A stretch of DNA of 54,615 bases from Acinetobacter sp. GTDB taxonomy: Bacteria > Pseudomonadota > Gammaproteobacteria > Pseudomonadales > Moraxellaceae. A program made the position numbers and the translations under genes. The stretch spans positions 1 to 54,615 of the forward strand of contig JAITLL010000016.1 in assembly GCA_031277915.1 (NCBI GenBank), read 5' to 3'. Under the pieces are notes generated by a model. The model searched no databases, was not told the origin of the DNA, and saw only the letters and a list, made by a program, of their open reading frames with translations. This document shows, piece by piece, positions 1 to 54,615 of this stretch (its first letter is position 1; each line of letters begins with the position of its first letter).

Positions 1-129
1 ATAGACTTTTTGCAAATCTAAACTTCGTAATTCTATTTATCTTTACAAGCAAGCTTACTGAAAATTAGCAAGAATAACCAAGCTCCTTTATACTAGGCGC
101 GAGCCCTCTCATTTAAAAAGTTATTTTTT
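1..129 (+). other. Upstream region of engB
   Basis: This is non-coding AT-rich DNA at the left window edge. I see no coding frame that continues in from the left. It holds a possible sigma70 promoter, listed separately, and ends in an A/T-rich leader with no clear Shine-Dalgarno sequence directly before the engB ATG. Confidence 0.5.
65..94 (+). promoter_or_regulatory. Possible sigma70 promoter for engB
   Basis: A TATACT box at 89-94 (5/6 to consensus) lies 18 bases after TTAGCA at 65-70 (4/6). The predicted start is near 100, giving a leader of about 30 nt. This is an eye match only. Confidence 0.4.
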
Positions 130-906
130 ATGCGTCGTAGTGAAAAATCGAAAGACACCAAAGCCAGACTCGCACCCAAGCAAAAGATTAGTTATGAAAA
201 GAAACCAGATCCAGCGATCACGGAATATGCCGTACAATCTCTGAACTGGTTACGCCAAGCTGAATTTTTAATGAGTGCACCCAAATTGGCACTTTGTGTT
301 GAAGATAGTGGCTACGAGATTGCTTTTGCAGGACGCTCAAATGCTGGTAAGTCTAGTGCTATTAATGCCTTAACCAACAAAAAACAACTCGCACGCGCCT
401 CAAAAAAACCTGGCCGTACTCAAATGATTAACTTCTTTAGTCTCGGCAACCCCGACCAACGCTTGGTTGACCTTCCAGGTTATGGCTATGCTGCCGTACC
501 AGAAGATATGAAGCGTGTTTGGCAAAAAGAATTAGAGAACTATCTAATCCATCGTAAAAGCTTACAAGGATTAGTTTTACTTATGGATATTCGCCATCCT
601 TTACAGCACTTTGACATGATGATGCTAGAATGGGCTTATTCACGCCATTTATTTGTACATATTCTTTTAACTAAAGCAGACAAACTTAACCGCGGTCCAG
701 CAAACAAAGTCTTGCTTGAAGTTAAACAACAACTGAAAAAAATGAAGCTTGATTTCTCTATTCAGCTTTTCTCATCACTTAACAAATTAGGTTTAGAAGA
801 ACTCGCAAGTGTGATGGCTGGTCGTCTACATTTCACACTTGATCAAGAGCCAGAATTTGACGTTGATGCAATCCCTGAAGCAAGCGATGAGGATGTAGAA
901 GAGTAA
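130..906 (+). CDS. engB: Ribosome biogenesis GTPase EngB/YsxC (YihA)
   Basis: This TrmE-Era-EngA-EngB GTPase helps assemble the large ribosomal subunit in the cytoplasm and is usually essential. G1 is GRSNAGKSS at residues 68-76, the switch-II motif DLPG is at 114-117 and the base-recognition motif TKAD is at 181-184. The 258-residue protein is longer than the roughly 200-210-residue enterobacterial form, through a basic N-terminal stretch of about 45 residues and an acidic C-terminal tail rich in D and E. It is a single transcription unit closed by a strong terminator. The family call is very secure. Confidence 0.96.
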   Translation: MRRSEKSKDTKARLAPKQKISYEKKPDPAITEYAVQSLNWLRQAEFLMSAPKLALCVEDSGYEIAFAGRSNAGKSSAINALTNKKQLARASKKPGRTQMINFFSLGNPDQRLVDLPGYGYAAVPEDMKRVWQKELENYLIHRKSLQGLVLLMDIRHPLQHFDMMMLEWAYSRHLFVHILLTKADKLNRGPANKVLLEVKQQLKKMKLDFSIQLFSSLNKLGLEELASVMAGRLHFTLDQEPEFDVDAIPEASDEDVEE

Positions 907-952
907 ATCGTCAAAACAGATACAATTTCTTTATTAAATTTATATTCAATTG

Positions 953-989
953 GCCCCTATTGCTAAACACAAATGCAGGGGCTTTTTTT
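953..989 (+). terminator. Rho-independent terminator of engB
   Basis: The GCCCCT (953-958) and AGGGGC (977-982) arms form a GC-rich stem followed by seven T residues. Confidence 0.85.
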
Positions 990-1029
990 ATACTCGTTAT
1001 AACTTCATCGAGTTAAAAATCAGGACTAA

Positions 1030-1980
1030 ATGATGAAATTGCTATCTTTTTTGAAGAATAAGGCTTTAGGTTCTTCTATTGATTATAAAATTCTTCCACG
1101 CAAGGTAAAATTTGACTGGAAAGAGACCCCAGTAGACTGGATTCCAAACCAACCATTTGCAAGTTATTTTATTAATGAAATTAATAACATTTTGCCTGCT
1201 GGAGAGTTCTGGTTCTGTCGTCTATATAACAAGGTTTTACCTCGTATTACCGATGAAAAACTTAAACAGGATGTACAAGCATTTATTCGCCAAGAGGCCA
1301 TGCACGCAAATGCACACACCTCTGCCAATAAAGAATATTTAAGCGCACGTAATATTGATATCCAGAGAAATCTGGACATTATGAATTATCTATTTACTAC
1401 TGCCTTGGCAGATAAACCTTTTGACAAAGAAGTTCCAAAGGTTTTACAAGAGCAATGGGATTTATTCCGTTTAGGCGTTATTGCAACTGTTGAACATATG
1501 ACTTGTGTACTCGGTAAATATGCGCTTTATAACAACCGTTGGGAAGAACTAGGCGCAGATCCAGAAATGGTCGATCTGGTTAAATGGCATGGTTCTGAAG
1601 AAATTGAACACCGTACCGTAGCTTTTGATTTATATCGTCATCTTGGTGGTGGCTACATTCCACGCTACTATTTAAGCCTTGCAGTGATTGTACTGGTACT
1701 TGGTTTATGGGTAGATGGTGCTGCACATATTATGAAACAAGACCCTCGTTTTGCCGATGCTGCCAAGTCGAGATTTTTCCCAGCTTGGGTTGCTGTAGAG
1801 TGGTATAAGATTAGCCGCAAGGATAATCAGGTATTACCAAATCCAATCTGGCTTATTGCCCAACAAATTGACTACCTCATGCCTTGGTATGATCCAGTTA
1901 AAGAAGGCAGCACCGAAGATGCTGTAAGCTATTTATCTCAATCTCCGGCAGCAAAAAGAGCCGAGTTACAAGCCGCTTAA
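1030..1980 (+). CDS. Predicted metal-dependent hydrolase (PF10118 family)
   Basis: This 316-residue protein matches the PF10118 family of predicted metal-dependent hydrolases. Ligand-like motifs are RQEAMHANAH near residues 87-96 and WHGSEEIEHR near 186-195, an E-E-x-x-H pattern that recalls ferritin-like di-iron helices. A hydrophobic stretch around residues 213-232 (LSLAVIVLVLGLWV) suggests membrane association. It stands alone between two terminators, so context gives no clue to substrate. The family is widespread in Acinetobacter and Pseudomonas; the reaction is unknown to me and the hydrolase label is only the family name. Confidence 0.8.
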   Translation: MMKLLSFLKNKALGSSIDYKILPRKVKFDWKETPVDWIPNQPFASYFINEINNILPAGEFWFCRLYNKVLPRITDEKLKQDVQAFIRQEAMHANAHTSANKEYLSARNIDIQRNLDIMNYLFTTALADKPFDKEVPKVLQEQWDLFRLGVIATVEHMTCVLGKYALYNNRWEELGADPEMVDLVKWHGSEEIEHRTVAFDLYRHLGGGYIPRYYLSLAVIVLVLGLWVDGAAHIMKQDPRFADAAKSRFFPAWVAVEWYKISRKDNQVLPNPIWLIAQQIDYLMPWYDPVKEGSTEDAVSYLSQSPAAKRAELQAA

Positions 1981-1985
1981 AATTG

Positions 1986-2014
1986 AAAAAGCAGGATATA
2001 AATCCTGCTTTTTA
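1986..2014. terminator. Bidirectional terminator
   Basis: The GCAGGAT / ATCCTGC stem (1991-1997, 2002-2008) is flanked by an A-run on the left and a T-run on the right. It sits between two convergent genes and can serve both strands. Confidence 0.8.
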
Positions 2015-2022
2015 TTTATAGA

Positions 2023-3261
2023 TTAAATACTGATATTTTTATCTTTAGTATATCGATCTACCACCACACTAATCATCATATCACCCTGTACATTTACAAC
2101 CGTTCTTACTGTATCGAGTAACCGATCGATTGGAAGTAAAATAGCAATCGCTTCGGCTGGTAGGCCCACAGACTGCAATACCATAATCATGGTGACCATA
2201 CCCGCACTCGGAATTCCAGGCGCTCCAAGTGATGCAATCATCGCAGTTAAGCACACAACAATTTGCTGGGTCAGGTTTAAGTCTAGTCCAACTAAATTTG
2301 CCACAAAGAGCGCGGCGGCAGCCTCATATAAAGCCGTACCATCCATGTTAAGCTGCGAGCCTAATGGAATCACAAAACCCGCCGTTTGAGGACGAACACC
2401 TAAATTTTCCTGTGTGCATTTCATGCTCAACGGCATTGTTGCAGAACTAGAACTTGTTGCAAATGCAGTAATTAAGGCTGTACGTGTACCTTTGAAAAAA
2501 GTCCAAGGACTCATACGACCAAAAATCCAAAGCAATAACGGCAAAACAACAGCACCATGAAAAATAGTGGTTCCTGTTACCACAACGGCAAACTCAGCCA
2601 GTCGACTTAATACTGAAATGTCTTCTGTAGCCATTAATTTAGCAAGTAATGCAAAAATTCCTAATGGCGCCAGTCTCATTACCCACCCCACTAGCATCAT
2701 CATCATTTCAAAAAACTGATGACTCAATAGACGGATACTCTTAAAGCGCTCTCCTCCATGAACCAATGCAATACCCACAAATAGTGCAAACACCACAACA
2801 GCTAAGACATTTCCGTCACTAAATGCTTTAAAGGGATTAATTAAAGTATTTTGAATAAAGTTCGTAAAGAAAGTTGCTGGGTTTAAACTATCTGGTGCTT
2901 GATAACTCTGCATTGATGCCTGAAAAATTGAAATATCTATACCTCTCCCCACCTCAAATAAATGAGCACAGCTAATACCTAAAATTAAAGCCAAGGTTGT
3001 GGTGGTGATACAACATAAAAATGTGATTTTCCAAACTGGACCTAGCTGCCCGCCTGCCTGTAAATTTGAAACTCCAACTACAATAGAGGTAAAAATTAAC
3101 GGCACCAACAACATTTTAAGTAGCCCAATAAAAACACTACTCAATATACCCAAGCCATATAAACTATGCTTTACAAAAGCAGTATCAGGATACATGGTGA
3201 GTAGGAAGCCAAAGGCTAAACCTAAAATCGCGGCAATCAGAATTTGTGTATTTAAGTTCAT
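2023..3261 (-). CDS. Dicarboxylate/amino acid:cation symporter (DAACS, GltP/DctA type)
   Basis: This inner-membrane secondary transporter takes up dicarboxylates or acidic amino acids with H+ or Na+. The serine-rich re-entrant loop AFATSSSSATMPLS and the substrate/cation motif SQLNMDGTALYEAAAALF are both present, with about eight hydrophobic segments and paired loops. I start it at the ATG at 3261 (MNLNTQILIAAILG), which directly precedes the first membrane helix. An in-frame GTG at 3342 would add 27 polar residues; neither start has a strong ribosome site. It lies downstream of the tesB-like gene, with a terminator between. The substrate cannot be assigned from sequence alone. Confidence 0.9.
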   Translation of the reverse strand: MNLNTQILIAAILGLAFGFLLTMYPDTAFVKHSLYGLGILSSVFIGLLKMLLVPLIFTSIVVGVSNLQAGGQLGPVWKITFLCCITTTTLALILGISCAHLFEVGRGIDISIFQASMQSYQAPDSLNPATFFTNFIQNTLINPFKAFSDGNVLAVVVFALFVGIALVHGGERFKSIRLLSHQFFEMMMMLVGWVMRLAPLGIFALLAKLMATEDISVLSRLAEFAVVVTGTTIFHGAVVLPLLLWIFGRMSPWTFFKGTRTALITAFATSSSSATMPLSMKCTQENLGVRPQTAGFVIPLGSQLNMDGTALYEAAAALFVANLVGLDLNLTQQIVVCLTAMIASLGAPGIPSAGMVTMIMVLQSVGLPAEAIAILLPIDRLLDTVRTVVNVQGDMMISVVVDRYTKDKNISI

Positions 3262-3360
3262 ATCAGCGTTATTTTTTTCAGTAGGCAACACTTTTGCAAA
3301 TATGACATGAGCTTGATTTTCATTCGAGCAATTTTTTGTCACATGCTTTGAATTAAAAAT

Positions 3361-3385
3361 AAAAAAGCCATCTTTTTAGATGGCT
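3361..3385 (-). terminator. Terminator of the TesB-like gene
   Basis: Read on the minus strand, GCCATCT-AAAA-AGATGGC is followed by six T residues. It separates the thioesterase gene from the symporter gene. Confidence 0.85.
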
Positions 3386-3394
3386 CATTATTAA

Positions 3395-4267
3395 TTATTG
3401 AGTTTCAATTTCCCGCAAACGGATCAAACCCTCTTGCACCGTACTGCAAACGAGCTGTCCATTTTGCCACATACGGCCAAAGTTTAAACCGCGAGAAGCT
3501 GCGCTCACTGTGGCTTCCATGTCATAAAGCATCCATTCATCAGCACGAAGTGGACGATGGAAATAAATGGCATGATCAATACTGGCACACTGCAAACTTG
3601 GAGAAATGTAGCTTAAACCATGTGGTCTTAAAGCAGTAGTCATTAAAGTAAAGTCTGAGTAAAACGCCACAATTGCTTGATGTAAAGCAATGTCATCAAG
3701 CTGTTTTGGAATACGATCATGAGTACGGATATAGTGCGCATTAAACGGCGCTTCCGGCTGAGGCTGAAATGGATTAACTGGATCAATCGGACGAATTTCC
3801 ACATGACGCTCACGCATGAAACTTGCACGAACATTCTCTGGTACAAAATTAAGAATGCCTTCCTTAAGCTCACTTTCTGACTTTAAGGTCTCAGGAGCTG
3901 GGTATTCTGGTTCTGAATGTTGGTAGTTCAAACCTTCTTCAGGGTTGGCGAAAGACACCATTGCCGAGAAAATAACTCGTCCATGCTGGATTGCCCGAAC
4001 TTGACGACTGACAAAGCTTTTTCCATCACGCAAACGGTCTACTTCGTAGATGATTGGAGCATTAATGTCGCCACCATATAAAAAATAGGCATGCATAGAA
4101 TGCGCAGGACGGTCGGTTGTATAAGAGGCTGCACGTAAAGCCTGACCTAAAACCTGACCTCCAAAAACACGTTTACCGACCAAATTACGGCTAATTCCAC
4201 GGTAAATATTTTCTTCAAGCTTTTCTAAAGTGAGCAGCTCAACCAGTTCTTGGGTTAACGCATTCAT
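3395..4267 (-). CDS. tesB: Acyl-CoA thioesterase II, TesB-like
   Basis: This double hot-dog thioesterase hydrolyses medium- and long-chain acyl-CoA to free fatty acid and CoA. The N-terminal hot-dog holds RVFGGQVLGQAL and the C-terminal one holds CASIDHAIYFHRP followed by DEW, the region that carries the catalytic Asp of TesB. I place the start at the ATG at 4267 (MNALTQELVELL), which has GAAGG about ten bases upstream; 290 residues is the usual length. A longer reading opening with TTG at 4360 lacks family similarity. It is monocistronic. The symbol is given by family similarity. Confidence 0.92.
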   Translation of the reverse strand: MNALTQELVELLTLEKLEENIYRGISRNLVGKRVFGGQVLGQALRAASYTTDRPAHSMHAYFLYGGDINAPIIYEVDRLRDGKSFVSRQVRAIQHGRVIFSAMVSFANPEEGLNYQHSEPEYPAPETLKSESELKEGILNFVPENVRASFMRERHVEIRPIDPVNPFQPQPEAPFNAHYIRTHDRIPKQLDDIALHQAIVAFYSDFTLMTTALRPHGLSYISPSLQCASIDHAIYFHRPLRADEWMLYDMEATVSAASRGLNFGRMWQNGQLVCSTVQEGLIRLREIETQ

Positions 4268-4542
4268 GAGAGATACCTTCATATTGCAGGCAAAATTGGT
4301 ATTAAAAGACAGATGTGTAGAATGTATTGTGCCATAAAAAAATATTTGTACATGGAACAATCAGTCAACTTCTGACGAACATTGCCCCTAAAACAGCTAA
4401 AAATACGATTTTTAACGATAAAAAATGCCAAAAGCATTATAATTTATAAGAAAGTAGCATATTGTTTTTTTTAATAAATGCCTCAAAATAATTACCCTCT
4501 GCATTTGGTGCCGGGATTTGTCTTTAAGAAGTAGGAGTTCTT

Positions 4543-7116
4543 ATGTCCAAGAGTGGGTTTGGTCAAATGTATCGTCGGCTTTCGAGTAAGCTACTTGACC
4601 TCGTGGTAACACCACATGTTCTTGGGGAAGTTCCTACTGAACCAGTATCAGAAACAGCGGAAACTGAAGCAAAGACTGAGCGCCAAAAAGTAGTGTGCTA
4701 TGTCTTACAAAACCATTCTCGCAGTAATGCTTTAGTGGTGGATGGGGAAACTCGCCGTTTAAATTTAAAGCCTGCGTTAGACCCATTAGTTGTTGGCGCT
4801 CATCAAGAAAAAGCATCGATTTTATTTTTACAGCATAATGATGAAAATAACCTATTAAATCCCCCTCCACATGCTTTTCCACCACGTTTAATTAAACTGA
4901 TTGAAGTTTTACAAGCAAATCCTGAGCTCGACATAGAACTGGTTCCAGTAACCGTTTTATGGGGCCGTTCTCCAGATAAAGAGGACTCTTGGTTTAAACT
5001 CTTGTTCTCAGACACATGGGCAACACCAAGTACAGTTAAGCAGCTTGTGAATATCGGTTTGCATGGTCGCCAATCTTATTTGGAGTTCCATGAACCGCAA
5101 TCTTTACGTGACCTCGTTGAATATGCTCAACAACATTATCCGAACCTTTCACCAGCGACTTATATTGTTAGCACCTTAAATGACTACCTTGACCGTCAAC
5201 GTGAAGTGGTCTTAGGCCCTGACCTATCAGATCGCCGTAATGTGATGCAGTCAGTTGTAAAATCTCGTGATGTACAAGAAGCCATTCGACGCGAGAGTAT
5301 TCGCGGCAAAATTAGCATGCTTGAAGCAGAGCGTCGTGCGATTGGTTATGTCAATGAAATCGTATCTGACTATTCACACTCAGCAGTGCGCTTTGCAGAT
5401 TTAGCATTAACACGCCTATGGACTCAACTTTATGACGGCGTAGAGGTTCATAACTTTAGTACTGTTCGTGAACTCGCGAAAGATTACGAAATTGTTTATA
5501 CACCATGTCATCGTAGCCATATTGACTATCTATTATTGTCTTATGTGATTTATAGACGTGGCCTAATGGTTCCGTATATTGCAGCAGGCGACAACCTAAA
5601 CTTACCTTTCGTTGGTCAGCTTTTACGTGGTGGCGGTGCATTCTTTATTCGCCGCTCTTTCCGTGGCAATGGTCTTTATACAACTGTATTTAAAGAATAT
5701 TTATATAGTATTCTTTCTCGCAATACGCCACTTGAGTACTTTATTGAAGGTGGTCGTTCGCGTACAGGTCGTTTATTACCACCGAAAACCGGTATGCTTG
5801 CCATGACGGTTCATAGTCATTTACGTGGCCGTACAAAGCCGATTGTATTTGTACCAACTTACATTGGTTATGAACGCCTTATGGAAGGTTCAACCTATGT
5901 TGGTGAAATGCAAGGTAAGCCAAAAGAAGCTGAATCTATTTTTGGCATTGTTAAGACATTACGAAAAATTGAACGCATTTTTGGTAAAGTACACGTTAAC
6001 TTTGGTGAACCAGTCTTCCTTGATGATTTGCTTAAACAGCATAATGCAGAAAATGTCTACATCGAGAAAAATGACGACCCAATACCTCAAGCTGTTTCAG
6101 ATGCCGTAAATAGCTCCGCACATGTAATTTTAGAAAACATTAACCGTGCAGTCGTCATTAACCCTGTTTCTTTGCTCTCCATTATTTTGCTTGCAACTCC
6201 AAAGCATACCCTTGATGAAGAAATCTGTATTAAACAGCTTGAAGCTTACCGCAATTTAGCATCGAACTTCCCTTACGATCAGCGTACAGAAGTAACACCG
6301 CTATCTGGTAAGGAAATTATTGCTTACGGCCTAAAGCTTAAACTCATTAAGCGTGTCCAACATGCACTCGGCGATATTATTGCGATTGAAGATAACCAAG
6401 CGGTTCTCCTCACCTATTTCCGCAATAACATTTTACATGCTTTCGTTTTACCTTCATTGGTTGCATCGCTTGTTGAACATAACGGTAAAATCAGTCGTTC
6501 AGATTTAAACAATGTCATCTATACACTTTATCCGTTCTTAAAAGCTGAACTATTCCTTAAGTGGCAAAGCAGTGAGCTTAAAGAACAGATTGAGCAATAT
6601 GCAGATGCACTGGTTCAATCAAACCTTATTCATCAAGATGACGAAGGTAACTTGATTAGCTCTGCACCAAACACTGAAGAGCATAATCAACTTGTTGTAT
6701 TAGCAACGCCTGTTAAGCAAAGTCTTGAACGTTACTACATGACTTTGGCTTTAATCACTCAACGCGGTTCAGGTAATATTTCAGCGAAACAAGTTGAAGA
6801 GTTAAGTCATTTGCTAGGACAACGTTTATCTGTTCTTTATGAGTTTAATTCTCCGGAGTTCTTTGATAAAGCATTGTTCCAAAGCTTCTTAAAAGTGCTA
6901 ACTCAACAAAATTACATTCGTACTAACGACCAAGGTCAAATCGAGTTTGATGATAATTTCCGTCAAATGGCAGCAGGCGCACAATTAGTACTTGATGAAG
7001 TGACATTACAGATGTTGCAGCACATCACGACTTTTACTGATGAAGAATTAAAAGAAGCCCTTGAAGCAATGGCATCTCAACAAGCTAAACGCCGTTTAAA
7101 ACGTAAAAAATCTTAA
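4543..7116 (+). CDS. plsB: Glycerol-3-phosphate 1-O-acyltransferase PlsB
   Basis: PlsB puts the first acyl chain on sn-glycerol-3-phosphate, using acyl-CoA or acyl-ACP, at the inner membrane. The catalytic HX4D box is HRSHID at residues 323-328; block II FFIRRSFRGN, block III EGGRSRTGR at 402-410 and block IV VPTYIGYERL all follow in order. The 857-residue length is slightly above enterobacterial PlsB, and the C-terminus ends in a basic tail (RRLKRKKS). The start has a usable AGGAG seven to nine bases upstream. A TATAAT box at 4438-4443 may be its -10 element. It is a single gene, closed by a terminator shared with the convergent neighbour. Confidence 0.96.
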   Translation: MSKSGFGQMYRRLSSKLLDLVVTPHVLGEVPTEPVSETAETEAKTERQKVVCYVLQNHSRSNALVVDGETRRLNLKPALDPLVVGAHQEKASILFLQHNDENNLLNPPPHAFPPRLIKLIEVLQANPELDIELVPVTVLWGRSPDKEDSWFKLLFSDTWATPSTVKQLVNIGLHGRQSYLEFHEPQSLRDLVEYAQQHYPNLSPATYIVSTLNDYLDRQREVVLGPDLSDRRNVMQSVVKSRDVQEAIRRESIRGKISMLEAERRAIGYVNEIVSDYSHSAVRFADLALTRLWTQLYDGVEVHNFSTVRELAKDYEIVYTPCHRSHIDYLLLSYVIYRRGLMVPYIAAGDNLNLPFVGQLLRGGGAFFIRRSFRGNGLYTTVFKEYLYSILSRNTPLEYFIEGGRSRTGRLLPPKTGMLAMTVHSHLRGRTKPIVFVPTYIGYERLMEGSTYVGEMQGKPKEAESIFGIVKTLRKIERIFGKVHVNFGEPVFLDDLLKQHNAENVYIEKNDDPIPQAVSDAVNSSAHVILENINRAVVINPVSLLSIILLATPKHTLDEEICIKQLEAYRNLASNFPYDQRTEVTPLSGKEIIAYGLKLKLIKRVQHALGDIIAIEDNQAVLLTYFRNNILHAFVLPSLVASLVEHNGKISRSDLNNVIYTLYPFLKAELFLKWQSSELKEQIEQYADALVQSNLIHQDDEGNLISSAPNTEEHNQLVVLATPVKQSLERYYMTLALITQRGSGNISAKQVEELSHLLGQRLSVLYEFNSPEFFDKALFQSFLKVLTQQNYIRTNDQGQIEFDDNFRQMAAGAQLVLDEVTLQMLQHITTFTDEELKEALEAMASQQAKRRLKRKKS

Positions 7117-7127
7117 AACTTTTACTT

Positions 7128-7162
7128 AAAATAAAAGGCAACTCAGGTTGCCTTTTATTTTA
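7128..7162. terminator. Bidirectional terminator between plsB and AdeT-like gene
   Basis: A GGCAAC / GTTGCC stem is extended by AAAATAAAA and TTTTATTTT arms, so a U-tract forms in either direction. It overlaps the stop codon of the minus-strand gene. Confidence 0.8.
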
Positions 7163-8146
7163 TCTGCGCATCGAACATTCAAAGTAACGCGAATCATCAA
7201 TACAACGTAAACGCTTCATCAGTTCCACAAAATATGCATCATAATATCCAGAGCGAACATATTGATTGCGGATTTTTGCCACCATAATGTCATAGCTCTG
7301 TTTTTCGTAAAAAGAAACATCAACCCAATAGTAAGCCGGCAAGTGGTTTTCCCATTGTATGGCCCGATTCGTTAATAGTTGACTATTTTGAACAAACCAA
7401 GCCCGAATTTTTCGCCCGAAATTGGCTGGATAAGCTTGAGGTTTAATAATTAGATTTACCCCAAAATAAGCCAATGGAAAATTAATCACTTGGGTGTCTG
7501 GCCCAAAATCTTTCTGTAAATTATAAGGTAAAAGCCCATAAATCGGTGCAGGCATAATATCGATTTTATTTTGCTGAAACTGTGTAATAGCATTAGATAA
7601 ATCGATATATACGGGTTGTGCCCCCACGCTTCTCACCAAAGCCTGTTGTGGTGGGTTATTGGCTAAAACGCCAACTCGCTGCCCCCTAAGCTGTGCCACT
7701 TTCGATATTTTTTTGTTTTTCATGACCATGTAAGCAGTACCTACTGGAATCATTCCAACCGCTTCATAATCCTGATTAATTAATTTTTTCTCAATTGTAG
7801 GATGATTTAAAAGCTGCAATAAATTTCGGGCAGTCTTATTATTGGGTATAAGACCAATACCAGAAGTGCTTCCCATAAAGTGGTTATATTGATACGTATT
7901 AAAGTTACTGGCTGCTAGGCCAGAGCATTTGCCCTCATCAAAAGCCTGAATCGCTTGCTGCTCTTTTTGATAACTCACCACTTTAAATTTGACTTGATAT
8001 TGCTGTGCATATAAACGAATGTCATTTAAGCGACGTGTTATATCACCTTGAGTACCAATAGGATCATATGCACACCACACTTGCTCCTCTGCCCAACTCG
8101 CAACTGAGGTTATGCTCACAATAAGAGCCAAACAAAATTTTTTCAC
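7160..8146 (-). CDS. Putative periplasmic solute-binding protein, AdeT1/2 family
   Basis: The mature region resembles Acinetobacter AdeT1/AdeT2 (PF19582). It opens with a Cys-containing segment (EQVWCAYDPIGTQGD), has a GMIPVGTAYMVMK segment, and ends with two further Cys (RCIDDSRYFECS). The fold should be a type-2 periplasmic binding protein like TRAP or PhnD receptors, but no transporter gene is adjacent. I choose GTG at 8146 as start: AAAAGG lies about seven bases before it and it opens a clean signal peptide (MKKFCLALIVSITSVASWA). The longer reading would need TTG at 8173. AdeT was first described as an efflux component for aminoglycosides; that role is disputed and should not be assumed here. 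Confidence 0.78.
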   Translation of the reverse strand: MKKFCLALIVSITSVASWAEEQVWCAYDPIGTQGDITRRLNDIRLYAQQYQVKFKVVSYQKEQQAIQAFDEGKCSGLAASNFNTYQYNHFMGSTSGIGLIPNNKTARNLLQLLNHPTIEKKLINQDYEAVGMIPVGTAYMVMKNKKISKVAQLRGQRVGVLANNPPQQALVRSVGAQPVYIDLSNAITQFQQNKIDIMPAPIYGLLPYNLQKDFGPDTQVINFPLAYFGVNLIIKPQAYPANFGRKIRAWFVQNSQLLTNRAIQWENHLPAYYWVDVSFYEKQSYDIMVAKIRNQYVRSGYYDAYFVELMKRLRCIDDSRYFECSMRR

Positions 8147-8225
8147 TTTTAACCTTTTTATCTTTATCGGCAATTTAACTGCCTCGTCAGGTATTTCTGT
8201 TGTTATTTAAAGTTTAGTCTAAATT

Positions 8226-9041
8226 TTAATTTTCACCATGAGCATTTAAACATAATAAATAGTCATTAAAGCAAATCGGATGCTTTAATTGAAAACCTGT
8301 TTCAAATAAATGTTTCGCATAAATTTTTTTACCGGAAACATGAGCTGAATCTAAAGTGAGTAGTGGCAAATCTAACTGACTTTGAAACCAGAGTAGAACT
8401 TCATGTAATGGCACAGGTGCATTATTCGCTACAATATAACTCTTATGTGGTTTTTCAAAATCGGCCAAAAATGCTAAAAATTTTGCCAAGTCATCAATAT
8501 GAATGCGATTACTATAATGAATATTTGGATAATTTTGTGTGTATTCAGCCATACGCTTTAATCGATCGACCGAAGCGCCGTAAATCCCGGTCGGGCGCAC
8601 AATAACACATTGTGCCGGAAAATATTTCTGCCAAAGCAATTCCATATTATGAAGAATATGCCCTTGAGCATCATTCGGGTGAATCTGACTATGGTCATCA
8701 ATGGTTTCACCAGAATTTTCACCATAAACGCGAGTAGATGACACCACAATCAATCTTTTGACTGGATGACATTTTAAAGCCTGACGAATCGGTTCAATAC
8801 TTTCAACATAGGTATGATGATAACCTTCAACTGTACTATCGTCTGGAGAAAGTAAAATATACACTACATCTACAGGTGCTATTTCACTTAAATCGAGTGT
8901 AAAAATATCCTGTACGAGGTGTATCCCGTAAGGATCCGTTTTCTCACTACGACTGATTGTGGTAATTTGATGTCCTGTCTCAAATAGTTGTTTAGCAACA
9001 CGCTGAGATGTTTTACCATAACCGATAAATAATATATGCAT
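8226..9041 (-). CDS. NAD(P)-dependent epimerase/dehydratase-like SDR (YeeZ type)
   Basis: This extended short-chain dehydrogenase-like protein has a Rossmann nucleotide site at the N-terminus (MHILFIGYGKTSQRVA) and the strand-plus-loop VVSSTRVYGENSGE typical of YeeZ-type epimerases. The classical YxxxK catalytic pair is not evident after VYG, so it may not catalyse an ordinary epimerase reaction. At 271 residues it fits the family. Its start codon lies only 20 bases from the divergent recG start, so the two promoters must overlap each other or the coding regions. The substrate is unknown. Confidence 0.8.
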   Translation of the reverse strand: MHILFIGYGKTSQRVAKQLFETGHQITTISRSEKTDPYGIHLVQDIFTLDLSEIAPVDVVYILLSPDDSTVEGYHHTYVESIEPIRQALKCHPVKRLIVVSSTRVYGENSGETIDDHSQIHPNDAQGHILHNMELLWQKYFPAQCVIVRPTGIYGASVDRLKRMAEYTQNYPNIHYSNRIHIDDLAKFLAFLADFEKPHKSYIVANNAPVPLHEVLLWFQSQLDLPLLTLDSAHVSGKKIYAKHLFETGFQLKHPICFNDYLLCLNAHGEN

Positions 9042-9061
9042 AGAGAACTCGTTGAGGGGAC

Positions 9062-11107
9062 ATGACTTCAGTCCATCAGTTACAAGGCGTTGGATCGGCT
9101 TCAGCAGCCCTACTCGAAAAACTAAATATTTTTACCACAGATGATTTACTGTTTCATCTGCCGCGTGATTATGAAGATCGCAGTACCATTATTCCTATGA
9201 ATCAATTGGTGGTTGGCCGTAGTTATTTACTTGAGGGTGAAGTCAAATCTGTTGATTTCCCTCCTGGTAAACGTAAATCTATGGCTGCATTAATACAAGA
9301 TGAATTTGGTAAGGTGACTTTACGCTTTTATCATATTTATAAAAATTTAACCGATAAAATAAAACCGGGCCATCGATTACGTATTTTTGGCGAAGTTCGT
9401 GTAGGTGCAAGGGGGCTTGAGCTTTATCATCCAGAAATTCAGCTCATTAATGAACATACACCTCTACCAAAAACCCAGCTCACGGCAATTTACCCGAGTA
9501 CTGATGGGTTAACCCAACCCAAGTTACGTGAATATGTTAAACAAGCTTTAAAGCATCATAGCGATGCTTTACCAGAGTTGCTTCCCAAACAATATACAAA
9601 TGGATATGCACTCAAAGAAGCTTTACATTATATTCATGAGCCACCTGTCGATGCCAATATGCTCCAATTGGCTCAAGGTTCTCATCCTGCTCAGCAGCGC
9701 CTTATTTTTGAAGAACTAGTCGCACATCAAATTAGTTTACTCACACGACGGGCTTATATTCGTCAAATTGCCTCACCAGCATTTCCAAGCAGCAAAGTAC
9801 TTGCGAAAAAACTGCTAGAAGCTTTACCCTTCCAAATGACCAATGCACAAAAGCGTGTCTCTAAAGAAATTTTAAACGACCTAAAACAACAGCAGCCTAT
9901 GCTGCGTTTGGTACAAGGTGATGTAGGTGCAGGGAAAACTTTAGTTGCGGCAGTTGCAGCCTGTCATGCCTTGGAAGCCGATTGGCAAGTTGCATTAATG
10001 GCTCCCACCGAAATTTTGGCAGAGCAGCATTATTTAAACTTTAAACGTTGGTTTGAACCTTTAGGCATTACGGTAGCTTGGTTATCTGGTAAACAAAAAG
10101 GTAAAGCGAGAGTACACGCTGAACAACAAATTAAAGAAGGCCATGCCCAGCTCATTGTGGGTACCCATGCATTATTTCAAGATAACGTTGAGTTTGCCAA
10201 ATTAGGACTTGTTATTATTGATGAGCAGCACCGCTTTGGGGTAGATCAACGATTGGCCTTACGCAATAAAGGAGCTGAACAACTCACGCCACATCAATTA
10301 GTCATGACTGCCACCCCCATTCCAAGAACACTGGCAATGAGTGCCTATGGCGATTTAGATACATCAATTATTGATGAATTACCGCCAGGTCGTACACCCA
10401 TTCAGACAGTTACGATTCCCCTAGATCGTCGGGAAGAAGTGCTAAATCGAATTGCTACAAATTGTAGAGAAGGCAAACAAGCCTACTGGGTATGTACTCT
10501 GGTTGAGCAGTCCGAAACTTTAGATGCTCAAGCCGCAGAAGCCACCTATCAAGAAATGAAAGAGCGCTTTCCTGAACTTAATATCGGTTTAGTTCATGGC
10601 AAAATGAAAGCTGATGAAAAGCAATCTGTCATGCAAGCATTTAAAAATAACGAACTACAGCTCTTGATTGCCACAACTGTCATTGAAGTTGGAGTAGATG
10701 TACCTAACGCTTCGATTATGGTCATTGAAAATGCTGAACGTTTAGGTCTTTCACAATTGCACCAATTACGGGGTCGTGTCGGACGAGGTGCAAAGGCTAG
10801 TTTTTGTGCTCTTCTTTATAAACCACCACTTTCACAAAATGGTCAGGAAAGACTTTCCATTTTAAGAGAAAGTAATGATGGTTTTGTGATCGCAGAAAAA
10901 GACCTTGAGTTACGAGGACCAGGTGAACTCTTAGGAACAAAACAGACAGGTGATATGGGATTTAGAGTAGCTCGTTTAGAGCGTGACGACCATTTACTAA
11001 GCCAAGCACATTATGTTGCAGAACAGGTTTTAAAAAACTATCCAGAGCAAGCTGATGCGCTCTTGAAGCGTTGGCTTCCTGAAGCTCCTCGATACGCTTA
11101 TGTTTAA
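9062..11107 (+). CDS. recG: ATP-dependent DNA helicase RecG
   Basis: RecG reverses stalled replication forks and processes branched DNA. The N-terminal wedge/OB domain covers roughly residues 1-150. The helicase core has Walker A GDVGAGKT at 286-293, the DEQH box at 387-390 and TATPIPRTLAMS as motif III, then the second RecA lobe with RLGLSQLHQLRGRVGRG. The C-terminal TRG-like region holds LELRGPGELLGTKQTG. GAGGGGA lies just before the ATG. The gene overlaps comF by 8 bases, which implies one transcript. Confidence 0.97.
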   Translation: MTSVHQLQGVGSASAALLEKLNIFTTDDLLFHLPRDYEDRSTIIPMNQLVVGRSYLLEGEVKSVDFPPGKRKSMAALIQDEFGKVTLRFYHIYKNLTDKIKPGHRLRIFGEVRVGARGLELYHPEIQLINEHTPLPKTQLTAIYPSTDGLTQPKLREYVKQALKHHSDALPELLPKQYTNGYALKEALHYIHEPPVDANMLQLAQGSHPAQQRLIFEELVAHQISLLTRRAYIRQIASPAFPSSKVLAKKLLEALPFQMTNAQKRVSKEILNDLKQQQPMLRLVQGDVGAGKTLVAAVAACHALEADWQVALMAPTEILAEQHYLNFKRWFEPLGITVAWLSGKQKGKARVHAEQQIKEGHAQLIVGTHALFQDNVEFAKLGLVIIDEQHRFGVDQRLALRNKGAEQLTPHQLVMTATPIPRTLAMSAYGDLDTSIIDELPPGRTPIQTVTIPLDRREEVLNRIATNCREGKQAYWVCTLVEQSETLDAQAAEATYQEMKERFPELNIGLVHGKMKADEKQSVMQAFKNNELQLLIATTVIEVGVDVPNASIMVIENAERLGLSQLHQLRGRVGRGAKASFCALLYKPPLSQNGQERLSILRESNDGFVIAEKDLELRGPGELLGTKQTGDMGFRVARLERDDHLLSQAHYVAEQVLKNYPEQADALLKRWLPEAPRYAYV

Positions 11108-11735
11108 GTTGTTCAGCCCTCAATATCTTTTTCAGTTATTGTCCCCTTGCCTATTATGTGAAATAGGAACGCGGGACAAACACACGCTTTGTAAAGAATG
11201 TTGGGAACAGCTACCTTGGCTTAAGCAAACAGTTCAGCGCAATGATCAATCTGTTCTGGTGGCATGTCACTATGTATATCCACTTAACCAGATCATTCAG
11301 CAGTTTAAATATGAACAGAAATTACATTATCAAACCTTGCTTGCCGAAATTTTACAGCAATTAAAATTTCCTAAAGTACAAGCGATTGTACCTATGCCTA
11401 TTTCCAAACAACGTTTAACTGAACGTGGTTTCAACCAATCCTTATTACTCGCTAAACTTTTAAGTAAGCAATTAAAAGTACCCGTTTGGCAACCTGTGCA
11501 GCGTCTTAATGAACACTCCCAAAAAGGGTTATCTCGACTCGAAAGATTTGAAAATATTGAACAACAATTTGTTGCTATCAAGCAAGAAAAAAGACGTTAC
11601 CGTCGTGTGCTGATTATTGATGATGTAATCACAACAGGAAGTTCAATTTACGCTTTGAGTCAGGCTCTAAAACAGCTAGGGTGCACATCTATTTATGCAA
11701 GCTGCCTAGCTGCTGCCTCTTCTACATCTTATTAA
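11100..11735 (+). CDS. comF: ComF family protein (competence-associated phosphoribosyltransferase-like)
   Basis: ComF proteins support DNA uptake in naturally competent bacteria, and Acinetobacter is such a genus. A four-Cys zinc site at C17, C20, C31 and C34 is followed by a phosphoribosyltransferase domain with the PRPP loop VLIIDDVITTGSS at residues 170-182. It overlaps the end of recG by 8 bases and its stop overlaps the convergent Nudix gene by 4 bases. The exact biochemical role of ComF is not fully settled. 211 residues is normal. Confidence 0.9.
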   Translation: MFKLFSPQYLFQLLSPCLLCEIGTRDKHTLCKECWEQLPWLKQTVQRNDQSVLVACHYVYPLNQIIQQFKYEQKLHYQTLLAEILQQLKFPKVQAIVPMPISKQRLTERGFNQSLLLAKLLSKQLKVPVWQPVQRLNEHSQKGLSRLERFENIEQQFVAIKQEKRRYRRVLIIDDVITTGSSIYALSQALKQLGCTSIYASCLAAASSTSY

Positions 11736-12142
11736 AATTCTAAAGTTGTAGATAGGTTCTGCTCACACCATGGAATTACAATTTCTTTGGTTAAAGGTGC
11801 AAGTTTAGTCTTGGAATCATTAAATTTTATCCACTTCATTTCAGCAATTTCTGCTGCAATTTGTGGAGATTGTTTCAATCGAACTAAATACAAATGACTA
11901 ATAAGCATATGGCCCGGTTCATTAGCAGCCGCTGTCTCAAAACGCCCGATAAACTGCTCTATTACACACGAACTGCCTATTTCTTCCAAGATTTCACGTT
12001 GTATAGCCATTTCTGGAGCCTCATTCGGCTCCAGCTTACCACCTACTTGCATAAAAGCCTGTGTATTACGCTTTCTGACAAGTAATAATTCATCATTTTG
12101 TTCATTTAAGATCACCGCTGCGGCGACCGTAATTATTTTCAC
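11732..12142 (-). CDS. Nudix hydrolase
   Basis: A complete Nudix box, GX5EX7REUXEEXGU, is visible from G35 to G56 (GKLEPNE, then REILEEIG), so Mg2+-dependent cleavage of a nucleoside-diphosphate-linked substrate is expected. The small 136-residue size fits MutT-like or ADP-ribose-type housecleaning enzymes; the substrate is not deducible. It lies 14 bases after the LOG-family gene on the same strand, suggesting co-transcription. The last codons overlap comF tail to tail and I see no terminator there. Confidence 0.92.
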   Translation of the reverse strand: MKIITVAAAVILNEQNDELLLVRKRNTQAFMQVGGKLEPNEAPEMAIQREILEEIGSSCVIEQFIGRFETAAANEPGHMLISHLYLVRLKQSPQIAAEIAEMKWIKFNDSKTKLAPLTKEIVIPWCEQNLSTTLEF

Positions 12143-12156
12143 CGATTTAACCTCGT

Positions 12157-12738
12157 TTATGGTTGAACATCTGCATTAGTCCATTTAGGAGCAGGCGGCT
12201 GATATTGTTCAAATTGCTGGAGAATATCCTCAATTTTATCTGATACGATCAATTTGTCAGCGAATCGTGCTTGGCTAAAACCTTTATCTACGGTTCCTTG
12301 AACCATTTTAAGCAAATCTTCATAAAAGCCCGCTACATTTAGAAAAGCACACGGCTTTTGATGAATACCTAATTGTGCCCATGTCCATTGTTCAAAGATT
12401 TCTTCCAATGTACCTGCCCCACCTGGTAAAGCAATAAAACCATCCGACAGATCTGCCATTTTGGTCTTACGCTCATGCATATTCTCGACAACATAGAGTC
12501 TTGTCAGTCCAGGATGAGCCAACTCGCGATCGACCAAAGCACGAGGAATGACGCCAATGACTTGCCCGCCGGCCTCTAAAGCACTGTCCGCTACAACCCC
12601 CATTAAACCTGAACGACCACCACCATAAACGAGTGTCTTACCTTGTTTGGCAATAGCTTGGCCGGTTAATTGAGCAATTTGTTGAAAGATTGGATCTGAA
12701 CCAAGTGATGAACCACAGAAAATACAAATTGAATTCAT
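12157..12738 (-). CDS. LOG family protein (TIGR00730 Rossmann fold, nucleotide 5'-monophosphate phosphoribohydrolase type)
   Basis: Lysine-decarboxylase-like or LOG proteins are in fact phosphoribohydrolases that split nucleoside monophosphates, including cytokinin nucleotides, into base and ribose-5-phosphate. The signature PGGAGTLEE is at residues 105-113, with MHERK at 88-92 and the glycine-rich YGGGRSGLMG near 38-47. At 193 residues it is the usual length. It precedes the Nudix gene by 14 bases, so the pair looks like a small nucleotide-housecleaning operon; that functional link is inference. Confidence 0.9.
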   Translation of the reverse strand: MNSICIFCGSSLGSDPIFQQIAQLTGQAIAKQGKTLVYGGGRSGLMGVVADSALEAGGQVIGVIPRALVDRELAHPGLTRLYVVENMHERKTKMADLSDGFIALPGGAGTLEEIFEQWTWAQLGIHQKPCAFLNVAGFYEDLLKMVQGTVDKGFSQARFADKLIVSDKIEDILQQFEQYQPPAPKWTNADVQP

Positions 12739-12895
12739 AGTATAAAAACCGTTTTATTGAACTGTCATGCTGACAAACTAGACTATCGACAGAGTTTTTT
12801 TTTACAAAATAGCGTATTGGCAAGTGTTTTTCAGCAAATCCTTGTCTAAAATACACCCATCAATTTCCATCAGACTGCGTGAGGAAAAAAGACAC

Positions 12896-13909
12896 ATGCT
12901 TGAAGCCTTTTATGCCACAGAACGCGGAAGTCTGGAAGATGCCACCATCAACGGTGGATTTGATTTACATCCCGAATTAGTATGGCTTGATCTTATTGCA
13001 CCCTCTCAAGAAGAGCAACAATGGGTCTTAGATGCCTACAATCAGAACTTACCTACACTCAAATCAATAGAAGACATTTCATCCTCCGCTCGATTCTACC
13101 GTGATGATGACGGTATTTTGCATATCAGCACCTATTTTTTAACGAAAAATAAAAATTATCAAGTTGATGGAGATGCTGAGGACTCATCACACATGCTTGC
13201 TATGGTACAAACCGTCGCATTCATTTTACACAAAGATCGTTTATTTACTTTACGCGGTGAAAAGTTAGTTGCATTTCGTGCATTTCGTGCGCGAGCTCGT
13301 CGTAATGACTACGAGATGGATTATAAAGATCCAACTTGGATTTTATTGGGCTTACTTGAAGCAAAGCTGGATGAACTTGCGGATATCTTAGAAGATATCC
13401 ACAAGGATTTAGAAAAATACTCCACCGAGGTGCTCAACAACCATCAACGTGAAAAAATTTTAGATCTTGATGACATGATTACCCGCCTAGCTCAACAAGA
13501 AGATATGCTTGGAAAAGCACAGCTTTGTTTGATTGATTTACGAAGAGTCTTAACATTTTTATCTCGTCCACGCGCACTAGGAAGCCATATCTATGATGCA
13601 GATATACGAGAGCTCAGTGAAGACGTCCGCTCGCTTGTAGAACATGATGCATTCTTATTCCAAAAAGTACGATTCTTGCTTGATACAACCTCAGGATTCA
13701 TTAACACTGAGCAAAATGATACGATTCGTCGATTCTCAATCTTACCAAGTATGTTAGCACCACCTATGCTGATCGCGAGTATCTATGGGATGAACACTGA
13801 GGTATTACCTTTTGCTCATGGTAAAAGTAGCTTTATTGCAGTCTTAATCATTATTTTTGGCTTCTTTATTGGCCCTATCATTTATTTCCGCTGGAAAAAA
13901 TGGATTTAA
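12896..13909 (+). CDS. corA: CorA family magnesium/cobalt (or zinc) transporter
   Basis: This inner-membrane pentameric divalent-cation channel has a large cytoplasmic N-terminal domain and two C-terminal helices. The selectivity motif YGMN occurs in IYGMNTEV at the end of TM1, followed by TM2 (SSFIAVLIIIFGFFIGPIIY) and the basic tail RWKKWI. I start at the ATG at 12896 (MLEAFYATERGSLED), where GAGG lies about a dozen bases upstream; a longer frame opening at 12824 adds 24 residues without family similarity. It gives 337 residues. Whether it moves Mg2+, Co2+, Ni2+ or Zn2+ cannot be told. Confidence 0.92.
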   Translation: MLEAFYATERGSLEDATINGGFDLHPELVWLDLIAPSQEEQQWVLDAYNQNLPTLKSIEDISSSARFYRDDDGILHISTYFLTKNKNYQVDGDAEDSSHMLAMVQTVAFILHKDRLFTLRGEKLVAFRAFRARARRNDYEMDYKDPTWILLGLLEAKLDELADILEDIHKDLEKYSTEVLNNHQREKILDLDDMITRLAQQEDMLGKAQLCLIDLRRVLTFLSRPRALGSHIYDADIRELSEDVRSLVEHDAFLFQKVRFLLDTTSGFINTEQNDTIRRFSILPSMLAPPMLIASIYGMNTEVLPFAHGKSSFIAVLIIIFGFFIGPIIYFRWKKWI

Positions 13910-13940
13910 AGTCTGTATTTATCGGCAAATACTGAATATA

Positions 13941-13969
13941 AAAAAGCACCTAAATTTAGGTGCTTTTTT
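13941..13969. terminator. Bidirectional terminator between corA and mlaB
   Basis: The palindrome GCACCTAAATTTAGGTGC (13946-13963) is flanked by A5 on the left and T6 on the right. It can end both corA and the mla operon. Confidence 0.85.
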
Positions 13970-13979
13970 ATTTGTTTGA

Positions 13980-14267
13980 TCAGACCAAATGCAAATCTTC
14001 TTGCAAATGGCAAGCTTGAATGATTTTCAGCATCTTCTCTGGCACATTTTTAAAATGCAAACCAGATTTTTGTGGCGTTTGACGTACCCATTGAACCAAA
14101 ACAGCCAACGCTAACGTATTACCATGCTCAAGCTGTTTTAAGTCAACAATTAAAGGAAAACTTGTCTGTTTTTTAATAACTGCCAATCCAGCTTGGTATT
14201 GTTGTTCAGCATTTTCAAAATCGATTTTACCTGAAACAACTAACTCTTGGTTAAGATACTGAACCAC
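13980..14267 (-). CDS. mlaB: MlaB, STAS-domain regulatory subunit of the Mla ABC transporter
   Basis: This 95-residue STAS protein binds the ATPase MlaF in the cytoplasm and is needed for transporter assembly. The segment HGNTLALAVLVQW matches the STAS loop that carries the key Thr/Ser in E. coli MlaB. It starts with GTG at 14267. It is the last gene of mlaFEDCB and follows mlaC by 11 bases. Similarity is weak outside the STAS core, so position in the operon is much of the evidence. Confidence 0.88.
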   Translation of the reverse strand: MVQYLNQELVVSGKIDFENAEQQYQAGLAVIKKQTSFPLIVDLKQLEHGNTLALAVLVQWVRQTPQKSGLHFKNVPEKMLKIIQACHLQEDLHLV

Positions 14268-14278
14268 TCTTCACTCAC

Positions 14279-14920
14279 TTATTTTTGTTTATTCTGATTA
14301 ACAGCAGCATCTGCATCAGGTTGGAATGTAGCAATTGCTTTATTTAAATCGCCACCATTACGTTTTACAGTTGCGGCAAACTGGTTACGGAACTGTAAAC
14401 CTAAATCAATACCAGAAACATTGATGTTACGGATTTTCCACTGCGAACCTTTATCTGCCAATTGGAATGACACAGGAATTTTATCGCCATTGTGGTTAAA
14501 ATCTAAAGTTACAACAGGGCTTTTGCCTGCTGTCGCCTTATAAGGACGCATGGTGTAAGTTTGGTTTGTATACTTAGCAAATGCGCTACCGTAATTTTCA
14601 ATTAATGTATTACGGAAATTTGTTTCAAACTGCGCACGCTGTGCAGCTGTACTATACTGATTGGTCGCATATGTACCCATCACAATACGTGTGAACGATT
14701 GTGAATCAACATAAGGGTCCAAATTTTGACGTATAATCGATTTAACTAAAGCAGGGTTATTTTGCAACTTAGCATGATCTGTTTTTAAACGAGCAATCAA
14801 ACCATCAGCAACACGCTTAATAAAATCAGGTGGTGCTTCTGAAGGTGCAGCAAAAGCTGTACCTGCAATCATAGTAGACAAAACACTTGCTGTCAGGGTT
14901 TGTTTAAACAACGTATTCAC
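14279..14920 (-). CDS. mlaC: MlaC, periplasmic phospholipid-binding protein
   Basis: MlaC carries phospholipid between the outer-membrane MlaA-porin complex and the inner-membrane MlaFEDB complex. A signal peptide (MNTLFKQTLTASVLSTMIAG...AFA) is followed by the tolerance_Ttg2/MlaC domain with VDSQSFTRIVMG and WKIRNINVSGIDLG. I start at GTG 14920, with AAGGAG nine bases upstream; the longer reading requires TTG at 14938 and runs through that ribosome site. The mature end is Asn/Gln/Lys-rich. Confidence 0.94.
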   Translation of the reverse strand: MNTLFKQTLTASVLSTMIAGTAFAAPSEAPPDFIKRVADGLIARLKTDHAKLQNNPALVKSIIRQNLDPYVDSQSFTRIVMGTYATNQYSTAAQRAQFETNFRNTLIENYGSAFAKYTNQTYTMRPYKATAGKSPVVTLDFNHNGDKIPVSFQLADKGSQWKIRNINVSGIDLGLQFRNQFAATVKRNGGDLNKAIATFQPDADAAVNQNKQK

Positions 14921-14946
14921 CTGGAACCACTCCTTCAAATAATCTC

Positions 14947-15630
14947 TTACTCAACAAATGACGGCTGTGCGCTGCTGTCAGTACTTGCAGGAGCTTTTTC
15001 TTCTGCTGAGGATGATGAACCAGCGGCAACTTTACCTGCGCCACCACCAGTAATAAATTTACTAATTAAATCTTCTAAATCCATTGTTCCTTGGGTATTA
15101 GAAATCGTATCGCCACGTTTAAGATAGTTGAGACCACCACCTGGTACGACTTTTAAATATTTTTCACCCAACAAACCATTGGTTGCAACCATTATATAAG
15201 CATCTTCATCAATACTTGTAATGGAGGACATGTTACTGATCAGTTGCTGTTCCATTGTTTTTTGTTGCGCTGGAGTCGCTTGCGTATAATCAGAACTATA
15301 ACGTAATTCATCCAAAGCATTTTTTTGAACTTCTTTTAACTGCTCGGCATTAAAACTTGTCAGTTTTCCATCAAGATCAAAAGTTACTGTCGCTAACCGT
15401 GTAACTGGATCAAGCGTAATTGAATCAACGCGACCAATCGTTACACCACTCATCGTCACTTTAGCGCGTGGTTTAAGCCCATTAACATTATCAAACTGAG
15501 CCTTCATGGTATAGCCATCGCTCAAGTTCGTGCCTACTAAACCACTGACTTTCATTGCTAAAAAGAATAAAGCAATACCGAAGATAATAACAAAAATACC
15601 TACGGCCAGCTCACTAGTACGTGATTTCAT
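14947..15630 (-). CDS. mlaD: MlaD, MCE-domain substrate-binding subunit
   Basis: MlaD is a membrane-anchored MCE protein that forms a hexameric ring on the periplasmic face. A single N-terminal TM (residues 8-30) precedes the MCE core with DNVNGLKPRAKVTMSGVTIG. At 227 residues it is longer than E. coli MlaD: there is an inserted helical stretch around residues 98-130 and a Ser/Ala-rich tail. Such insertions are known for Acinetobacter MlaD, which has a distinct ring decoration. The start overlaps the mlaE stop by one base (TAATG). Confidence 0.95.
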   Translation of the reverse strand: MKSRTSELAVGIFVIIFGIALFFLAMKVSGLVGTNLSDGYTMKAQFDNVNGLKPRAKVTMSGVTIGRVDSITLDPVTRLATVTFDLDGKLTSFNAEQLKEVQKNALDELRYSSDYTQATPAQQKTMEQQLISNMSSITSIDEDAYIMVATNGLLGEKYLKVVPGGGLNYLKRGDTISNTQGTMDLEDLISKFITGGGAGKVAAGSSSSAEEKAPASTDSSAQPSFVE

Positions 15631-16406
15631 TAAATCCCTCCGAACATGACCGCAGTCAACACGAAATCAAAACCTAAAACACATAATGAAGAATATACAA
15701 CCGTCCGAGTCATCGCTGTTGCAATGCCTTCAGGTGTTGGATCACATGCATACCCTTGGAAAACTGCAATCCATGTACAAAGTAAAGCAAATACGATGCT
15801 CTTAATGATGCCATTTACAACGTCGTGGCCAAATTGAACATTGTTTTGCATACCACTCCAGAAGGAGCCTTCATCAACGCCAAGAAAATCAACACCAACC
15901 ATTTTGCCACCAACAATACCAATCGCAGCAAAAATAACAGTTAACATTGGCAAACTGACTATGCCAGCCCAAAGACGTGGTGATACGATTTGCTTTAAAG
16001 GGTCAACGCCAATCATTTCCATACTGGCAAGCTGTTCACTTTGTTTCATTGAACCAATTTCAGCAGTTAATGCAGAACCTGCTCGTCCAGCAAACAGTAA
16101 AGCAGCAACGACTGGCGCAAGCTCACGCAGTAAGGTTAAAGACACCATAGTGCCTAGCATTGATTCACTACCCACATTGACTAATATTGAGTAGCCTTGC
16201 AATCCGAGTACCAGACCAATAAATAAGCCTGAGACCGTGATAATGAGTAAAGACATTACCCCGACTCGATGCATTTGATAGACGAAACGTCCAAAACCAC
16301 CCGACGAAGGTAATGAAAAAATAATCTGTAAGAGCATCAGTGCCGCAACACCAATCCCTCGAATCCGCTCAATAACGAGTCTACCTAACCAGGCAATCGT
16401 ATTCAT
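15630..16406 (-). CDS. mlaE: MlaE, permease subunit of the Mla ABC transporter
   Basis: This integral inner-membrane permease (258 residues, five to six hydrophobic segments) partners MlaF. The conserved ELAPVVAALLFAGRAGSALT and EIGSMKQSEQLASMEMIGVD segments are hallmarks of MlaE/YrbE permeases, including the coupling helix. It starts within the last codons of mlaF (ATGA-type 4-base overlap), implying translational coupling. Confidence 0.96.
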   Translation of the reverse strand: MNTIAWLGRLVIERIRGIGVAALMLLQIIFSLPSSGGFGRFVYQMHRVGVMSLLIITVSGLFIGLVLGLQGYSILVNVGSESMLGTMVSLTLLRELAPVVAALLFAGRAGSALTAEIGSMKQSEQLASMEMIGVDPLKQIVSPRLWAGIVSLPMLTVIFAAIGIVGGKMVGVDFLGVDEGSFWSGMQNNVQFGHDVVNGIIKSIVFALLCTWIAVFQGYACDPTPEGIATAMTRTVVYSSLCVLGFDFVLTAVMFGGI

Positions 16407-17233
16407 GGACGAACCTCGTTATCTAAATAAGCTTGGTGGCTAAACTGATATTCAACCGGACCTTCAGCCGAACCGGTTAAGAACTGTTTTACAAAAGGAG
16501 AAGCATATTTTTGCAATTCTTCCGGCGTTCCTTCCCCTTGAATCTTTCCTTCCGCTACAACGTAAATGTAATCGGCAATAGAGAGGGTTTCAGAAACATC
16601 ATGCGAAACAATAATGGTGGTTAAATCTAAAGCTTCACGCAACGAACGAATGAGGCGTGTTAAAACACCTTTCACAATGGGGTCTTGCCCAGCAAATGGT
16701 TCGTCATACATGATTAAATCTGGATCGAGTGCGATTGCACGAGCTAAAGCAACTCGTCGATTCATACCGCCTGATAACTCGGTAGGCATGAGCTGCTCTG
16801 TTCCACGCAGGCCAACAGACTCAAGCTTTAAAGCGACCAGTTCAGCAATCAAATTTTCAGAAAGTTTAGTATGCGCGCGAATTGGAAAAGCGACATTTTC
16901 ATACACCGACATATCGGTAAATAAAGCTCCACTTTGGAACAACATTCCCATACGCGCACGCGCTGCAAACAATTCCTGACGTGACATTTGAGCAATATCT
17001 TTACCATCAAGCAAAACTTCGCCCTGATCAGGAACAAGCTGTCCACCAATCAAACGCAATAAAGTCGTTTTACCTGTACCAGATGGTCCCATAATGGCCG
17101 TAATCTGGCCGCGACGTATATTTAAACTAATATTGTCATAAATGACGCGTTCCCCTCGGTTAAAACTCAAGTTTTTCACTTCAATCAGTGATTGAGTCGA
17201 GAGAGGAGTTTTATTATTCATAATGGCAATCAT
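16403..17233 (-). CDS. mlaF: MlaF, ATPase subunit of the Mla ABC transporter
   Basis: This cytoplasmic ABC ATPase powers phospholipid transport. Walker A is GPSGTGKTT, the signature is LSGGMNRRVALARA (Mla-type SGGM rather than SGGQ), Walker B is LIMYDEPFAGQDP and the switch His is in IIVSHDVSE. It is the first gene of mlaFEDCB. Two close in-frame ATGs exist, at 17233 and 17221; AGGA sits only a base or so before the first and 12 before the second, so the second may be used. The C-terminal extension (GSAEGPVEYQF onward) is where MlaF exchanges contacts with its partner in E. coli. Confidence 0.95.
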   Translation of the reverse strand: MIAIMNNKTPLSTQSLIEVKNLSFNRGERVIYDNISLNIRRGQITAIMGPSGTGKTTLLRLIGGQLVPDQGEVLLDGKDIAQMSRQELFAARARMGMLFQSGALFTDMSVYENVAFPIRAHTKLSENLIAELVALKLESVGLRGTEQLMPTELSGGMNRRVALARAIALDPDLIMYDEPFAGQDPIVKGVLTRLIRSLREALDLTTIIVSHDVSETLSIADYIYVVAEGKIQGEGTPEELQKYASPFVKQFLTGSAEGPVEYQFSHQAYLDNEVRP

Positions 17234-17255
17234 TCCTGCACTTTTATGCCCGCAT

Positions 17256-17264
17256 ACTATAACA
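17256..17264 (-). promoter_or_regulatory. Possible extended -10 promoter of mlaFEDCB
   Basis: On the minus strand TGTTATAGT forms an extended -10 (TGn plus TATAGT, 5/6). The predicted start is near 17249, about 16 nt before the first mlaF ATG. No convincing -35 is seen, which is normal for extended -10 promoters. Confidence 0.42.
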
Positions 17265-17348
17265 CTGAATTTTGGGAATCTTGTTGTAATTTTGACAAAA
17301 GCAAAAACAAGTAAATTTATAAATATGAGTTAGTTTTTTGAAAGGAAT

Positions 17349-17519
17349 TTACTGATTGAGTACTTGAAACTGATCTACAAAATGACCTGTTAGTAAAGCG
17401 TAGGCAAAGTAAATCCCATTGCACAAAACGAGTGCAATGAAAAGATATGGCAAACCATGTTGAAGTACTAATCTACTCAACCATGTCAAAGATGCCTTTT
17501 TTCGATTACTTTTACGCAT
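17349..17519 (-). CDS. 56-residue membrane smORF upstream of mlaF
   Basis: An ATG-to-TAA frame of 56 codons lies between the helicase terminator and mlaF on the same strand as both. It encodes a very basic N-terminus (MRKSNRKKAS), an amphipathic linker, then one strongly hydrophobic helix (LPYLFIALVLCNGIYFAYAL) and a polar tail (TGHFVDQFQVLNQ). This positive-inside single-pass layout argues for a real small membrane protein. No clear Shine-Dalgarno is seen. I do not recognise a family. It could be a leader gene of the mla operon, 115 bases ahead of mlaF, or an independent unit. Confidence 0.6.
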   Translation of the reverse strand: MRKSNRKKASLTWLSRLVLQHGLPYLFIALVLCNGIYFAYALLTGHFVDQFQVLNQ

Positions 17520-17577
17520 TATTACAATATAATTTGAACTAATTCACACTTTGTATTTTATAACAAAACTGAAAAAT

Positions 17578-17610
17578 AAAAAAGGCCAGTTAACAAACTG
17601 GCCTTTTTTT
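17578..17610. terminator. Terminator downstream of the DEAD-box helicase
   Basis: The GGCCAGT / ACTGGCC stem (17584-17590, 17597-17603) has T-runs after it on both strands. It ends the helicase message 15 bases past its stop. Confidence 0.85.
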
Positions 17611-17625
17611 AAATCTTTTTAAAGA

Positions 17626-19491
17626 TTAACGATCGAATTTACGACGCGGTTTGTCATCAAAACTACGGCGTGGGCGATCTTCACCACCGAAACTACGTTT
17701 TGGACGATCTTCACCACCAAACGATGGACGTTCGCCACGTGGTTTGTCATCAAAGCTACGACGTGGCTTATCATTAAAACCACCTTCGCGACGTGGACGG
17801 TCTGAGTTGAACTCACGACGTGGGCGATCTTCACCACCAAATGATGGGCGTTCACCACGTGGCTTGTCATCAAAACTACGACGTGGACGATCTTCACCAC
17901 CAAAGCTGCGTTTTGGACGATCACCAAAACCGTTTTCACGGCGTGGTTTATAGTCTACACGGTTACCACGGTTGTCATCATTCGAGTCAAAACGTGGTTT
18001 ATCATTGAAACCACCTTCACGACGCGGACGATCTGAATTGAACTCGCGACGTGGACGGTCTTCAAAACCACCCTCACGGCGTGGACGATCTGAATTGAAC
18101 TCACGACGTGGACGGTCTTCGCCACCGAATGGGCGATCACCACGTGGTTTGTCATCGAAGCTACGACGTGGACGGTCATCACGACCACCTTCACGGCGTT
18201 TGAAGTTGCTCTCGCCTTCAAAACGACGACCACCACCAAAACCGCCGCCGCCACGACGACCATCACGACCACCGTTGCCGCCACGACCACGACCACCACC
18301 ATCACGACCTGAACGAGCAGGAGGTGGAGACGGCTCCAAGCCTTCAATTTCAGAAACGCTTAAACGAGCTTCTAAATATTCTTCAAGTGCACGAATCTTA
18401 CCGCGTTCACGATAAGTCGCTAAAGTAATCGCTTGACCTGTACGACCAGCACGACCTGTACGACCAATACGGTGTACATAGTCTTCGTGCTTCATCGGAA
18501 GACCAAAGTTGATTACGTGAGAAATAGTCGGTACGTCAAGACCACGAGCAGCAACGTCCGTTGCAACTAAGATTTTTGCACGACCTTCACGAATACTACG
18601 TAAACGACGGTTACGAACTGTTTGTGGCATTGCACCATGAAGTGCAACAACAGAGTGACCTGCTTCAGCAAGTTCTTCAGCCAACATGTCTGTATCTTCT
18701 TGCGTGCTTGCAAAAACTACAGCCTGATCTAAGTTTTCATCACTTAACCAGTGGGTAAGCAATTTTTTCTTATGTTCAAAGCCATCAGTCCAATGCAATG
18801 TTTGCGTAATATCTGTATTGGTTGAATGACCTGTTTCAATCGCGATACGCATAGGATCTTTCATCATGCATGCTGCAAGACGGATAATACGATCAGCAAA
18901 TGTTGCAGAGAACATTAATGTTTGTTTACGGTTAGCTGCTAATTCACTAATTGCTTCTAAGTCTTCAGAGAAGCCTAGGTCTAGCATACGGTCCGCTTCA
19001 TCAACGATTAAAGCATCTACTTGGTCTAATTTAATTTGACGACGATTTACCAAGTCAAGTAAACGACCTGGTGTTGCAACAACAACTTGCGCGCCTTTTA
19101 ATTGTTGAATTTGTTTTGCAAATGGCATACCACCCATAATGGCAGCAATACGAACACCTTTCATGTGACGTACAAATGCAATTGCATCTTGACTTACTTG
19201 CTGTGCCAATTCACGAGTCGGTGAAATCACCAAGATGTTTGGTTGAGTTACAGCTTTCATGCGTTCTTTGAATGGAACGAAAGTTTCTTGACCTGCCAAG
19301 TTATTCAATGTTGGCAATAAGAATGCAGCAGTTTTACCAGAACCAGTCTGGCTTGAAACTAGAAGGTCTTTACCTTCTAAAGCTGCAGGAATAGATTGTT
19401 CTTGCACAGGAGTCGGGGTAGTAAAACCTAAACCTTCAAGCGCTTGTTGTAAGGTTTCATGCAAAGAAAATTCGGCAAAAGTTTTGCTCAT
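17626..19491 (-). CDS. DEAD-box ATP-dependent RNA helicase with RGG/RPRR-rich tail
   Basis: This 621-residue cytoplasmic RNA helicase likely acts in ribosome assembly or mRNA turnover. The Q motif region is FSLHETLQQALEGLGF, Walker A is SSQTGSGKT at 46-54, DEAD is at 164-167, SAT at 195-197 and HRIGRTGRAG at 340-349. From about residue 391 the protein becomes a 230-residue low-complexity tail of Gly, Arg, Asp and Phe, with repeated DRPRR(S/E)F and DDKPRGERPSFGGE units, probably for RNA binding. I start at ATG 19491 (MSKTFAEFSLHE). An upstream frame to 19560 adds 23 residues that look like leader sequence. It is nearest to RhlE/SrmB-type enzymes, but the tail is lineage specific, so no symbol is given. 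Confidence 0.93.
   Translation of the reverse strand: MSKTFAEFSLHETLQQALEGLGFTTPTPVQEQSIPAALEGKDLLVSSQTGSGKTAAFLLPTLNNLAGQETFVPFKERMKAVTQPNILVISPTRELAQQVSQDAIAFVRHMKGVRIAAIMGGMPFAKQIQQLKGAQVVVATPGRLLDLVNRRQIKLDQVDALIVDEADRMLDLGFSEDLEAISELAANRKQTLMFSATFADRIIRLAACMMKDPMRIAIETGHSTNTDITQTLHWTDGFEHKKKLLTHWLSDENLDQAVVFASTQEDTDMLAEELAEAGHSVVALHGAMPQTVRNRRLRSIREGRAKILVATDVAARGLDVPTISHVINFGLPMKHEDYVHRIGRTGRAGRTGQAITLATYRERGKIRALEEYLEARLSVSEIEGLEPSPPPARSGRDGGGRGRGGNGGRDGRRGGGGFGGGRRFEGESNFKRREGGRDDRPRRSFDDKPRGDRPFGGEDRPRREFNSDRPRREGGFEDRPRREFNSDRPRREGGFNDKPRFDSNDDNRGNRVDYKPRRENGFGDRPKRSFGGEDRPRRSFDDKPRGERPSFGGEDRPRREFNSDRPRREGGFNDKPRRSFDDKPRGERPSFGGEDRPKRSFGGEDRPRRSFDDKPRRKFDR
17641..18330. repeat. Degenerate tandem repeats coding the helicase tail
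   Basis: The 3' end of the helicase gene consists of imperfect direct repeats of about 40-100 bases, for example the blocks around 17695-17765 and 17825-17885, built around codons for DRPRRSFDDKPRGE and DRPRREFNSDRPRRE. The repeats also create long open frames on the opposite strand and in other frames; these are composition artefacts. Slippage or recombination here could change tail length between strains. Confidence 0.85.
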
Positions 19492-19756
19492 AGAGAGTTT
19501 CACCCTAATGGGTGCTCCATTTTTAATAAGTACAAAATAGACATCGGCACAAAGCGGCAAAGCAAAATTAGCTGAATCTTATTATTCAGCAGCAATCCGA
19601 GTAACGACGATGTGGACTAAACGCACGCTTGATTACGGCCGAACCTGAAGAATCGCTGAGCGATCGGGGCGCAAGTAATGGTCCTCTCTATGGACAGCGT
19701 GCGCTTACAATGAATAGAACAGAATGTTCAGGTAATGAACGGAAATTTAAGTGCGT
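19492..19756 (-). promoter_or_regulatory. Long structured 5' leader of the DEAD-box helicase mRNA
   Basis: From the predicted start near 19756 to the ATG at 19491 the leader is about 265 nt. In RNA sense AAGCGCACGC (19706-19697) pairs with GCGUGCGUUU (19628-19619) over 10 bp with one G-U. Inside this closing stem lie the hairpin GUCC-AUAGAGA-GGAC (19695-19681), the hairpin AUCGC-UCA-GCGAU (19664-19652), and a further AUUAC/GUAAU pairing with CCGA/UCGG nested in it. This multibranched fold in GC-richer sequence within an AT-rich genome suggests a cis-regulatory RNA. I do not recognise a named riboswitch. Confidence 0.65.
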
Positions 19757-19762
19757 GGGCGG

Positions 19763-19790
19763 ATTATAGCAGAAAGAATTTAAAAGTCAT
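19763..19790 (-). promoter_or_regulatory. Sigma70-type promoter of the DEAD-box helicase
   Basis: On the minus strand a perfect TATAAT (19768-19763) lies 16 bases after ATGACT (19790-19785, 4/6 to TTGACA). The predicted start is near 19756, well upstream of the helicase ATG. Confidence 0.65.
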
Positions 19791-19857
19791 GTGTTTTAAT
19801 CAACTTTCTCGTTATTTCTATTATTATTTGTATTTTACCAATCTTTAAAAAGTTAAA

Positions 19858-19877
19858 ACCCTCTATAAAAAGAGGGT
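19858..19877 (-). terminator. Probable terminator of suhB
   Basis: ACCCTCT (19858-19864) pairs with AGAGGGT (19871-19877). On the minus strand the stem is followed by TTTAACTTTTT, an interrupted U-tract. Confidence 0.65.
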
Positions 19878-19901
19878 CTTAACAAAGAAACTATTTCTAA
19901 A

Positions 19902-20732
19902 TTATTTTGCAGCTTTGCCCCAAGCAGGAACAACAGTTTGCATTAATGGCTTTAACATTTTAAGTGAACATGCGATCACTTGACCATTTTCAAGTGAATC
20001 ATTTCCACCGCGAGCATCCACAACTACACCGCCCGCTTCTTTAATAATAAGCTCACCAGCAGCGATATCCCATGGTTTTAAACCTAGTTCGAAGAAACCA
20101 TCAAAACGGCCAGCAGCAACATAAGCTAAATCTAGAGCAGCAGAACCACCACGGCGGATTTGAGCACCCGCTTGAGTAACAGCTAGTAATGAAGCAAAGT
20201 GCTGTTCTGCATAAGATACAATTTCACCAGCACGTTTAGCGCGGTAAGGGTGGCCTACTGCCAAGAATGTATTTTCTAAAGTATCTTTTACATTTACACG
20301 AATACGGCGTTGGTTCATCACCGCACCACGACCGCGACTTGCAGAGAATAATTCGTCACGTACAGGGTCGTAAATTACGCCGTGCTGAGTAACGCCTTTG
20401 TGTTGAACTGCAATAGAAATACAGAAATGAGGGAAACCATTAATAAAGTTTTGCGTGCCATCAAGTGGGTCAATTACCCAGCACCAGTCTGCATCGTGGC
20501 CTTTGCCTTCTTGCAAACCGAACTCTTCACCTAAGAAGCTGTGGTTTTTATAACTTTTACGTAATGTATCAATCGTCAATTGTTCTAAATAACGATCTAC
20601 ACGTGTTACTGGGCCATCAATGCCTTTCTCTTCAACTTGCAAATCGAGTTTATGACGATTTTGATGCGCTTTTAAAAGCTCTTGACCAACTGTTTGAGCC
20701 GCACGCGCAGCCATAACCACCATAGGTTCCAT
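19902..20732 (-). CDS. suhB: Inositol-1-monophosphatase family protein SuhB
   Basis: This Mg2+-dependent phosphatase of the inositol monophosphatase fold also acts, in enterobacteria, in rRNA antitermination complexes. The metal site motifs GEEFG, IDPLDGTQNF and WDIAAGELIIKEAGG are all present. I choose the ATG at 20732 (MEPMVVMAARAAQTVG), which matches the usual N-terminus and gives 276 residues. A frame opening at 20783 adds 17 Ser/Cys-rich residues not typical of the family. It is separated from upstream dxs by a hairpin terminator. Confidence 0.93.
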   Translation of the reverse strand: MEPMVVMAARAAQTVGQELLKAHQNRHKLDLQVEEKGIDGPVTRVDRYLEQLTIDTLRKSYKNHSFLGEEFGLQEGKGHDADWCWVIDPLDGTQNFINGFPHFCISIAVQHKGVTQHGVIYDPVRDELFSASRGRGAVMNQRRIRVNVKDTLENTFLAVGHPYRAKRAGEIVSYAEQHFASLLAVTQAGAQIRRGGSAALDLAYVAAGRFDGFFELGLKPWDIAAGELIIKEAGGVVVDARGGNDSLENGQVIACSLKMLKPLMQTVVPAWGKAAK

Positions 20733-20783
20733 TGAACACCCACTACAATACAAATTTGAAGATTTTGACAAAGAATAATGCAT

Positions 20784-20819
20784 AAAAGCGCATACATTTT
20801 AGCAAATGAATGCGCTTTA
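20784..20819 (-). terminator. Terminator downstream of dxs
   Basis: AAAGCGCAT / ATGCGCTTT form a 9-bp stem with a 16-base loop. On the minus strand a short T-run follows. It lies between dxs and suhB. Confidence 0.65.
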
Positions 20820-20853
20820 TGGGAAAAAATGTTTCAAAAATTTTATTAAAGAC

Positions 20854-22767
20854 TTAAACCACCTGATTTAGCTTAAGCCAAACTCTCTCAATTGAGTTCA
20901 AAATACCCTTAGCATCTAGACCACAATCTTGGAGCATTTGATTATGTGAAGCCTGATGTAAAAATGAATCTGGCAAACCTAAGTTAATGATAGGTTTAAC
21001 AATTTGCTCTTGTGCCATAAACTCATTCACTGCACTGCCTGCACCACCCATAATCGCATGTTCTTCAACTGTTACGAATAAATGAGTATGTTCAGCCAAG
21101 TTTCGAATCATTTGTTCATCAAGCGGTTTCACAAAGCGCATATTTACAACACGCACACTTACATCATGTTTTTGTGCAAATTGCTCAGCAGCTTCTATAG
21201 CCACCATGACACGGCTACCAAATGCTAGAACTGTAACTTGTTCATCACTATTTGTTTTAATTTCTGCAACGATTTCAGCTTTACCTAATTCAAGCGCAGT
21301 CATTTCTTTTTGAATCTCGGCACCAACCCCTGCACCACGTGGATAACGTACCGCAGCTGGACCATTATAGGCATAGGCTGTATGAAGCATTTGACGACAT
21401 TCATTTTCGTCTTTTGGCGCCATGATTACTATATTCGGAACAGTCCTCATATAAGCATAATCATACGCACCTGCATGTGTTGGCCCATCTTCACCTACTA
21501 GACCCGCACGATCAATCCCGAAAGTCACATCCAGGTTTTGTAATGCAACATCATGAATAAGCTGGTCATAACCACGCTGTAAGAAGGTTGAATAAATTGC
21601 TACAACTGGTTTTAAACCTTCACAAGCCATACCTGCTGCAAGCGTCACAGCATGCTGCTCTGCAATGGCTACATCAAAGAAACGCTTTGGAAATTGCTTG
21701 GCAAATTTAACCATGCCCGAGCCTTCACACATTGCAGGCGTGATCGCAAGCAAACGCTCATCTTGAGCAGCCTCATCACAGAGCCACTGACCAAATACAT
21801 CAGAATATTTAGGTGGTGTTTTACCAACTGAAGTGGCATTAATTTTACCAATCGCGTGGTAAGTGATTGGATCTGCTTCAGCAGGAGCAAATCCTTTTCC
21901 TTTCTTGGTATAAACATGTACTAAACGCGGGCCTTTACGTTTCTTGAGCGCGTTAAAAACTTGAGCTAACTGAGTAACATCATGCCCATCAAATGGGCCA
22001 AAATAGTCAAAACCAATTGCTTTAAATAAGTTATCTGCTGCATCGGTTGCCGATTGGTGTAATCGAGAGTTATAGGTCCATTTTGGGTGTGGCTGAATGT
22101 AAGCTTCACCATGTTCATCTACATTTACTAAATGACCTTTTTCCCAAATTGCAGCTAAATGCTTAGCGAAGCCACCAGTACTGCAAGAAATTGACATGTC
22201 ATTGTCATTGAGTACAACAATCAAATCAGCATCATGTGCAACAGCATCGTTCATCGCCTCAAAAGCCATGCCAGCTGTCATTGCACCATCACCCACAATA
22301 CAAACCACTTCACATGGGTCGTTTTGATAGCGGCGCGCAAGAGACATGCCCAAACCAGCCGAAATAGCTGTTGATGAGTGCCCTACCCCGAAGGTGTCAA
22401 ATACCGATTCTTCTCTGGCAGGAAAAGCAGCTAATCCATTTTTTGAACGGATAGTTGTAATTTGTTCACGGCGACCCGTCAGGATTTTATGGGGATATGC
22501 TTGATGTCCCACATCCCAAACTAAACGGTCATTTGGGGTATTAAAGCAATAATGCAGTGCTACCGTCAGCTCAACCACGCCGAGGTTAGCACCGAAATGG
22601 CCACCACTCTGGCCTGCTGCATATAAAATATATTGACGCAACTCATCAGCCACCTGTACCAATTGGCTATGCTCGAGCTGACGTAATTGTTGAGGATGAT
22701 CAATCGCATCTAACAATGGCGTAACAGGGCGTTGAGTAGGAATTTCGGTATACAACATATGTGGCAA
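20854..22767 (-). CDS. dxs: 1-deoxy-D-xylulose-5-phosphate synthase
   Basis: Dxs condenses pyruvate and glyceraldehyde-3-phosphate with thiamine diphosphate, the first step of the MEP isoprenoid pathway. The ThDP motif [17 protein letters not shown] with NDNDMSIS, the [15 protein letters not shown] segment and the transketolase-like [20 protein letters not shown] motif are all seen. 637 residues is normal. An in-frame ATG at 22758, three codons after the first at 22767, is an alternative start. Confidence 0.97.
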
Positions 22768-23061
22768 AGCCTTTATAAGCCTGGCAAATCCTAAGCTGGG
22801 TCAAAATGGGTCGATCATACAATCGAATGAAGTCACCTTCAATCAGCCACATTTGCGAACGAGATCATGCAAAGCAGTCTCTCATACATTATGGGTATGG
22901 TTGCCAGATTATCCTGAATAATCTGACTATTTATCAACTATTATCGTCTTCTTTATACAAAAAAGAAAACCTTAGTGTGCAAAATGATTATGACAATTCG
23001 ACCAATCTCCCAGCATTACGCTATACTTTAAACCGTTTTCGGTTAAAAGATGAGTTAATCT
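22768..23061. other. Divergent dxs-ribA intergenic region
   Basis: This 294-base region must hold promoters for dxs (left) and ribA (right). A candidate ribA promoter is listed separately. Small open frames here (for example one opening at 22806) have no recognisable product. No FMN riboswitch fold was recognised in front of ribA. Confidence 0.5.
22998..23027 (+). promoter_or_regulatory. Possible sigma70 promoter of ribA
   Basis: TCGACC (4/6) and TATACT (5/6) are spaced by 18 bases. The predicted start is near 23034, inside a small AACCG-TTTT-CGGTT hairpin that lies just before the GTG start codon. Confidence 0.42.
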
Positions 23062-23664
23062 GTGCCTATAGAGTTCATTGCAACATCAAAACTCCCGACC
23101 GCTTTTGGTGAATTCAATATTTCTGTGTTTCAAGATCCAGTAACAGGTGAAGAACATGTGGCACTTTCTAAAGGGTTAGAAAATCCGCCCACAGGCCCTG
23201 TTTTAGTCCGTGTACACTCTGAATGCTTAACAGGTGATGCTTTTGCATCATTGAAATGTGATTGTGGTCCGCAATTGCAAGCCACTCAAAAACTCATCAA
23301 TGAAGCAGGACAAGGTGTAATTCTATATTTGCGCCAAGAAGGTCGTGGAATTGGTTTAACCAATAAAATTCGCGCTTATGCTCTGCAAGATCAGGGACAC
23401 GATACAGTAGATGCCAATTTACTACTGAATTTACCTGCCGATGCACGCCGTTACGATATGTGCAGCATTATGCTCGACCACTTAAAAGTAAAAGAAGTAA
23501 AGTTAATTACCAATAATCCTTTGAAAATTCAGGCACTCAAAGATCAAGGTATTAACATCGTAGACCGTGTACCATTAACTGTAGGTCGTAATCCTTTTAA
23601 TGAACAATATTTAAAAACCAAACGTGAAAGAATGGATCACCTTTATCAAAAAGATGATTTTTGA
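23062..23664 (+). CDS. ribA: GTP cyclohydrolase II
   Basis: RibA opens GTP to the pyrimidine precursor at the first step of riboflavin synthesis. Zinc ligands sit in [20 protein letters not shown], and the active-site QEGRGIGL is followed by [19 protein letters not shown]. At 200 residues it is the stand-alone RibA type with no fused RibB. The start is GTG ([17 protein letters not shown] follows), with no strong ribosome site. A strong terminator follows. Confidence 0.95.
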
Positions 23665-23693
23665 TTTCAAGTCCAAAGTTTAAAACAATATTT

Positions 23694-23735
23694 AAGGGAT
23701 TTTTTCAAGATTTAGAAAAAATCCCTTACTTTTTT
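23694..23735 (+). terminator. Strong terminator of ribA
   Basis: A 13-bp stem, AAGGGATTTTTTC (23694-23706) with GAAAAAATCCCTT (23715-23727), is followed by ACTTTTTTT. Confidence 0.85.
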
Positions 23736-23790
23736 TATGGTTTTATGCTTTGATGTATTTAATTTATATCAATCATCTTTGAGGGTCATT

Positions 23791-24741
23791 ATGCAACATC
23801 CGACTTCCACAGATATTCAACGTGTCCGCGAATTTCTCCTCGATTTACAAGCCCGTATTTGTGCTGGTTTAGAACAACAAGAAAAAGCTGGCGGTGGTAC
23901 GGCAGAATTTATTATTGATGATTGGGAACGCCCTGAAGGCGGCGGCGGTCGCTCACGAGTGTTGCAAAATGGCACAGTGATCGAAAAAGGCGGCGTGATG
24001 TTTTCTCACATCAACATTAGCAAACTCCCCGCCTCTGCGACTGAACGTCACCCTCAAATTGCAGGCGCTAAAGCTCAAGCCCTTGGCGTGTCATTGGTGA
24101 TTCACCCTAAAAACCCGAATATTCCAACCTCTCATGCCAATGTACGTTTATTCGTTGCAGAGCCTGAAGGACAAGATCCGATTTGGTGGTTTGGTGGTGG
24201 TTTTGACTTAACGCCATTTTATCCAGATGACCAAGATGTTCTAAATTGGCATCAAGCTGCTCATGATTTGTGTAAACCCTTTGGCGACAACGTTTATACC
24301 GAACACAAACAATGGTGTGATGACTACTTTTATTTAAAACATCGTGATGAACAGCGCGGTGTCGGTGGTTTATTTTTTGATGATTTAAATTGCTGGGATT
24401 TTGAAACTTGCTTTAAATACATTCAAGCAGTAGGCAATGGTTATTTAAATACCATTTTGCCAATTTTCGAAAAACACCGCGAACAACCTTATACAGAAGC
24501 TCAACGAGAGTTTCAGCTTTATCGTCGCGGCAGATATGTTGAATATAACCTAGTGTATGACCGTGGTACTTTATTTGGTCTGCAAACAGGTGGCCGTATC
24601 GAATCTATTTTAGTGAGCCTACCTAATTTAGCTGCATGGTCATATCGCCCTGAATGGGATGAAGACTCACCAGAAAAACGTTTAACTGACTACTATTTAA
24701 AACCGCGTGATTGGTTAGGTTTAAAAGAAAAAGTCGCTTAA
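23791..24741 (+). CDS. hemF: Oxygen-dependent coproporphyrinogen III oxidase
   Basis: HemF converts coproporphyrinogen III to protoporphyrinogen IX aerobically in haem synthesis. The conserved [33 protein letters not shown] and [19 protein letters not shown] blocks are present. I start at ATG 23791 ([16 protein letters not shown]), with GAGGG seven bases upstream; an earlier frame at 23737 runs through the ribA terminator zone. 316 residues is typical. Confidence 0.96.
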
Positions 24742-24754
24742 TTTTTTAGTTTTT

Positions 24755-24796
24755 GGAGATTCTTTGGCTTCCACCCTAGAGAATCTCCTTTTTTAT
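24755..24796 (+). terminator. Terminator of hemF
   Basis: GGAGATTCT (24755-24763) pairs with AGAATCTCC (24780-24788), followed by a T6-A-T4 tract. Confidence 0.8.
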
Positions 24797-24911
24797 TTTC
24801 AATTTTTCTTACATCCTTCAAATATTTTTTCTTGTGCCAATTTGGCTTATAGTGAGGTCTGCTGAATATTCAGTATAGGCTTTATGCCATTTTAAAATTT
24901 TGGATACAAGA

Positions 24912-25700
24912 ATGACCAAACAGTTTGCAGTAATTGGCAACCCGATCGAACAATCTCGCTCTCCTGAATTGCATCATGCTTTCGCTAAAAAAACAGGTGT
25001 TGATCTAAACTATCAAAAACGTCTGGCTCCTCTCGATGGTTTTGAATCAAGCATGTGCAACTTCTTTGCAGAAGGCGGAAGTGGTATGAATGTTACCGTA
25101 CCATTTAAAGAGCAGGCTTTTGCTTTATGTGATGTGTTAACCGAACGTGCTCAGATTGCTAAAGCTGTAAATACGTTATGGATGAAAAATGGCAAACTGC
25201 ATGGTGACAATACTGACGGTCAAGGCTTAGTTGCCGCAATTCAAGCATTAGAATGGAATCTTGAAAATACAACTATTTTAATTTTAGGAGCTGGTGGCGC
25301 AACTCGTGGTGTCATTTACCCACTGGTACAGGCTGGCGCTAAAAAAGTCGTCATTGCAAACCGAACCCTCGCTCGCGCAGAGCAACTTGTTGATGACTTA
25401 AAAACAGCAGTTCCACAAGCTCAACTACAAACAATTTCTCTGAATGACTTAGAGGGGAATTTTGATATTGTCATTAATGCGACTTCTGCAAGCCTTTCAG
25501 GCGATGCTCTACAGTTACCTGAAAAATTACAATTCAAACATGCTTACGAAATGGCTTACGGCAAACCTTCTAGCTTTCTTGATCAAGCCAAACAACGTAA
25601 TGTACCTTATGCAGAAGGTTTCGGCATGTTAGTTGGTCAAGCGATTGAAGCTTTTTATATTTGGAATGGTGTAAGACCAGACTTAAAGGATTTCTTATAA
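24912..25700 (+). CDS. aroE: Shikimate dehydrogenase (NADP+)
   Basis: AroE reduces 3-dehydroshikimate to shikimate in aromatic amino acid synthesis. The shikimate site GNPIEQSRSPELHHAF, NVTVPFKE with the catalytic Lys, DNTDGQG, and the NADP loop GAGGATRGV are all present. I start at ATG 24912 (MTKQFAVIGNPI); an in-frame TTG at 24900 is less likely. The 262-residue length is normal. It is a separate unit from hemF because a terminator lies between. Confidence 0.96.
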   Translation: MTKQFAVIGNPIEQSRSPELHHAFAKKTGVDLNYQKRLAPLDGFESSMCNFFAEGGSGMNVTVPFKEQAFALCDVLTERAQIAKAVNTLWMKNGKLHGDNTDGQGLVAAIQALEWNLENTTILILGAGGATRGVIYPLVQAGAKKVVIANRTLARAEQLVDDLKTAVPQAQLQTISLNDLEGNFDIVINATSASLSGDALQLPEKLQFKHAYEMAYGKPSSFLDQAKQRNVPYAEGFGMLVGQAIEAFYIWNGVRPDLKDFL

Positions 25701-25705
25701 ACCCC

Positions 25706-25738
25706 AAAAAAGAACCTACATAAAGTAGGTTCTTTTTT
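25706..25738. terminator. Bidirectional terminator between aroE and lipoprotein gene
   Basis: AGAACCTAC / GTAGGTTCT forms a 9-bp stem flanked by A5 and T6 runs. Confidence 0.85.
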
Positions 25739-25748
25739 ATCTCATTTA

Positions 25749-28112
25749 CTATTTTTTAGCAGCAACCATTTGCTTATAAACATCTCGGAAAATTTCATAA
25801 TCAATAAATTCATTATGTTCAGGTTTTAACTTCTGAATTGTTTTTTCCGTAAGCTGTTGTTTACGAGCAGCCACATAAACGTTCCCTAAAATATCAGCCG
25901 TTTCCGATAACAAATGCTTGTCTTCAGCAGAAACACCGTTTTGTTTTTCAAATTCTAACTGATACTGTTTTGAGAAAAGTTGGGCTGGCTGTTTATATTG
26001 CTTCTGTAGTTTCTGCCAAGCTTCACGCCCTGCTTTACCTTGCATAGTCTCTATCACAATATGATCTACAGCACGACCTAACTCATGGTCAAACTGTTCA
26101 TCTTGCTCAAGATGATGCTTTTTCTGTAAAGTTGTAATACGTTCTAAAGCTTTTCCTTGAGGATTATAGGTATCTTCCTCAGAGAACCAGTAAGCATAAA
26201 CCTCAGCAATTTCTTGTAACTGTTGAACCGAGTAATACTTAATATATGACGGTTTTTCAGCAGTCAATTTGGCAATAAATACTGCTTTATAAGTTTTGTC
26301 ATAAGCATGTGTTGCATCATAAGTTTTATCAGCTAGTACCGCTAAATTCGCATCTAAATCTTGTACATCACTATGTGTGCCTACCGGATGTTCTAAAACA
26401 TCACCCTGCCCAATTTTTTCACTAAAGCCTTTGATAAAGTTTTCCAACATAGAACCTTTACTTGCTTCAGCTACAGACTTGGCTTGTTTAAGCTGCTGTT
26501 GATCAATTGAGGTTGCTTTACCATAGTTTAAAATTTGCATATCCGCTTTAATATTGAAGCTGTGTTTAAACTCAACTGGTGTATAAGCAACATCATAAGC
26601 CATGTTCACTGCACGGCCTTTGTCATCTAAAGCCACGTCAATCGTAATTGGATTCCTTTGCTTCGGTAAAGCTTGTTCAATCTCGACCTTATGTTTTAGC
26701 CATAAAGCTTTGAATGCTTCATCATTGATAAACTGATTTTGGTTATAAACTTCAAAAGTTTGCTTTAAAGCATCTTGACGGGACTTAATCTGAGCTTTTT
26801 CAGTACTTGCAGCACTCTGGTCTAGCACGTCAATGCCATAGACTTGGCAATAATTAATATCGCCTAAAGCAACAGGTTTCTTCAGTGTTTTTAATTCAAT
26901 ACATTGATCTTCAGTGAGTGTTGCTGTCTCTTCCCCTTGTGCAGTCAGCACCTCGTCTGCTACAGCTTCATCACTGGCATTATCTTCATCTGTTGAAGCA
27001 GATGCATCCATAGCAGCTGCCACAGCTTCTTTTGCAGCAGGAGTATCAGCACCCTCTTCATCACCATATTCAGAAGATAATGCATGACCAAAGTGAGTAT
27101 TAACAAGTGAATAAAGTTGTTGACTCACAGCAGCGGCATCAGCAGAAGAAATCTTTTGTTCTTCTTTTTTATTCGAAGCGCCTTTTTTTGCCTCAGAAGC
27201 AGCAAGCTCGTTGGCTACCTTTTCAGCCATCTTTTGGTTATCGAAACCTAAAACACTTTTTTGCAGATATTTATCATTGACTTGGCCGTATAACTCAACC
27301 TCTAAAAGCAACTCTTCAATAGTGGTTTTCAAACGAATTTTATCAACAGCCCCAGCCTTACGATCAGTATCTGTCAGAGATACACGTTGTAAGTTTTGCG
27401 GGTCAGCCAAACGATAGGAAACTGCACTAGAAGCTTTAAGATATTCAACAAACTTCATCATATCGACATTTTTAAAGAAGTCTTTATATTTTGAGAAATC
27501 AACATAAGCCAAATTATTTTGATTCTCTTTATTGACTAAATATGGCATCAAACCGAAGTAATTGACGTAAAACTTATAATTTTCCAGATCAAGCACCATT
27601 GGCAATTTTGCCTGAACTAAAAGTGTCGGTTTTTCATATTTCGCAGTCAGGTTAAATGAACCCATTTTTTGACGATAATGAATTGAGCCATCATAGCTAA
27701 ACTGAAGATCATTTAATAAGTTAAATAATACGGTATCAACTTTTTCTGAACGTGCTGATGAGGTAAGGCCCAAATCCCCTTGTTCATTTGCAATTGCTGC
27801 ATATAAAGTCTGTTTCTGCGTTTTACTTAAAGCAACTTTTTGCTCACGTAAATATTGATCGACTTTCTTTTGTAATTCAGCATCAAGCTTAGGTTGATTC
27901 TCAGCTTTTACATTTGTTTTTATTTGTGACGGATCAACAGTAACTTTAAAATTTCCGCGATAATCGTAACTTGGATATTCATACATTGCGTTAACGCTTT
28001 GAATGGCTTTTTGCTCTAAATTCGCAGATGCTACTTGTGGTCGCACACCGTGTTGTGCACATGCCGTCAAGCCCAAACTAAACAAACATAAACTGAGATA
28101 TTTTAAATGCAT
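25749..28112 (-). CDS. Large lipoprotein of unknown function (787 aa)
   Basis: A lipoprotein signal peptide ends in the lipobox LTAC with the lipidated Cys at residue 18, so the protein is exported and membrane anchored; Ala at +2 fits outer-membrane sorting. The mature part is mainly soluble alpha/beta sequence. A central acidic Ala/Glu/Asp-rich linker around residues 350-400 separates an N-terminal half from a C-terminal half that is helical and rich in Lys, Gln and Glu. I do not recognise a domain. It is monocistronic, convergent with aroE and divergent from the acyl-CoA dehydrogenase gene 256 bases away. It looks like a core gene by composition. Confidence 0.82.
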   Translation of the reverse strand: MHLKYLSLCLFSLGLTACAQHGVRPQVASANLEQKAIQSVNAMYEYPSYDYRGNFKVTVDPSQIKTNVKAENQPKLDAELQKKVDQYLREQKVALSKTQKQTLYAAIANEQGDLGLTSSARSEKVDTVLFNLLNDLQFSYDGSIHYRQKMGSFNLTAKYEKPTLLVQAKLPMVLDLENYKFYVNYFGLMPYLVNKENQNNLAYVDFSKYKDFFKNVDMMKFVEYLKASSAVSYRLADPQNLQRVSLTDTDRKAGAVDKIRLKTTIEELLLEVELYGQVNDKYLQKSVLGFDNQKMAEKVANELAASEAKKGASNKKEEQKISSADAAAVSQQLYSLVNTHFGHALSSEYGDEEGADTPAAKEAVAAAMDASASTDEDNASDEAVADEVLTAQGEETATLTEDQCIELKTLKKPVALGDINYCQVYGIDVLDQSAASTEKAQIKSRQDALKQTFEVYNQNQFINDEAFKALWLKHKVEIEQALPKQRNPITIDVALDDKGRAVNMAYDVAYTPVEFKHSFNIKADMQILNYGKATSIDQQQLKQAKSVAEASKGSMLENFIKGFSEKIGQGDVLEHPVGTHSDVQDLDANLAVLADKTYDATHAYDKTYKAVFIAKLTAEKPSYIKYYSVQQLQEIAEVYAYWFSEEDTYNPQGKALERITTLQKKHHLEQDEQFDHELGRAVDHIVIETMQGKAGREAWQKLQKQYKQPAQLFSKQYQLEFEKQNGVSAEDKHLLSETADILGNVYVAARKQQLTEKTIQKLKPEHNEFIDYEIFRDVYKQMVAAKK

Positions 28113-28368
28113 AACCTTTTTTAGACCTTATTGCTTTATCTTTTTAGCAAAACTTGCTAAAAATAAGAAAATTAGTTGTTTTTTCACATAAAAGTATAAG
28201 ATCTGACTTTAGCAGAAAACACCATTTCAAGTGTATTTATTTTCGACAAAATTCGCTTTTCTGACATCCCTTTCGGGTGTGATTAACATTGTATTTTTAT
28301 CATGTGAGTGAATAATCAAATCATCGATTCAGATAATCCCACAATGTCTTACAATTAGGATTAAAGCC

Positions 28369-30192
28369 ATGCCAGCATATAAAGCTCCCCTACACGATAT
28401 CCGCTTCTTAATGAATGAAGTACTAGACTACCCTGCTCACTACAAAACTTTATCAAACGGTGAAAATGCAGACCCAGATACTGTAGATATGATTCTTGAA
28501 GGCGCAGCAGATTATTGTGAAAACGTATTGTCGCCACTTAACCAATCTGGCGATGAAGAAGGCTGCCACTTTGACAACGGCGAAGTTAAAACACCAAAAG
28601 GGTTCAAAGAAGCTTACGACCAATTTGTAATGGGTGGTTGGCAAGGACTTTCTTATCCTGAAGAGTTTGGTGGCCAAGGCCTTCCAATGTCTTTAAACCT
28701 AATTAAATCAGAGATGATGGGTACTGCAAACTGGTCATTTACTATGTACCCAGGTTTAAGCTCAGGTTGTATGAATACCATCTTGCAATTCGGTACAGAT
28801 GAGCAAAAACAAACGTATATGCCCAAGCTTGTTGAAGGAACTTGGAGCGGCACAATGTGCTTAACCGAACCTCAATGTGGTACGGACTTAGGTCAAGTTA
28901 AAACTAAAGCTGAACCTCAAGCAGACGGTACATACAAAATCACAGGCACAAAAATCTTCATTTCTGCGGGTGAACACGATTTAACTGAAAACATTATTCA
29001 TATCGTGCTTGCTCGCCTTCCAGATGCACCAGCAGGTACTCGTGGTATTTCATTGTTTATCGTACCTAAATTCATGCCTACAGCTGATGGTGGTGTGGGT
29101 GAACGCAATGCCGTAACTTGTGGTTCAATCGAACACAAAATGGGTATTCGTGCTTCTGCAACGGCTGTATTAAACTTTGATAATGCAACAGGTTACTTAA
29201 TTGGTGAAGTAAACAAAGGCTTACATGCAATGTTTACCTTCATGAACACAGCACGTATTGGTACTGCGGTTCAAGGTATTGCACATGCTGAGTTATCGTT
29301 CCAAGGTGCTTTACCATATGCTAAAGACCGTATGTCTATGCGTGCCCTTTCTGGTAAGAAAGATCCAGATAAAGTTGCTGATGCAATTATTCATCACGCT
29401 GACGTACGCCGCATGTTATTAACTCAAAAAGCGATCGCTGAAGGCGGTCGCTCAATGATTTACTACGCTGCTCAAATCGCTGACAAAATGACAGATGCTT
29501 TAGCACGTGGTGACCAAGCTGCTTACGAAGACTACGATGACAAACTTGGTTTCTACACACCAATTTTGAAAGGTTTCTTAACTGAACTTGGTTTAGAAGC
29601 TGCTAACCACGGTATGCAAGTTTACGGTGGTCATGGTTATATTAAAGAATGGGGTATGGAGCAAATCGCACGTGATGCACGTATTGCGACCTTATACGAA
29701 GGAACAACTGGTGTTCAAGCACTCGATTTGATTGGTCGTAAAGTACTGTTAAGTTCAAAAGGTAAAGTAGTTCGTGAATATACTGCTGAAATCTTAAAAT
29801 TCTGTGCGACTCATGCGCGTAACAAATACTTACGCCGTTTTGCATGGGACTTAACAAAGCTTTGTGCGCAGTGGAATACGTTAACCGTTCGTATCATGCT
29901 TGCTGCACGTAAAGACCGTGACATCGTGTCTTCTGCTTCTGTAGATTTCTTGATGTTCTCAGGCTATGTCATGATGGCTTATTTCTGGGCACAACAGGCA
30001 GTTGTCGCTTCTGAGAAATTAGAAGCTGGCAATGGCCAAGAAACTGCTGAATTCTATAAAGCAAAAATTAAAGTTGCTGATTTCTACTTTGACCGTTTAT
30101 TACCACGTGCTCAAGGCCATGCAGAATCAATGGTGACGACATCTCGTACACTCACCTCATTACCAGTTGAACACTTTAGCTTTGACTACTAA
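28369..30192 (+). CDS. Acyl-CoA dehydrogenase (607-aa, C-terminal extended type)
   Basis: This FAD-dependent enzyme of fatty-acid beta-oxidation introduces the trans-2 double bond. The FAD-contact motif MCLTEPQCGTDLGQVKTKA and the C-terminal QVYGGHGYIKEWGMEQIARD are present, and the catalytic Glu lies in LYEGTTGVQALDL. The extra C-terminal domain after residue 450 matches the 600-residue acyl-CoA dehydrogenase class (DmdC/AcdA type) rather than the 380-residue class or the 800-residue FadE. It is highly codon-optimised relative to neighbours, suggesting strong expression. Chain-length preference is unknown. Confidence 0.93.
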   Translation: MPAYKAPLHDIRFLMNEVLDYPAHYKTLSNGENADPDTVDMILEGAADYCENVLSPLNQSGDEEGCHFDNGEVKTPKGFKEAYDQFVMGGWQGLSYPEEFGGQGLPMSLNLIKSEMMGTANWSFTMYPGLSSGCMNTILQFGTDEQKQTYMPKLVEGTWSGTMCLTEPQCGTDLGQVKTKAEPQADGTYKITGTKIFISAGEHDLTENIIHIVLARLPDAPAGTRGISLFIVPKFMPTADGGVGERNAVTCGSIEHKMGIRASATAVLNFDNATGYLIGEVNKGLHAMFTFMNTARIGTAVQGIAHAELSFQGALPYAKDRMSMRALSGKKDPDKVADAIIHHADVRRMLLTQKAIAEGGRSMIYYAAQIADKMTDALARGDQAAYEDYDDKLGFYTPILKGFLTELGLEAANHGMQVYGGHGYIKEWGMEQIARDARIATLYEGTTGVQALDLIGRKVLLSSKGKVVREYTAEILKFCATHARNKYLRRFAWDLTKLCAQWNTLTVRIMLAARKDRDIVSSASVDFLMFSGYVMMAYFWAQQAVVASEKLEAGNGQETAEFYKAKIKVADFYFDRLLPRAQGHAESMVTTSRTLTSLPVEHFSFDY

Positions 30193-30213
30193 TGATTTGT
30201 AAATACTGAAATT

Positions 30214-30246
30214 AAAAGAGCGCAATTTATATTGCGCTCTTTTTTA
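30214..30246 (+). terminator. Terminator of acyl-CoA dehydrogenase gene
   Basis: AGAGCGCAAT / ATTGCGCTCT with loop TTAT is followed by T7. A-runs on the left may let it also serve the minus strand. Confidence 0.85.
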
Positions 30247-30263
30247 TTGAATCAAAATTAACT

Positions 30264-30923
30264 CTATTCTTTTTTAAGTATGTAAGCTTTGGTAGGAACA
30301 AAATAATTTTGCTCTAGAAACTCACGATTTCTACCATAATCACTATAAAAGAGTTTTTCTACATTCACAGATAATAGTCGTGCTGAATCAATATTAAAGT
30401 AAAAATTCACATCCGATGTTGGACAATGAATAATTAAATCATGGTCTATGTCATCTACCTTCCACGTTAACGTAGGACACAATTGATTTACAGCAGCACT
30501 TTTAGCACCATCTTTAGTACCTATACGTCCGTAATGAATTACGTTCCAATAAGCAGAACCATCCGCTAATAAATTTAAAATATATTCAGCTTCACCGCTT
30601 TCACAATCGGCAAAAGTATCTGCACAAGAAATTCGCGTATGGTAGCGACCAACGTATTGTAAAGATGTCCCTGACAATTTCTGTATTTGGTCTTGTGAAT
30701 TATTAGGTAAAAAAGTCCGCCCCGCTACGTCATCTAAAGTTTTTACTGCCGAATTATTTTTTATTGAATTATTTTCATGCTTAGATGCTGTCGTGGATAC
30801 AGGAGAATGATCTTTCGATTCTGTATGGTTTACATCACAGGCACTTAACCCCATACATAGGATAATCATCAAACCTAAATGCTTTATTACACAACCAGAC
30901 TGCTTCAAAGATATATACATCAT
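30264..30923 (-). CDS. Lipoprotein with NlpE-like features
   Basis: The signal region ends in LSAC with the lipid Cys at residue 29. After a Ser/Asn/Lys-rich linker, the mature domain shows YVGRYHTRISCADTFADCES followed by AEYILNLLADGSAYW. This arrangement recalls NlpE-type lipocalin-like lipoproteins, in which a Cys-rich loop precedes strands ending in DG. The match is by eye and not strong. Asp at +2 after the lipidated Cys would favour inner-membrane retention in enterobacteria; whether Acinetobacter obeys that rule is uncertain. It is a single gene, convergent with the acyl-CoA dehydrogenase gene. Confidence 0.7.
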   Translation of the reverse strand: MMYISLKQSGCVIKHLGLMIILCMGLSACDVNHTESKDHSPVSTTASKHENNSIKNNSAVKTLDDVAGRTFLPNNSQDQIQKLSGTSLQYVGRYHTRISCADTFADCESGEAEYILNLLADGSAYWNVIHYGRIGTKDGAKSAAVNQLCPTLTWKVDDIDHDLIIHCPTSDVNFYFNIDSARLLSVNVEKLFYSDYGRNREFLEQNYFVPTKAYILKKE

Positions 30924-31162
30924 TTAAGTACGACAGCAATGTTACAAGTTTATCTTTAATCCAAGACTTATTTACTCATAGTAATAAGTTTTAGCCCTGA
31001 AAAAGTGCATTTTAGTTGATGTTTCTTTCATTCCCTTAAATCATTTACATATTTTAACCATTTTTAGTTTGAGTAGGCTTTAATTCATTAATTTTGACTC
31101 CATATTTCTATTAAGCAAGTGAATAAAAATTCCTTGTAACTTATATATTTTAGGAGAAATAA

Positions 31163-31417
31163 ATGGCCAATTCTGGTTTATATCGCTCGAACCGACAAAG
31201 CATGATCGCCGGTGTAATGGGCGGTATTGCTGAACGATTTGGTTGGAACGCAAATTTATTACGCATTGTTTTCGTATTGGTCTCAGTAATGAGTGCGGCT
31301 TTTCCAGGGATTTTAGTGTACTTGGTTTTATGGTTGGTGATTCCTAAAAAACAGCCTGAACAAGTCCAAGGTTACCAGCAACCCGTTCGTACTGTACGAG
31401 AAGAACAAATACATTAA
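31163..31417 (+). CDS. Stand-alone PspC-domain membrane protein (84 aa)
   Basis: A PspC domain covers nearly the whole protein: LYRSNRQSMIAGVMGGIAER, then LLRIVFVLVSVMSAAFPGIL and VYLVLWLVIPKK. PspC proteins are small inner-membrane sensors of envelope stress. No PspA, PspB or PspF gene lies next to it, so it acts outside a classical psp operon. AGGAGA lies six bases before the ATG. The basic tail (PVRTVREEQIH) is cytoplasmic in the expected topology. Confidence 0.88.
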   Translation: MANSGLYRSNRQSMIAGVMGGIAERFGWNANLLRIVFVLVSVMSAAFPGILVYLVLWLVIPKKQPEQVQGYQQPVRTVREEQIH

Positions 31418-31438
31418 ATAACTTAGTTTATTTTGGTC

Positions 31439-31476
31439 GCTACGGTTGCATCCCCTAATCAACCGTAGCTTTTTTT
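31439..31476 (+). terminator. Terminator of the PspC gene
   Basis: GCTACGGTTG / CAACCGTAGC makes a 10-bp stem followed by T7. Confidence 0.88.
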
Positions 31477-31486
31477 ATTCTAAATA

Positions 31487-32614
31487 TTAAAGCTTTCGAT
31501 TTAACTGCTGCTGTAAAGCCGCAATCATATCTGCACGACTAATTATTCCAATCAGTTTACGTTCCTCCACCACAGGAATATAGTTAAACGACTTCTCAAC
31601 AAAGTATGGCACCAAATCTTGAATAGGTTGAGTTGGCAGTACCGTGACTACTCGACGACTCATAATCTGTTTTACGTAATGCTGCCAAGAATTTCTTGGG
31701 TCGGCAGCCCCTTTAAACCATTCTACGACTTCATATAACGCTAAAGTTCCAACCAAATGGTTGTCTGCATTGACCACAGGTAGGCTCATCAAGTTTACTT
31801 GTTTAAACTTATCGAGTGCCTGATGAATATCATCTTCTTCATGTAGTTTGATGACATCACGACTCATAATATCTTGACAGATATATTGATTTACCATGCG
31901 TTCATTGGCATGTTCTTGTGCTTCTAAAATGATTTTTTCTAAATCGTACTGACTAATATCTAAAAGTTCAGTGTGATGCCCTAATGCATACTCAATATCT
32001 TTTGGTTGAATCGATACTTTTTGAGTCGGTGTAGGGTCCTTACTCCGCTCATTTAAATGCGCGGTAACTGGATAATGCCGCCCAATGAACCTATTAAAAA
32101 AGATGGCGAAACCGAGTAAAAGTAACGAGTTGAGTAAAACTGGATAAAAAATAAAATAAAAGCCTAATTTATGAATGGCAGCACCACCCAACACAGCCGT
32201 AATTGCGACTGCACCACTCGGTGGATGTAAAGAGTCGGTAGTCATCATTAAAAATATGGCAAGCCCTACGGCTACACTAAAAGCCGTGGTTAAATCCGGA
32301 ATCCACTGCGCACAAGCCACACCGATAATTCCGGCTAACGTATTACCAACAATCACATTCCATGGTTGAGCCAAGGGACTGGTTGGCACAGCAAACAATA
32401 GAACAGATGAGGCGCCCATTGGAGCGATGTACCAAGCATTAATTCCACCCAGAACATACCAGCTAATTAAGGAAGAAATTGCTAAGCCACACAGCGCTCC
32501 CACGCCGCAAAGCAACCGTTCTTTTAAAGGTAAAACTTTAAAATTTGGTTTTAAAATCTGTAACCATTCTCGCTGTATAACACTCACAGTACACCTTTGG
32601 GGATATGCCGTCAT
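31487..32614 (-). CDS. HPP family membrane protein with two CBS domains
   Basis: The N-terminal part has about four transmembrane helices and the family motif TDSLHPPSGAVAITAVLG. The C-terminal part is a CBS pair: IMSRDVIKLHEEDDI through SLPVVNADNHLVGTL, then IMSRRVVTVLPTQPI through YIPVVEERKLIGIISRADM. HPP proteins have been linked to nitrite transport in plastids and cyanobacteria; CBS pairs usually bind adenine nucleotides and gate transport. The substrate here is unknown. A GTG at 32587 with AAAGG upstream could be a start nine codons downstream of the ATG used here. Confidence 0.88.
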   Translation of the reverse strand: MTAYPQRCTVSVIQREWLQILKPNFKVLPLKERLLCGVGALCGLAISSLISWYVLGGINAWYIAPMGASSVLLFAVPTSPLAQPWNVIVGNTLAGIIGVACAQWIPDLTTAFSVAVGLAIFLMMTTDSLHPPSGAVAITAVLGGAAIHKLGFYFIFYPVLLNSLLLLGFAIFFNRFIGRHYPVTAHLNERSKDPTPTQKVSIQPKDIEYALGHHTELLDISQYDLEKIILEAQEHANERMVNQYICQDIMSRDVIKLHEEDDIHQALDKFKQVNLMSLPVVNADNHLVGTLALYEVVEWFKGAADPRNSWQHYVKQIMSRRVVTVLPTQPIQDLVPYFVEKSFNYIPVVEERKLIGIISRADMIAALQQQLNRKL

Positions 32615-32719
32615 TTATAACGGGCAAAAGTATACGCTCAAAGCCATATAAAGTGCATTTAAATTATATCTTTCAATTATCAGAAAACCTGTTGAACTGA
32701 TCAGCATTAATTTAGAGCT

Positions 32720-33517
32720 TTAATATTCAATTAATTTTTCGTTTAAGTAGCGCCAATAACGTTTCGGTAAATATTGCACATGAAGTTTTATATTCTGGCG
32801 TTCTGTAATATTAACGCTATCAAAATAATCTTTCCAAAGCTGGTCATATAAGACTTCTTGCTCATCTAGCTCAAGTTGAAAGCTTTGACTCATGCCATTT
32901 TTTAAATTACGGTCAACTTCAGAGGCTTCGAGTGAAACTTCATGTACTTCTCTTAAGTCATAATAAATACCAAACTTACGTTGCTCATCATAAATGAGCC
33001 AACGCTGATCTTGATAACACCGTTTAAAATGCGGCTGAATAAGCGGTAAAACATTAAAATCTGGCCGTACTGAACTTAAAAAAAGCTCATCTTTGGTTTT
33101 CTTAAAACGAATAAAAGCCTCCATTCGATGCTTCTCACGCCCGACCTTTTTCTTCCACTGTGCAATTGCTAAAACACTTGGATGCGAATAATCTTTTTCT
33201 ACTGATGAATGACTAGTAAACACATAAATACAGTAGTTAAATAAGTGTTGATAAGCATCTAAAGATTCAGATAAATAAACAAAATAAAATTGTTTTAACG
33301 AAGAGGATGAAAGTTTTTTTTGTAGCGCAGACCACACACGCTCAGCATGCTGTTCGTTATTTGAAACCTCAATTTTATCGGCAAATAAGCCATGTTGAGC
33401 CGTATCATTCAAACAGAGTCTGACCTGTAATTCTTTAAATTGAAATGCGCGAAAAACACAGCTCAGTAGTCCCACCATTGAACCATCAAAATAGTAAGCG
33501 ATTTCATCATTAAACAT
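32720..33517 (-). CDS. DUF4130/TIGR03915-type putative DNA-repair partner protein
   Basis: The start MFNDEIAYYFDGSMVGLLSC with a following Phe/Lys-rich segment fits the DUF4130 family (TIGR03915), which is genetically paired with a radical-SAM protein. Many members carry a C-terminal uracil-DNA-glycosylase-like domain; this 265-residue protein ends at ...RYWRYLNEKLIEY and lacks it. The core LPLIQPHFKRCYQDQRWLIYDEQRKFGIYYD is intact. The gene begins two bases after the stop of the radical-SAM gene, so they are translationally coupled. The biochemical role is unproved. Confidence 0.82.
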   Translation of the reverse strand: MFNDEIAYYFDGSMVGLLSCVFRAFQFKELQVRLCLNDTAQHGLFADKIEVSNNEQHAERVWSALQKKLSSSSLKQFYFVYLSESLDAYQHLFNYCIYVFTSHSSVEKDYSHPSVLAIAQWKKKVGREKHRMEAFIRFKKTKDELFLSSVRPDFNVLPLIQPHFKRCYQDQRWLIYDEQRKFGIYYDLREVHEVSLEASEVDRNLKNGMSQSFQLELDEQEVLYDQLWKDYFDSVNITERQNIKLHVQYLPKRYWRYLNEKLIEY

Positions 33518-33519
33518 GG

Positions 33520-34782
33520 CTAAAACCCAAGGCTTAATTGGGGCGAGAGTTGCTGCACATATTTCGAGGAACCCTGCGTTAAAATCTGCTGCCGAATGAA
33601 ACTTGAAGAAAGTTCTTTTTGGAACTTTGGACTGTCTTCACAGCGAATAAAGAATTTTGCACGCTGATAAGCTACGCCGAGTTTTTTAAGTAAATCGATA
33701 TGGATTTTTCCAAAATGACGAGCCTGCACAATTTTCTTAGCTGATTTCACTCCAATGCCCGGCACACGCAAAATCATTTGATAATCGGCACGATTTAAAT
33801 CTACTGGAAACTGTTCAGGATGCCTTAACGCCCAGCTTAATTTCGGGTCTACATCCAAATCTAAATTCGGGTGTTTTTCATTGACGATTTCACTGACCTG
33901 AAAACCATAAAAACGCATCAGCCAGTCACTTTGATAGAGTCGATTTTCCCGAAGCAATGGCGGTGTAGAACCCACTGCTGGCAAGTAATTATTTTCAGTA
34001 TTAATTGGGATATAACCCGAAAAATAAACGCGTTTGAGTTTAAATTCTTTATAGTGCTTGTCTGCCATAAACAAGACATCTTGGTCTGACTCTTGATGTG
34101 CTCCCACTACCATTTGAGTGGTCTGCCCTGCTGGTACATATTTCGGCACATGCTTAATGATTTGTCGTTCATCTTTTAGTTGAATAAGCCTGTCACGCAC
34201 TAACCCTAAATCTTTTTGCACTTCCTGATGTGATTTTTCTGGCGCAAAAGTTTTTAGTCCAATTTCGGTCGGCATCTCTAAATTAATACTCATACGATCC
34301 GCATATAAACCTGCTTCATGAATCAGTTCAGGCGACGCACCTGGAATGGTTTTTAAATGAATATAACCATTAAAGTTTTCTTCAAGGCGCAACTTCTTCA
34401 CCACTTGCAGCATACGCTCCATCGTATGATCGGCTGATTTAAAAATACCTGAGCTTAAAAATAAGCCTTCAATATAATTCCGGCGATAAAAATTAATGGT
34501 TAAGTCCACCACCTCTTGCACCGTAAATGCTGCACGTTGAACGTCATTAGAACGACGTGAAACACAATAAGCGCAGTCAAAAATACATACATTACTAAAT
34601 AGAATTTTTAAGAGAGATACACAGCGGCCATCTTCTGTATAGCTGTGGCAAATTCCTGAATGACTGGCATCCCCCAGACCTTTATCTTTATTTTTACGGT
34701 CACTGCCACTTGATGAACAAGACACATCATATTTAGCAGCATCGGCAAGAATCTGTAGTTTTTCTCGAATGCGATCAGACAT
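33520..34782 (-). CDS. Radical SAM putative DNA modification/repair protein (TIGR03916 type)
   Basis: The radical-SAM cluster motif CxxxCxxC is formed by C66, C70 and C73 (SNVCIFDCAYCVSRR). A second set of Cys (C22, C45, C54) precedes it and could hold another cluster. Near the C-terminus IL RVPGIGVKSAKKIV (residues about 337-352) is a helix-hairpin-helix DNA-binding motif. This combination matches TIGR03916, a radical-SAM family that co-occurs with DUF4130 and uracil-DNA-glycosylase-like domains, and distantly recalls spore photoproduct lyase. 420 residues is typical. It is first in a two-gene operon. Confidence 0.88.
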   Translation of the reverse strand: MSDRIREKLQILADAAKYDVSCSSSGSDRKNKDKGLGDASHSGICHSYTEDGRCVSLLKILFSNVCIFDCAYCVSRRSNDVQRAAFTVQEVVDLTINFYRRNYIEGLFLSSGIFKSADHTMERMLQVVKKLRLEENFNGYIHLKTIPGASPELIHEAGLYADRMSINLEMPTEIGLKTFAPEKSHQEVQKDLGLVRDRLIQLKDERQIIKHVPKYVPAGQTTQMVVGAHQESDQDVLFMADKHYKEFKLKRVYFSGYIPINTENNYLPAVGSTPPLLRENRLYQSDWLMRFYGFQVSEIVNEKHPNLDLDVDPKLSWALRHPEQFPVDLNRADYQMILRVPGIGVKSAKKIVQARHFGKIHIDLLKKLGVAYQRAKFFIRCEDSPKFQKELSSSFIRQQILTQGSSKYVQQLSPQLSLGF

Positions 34783-34891
34783 ATCAAACGACTCATTTAT
34801 GGCATCGTTTAAAAAATATCATTTTGGATTCTTAAATTTAATCCAGTGAAGTACGCTCAGCGTCATGAGGTGACGTTTAAAATAATCTGCT

Positions 34892-35308
34892 TTAATTAAC
34901 GTATTCTTCTAGCTGCTTTACACGCGCTGCATACTCTTGCATTGGGCAATATGAATACATCGGTGAACCAATGTATGAGCCTGCATTACTACATTCCTGA
35001 TCTACATAAGCTTTCCAAAGTCGCTGAGATTTTAAAATATCTTGGTAACGTTCTGGCTGTTTGTATTCTTCGCTTTGTGTACGAATTTGATCAATGAGAG
35101 CAACTATTTTTTCTTCATAAATCTTTTTAGCTTGTTCAGAACAGCTATGCACAACCATGTTATTAATGCTTTCAAGTTGCATTTCTTTAATTGTCTGGTC
35201 TACACATTGATTATATTCATCTTGCTCATCAGTTTCGGTTTGTGCATATAGCCACGGACTATAGAAAAGACTGGATAAAACAATAAGTTTGCAGCAAAAT
35301 TTCAGCAT
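34892..35308 (-). CDS. Secreted LprI/DUF1311-like protein
   Basis: A signal peptide (MLKFCCKLIVLSSLFYSPWLYA) precedes an about 115-residue mature domain. The pattern LKSQRLWKAYVDQECSN, then YCPMQEYAARVKQLEEY, with paired Cys, is the DUF1311/LprI signature; some family members inhibit lysozyme. Four Cys in the mature part could form two disulfides. It diverges from the next gene with about 30 bases between start codons. Function in this organism is not established. Confidence 0.82.
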   Translation of the reverse strand: MLKFCCKLIVLSSLFYSPWLYAQTETDEQDEYNQCVDQTIKEMQLESINNMVVHSCSEQAKKIYEEKIVALIDQIRTQSEEYKQPERYQDILKSQRLWKAYVDQECSNAGSYIGSPMYSYCPMQEYAARVKQLEEYVN

Positions 35309-35337
35309 AATTAATTCTCGATTCTATAATTTTTAAT

Positions 35338-35763
35338 ATGCTTCAATATAACAAAAAAACGATTATTCACGCACTTGCGCTTGCACCTATCCCATTGCTG
35401 AGCTTATCTGCCTTAGGGGTAATGACATTAAATTCTGAGTTCAACCTTTATTCGATTGGAGTTGTTTTTCTAGCCCACTTCTTATTTTATTTACTTTTTT
35501 ATGGCCTTCTGGTTACTCCTTTCGCGTATATCATTTCATATTTTCTCACCCGTAAAAATCGTTTAAATCTGATGAGTATTTTCATCAGCGCAACTGCGAT
35601 CTGGATTTTGATTAGCCCTATTGCACGTTTGTTTTTTGTCGGGTCATTTCCATCTCCTTGGTGGCATATTTATAAGATTTACAGTTTTTACCTCATGATT
35701 TTATTTACCAGCTTTTGCTACTGGTTAAGCTTGAAGTGGCTAAGCCGAAAACAAATAGGTTAA
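35338..35763 (+). CDS. Small integral membrane protein, four predicted helices
   Basis: This 141-residue protein consists of about four hydrophobic segments (near residues 10-30, 38-68, 77-100 and 113-133) with short basic loops such as SYFLTRKNRLNL. I do not recognise a family. It diverges from the LprI-like gene and ends about 90 bases before glyQ in the same direction, so it may share transcripts with glyQS. No catalytic or transport motif is visible. Confidence 0.7.
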   Translation: MLQYNKKTIIHALALAPIPLLSLSALGVMTLNSEFNLYSIGVVFLAHFLFYLLFYGLLVTPFAYIISYFLTRKNRLNLMSIFISATAIWILISPIARLFFVGSFPSPWWHIYKIYSFYLMILFTSFCYWLSLKWLSRKQIG

Positions 35764-35852
35764 TCGCGTATTCCTTTGATTAAGCCTTTGCCACTCCCCT
35801 ACAAAATCCTTATACTTAGAGGCAATTTTTCTCATAAATTCGTGGATGCTAC

Positions 35853-36830
35853 ATGAGTCGCGCCATCTCGCATATTGATACATTTCAGGGTTTAATTCTT
35901 GCCCTACAAAACTACTGGGCCGAACAAGGCTGCGTCGTATTACAACCTTACGACATGGAAATGGGCGCTGGAACATTCCACACCGCAACATTCTTACGTG
36001 CTTTAGGGCCTGAAACTTGGAATGCTGCATATGTTCAACCTTCACGTCGTCCAAAAGATGGCCGCTATGGTGAAAACCCAAACCGTTTGCAACACTACTA
36101 CCAGTTCCAAGTGGTACTTAAACCAAATCCAGACAACATCCAACAGCTTTATCTCGATTCTTTAAAAGCAATCGGGATTGATACGCTTACTCACGACATC
36201 CGTTTCGTAGAAGACAACTGGGAATCTCCGACGCTAGGTGCTTGGGGCTTAGGTTGGGAAGTTTGGCTTAACGGTATGGAAGTAACTCAGTTCACTTACT
36301 TCCAACAAGTCGGTGGCGTTGAATGTTACCCAGTAACAGGTGAAATCACTTACGGTTTAGAACGTCTTGCGATGTATCTTCAAGGTGTTGACTCGGTTTA
36401 TGACCTTGTTTGGACTAAAGGCCAATTTGGTACTGTGACTTACGGCGACGTATTCCATCAAAATGAAGTTGAGCAATCGACTTATAACTTTGAATACGCT
36501 CCAGTTGAAAAACTATTTGAACTGTTTGATTTTTACGAATCAGAAGCAAACCGTTTAATTGAAGCAAAACTTTCTCTTCCTGCTTATGAGCAAGTGGTTA
36601 AAGCATCTCATACCTTCAACTTGCTTGATGCACGTGGCGCAATTTCTGTGACTGAGCGTCAGCGCTACATTTTACGTGTACGTACTTTAGCACGTGCAAT
36701 TGCACAAAGTTATGTACAAGCACGTGCAGAGCTTGGCTTCCCAATGGCAGAACCACACTTACGTGATGAAGTATTGGCACAGCTAAAAGCACAAGCTGAA
36801 AGTGAAGCAGCAAAGGCGGAGAAAAACTAA
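35853..36830 (+). CDS. glyQ: Glycyl-tRNA synthetase alpha subunit
   Basis: This class II aminoacyl-tRNA synthetase subunit carries the glycine-activating site of the alpha2beta2 enzyme. The N-terminal [52 protein letters not shown] and [20 protein letters not shown] motifs are complete. At 325 residues it is slightly longer than E. coli GlyQ, through an Ala/Glu/Lys-rich tail. The stop overlaps the glyS start by one base (TAATG). Confidence 0.98.
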
Positions 36831-38899
36831 TGAGCAAACATACTGTTTTATTCGAACTTGGCTGTGAAGAACTTCCACCCAAAAGCTTAAAAAACTTACG
36901 CGATGCCTTACAGGCAGAAACGGTAAAAGGCTTAAAAGATGCAGGCTTAAACTTCGCATCAATTGAAGCTTATGCGGCACCACGTCGTTTAGCCCTTAAA
37001 ATTGTTGATATTGATGCTGCTCAAGCTGATACACAAAAACGTTTTGACGGCCCTGCTGTTCAAGCAGCTTACGATGCTGAAGGCAAACCAACTAAAGCAC
37101 TTGAAGGCTTTATGCGTGGTCAAGGTGTTACTGTTGATCAGCTTTCTACTTTCCAAGCAGGTAAAGTTGAAAAAGTTTGCTATTTAAAAGATGTGAAAGG
37201 TCAAAGCCTTGACGCTTTACTTCCACAGATTTTACAAACTGCGCTAGACAACTTACCAATTGCTAAGCGTATGCGTTCTGCTGCAAGCCGTACCGAATTT
37301 GTACGTCCAGTGAAATGGGTACTCTTACTCAAAGATGACCAAATTGTTGACGCAACTATTCAAGATCACAAAGCTGGTAATGTGACTTATGGTCACCGTT
37401 TCCATGCACCTGAAGCTGTGACTTTAGCGCATGCAAATGACTACTTAGCTGCTTTAGAAAAAGCTTACGTTGTTGCAAACTTTGAAAAACGTCAAGCAAC
37501 CATTCAAGAACAAGTGAAAAAGTTAGCTGATGAAGTGAATGCTACTGCGATTGTTCCAGCTGACTTACTTGATGAAGTAACAAGCCTTGTTGAATGGCCA
37601 GTTGCTCTTCGTGCAAACTTTGAAGAGCGCTTCCTTGCCGTTCCTCAAGAAGCACTTATTACGACCATGCAAGACAACCAGAAATATTTCTGCTTGATCA
37701 ATGCGGAAGGTAAATTACAGCCTTACTTTATTACTGTTTCAAATATTGAGTCTAAAGATCCGACTCAAATTATTGAAGGTAATGAAAAAGTTGTTCGTCC
37801 TCGTTTGTCTGATGCTGAATTCTTCTTCTTACAAGATCAAAAACAACCGCTTGCATCTCGTAAAGAAAAACTAGCAAACATGGTATTCCAAGCACAGCTT
37901 GGTACGCTTTGGGACAAATCTACACGTATTGCAAAACTTGCTGTTGCATTATCTGCAATCACTGGTGCAAACACAGCCGATGCTGAAAAAGCTGCATTAC
38001 TTGCTAAATGCGACTTAACCTCTGAGCTTGTTGGTGAATTCCCAGAACTTCAAGGTATTGCGGGTACTTACTACGCGCGTATTGAAGGCGAGAACACTGA
38101 AGTTTCAGAAGCTTTAGGTGAGCAATATTTACCAAAATTTGCGGGTGATGTTTTACCTAAGACTAAAACTGGCACAACCATTGCCCTTGCTGACCGTTTA
38201 GATACGTTGGTTGGTATTTTCGGTATTGGACAAGCGCCAACGGGTTCTAAAGACCCGTTTGCACTTCGTCGTTCAGCAATTGGTATCTTACGTTTAATCA
38301 TTGAAAATGAATTAGATGTAACGATTGAAGAGTTAGTAAATCTTGCACTTCAAGGTTATGGCGACATCGTTAAAGATCACGACAAGACTCGTACTGATGC
38401 TGTTTCATTCTTGGAAGGTCGTTACCGTGCCAAGTATGAAGACCAAGGCGTTGCTGTTGACGTACTTCAAGCCGTTCAAGCACTTGCACCAAAATCTCCA
38501 CTTGATTTTGATAAGCGTGTAAATGCTGTAAACCACTTCCGCGCATTACCTGAAGCTGCCGCACTTGCTGCTGCAAACAAGCGTGTTGCTAACATTCTTG
38601 CAAAAGAAGCTACACCAGAAGGTTCTGTAGTTGAAGCAAACTTGGTTGAAGATGCTGAAAAAGCATTATTTGCTGAGCTTCAAGCAGTTACCCCTGCTGT
38701 TGAACCATTACTTGCAGCAAAAGACTACACAGCTGCCCTTTCTAAGCTTGCAGCACTTCGCGCACCGATTGATGCATTCTTTGATGGCGTAATGGTAATG
38801 GCAGATGATGCTGACCTGAAGGCAAACCGTTTACGTTTATTAGCTCAGTTACGTAACTTGTTTACTGCTGTGGCTGATGTGAGTGTGTTGCAAGGTTAA
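36830..38899 (+). CDS. glyS: Glycyl-tRNA synthetase beta subunit
   Basis: This tRNA-binding subunit of the heterotetrameric glycyl-tRNA synthetase has 689 residues. [14 protein letters not shown] opens the protein, [14 protein letters not shown] and FVVRP-like [17 protein letters not shown] lie mid-protein, and [19 protein letters not shown] is the family hallmark. The C-terminal DALR-like anticodon region holds [20 protein letters not shown]. Translational coupling to glyQ is evident from the one-base overlap. Confidence 0.97.
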
Positions 38900-38948
38900 G
38901 ATTATATAGAAATTAATTTTCGTATAATTTAATTAAGCCTTATCAAAA

Positions 38949-38988
38949 ACCATGTTTTCAATCTAAATTGAGAACATGGTTTTTTTAT
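38949..38988 (+). terminator. Terminator of glyQS
   Basis: ACCATGTTTTCAAT / ATTGAGAACATGGT pair with one G-U, and T7 follows. Confidence 0.85.
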
Positions 38989-39130
38989 TAAAGAATTTCA
39001 TTCGGTATAATTACAAATGATTATTTTGCAGTCAATTAATAAATAAGAATTATTTACTTTCTTCACATTTCATCCATAGTTAAATAAAATAAAACAAATA
39101 ATTACTCAAACTTCACAAAGTACCATTGCA

Positions 39131-39961
39131 ATGAAAAATTTAAATTTATTACTTATATCAACATTATTATTTACTGGATGTGCAACGACTAAATCGATTC
39201 AATATCCAGCCGCGGGTAAACAAACTTCTCTTTCTGTTTCTTCAGAACAACTTTCTTCAATGACTGAATCAGGTGCAGGTGATTACTTTGTAAAGGAAAG
39301 TCAAATATTAGTTGGTGATGCAAGTAATGCTTCGGCCAGTCCAGTTTCTGGAATGTTTGGCCTTATCGGAGCAGGAGTCGCAATGGCAATTGATAAAAAT
39401 GCAAATAGTTCAGCTATTGAAAAAAGTTCTATCAATAAACCTATTAAATTTGACCAATTAATAAATCAAAAAATTAACGATTCTCTCGCCCAAAATAAAG
39501 CAGATCCCACACTTAAACTACTAGATTTAAATCAGATATCCGAAATTAAAATTGTGCCTTATTCACGCCTTTCTTTCCGTGAAAAGCCAATTGTAAAAGT
39601 AAATTTTGGTTTAAAAACCCAATTTAAAAATGCGGCAGAGAATAATGCAGATACAAAACGCTTATATCACTATGTAAGCAAGGAACGTATTTCTTTAGTG
39701 GAGTGGGAAGCTCAAAATAATTTATTATTTATGAAAAAAGCGGATCAAGCATTTAGCGCTCTTAGCCAAGTATTCACTTTAGATTTACAACATCAATTAA
39801 ATTTAAAAGCATTTGATGAGAATAAGCAAAAGAACTGTAAAACTAATGCAGATACCTCCTTAGTTTCTTTTATACAAACTCCTGACAATTTATGTGTTGG
39901 TGTAGTTAAAACAAGTAAAGGAGATGTATTCGAAAATAGTATTTATATTGTTGAGCAATAA
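39131..39961 (+). CDS. Lipoprotein of unknown function (276 aa)
   Basis: The signal peptide ends in FTGC with the lipid Cys at residue 17, followed by ATTKS. The mature region has a Gly/Ala-rich membrane-like stretch (SGMFGLIGAGVAMAIDKN, about residues 75-92) and ends in a beta-rich domain with two Cys (NCKTNAD, NLCVG) that may be disulfide bonded. I recognise no family. It stands alone, before a hairpin, in the AT-rich 39-48 kb stretch. The CATTKS beginning is shared with another lipoprotein at 45587, but the rest is not obviously similar. Confidence 0.78.
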   Translation: MKNLNLLLISTLLFTGCATTKSIQYPAAGKQTSLSVSSEQLSSMTESGAGDYFVKESQILVGDASNASASPVSGMFGLIGAGVAMAIDKNANSSAIEKSSINKPIKFDQLINQKINDSLAQNKADPTLKLLDLNQISEIKIVPYSRLSFREKPIVKVNFGLKTQFKNAAENNADTKRLYHYVSKERISLVEWEAQNNLLFMKKADQAFSALSQVFTLDLQHQLNLKAFDENKQKNCKTNADTSLVSFIQTPDNLCVGVVKTSKGDVFENSIYIVEQ

Positions 39962-39981
39962 TAAATATTAACCAAAAAGAC

Positions 39982-40013
39982 TAGAGAACTACTTAAACTT
40001 AAGTAGTTCTCTA
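39982..40013. terminator. Hairpin between convergent genes, possible terminator
   Basis: TAGAGAACTACTTA / TAAGTAGTTCTCTA is a perfect 14-bp stem with a 4-base loop. No long U-tract follows on either strand, so termination is likely but not certain. Confidence 0.6.
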
Positions 40014-40019
40014 ATGTAA

Positions 40020-40304
40020 TCAAACAAATGCTTTAATTTCTTCTAAACTTTTCGATGGCTCAAACCACATAAAATCATAATCAGCTACATCATGAATATA
40101 AAACGGATCATTTTTCATGATTTCTTCCGCTTCTTGAACCGAAGAGCTGAGAACCAAAATCACCCCACCTACTCTATTTTCTCGACGTCCTGATGCCAGA
40201 AACTTCTTTTGCTCATAATAATGATCTAAAAAAGCAATATGCTCTTTGAGTACAGCATCAACTTCGGCTAACGGTTTTTTATAGGTCAAGGTAACAACAA
40301 TCAT
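40020..40304 (-). CDS. YciI family protein
   Basis: This 94-residue YCII-domain protein has a dimeric ferredoxin-like alpha/beta fold. The pattern LKEHIAFLDHYYEQKKFLASG with the conserved His, VGGVILVLSSS, and NDPFYIHDVADYDFMWFEPSK is diagnostic. Family members are small cytoplasmic enzymes or detoxification proteins; the substrate is unknown. It is monocistronic, directly left of the EamA-fossil region. Confidence 0.9.
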   Translation of the reverse strand: MIVVTLTYKKPLAEVDAVLKEHIAFLDHYYEQKKFLASGRRENRVGGVILVLSSSVQEAEEIMKNDPFYIHDVADYDFMWFEPSKSLEEIKAFV

Positions 40305-40367
40305 CTCATTCTCTTAAAGCAAGTAGCGCATGACATAGCTTACTCGATAGTACGCCTATTCCCACAA

Positions 40368-40422
40368 TTCATCTACACTAAACTCCCTACAATAATTACT
40401 CTACCCAACGACAAAATAATTA
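40368..40422 (-). pseudogene. Fossil copy of the 3' end of the EamA transporter gene
   Basis: About 46 of 55 bases match 41171-41225, the 3' end of the EamA gene, in the same orientation. On the minus strand the fossil reads SLGRVIIVGSLV then TAG, against LGGVIIVGSLVWMN in the intact gene, so a Trp codon has become a stop. Most differences are transitions. No further similarity is visible on either side. It lies 803 bases from the intact copy and brackets the 149-residue lipoprotein gene. Confidence 0.75.
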
Positions 40423-40561
40423 GAGTTTTATAACTTTTCACCACACTCCCTAATACAAGTCTTTTACTTGTATAAGCCATTATAATAATTTGATATTTTT
40501 AAAAAATATCGTTATAAGTCTGCTGGTTTTATCAATTAATATTATCTCGAGTTATAAATAA

Positions 40562-41011
40562 ATGAAGAAGAATATTTTATTACTTATTGTTTCTCTCTTA
40601 TCAATTAGTCAGATAGGCTGTTCTATAAACACCCAACAAATCACTTTACCTCAGACTGCAAAGGCACCTACTATAGAAAAGGTTAATATAGTTGGAATGT
40701 CTCGAAATGAATTTCTAAATAAATTTCATCCGCCTGTAGTAAGTAGACTCGTTGGTGATAAAAGAGTAGATACAATCACTTCTTATAAAATGAACAATAA
40801 ACCCAAAGCATATGGAGTAGTTTTATATAACGTCTTAATAGCGAATACAATCGTGTCGTCAATACATAGTGTAATGCCGAGTAAATTACCACTCGATTCC
40901 GTGGATGAAACTCTATTAATCCCAGACTCAGTAATTAGTAGAGAGAAAATAGTCATTGCAATTACGTATAATTCTTCTGACTATATTGAGAAAGTAGAAA
41001 GGATAGAATGA
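40562..41011 (+). CDS. Small lipoprotein, possibly BamE/SmpA-like fold (149 aa)
   Basis: The signal peptide ends in QIGC with the lipid Cys at residue 20. The mature part has VGMSRNEFLNKFHPPVVSRL, resembling the G-M-T-x-x-E-V-x-x-x-L-G helix that opens BamE/SmpA-type domains, and ends with a strand pair KIVIAITYNSSDYIEKVERI. A hydrophobic stretch YGVVLYNVLIANTIVSSIHS lies between. The BamE-like idea is inference. It is AT-rich and isolated between the EamA gene and its fossil 3' end, and so may have arrived as a small insertion. Confidence 0.7.
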   Translation: MKKNILLLIVSLLSISQIGCSINTQQITLPQTAKAPTIEKVNIVGMSRNEFLNKFHPPVVSRLVGDKRVDTITSYKMNNKPKAYGVVLYNVLIANTIVSSIHSVMPSKLPLDSVDETLLIPDSVISREKIVIAITYNSSDYIEKVERIE

Positions 41012-41157
41012 TTCCACTACTGATATTTTGAGTTATAAGATATAGCTATCAAGTTATGCTGATTTAAATGATCATTTTTTTAATAAAATACTCTCATTTT
41101 AAATCAGCTCTCAACAACGATAACATTCAATTGCTACTACTTAGCTGGCTCAAAGAA

Positions 41158-42045
41158 TTATTTTTTCCAGTTCATCCACACCAAACTCCCCACAATAATT
41201 ACTCCACCTAACAACACAATCATTGATGGTTTTTCATTTAAGAAAAGAACTGCCAAACTCATAGCGACAATCGGCGAGCAATACAAAAAATTCGATGCAA
41301 TCGTTAGGGGCATATTTTTAAGTACATAGCCCCAAAGTACATAAGCCATCGCACTTGGGAAAATACCCAACAAGACAACCGACATATTGGCTTGCCAAGT
41401 GGCATGTAGAATTTCACTAGGCAAATGAGCACTATAAAATAGTAAAGGAATGGTCCCGAACCAAATGATGTAGCACATCATGCTCAAAGCATCATAATTT
41501 AAGGCAAATTTTTTATATAAATTAAAATAGAGGCCCCACGCAATTGCGGCTAAAACAATCAACAAACTATAAGGACTTGGTACACCAAAACCATGATCTC
41601 CACTGACTACCAATACGGCGCCACAAAGTCCCAGCAAAATACATAACCATTGTTTGAAACTGATTTGTTCCTTAAAAAGCAAAGCTGAAATAACAAAAGT
41701 AAATAAAGGAATAGACTGACTCAAAATACTAGATGCAACCGCACTGACATACTGTTGCCCTGTATTTAAAAGTAAATGGTGCAAGGTTACAGAGAAAAAT
41801 CCCAACACCCCAAGTGCAGGAACATCTTTCCACTTTAAAGGCTGAATGCCTTTTTTCATGATCAAAAGTAGTAGAAAAAACGATGCAATTAAAAAGCGGA
41901 GTAAGGCAATATGCTGTGGTGTATATGAATGCAGAGCACTATGTACACCAATCGGTGAATAGCCCCAACAAAAGACAGTCACAGCAATACATAAATAGAG
42001 TTTAAATGCGGGAGGCTGAGTTTCGGCAGCAAGAGAAATTGCCAT
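41158..42045 (-). CDS. DMT superfamily transporter, EamA family
   Basis: This inner-membrane permease of 295 residues has about ten hydrophobic segments in two EamA repeats. Markers are CWGYSPIGVHSALHSYTPQ with FLIASFFLLLLIM at the N-terminal repeat and FPSAMAYVLWGYVLKNMP with FLNEKPS in the second. Such proteins usually export amino acids or metabolites. It diverges from a LysR-type regulator 108 bases away, the usual arrangement for regulator and exporter. The 3' end has a decayed duplicate at 40368. Confidence 0.9.
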   Translation of the reverse strand: MAISLAAETQPPAFKLYLCIAVTVFCWGYSPIGVHSALHSYTPQHIALLRFLIASFFLLLLIMKKGIQPLKWKDVPALGVLGFFSVTLHHLLLNTGQQYVSAVASSILSQSIPLFTFVISALLFKEQISFKQWLCILLGLCGAVLVVSGDHGFGVPSPYSLLIVLAAIAWGLYFNLYKKFALNYDALSMMCYIIWFGTIPLLFYSAHLPSEILHATWQANMSVVLLGIFPSAMAYVLWGYVLKNMPLTIASNFLYCSPIVAMSLAVLFLNEKPSMIVLLGGVIIVGSLVWMNWKK

Positions 42046-42153
42046 GTAAAATCTACACTAGTGAAATGGAACACTTTCATGATATGCGCATAGATAATTG
42101 AATAAAATTAACTTATATTGAGTTAAATATTCATTAAAAGTGAATGATAGAAC

Positions 42154-43020
42154 ATGGATATCACCCAGTTAAAAATGTTTCAAACTGTGGTTGAATGCGG
42201 AACAATGGCAAAGGCATCAATCCAACTGCATTGCGTACCATCCAACATTACGACACGGATTAAACAACTCGAAGAAGAACTCGGTGCACCGCTGTTTTAT
42301 CGGGAAGGAAAAAGTTTAAACCTCACTCCCTCTGGAGAAATCTTTCTTAATTATTGCCATAAAATTTTAGCGCTATGCGATGAAGCGAAACGAAGTATTC
42401 ATCCAGATGCCCCACCTTCTGGCCCACTCAAAATTGGAGCGATTGAATCTTCTGCCACGACTCGCCTACCCAATTTACTTGCAAAATATCATCAGCGCTA
42501 TCCAGAGGTTTCCATTCAAATTATTACAGGCACATGGAAACAGCTATTAGTTGATATTTCTCAGCATAAACTTGATGGTGCAATTGTCGCGGGCAATATC
42601 GAGTTTCCTATGCTAAATAAACTTAGTATTTATCAAGAAGAAATTATTTTAATTGCCCCTGAATCTTTCGGTGAAATCCACTGCCAAGAAGACTTGATTG
42701 GTAAGGAAATTTTTATGTGGACAGAAGGCTGCCCTTACCGAGCTGCTCTTGAAGAATGGCTTAAGCTCAAAAATATCTCGCTTCCAATTACCAGTATTAC
42801 CAGTTATGCCACGATTATTGGTTGTGTGAGTGCAGGTTCTGGTGTGTCTTTAGTGCCGAAAAGTCTTTTTGAACAATATAAAAATTTAACCAGTATTCGA
42901 GGCTATAAATTTGAACATCTTGCCTTTATGCAAAATCAATTTTTCTGGCACAAAAATGTAAGCAATCACAAAGCGAGAGATATGTTTTTAGAATTGATTA
43001 AATCTGAGTTTATCGTTTAG
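42154..43020 (+). CDS. LysR family transcriptional regulator
   Basis: The winged helix-turn-helix lies at residues 1-60 (LKMFQTVVECGTMAKASIQL, then VPSNITTRIKQLEEELG), followed by a substrate-binding domain with SGPLKIGAIESSATTRLP. It is 288 residues. It diverges from the EamA exporter gene with a 108-base AT-rich region, which it probably controls; that link is from arrangement only. The effector is unknown. Confidence 0.92.
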   Translation: MDITQLKMFQTVVECGTMAKASIQLHCVPSNITTRIKQLEEELGAPLFYREGKSLNLTPSGEIFLNYCHKILALCDEAKRSIHPDAPPSGPLKIGAIESSATTRLPNLLAKYHQRYPEVSIQIITGTWKQLLVDISQHKLDGAIVAGNIEFPMLNKLSIYQEEIILIAPESFGEIHCQEDLIGKEIFMWTEGCPYRAALEEWLKLKNISLPITSITSYATIIGCVSAGSGVSLVPKSLFEQYKNLTSIRGYKFEHLAFMQNQFFWHKNVSNHKARDMFLELIKSEFIV

Positions 43021-43255
43021 ATTTTTGTCTGAAACAAATTATCCATGCAAAAATCTATGCTTTATATAAAATTATCATGCATAAAAAGCATAACTAAATT
43101 TCAGAAATTTTAATTTTATAATTATAAAACAAAGACTTTAAATTATATTAATTTTTAATTTAGAAATAAAACCTGCATAAGCCATCCGCTTTTTGCAATG
43201 ATCCTAATAAAAATACACTCATTCTAAACCTATAGAATTTTTTGAGTCGCTCAAC

Positions 43256-43966
43256 ATGAATAAAGCAATTGGAATCTTAGGTGGCATGGGGCCACAAGCT
43301 ACGATTGATGCTATGAATAAAATTATTAAAAATACACCAGCACATTGCGATCAGGAACATATTCCTGTCGTTACAGTTTCTATCCCAGATATTCCAGACA
43401 GAACTCAATCGATTATAAATCAGGATGATAAACCACTCGAAAAAATGGCTGAATATCTTAAAATCTTAGAAGCAGCACAGGTCGGTTGTATCATTATTCC
43501 TTGTAATACTGCTCATTTCTGGTTTAACCAACTGCAAAAGCGTACCCAAACTAAAATGATCAGTATCATTGAGTCTGCGGTTCATTTTATTCAAGATAGC
43601 CAAATTGATGAGGTGTGTATTCTTGCTACATCTGCCACGATAAACACCGAGCTTTATCAAAGCCAGTTTATTGAAAATAGTATTGGTTTCTCTACTCCTT
43701 CTGCTGAAATGCAAAATAAAGTAATGCAAAGTATTTACCAATACAAAGCAGGGAATATTCAACAATCTAGAGAAATGATGAAGGAAATTATTAATTTTTA
43801 CAGAAAAAACAAAAACATAAAATTTCTATTGGCTTGTACAGAAATTCCACTCATTTTAGAAAAGAGTATTGAGGATTACCCTGAACTATTTATAGATACA
43901 ACTGATGTACTCATTAAAAATGCAATTGCGTGGTATCAAAATACTCCCACAGCAAAAGTTGCATAG
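43256..43966 (+). CDS. Aspartate/glutamate racemase family protein
   Basis: This cofactor-independent two-Cys racemase interconverts D- and L-aspartate or glutamate, or a related substrate. The N-terminal GILGGMGPQATIDAMNKI is typical, and the two catalytic Cys are C83 in IIPCNTAHFW and C194 in LLACTEIPLIL. At 236 residues it is full length. A LysR gene lies 38 bases past its stop in the opposite orientation. D-amino acids could serve cell-wall remodelling or catabolism; which is not shown. Confidence 0.92.
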   Translation: MNKAIGILGGMGPQATIDAMNKIIKNTPAHCDQEHIPVVTVSIPDIPDRTQSIINQDDKPLEKMAEYLKILEAAQVGCIIIPCNTAHFWFNQLQKRTQTKMISIIESAVHFIQDSQIDEVCILATSATINTELYQSQFIENSIGFSTPSAEMQNKVMQSIYQYKAGNIQQSREMMKEIINFYRKNKNIKFLLACTEIPLILEKSIEDYPELFIDTTDVLIKNAIAWYQNTPTAKVA

Positions 43967-44003
43967 TTAAATAAAAGATAATGCGATTTATACATAAAAT
44001 AGT

Positions 44004-44900
44004 TTAGGCAATTGTCCAATCAATTGCCTTCATGAAACTCCATAAACTTTCAGAAGCTGTATTGAGCCTCCCACTACTACGATATAAGTAAATATCTACA
44101 GATAAGACTGAATCTTTCATAGGCACAATCATGAGTTGATTTTTTTCAAGCTCATCCTGAATGCTGTAATCAGGTAACCACCCTACCCCATATCCCCCTT
44201 TAATCATGTCTTTAAGCAATAAACTCATTGAAGACACAAAGTTTGTCTCAAATTTTTCTGGATGATGCTCTTGTAGAAACTTATTTACTTTTTTACCCAT
44301 GTAACTGTCGTCGGTGTAATTCATGAGCGGAACTAAAGTATCTTCAAGTGAATATTTAGGACGACCTAAATGATTAGGTGCAGTGACTAAATAAAGCTTT
44401 GCTGAAAATAATTTATGACACAAAAACTGTGGATTCATAAGGTCATCATCATAAAAAGATGCAATAAAGTCACATTGGCCATTTTTAAGAGAATCTACAG
44501 TTTCATTTACGTTAATGGCTTCAACATGAAAAATCTTTTCTTGATAATTTTTTAAATTTCCTAAAATTTTAGGGAAAATATAACCCGCCAATGAGTGAGC
44601 AGACGCAATAGTGACTTTACTTCTAACATGATTGTCACCTTTAATTCGATCTATATTGAACTCAAAATCATCTAGCAAATTTCTGGCGTGTAAAACAAAA
44701 AGCTTACCCTTTTCTGTGAGCTGTAACGGCGAAGTTTCTCGGTCAAAAACCTCAAACCCCAAACTATTTTCTAGGGCTTGAATACGACGACTTAACGAAG
44801 ATTGTGAAATATTTCTAATATCAGAAGCTATTGTAAAATTTCGGTATTTTTCTAGAATGATCAGATCATATAACCATTTTAATTCTATATTTTGTATCAC
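44004..44900 (-). CDS. LysR family transcriptional regulator
   Basis: The HTH region is WLYDLIILEKYRNFTIASD with SQSSLSRRIQALENSLG, followed by EVFDRETSPLQLTEKGK and a type-2 periplasmic-binding-like effector domain. It starts with GTG at 44900, where GGAG lies six bases upstream. 298 residues is normal. It is convergent with the racemase gene and divergent from the secreted 139-residue protein gene; targets are unknown. Confidence 0.92.
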   Translation of the reverse strand: MIQNIELKWLYDLIILEKYRNFTIASDIRNISQSSLSRRIQALENSLGFEVFDRETSPLQLTEKGKLFVLHARNLLDDFEFNIDRIKGDNHVRSKVTIASAHSLAGYIFPKILGNLKNYQEKIFHVEAINVNETVDSLKNGQCDFIASFYDDDLMNPQFLCHKLFSAKLYLVTAPNHLGRPKYSLEDTLVPLMNYTDDSYMGKKVNKFLQEHHPEKFETNFVSSMSLLLKDMIKGGYGVGWLPDYSIQDELEKNQLMIVPMKDSVLSVDIYLYRSSGRLNTASESLWSFMKAIDWTIA

Positions 44901-45070
44901 CTGAAGCTCCAGATCATTCTAGGAATTTAGATATGCTATTCAATTATATTTGAAATGATGATTTATCGTAATCAAATCGTATGGGTTTTATCTCATTGCT
45001 GCACAAGGTTTATTTTTAACAGTAAGATCAGCACTTGATATTTTGAAAGTCATTGGGGAATTTGATCCAA

Positions 45071-45490
45071 ATGAAAACCTTAAAAGTTTTATGTATTGCG
45101 AGCTCTATATTGGCTTCATCGACGCTTTTTGCTGAAACAACACAGCCTCAACCTACAAATGAAACAGCATCTAAAGCTCAACCTTATGGTGATAATCCGA
45201 GTTTAGGTCGTGTGCTGTTATATAAAACAGGAAAAGGCATACAAAACTTAGGGAACTCTATTCAAGGTGCTTCTGAAAACACCTCAAATAAAATTAGTGA
45301 AAAATGGCAAAGCACTAAAGAATTTACAGCTGAAAAATCAGAAGTTGCCCAGCACAAAGTAGATACTGCAAAAGCATATACTGAAGAGAAAATAGAACAA
45401 GCTAAACAAAATATCACCAGTAGCCGAAATGGTGAAAATATTCCGATCGAACAGGGTGAGTTAAGTAAGTCTAGTACGATGACTAATTAA
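45071..45490 (+). CDS. Secreted KEFTAEK-motif amphipathic protein (139 aa)
   Basis: A signal peptide (MKTLKVLCIASSILASSTLFA) is followed by a low-complexity polar mature chain. After a GRVLLYKTGKGIQNLGNSIQ segment it forms a long predicted amphipathic helix at residues 76-115 with STKEFTAEKSEVAQHKVDTA and repeating Ala-Lys-Glu spacing. The KEFTAEKxxxAQxxVD signature also occurs in the repeat protein at 48381, 3.3 kb away. I choose ATG 45071 over an upstream TTG at 45053. No enzyme motif is visible; a LEA-like or envelope-protective role is inference. Confidence 0.75.
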   Translation: MKTLKVLCIASSILASSTLFAETTQPQPTNETASKAQPYGDNPSLGRVLLYKTGKGIQNLGNSIQGASENTSNKISEKWQSTKEFTAEKSEVAQHKVDTAKAYTEEKIEQAKQNITSSRNGENIPIEQGELSKSSTMTN

Positions 45491-45586
45491 AACTGAGTTC
45501 GAATAGTGCGATTATTTCGCGCTTATAGAAATGTATACGTTTAAAAAAGAAATATTACCCATTACAAAGAGCTAGGAATCTGCCTT

Positions 45587-46018
45587 ATGAATAGTCAAAA
45601 ACTTCTCTTTTCAACACTATGCTGTATCGCTCTATCTGCATGTGCGACCACTAAATCTGTTTCTTCTTATTCTCAATCACAGGTTCTAGAGCAAGACACC
45701 AATATTGAAGCCTACCCAACCACCACAGGTAATGTAGCCAAGCTCATTAAACATGATAAGCAGGCTTGTATGATCGAATTTACGGGTTACTTAGGTGGAG
45801 GCCAAGTCACTGAGCACTGGATTTTTAATAATAAAGGGCTAATTTCAGCTCAATCATTTACCGAACAATATCCAGACTCTTCTGGCATATTAAGTCAAGC
45901 TATCAACTCAACAACGAAAAGCTCAACCACTTTTAATATTCAAGATCCAGCAATTCAAAATAATTTTAAAAAGCTTCAAAGCAATTTTAGTAAAGCCAAT
46001 TTAGCAAAGTGTAATTAA
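45587..46018 (+). CDS. Small lipoprotein of unknown function (143 aa)
   Basis: The signal peptide ends in LSAC with the lipid Cys at residue 19, followed by ATTKSVSSYSQSQ. The mature domain has two Cys (KQACMIEF and the C-terminal LAKCN) that could pair, and a Gly-rich FTGYLGGGQVTEHWIFNN strand region. I recognise no family. It follows the 139-residue secreted protein by 96 bases in the same direction, so co-transcription is possible. Confidence 0.75.
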   Translation: MNSQKLLFSTLCCIALSACATTKSVSSYSQSQVLEQDTNIEAYPTTTGNVAKLIKHDKQACMIEFTGYLGGGQVTEHWIFNNKGLISAQSFTEQYPDSSGILSQAINSTTKSSTTFNIQDPAIQNNFKKLQSNFSKANLAKCN

Positions 46019-46035
46019 AAAATTTTCATAAAGAA

Positions 46036-46065
46036 CTCGTTGCAGAAGCAGTTTTCTGCAACGAG
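46036..46065. terminator. Perfect hairpin between convergent genes
   Basis: CTCGTTGCAGA / TCTGCAACGAG is a perfect 11-bp stem with an 8-base loop. There is no immediate U-tract on either strand, so it is a probable rather than classical terminator. Confidence 0.6.
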
Positions 46066-46116
46066 CCATAGCCATTTAAATTTCTTGGACCTAATAAAAA
46101 ATTATAAATATGCTAT

Positions 46117-47448
46117 TTAGTTAACGGTTAAACCATTAGTTGCAGCCAGTAAATCAATACGTGGGAAAACCAAACCTGTTCTTGGGTCAGTAATGGGTTT
46201 ACCCGTAGTTTTTAAACGATTAATAGTCTGATCGATAGTTTCAGTTGGTGTCACACTGTTTGCTCGTAATAAAGCAATCGCGCCAGCAACATGTGGTGTC
46301 GCTTGGGAAGTCCCCCCCATAGTGTAGCCACCTGCAGTAATCATTGCCCCTGGAGCTAATAAAGTCACAAGACTACTACCGTTACTAAAACATGCTACCT
46401 TATCTGCTGCTGTAGTTGAGTCAGTACATTTCACAGGATTACCCCATGATGCACGACCAATATTACTATCATATACTGCGCCCACTCTTACAGCACCAGC
46501 AACACAAGCAGGTGACGAAATTCCATCAGGGAACGCATCATTACCAGATGCCACTACGGGGACCACGCCAGCAGCTCGCGCATTTGCAAATGCTGTTGCA
46601 TAACTACTATTACTACATTCAGATGTGTATTTAACACCAGGAACACCAAGGCTCAAATTTATCGCTTTAATATTGTAGGTTTTAGCATTATTTACTGCCC
46701 AGTTAATACCCGCAAGGATATCGCTATCATAGGCTGAACCTGATCGAAAAACGTCTATTCCAATAATTTTTGTTTTACTTGCAACTTTAGACACAATCGC
46801 TGAAACATTACTACCATGACCATTATCGTCAAGTGCACCATCATCTGGGGCGCTATCAAATGAATAAACGACACGACATGTACTTGAAGGTGAATTAACT
46901 GCTGTGCATCCAAAATCGGAATGTAAATAATTTACTCCAGTATCCAATACAGCCACACTAGAGTCAGCCCCATTAAAGCCTTTGGTATTGGCCTGAGGCT
47001 GATTAATTAAAGGCAGACTTTCCATCGTAGTAGCCCGATTAATTCGGTTTGGATATACGGCTTTAACATTTGGATCATTTAGTAAATCAACTAAGTCCTC
47101 TCTATTACTAATTCGATAAAAAGCTAAAGGCAAATTATTGTAGTCCCGAAGTACTTGCACCCCTACACCATGATTAAACCTTGACTGTATGTTCTTTTTG
47201 TTTGAAGCAATATAACTTCGCCGTTCCAAACCTGAAGCCATGCTTTCCGAAGGAATATTATATTCAACAATAAGGTCATTAGACTCATTGGTGACCAAGG
47301 CATCTAAATCGATTTTACCCTGAGACACTTTTTGTTTTGCTGCCTGATTTAACTGCTGTTTGGCTCCTTTAGAATCCAAAGGAAGAGCGAAAGCTGTTGT
47401 ACTTAATATTGTAGATAGACCTAATAGTAATAACGTTTTACTTTGCAT
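46117..47448 (-). CDS. Secreted S8 family serine peptidase (subtilase)
   Basis: A signal peptide (to AFA, residue 21) is followed by an I9-type propeptide (about residues 55-140) and the catalytic domain. The triad is D169 in VAVLDTGVNYLHSDFG, H211 in DDNGHGSNVSAIV and S381 in GGTSQATPHVAGA, with the oxyanion Asn N303 in ASGNDAFPDG. Paired Cys (181/191, 278/315 region, 341/353) suggest disulfides. I start at ATG 47448, with GGAG eight bases upstream. No C-terminal autotransporter or secretion domain follows, so outer-membrane export likely uses the type II system. It is preceded by a small membrane protein gene. Confidence 0.93.
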   Translation of the reverse strand: MQSKTLLLLGLSTILSTTAFALPLDSKGAKQQLNQAAKQKVSQGKIDLDALVTNESNDLIVEYNIPSESMASGLERRSYIASNKKNIQSRFNHGVGVQVLRDYNNLPLAFYRISNREDLVDLLNDPNVKAVYPNRINRATTMESLPLINQPQANTKGFNGADSSVAVLDTGVNYLHSDFGCTAVNSPSSTCRVVYSFDSAPDDGALDDNGHGSNVSAIVSKVASKTKIIGIDVFRSGSAYDSDILAGINWAVNNAKTYNIKAINLSLGVPGVKYTSECSNSSYATAFANARAAGVVPVVASGNDAFPDGISSPACVAGAVRVGAVYDSNIGRASWGNPVKCTDSTTAADKVACFSNGSSLVTLLAPGAMITAGGYTMGGTSQATPHVAGAIALLRANSVTPTETIDQTINRLKTTGKPITDPRTGLVFPRIDLLAATNGLTVN

Positions 47449-47522
47449 TATTTTTCTCCGTAGTTCTTTGGTAAAGAACATTTGTACGTCTAGTATTTCT
47501 TGGATAAAGAAAACTAGATTAT

Positions 47523-47834
47523 TTAAAGTGTTTTTATTTCATTAGCAGGATCTTTTTCTGGATCAATCGGTTGAATAGAAAGATCACTTTTTGTGTCATA
47601 TAAAGGAACAGTATCTGCGGACACTGGTTTGGGTTGAGTGGAATTTAAAGATACATTTTTAGATTGGGCAGGCTCCTTATGTTGAGAATGTAAAGATGAA
47701 GTGTCAGGTTGTGATGAATTCGACTCGTGTAAAGCAGAATTGAACATCTCAGATGCACTGCTTGTTGGCCTAAAATAGAGAACAACGGCAACTAAGCTGA
47801 CCAATATGAAAAGGGAAGCAATAATTTTCATCAT
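47523..47834 (-). CDS. Small membrane-anchored protein preceding the S8 peptidase (103 aa)
   Basis: One N-terminal hydrophobic helix (IIASLFILVSLVAVVLYF) is followed by an about 80-residue Ser/Pro/Lys/Asp-rich periplasmic tail with no fold signature. The gene ends 75 bases before the peptidase start on the same strand with no terminator between, so they likely form one operon. The layout, an anchor plus disordered tail, could suit a chaperone, inhibitor or tether for the protease; none of these is shown by sequence. I recognise no family. Confidence 0.65.
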   Translation of the reverse strand: MMKIIASLFILVSLVAVVLYFRPTSSASEMFNSALHESNSSQPDTSSLHSQHKEPAQSKNVSLNSTQPKPVSADTVPLYDTKSDLSIQPIDPEKDPANEIKTL

Positions 47835-48280
47835 TTAAGATCTCTGTTTTTTTGTTTATAAACATCTATATCTATTTTTAATAATTCGAGACAAACAAGT
47901 ATTTCTTAAGATATTTTTCACATAAAAATACTCTATACATTTTCCCAAATAAGTAAAAATAGTGTTCCACCTTGTACATTTATATTTCTGGCAGAGCATG
48001 GTACAAAAAAGCATAAAAAAGCACTTTAGTCTCATAGCAAGCAATAACTATGCCGTTATCTCAAATAAAAAATAAAAAATGAATCATCTTTATAGATATA
48101 GAAAATGATCGTATTGAATGCTTTTAGTGGTTTTTATTCCGGAAAATAAAAAAATGAAAAATACTTTTGCTAGTTTTTAAATCATAAAATATCGATATCT
48201 ATTTCACTTTATTATTAATATTTTTCTTCTCCACAATTTCTCTCTTATGTGTTAACTAACTGTAATGCTGTTGTAACGTT
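47835..48280. other. Long AT-rich intergenic region
   Basis: This stretch separates two divergent genes. I see no credible coding frame: a minus-strand frame at 47856-48044 is Cys/Tyr/Phe-rich noise. It must contain the promoter of the peptidase pair, but I could not pick one with confidence. No large repeat was seen. Confidence 0.5.
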
Positions 48281-48309
48281 TTGATGAAGGCAATTCCCAA
48301 GCTGATAAT
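48281..48309 (+). promoter_or_regulatory. Sigma70-type promoter of the 29-residue-repeat protein gene
   Basis: TTGATG (48281-48286, 4/6) and GATAAT (48304-48309, 5/6) are spaced by exactly 17 bases. The predicted start is near 48316, giving a leader of about 65 nt. Confidence 0.6.
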
Positions 48310-48380
48310 TGCTTAGCTATGATGCGATTGCGTTTATGAAATACCTCACTAAAAGGGTATATTCTTTGAAGGATATCGCA

Positions 48381-49049
48381 ATGAAAATGATGAAAACAGC
48401 TATCGTTACTGCAAGTGTTCTTGCTTCTGCTTCTATTTTTGCACAAAGTGCGGGTGTTAATGCAGATGCTTCTGCTCAAGTAAATGTACAACCAGGTGGT
48501 CTTGTTAGTGGCGTAGCCAACACAGTCAAAAGTACTGCACACACTGTAGGTAGCACTGCAAAACATGCTGGTCATGTAACGGCCGACGCTACAGTTAAAG
48601 CAACTAAAAAAACAACAGGAAAAGTAGCTAAACTTTCTTCTGAAGCTAGCACAGGCACCAAAAATTTAGCTGTTGAAGCTCAAACAGGGACAAAAGCGCA
48701 CCTTAACGCTGTAAAAAACAAGCTAACAGAAAAACAAACTGAACAAAAAGAATTTACTGCTGAAAAACAAGCTGATGCTCAAGCCCATGTAGATGCAGTG
48801 AAAACTCGCGTAGCTCAAAATCAAGCTGAGCAAAAAGAATTTGTGGCAGGCACTAAAGCTGATGCTCAAGCACAATTAAATGCAGTTCAATCAGCTCATA
48901 CAATTAATGCTCAAACTGGTGTAAATCTTGGTGTTAATGTTGCTCCAGTTGGAATTCATGCAAATGCAAACGTAAATGCAGGTGCTCAAGGTTCTACACA
49001 AAAAACTGAAAAGAAATCTTTCGTTAAAGGTCTTCTCGGCACTAACTAA
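48381..49049 (+). CDS. Secreted protein with three 29-residue amphipathic repeats (222 aa)
   Basis: A signal peptide (MKMMKTAIVTASVLASASIFA) precedes an Ala/Lys/Thr/Gln-rich, Cys-free chain. Three tandem repeats of exactly 29 residues occupy 92-120, 121-149 and 150-178, with the shared core QKEFxAxxxADAQAHVDAVK (variants AHLNAVK and AQLNAVQ) in the same register. Flanking regions are rich in Gly, Asn, Val and Ala (VNADASAQVNVQPGG; HANANVNAGAQG). GAAGGA lies seven bases before this ATG, which fixes the start over upstream frames. Composition resembles LEA-like or apolipoprotein-like helices; function is unknown. Confidence 0.8.
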   Translation: MKMMKTAIVTASVLASASIFAQSAGVNADASAQVNVQPGGLVSGVANTVKSTAHTVGSTAKHAGHVTADATVKATKKTTGKVAKLSSEASTGTKNLAVEAQTGTKAHLNAVKNKLTEKQTEQKEFTAEKQADAQAHVDAVKTRVAQNQAEQKEFVAGTKADAQAQLNAVQSAHTINAQTGVNLGVNVAPVGIHANANVNAGAQGSTQKTEKKSFVKGLLGTN

Positions 49050-49061
49050 TCAGTTATCCAT

Positions 49062-49089
49062 AAAAAAGGGCAATTATTGCCCTTTTTTA
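49062..49089. terminator. Bidirectional terminator between repeat protein gene and ast operon
   Basis: GGGCAA / TTGCCC with a TTA loop is flanked by A6 and T6 runs. It ends both the repeat-protein gene and the ast operon. Confidence 0.85.
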
Positions 49090-49106
49090 TTTACCTAAAG
49101 TTAGTC

Positions 49107-50081
49107 TTAGCACGTTTCAGTTAAAACCAAACCTGCGCGCAAGCCAATCTTTACATTTGGGTTCGGAAATAAAATCCAGACCTGATCTTGCTCAACCACA
49201 TAATTACCAGAAGGTTGCATTGCAATGATTTCACCTTTGGTAAAAGTCGAAAAATTTGGTGCTTCAGCCGATAAGTTCAACTGAAAATCTTCGTCTTTTT
49301 TAATTAAAGAGTCCGATACTTTAAAGACCCGAATTTTTGTTTTATTGCGTGGTGGCAAGGCTTGCTCAGAAACCATATGACGAATGACTTCATCAATTGC
49401 AGCAAACTGACTCAAGTCATTTTGTCCAAATGGCAAGGCTTTACCTAACTCTAAGGTTGCGCTCGCAGCTTTAAAGCTCTCACTAGTAAAATGTGTGAAC
49501 GTTTTACCAGCAGCACGGTGATAAACTAAAGCATCTAAATCGGCAGCTTCAAGACTTGCTGTCAAATCAACATCGTAATCATGAGTTTGATAAGGCAATA
49601 AAGCAAACGTTGGCAACAATGAAGCACGAATTGCTGTATGCAAATCATAGTGATAGCGCTTAGCTTCACTCGCACTTTCCTGAAAGAAAGTGGCAACAGC
49701 ATGTTCTAAAACCCCAGCCCGCTTAGATTCCTCAGTCTCAGCTAGAGCTTTATATCCACCACAAAACATTCGGTTTACATCATCATGCACATAACGTTTG
49801 CCTTGACGCATTGCATAAGGATTACCCAATATAAACAGTAATCTCACAGCAAGGTTTAAACGTCCCGCAAATAAATCGGTGCAAAGTTGAGATAACAACT
49901 CAATTGGTGCTGTTTCATTACCATGTACTCCAGCTGACAGTACGACAGCTTTGTCGTACTGTGTATGTGGCGTACATTCAAGAAGCCCCTCTCCTAACCA
50001 GCGCCAAGAAAAGTTATCTTGTTTTCCCTCACACACGGTAGGTTGCTCACCTTGCAAGGTTAATGCTAGAAAATCTTGCAT
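49107..50081 (-). CDS. astE: Succinylglutamate desuccinylase
   Basis: AstE splits N-succinylglutamate to glutamate and succinate, the last step of the arginine succinyltransferase (AST) pathway. It is an M14-like zinc enzyme: the metal site is [16 protein letters not shown], with [11 protein letters not shown] supplying the later His and [13 protein letters not shown] near the catalytic Glu. At 324 residues it is normal. It follows astB by 12 bases and is the last operon gene. Confidence 0.96.
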
Positions 50082-50093
50082 GTCGCCTCCTCA

Positions 50094-51437
50094 TTATTTT
50101 TGGAAAGGATAAACCGAACCCAAACCTAAAATCTTGGTGAGTTCATCAAGTGCCATGCGGCTTTCCATCAATAAATGTGGATCTGCTAAATCTTCTTGTG
50201 CTAAACGATCACGATAGTGTTTATCTACCCATTGATTGAGTGTGCCAAACAATTGATCGTTCATGAGGACTTTTGGATTTACAGCATTTAATTCCGTTTC
50301 GTTTAAAGCCACACGCAAGCGTAAACATGCCGGCCCACCACCATTACGCATACTTTCACGTAAGTCATAAACCTGAATTGCATCAATTGGTGTACCCATC
50401 TGAACCATATCGTTCAAATAACCCCAAACTGCCTTATTCTGGCGAGACTCTTCTGGCACCACAATGGTCATTCCACCATCTGGACGAGTCAAAATCTGGC
50501 TATTAAATAAATAGGTAGCAACTGCATCATCAACGGTAACTCGGTTTTCAGGAACTTCAATCGAAATAAAGTCTTCACCGATGCTTGTCATCTTTTGACG
50601 AATTTCAGCAAAAGCCTGATCTTGATTTAAAAATGCATGTTGATGATGGAATAAAACCTGTTGGTTACTTACTGCGATCACATCGTTATGAAAAACGCCT
50701 TGATCAATCACATCCGGATTTTGTTGAACAAAAACGGTATGCGCATCATCTAAACGATGCAAACGTGCAATTGCTTCACTTGCTTCACGCGTCTGACGAG
50801 CTGGATAGCGTTTTGGTCCTGGCAAGCCATTATTTAAATGTTGCTGGCCATATACAAAAACTTGAACACTGCGCTTAGCATAATCACCACCTAAACGGTT
50901 GTGATTTGCTGCACCTTCATCACCAAACAAGGCCACTTGTGGTAAAGCTTCATGGTGTACAAAGTGACGTTCATTTTTAAAGATCGCTTGTAAGACTTGA
51001 CTTGTCGTTTCCGCTTCAATTGAACGGTGAAACTTATTATTCAGATTCGCTGCGGTAAAATGCACGCGTTCATCTTGGCTATCAGCCGAAGGTGAAACAG
51101 TTGCTGCATTTGCAGTCCACATTGGCGAAGCTGAGCTTAGCGATGATAACAGTTCAGGTGAATGACGCATTGCTTGAGCAACTACGCTAATGTCATCTCC
51201 TGTAAAACCTAAACGACGTAACATTGGAACATGTGGACGCTCATGCGGAACAAGCACGCCTTGTTTCATTCCCATGTCAGCCAAGGCTTTCATCTTTAGC
51301 AAACCCTGTTTGGCTGCTAATTTTGGATTCGAGGCATTATTACGGTTTTTTGTCGATGCTTCATTACCAAACGACAAACCCGCGTAGTGATGTGTTGGCC
51401 CCACTAAACCATCGAAATTTACTTCATATCCTTTCAT
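50094..51437 (-). CDS. astB: N-succinylarginine dihydrolase
   Basis: AstB converts N2-succinylarginine to N2-succinylornithine, CO2 and two ammonia, without urea as an intermediate. It belongs to the amidinotransferase-like fold: the N-terminal [21 protein letters not shown], the central [20 protein letters not shown] and the C-terminal [16 protein letters not shown] with the catalytic Cys are intact. 447 residues matches the family. It lies 17 bases after astD. Confidence 0.97.
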
Positions 51438-51454
51438 TTTTCTTTCCCTAGTGT

Positions 51455-53955
<2,501 letters not shown>

Positions 53956-53973
53956 GGCTAGCTTTCCTTTTTT

Positions 53974-54615
53974 TTATTTAGCCAACTTTTTCAAAGCTCT
54001 TTTTAAACGAGCAATCCCTTCATCAATATCTTGTTCAGGGATAATGAGCGATGGAGTAAAACGAACTACGTTAGGCCCTGCGATTAAAGCAAGTAATCCC
54101 TCTTCGCCTGCCCAAGTTGTAATGTCTTTTGCTTTACCTGCATATTCAGCTTTTAATACGCAACCAATCAATAAACCTTGACCACGAATTTCTTCAAAAA
54201 TCGAGTACTCAGCATTTAAAGTATTTAATGCATCAAGAAAATATTGATGACGATGTTTCACACCTTCAAGCACTTCAGGCGTATTAATAAACTCAAAAAC
54301 TGCACCAGCAACTGCACTTGCTAATGGGTTACCACCGTAAGTCGTACCGTGCGTACCCACTGAAAAATGCGGTGCGAACTTATCAGTGGTTAACATTGCA
54401 CCCACTGGGAAACCACCACCTAGTGCTTTTGCAGTAGTGAGTACATCTGGTGTAACACCAGAGTTCATATAAGCATAAAGTGCACCTGTACGGCCAACAC
54501 CTGTTTGTACTTCATCAAAAATAAGTAAGGCACCAAACTCATCACATAGTGCGCGCAAACCTTTTAAAAATTCGATGTCAGCAGGAATAACGCCGCCTTC
54601 ACCTTGTATTGGCTC
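53974..54615 (-). CDS. astC: Succinylornithine transaminase (partial, N-terminus outside window)
   Basis: This is the C-terminal half of a class III PLP aminotransferase acting on N-succinylornithine. The frame is open to the window edge, entering at [30 protein letters not shown] holds the PLP-contacting Asp and [15 protein letters not shown] the Schiff-base Lys; [17 protein letters not shown] follows. Placement first in astCADBE supports AstC over ArgD, which have near-identical sequences. The operon promoter lies outside the window. Confidence 0.94.

Follow-up and report, generated by a model that had tools for sequence, protein, structure and literature searches.

To our knowledge, spore photoproduct lyase is the sole well-characterised radical-SAM enzyme of DNA repair. 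A second group of radical-SAM (rSAM) proteins is listed in NCBIfam as a putative DNA modification/repair pair, i.e., TIGR03916 and its partner TIGR03915, which contains the domain DUF4130; these families, one of which we take to be COG4277 (the rSAM protein with a helix-hairpin-helix), are catalogued but uncharacterised in the papers found. No published biochemical study of the pair was found among open-access PMC papers. PMC3765255 predicts that DUF4130 is an enzyme related to mutagenesis and links it to SplB-like rSAM proteins and uracil-DNA glycosylases (UDG), and a figure legend adds that the rSAM-DUF4130 association might modify thymines. PMC8307549 tabulates, with the repair genes of reconstructed and minimal genomes, a radical-SAM protein of putative DNA modification/repair. 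A passage of PMC8565304 describes two Bacteroidetes SOS motifs, with a COG1573-COG4277 operon among their predicted targets, and SplB as an rSAM DNA-repair protein that is SOS-regulated in several species.

The locus studied here lies in a window of 54,615 nucleotides, i.e., the whole stretch of Acinetobacter DNA that was analysed. Its features are:

33520-34782, minus strand: radical-SAM gene, TIGR03916, 420 aa, with C66xxxC70xxC73, C22/C45/C54 and a C-terminal helix-hairpin-helix (HHH)
32720-33517, minus strand: DUF4130/TIGR03915 partner gene, 265 aa, without UDG domain; fold model similar to RecJ/Cdc45-type DHH-DHHA1 proteins
34861-34875, no strand assigned: candidate operator CGTCA-CCTCA-TGACG (minus-strand reading), an inverted repeat common to uvrA in Acinetobacter

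The rSAM stop and the DUF4130 start are separated by two bases (33518-33519), the spacing given in the initial annotation. The two genes form a conserved two-gene unit: a DUF4130 ORF (251-342 aa, mechanical start) lies downstream in 79 of the best 80 of at least 589 rSAM relatives, at a distance ranging from overlap up to 0.93 kb, and the 80th locus ends with its contig. By title, these 80 comprise 14 Acinetobacter and 66 Bacteroidota. Apart from the pair, each neighbour family is limited to at most 17 of 95 loci. The flanking genes are presumably an HPP/CBS membrane protein, a small DUF1311-like protein and glyQ/glyS. The rSAM protein is 99% identical to its counterpart in A. pittii ATCC 19004. 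Our main reading, with a probability of about 55%, is that the pair constitutes one DNA-damage-inducible radical-SAM repair unit with a DNA-holding partner, its lesion and chemistry being putative.

The HMM searches recommended in the initial annotation gave, for both proteins, full-length matches far over the cut-off: TIGR03916 at 689.5 bits (cut-off 343.5, E 1.8e-207, profile positions 1-414 of 415) and TIGR03915 at 255.8 bits (cut-off 112.25, E 4.5e-76, positions 1-243 of 243). PF04055 (radical SAM) is matched at 33.7 bits (cut-off 29.5) and PF13566, i.e., DUF4130, at 162.8 bits (cut-off 27, E 7.2e-48). The rSAM protein has Cys at positions 22, 45, 54, 66, 70, 73 and 381; the reported CxxxCxxC motif with three further N-terminal Cys is thus confirmed (C66, C70, C73; C22, C45, C54), and all six are kept in 96 of 97 alignment rows, the remaining row being a gap. 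The HHH claimed for the C-terminus is recovered as PF12836 at about residues 326-356 (E 2.6e-6), just over the cut-off (27.9 vs. 27 bits).

The structure model of the rSAM protein is poor (pLDDT 67.7) and resembles generic radical-SAM barrels. Reversal of a UV photoproduct, in the manner of spore photoproduct lyase and with a pyrimidine dimer from which hydrogen is abstracted, appears rather unlikely. The rSAM domain, the HHH and the SOS-type boxes described below agree with it, and PMC3765255, in the portion available, groups the protein with SplB-like rSAM. However, neither the sequence nor the profile matches in the PDB include a spore photoproduct lyase chain (an absent match that proves little), and SplB (COG1533) stands as a separate SOS gene in the relevant passage of PMC8565304. 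Moreover, the rSAM protein of the window differs from SplB by an extra, invariant Cys triad, an HHH tail and a conserved partner protein.

The model of the partner resembles the DHH-DHHA1 folds of RecJ, Cdc45 and PAP phosphatase, with Foldseek TM-scores of at most 0.40. It must be noted that the 265-aa sequence contains no DHH motif. The fully invariant DUF4130 columns (115 rows) are H130, A134, F135, R137, F138, P152, F164, W228, Y231 and R240; read from the alignment, they do not make up a DHH-type ligand set. Sequence homology between DUF4130 and RecJ/DHHA1 was rejected, the hhalign probability being at most 0.3%, no better than against an unrelated rSAM alignment. Two alignments were built: A1 combines the window with 63 of 71 listed sequences, and A2 with 51 of 76. 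The PDB matches of the A1 profile are all weak (S100-type, OR34, de novo M7). The resemblance to RecJ and PAP phosphatase would suit a RecJ-like nuclease to which the rSAM protein is accessory, but this is very improbable given the missing DHH motif and the nature of the invariant columns. Any likeness to RecJ, Cdc45 and PAP phosphatase would be one of fold, without DHH motif or profile-level sequence support.

No UDG family is among the matches of either protein, as the initial annotation had stated; the pair differs in this from the TIGR03916/TIGR03915 description, whose name refers to a linked UDG. The separate TIGR03914-type UDG that was to be sought elsewhere gave no match in the genome of the window (assembly of 3.48 Mb in 83 contigs, 91.8% complete). 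This genome has one PF03167 match, which we take from its motifs to be Ung-like. The missing UDG is not a special trait: the DUF4130 partners found at 65 Bacteroidota loci (among the best 80 of at least 589 relatives) are solo without exception, i.e., the solo partner is the normal form in the Bacteroidota loci seen, and solo partners are found also in Pseudomonadota. TIGR03914 exceeds the cut-off in none of 48 Bacteroidota genomes (50 requested, 66 loci available), with two weak matches. PMC8565304 describes the COG1573-COG4277 operon as a uracil-DNA-glycosylase system; the Bacteroidota partners seen here have no UDG.

Among 398 Pseudomonadota genomes, 88 have TIGR03915 matches, 87 of them over the cut-off; the control genome of Caulobacter crescentus exceeds it. 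Among the 50 Pseudomonadota loci examined (L083-L132), 29 have DUF4130 extended by a tail longer than 120 aa. This selection is not random, 20 loci having been picked mainly for short ORFs, so that 29 with and 21 without tail is not a frequency; the 21 include the window's own genome and L112, which is cut off by the end of its locus. The fused tails contain GEQPGD (28/29) and N-x-V-K...K-x-R-x-H (26/29). The L100 tail, the single tail compared with the PDB, has UdgX structures as best matches (E 1.5e-50). On these motifs, whose meaning is given in the accessible part of PMC10359453, and on that match with the M. smegmatis protein, the UDG fused in many Pseudomonadota partners is classed as UdgX-like; none was found in the pair or the genome of the window. 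The terms «operon» and «fusion» are missing from the main texts of PMC10359453 and PMC10776899. Since UdgX crosslinks to AP-DNA (PMC10359453, same part) and a UdgX-like tail occurs in the 29 of 50 non-randomly selected loci, the pair might process uracil or AP-site intermediates, e.g., DNA-protein crosslinks from UdgX-like or SRAP proteins. This is unlikely: UDG-less forms stand alone, and TIGR03914 has no match in the genome of the window and none over the cut-off in the 48 Bacteroidota genomes.

The origin of the UDG-less form was considered on a maximum-likelihood tree of 89 rSAM rows, rooted at midpoint, which includes 44 of the best 80 related-locus rSAMs and is weighted to near relatives. 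The 12 Acinetobacter rows form one clade (100/100). This clade is nested in one of 31 rows (100/97), the other 19 being Bacteroidota, and the larger group around the latter is otherwise made up of Bacteroidota; because of this nesting, the tree points to acquisition of the UDG-less Acinetobacter form from Bacteroidota. The gene is present in 22 of 31 Acinetobacter genomes; among the nine without it, one is just 65% complete. In L083, from another Moraxellaceae genus, the rSAM protein groups with Chryseobacterium, apart from Acinetobacter and on a long branch, perhaps through a second, independent transfer from Bacteroidota.

A partner truncated from a longer UDG-fused form in close relatives had been named as one finding that would overturn the initial interpretation. 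UDG-fused forms do occur in Pseudomonadota, but no such truncation is seen: the Acinetobacter rSAM nests among UDG-less Bacteroidota (100/97), where the 65 partners found are all solo. In addition, the partner matches TIGR03915 from 1 to 243 of 243 and is conserved up to its C-terminal region over 64 aligned relatives. With the 0/48 for TIGR03914, a truncated leftover was rejected as scarcely credible.

A phage or defence origin was also rejected, PADLOC giving no match at E 1 or better and PHROG nothing informative. Pattern-based scans of IMG/VR gave one relative per protein. Phage records with relatives number 10 and 11 for the two proteins, and in each set 8 are fecal contigs labelled «Bacteriophage sp.». 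CAKLQF020000004.1 and CAKLQH020000003.1 (240 kb, filed as Acinetobacter phage) carry the pair at 98.8% and 94% identity and are probably contigs of bacterial chromosomes. Misfiling is also suspected for three Acinetobacter «plasmid» records, which at 3.7-4.1 Mb have the look of chromosomes. Relatives of the rSAM protein are found on 158 plasmid records, including 58 of Phaeobacter, 15 of Paracoccus and 11 of Azospirillum.

The promoter regions of the relatives were then compared with damage-response signals. Of the 66 Bacteroidota loci (from the best 80 of at least 589 relatives), 37 have CTAA-N5-TTAG between -150 and +60 relative to the rSAM start, the exact box being missing from the other 29. 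The controls, i.e., 11 other letter orders and four other spacings, gave 0 or 1, and the box is found in 11 of 2384 control windows. GGA-N5-TCC is seen at one Bacteroidota locus. For Pseudomonadota, 45 loci with rSAM were taken (the window's own genome excluded), 44 of them with sufficient upstream DNA. LexA-type boxes lie upstream of rSAM in 34 of these 44 and are missing from 10: GTTC-N7-GTTC (either orientation) in 23 and CTGT-N8-ACAG in 11, both of which we take to be LexA patterns. Six control patterns gave 0 at the same loci. The boxed loci include UDG-less and UDG-fused forms.

These SOS-type boxes in two phyla, with the Acinetobacter inverted repeat shared with uvrA (below), support the DNA-repair role first suggested for the pair. 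Since promoter signals in the relatives place it among damage-response genes, the pair is probably a genuine repair enzyme. The same boxes and the uvrA-shared operator speak against the alternative that the unit acts under stress by modifying intact DNA, RNA or nucleotides and does not repair lesions; this is quite improbable, although the legend in PMC3765255 on possible thymine modification would agree with it.

In Acinetobacter the boxes are of another kind. According to a passage of PMC8565304, the family of Acinetobacter is without known LexA homologue; the COG1573-COG4277 operon of PMC8565304 is predicted to stand under Bacteroidetes LexA-like boxes, whereas the Acinetobacter pair shows a different inverted repeat. 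This repeat, first spotted by eye, lies upstream of rSAM in the window and in 14 of 14 Acinetobacter loci. In the window its far end is 93 nt upstream of the rSAM start, inside the 109-bp gap to the upstream gene. The gap has no terminator-like site, which rejects the repeat as a terminator, and no sigma-70-like promoter was found in it. Expressed as CGWCA-N5-TGWCG, the repeat precedes rSAM at -88 to -100 in 22 of 22 Acinetobacter genomes with at most one mismatch (18 exact). It precedes uvrA in 25 of 30 with one mismatch allowed (23 exact; own genome included) and uvrC in 4 of 30, i.e., the four closest by UvrC identity, with own genome (C54:6566-6580) among them.

Control windows gave 0/374, 0/390 and 0/239. 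Permuting the dyad in 59 ways gave at most 4 (rSAM) and 2 (uvrA), and other spacings gave 0; the spacers vary, with 9 and 11 kinds at rSAM and uvrA, respectively. As permuted dyads and other spacings are rare and spacers differ, it is the dyad itself that is kept, rather than the region in general. The motif was defined after inspecting rSAM promoters, while uvrA was noticed in a scan of the own genome and then tested in the 30 genomes; the uvrA result is thus the more independent one. Genome-wide, CGWCA-N5-TGWCG is little enriched: 11 vs. 7 for reversed-pattern controls in the own genome, and 15 vs. 15, 19 vs. 11 and 23 vs. 7 in three other Acinetobacter. A recurrent copy among these counts is presumably 16S rRNA.

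From its positions we infer that CGWCA-N5-TGWCG is a predicted damage-regulon operator in Acinetobacter. The genome-wide counts near those of the controls speak against it as a damage signal, and so does one part of the published, mixed transcript data on uvrA, i.e., the unchanged level in A. baumannii. Against the main reading count also the boxless loci in both phyla, the rarity of the motif before uvrC, the nine Acinetobacter genomes without the gene, the low fold scores and missing profile support for a RecJ relation, and the poor rSAM model. In PMC3978071, uvrA of A. baylyi rises 3.4-fold after mitomycin C in a RecA-dependent, not UmuDAb-dependent manner, uvrA of A. baumannii 17978 is unchanged, and uvrC is repressed in the former and unchanged in the latter; the term «radical SAM» is missing from the main text.

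Other exact copies were seen in the genome of the window. One (C8:70423-70437, L136) precedes a small membrane-protein ORF by about 117 bp, its 15-mer recurring once in each of two related genomes, and marks a possible further regulon member. Another (C8:44068-44082, L135) lies inside one ORF and upstream of a second, which we take to be YqiA-like and parE-like, respectively; it recurs in two relatives and may reflect coding conservation only. The genome also has two WYL-domain proteins (L227 and L228). They are candidate regulators of the operator, since proteins of this type take part in damage responses elsewhere (PMC10693628). A WYL-type activator was rejected: nothing connects L227 or L228 to the operator, and no paper on one in Acinetobacter was found.

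Compared with the described systems, the following is new: (i) the UDG-less unit itself stands behind damage boxes; (ii) the Acinetobacter copy nests in Bacteroidota and carries an inverted repeat shared with uvrA; (iii) the three extra Cys are invariant, and the DUF4130 model resembles RecJ/Cdc45. For the main reading, i.e., one damage-inducible repair unit, the following course can be proposed. C66, C70 and C73 would bind the [4Fe-4S] cluster that cleaves SAM, while C22, C45 and C54 would provide another site, for a metal or an Fe-S cluster. Damaged DNA, which may be single-stranded, would be held by the RecJ/Cdc45-like DUF4130 protein together with the HHH tail. The damaged nucleotide would then be the target of the 5'-deoxyadenosyl radical and would be reversed or made removable; lesion removal by radical chemistry, as supposed in the initial annotation, would be the outcome. 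The UdgX-like domain fused in many Pseudomonadota may be an optional uracil/AP-site module. Acinetobacter would have taken the UDG-less form from Bacteroidota and placed it under its own non-LexA control.

A more specific version is offered tentatively and as possible: a damage-inducible rSAM protein whose N-terminal part carries a second metal site, together with a DNA-holding partner that is RecJ/Cdc45-like but nuclease-dead, would perform an undescribed reversal or excision of base lesions, and would belong in LexA-less Acinetobacter to an operator-defined damage regulon with uvrA. If the main reading is true, the pair would be a second, widespread radical-SAM DNA-repair enzyme, under damage control in two phyla, and would add to the known chemistry of repair. 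The repeat shared with uvrA makes testable the control, in LexA-less Acinetobacter, of repair genes outside the UmuDAb set.
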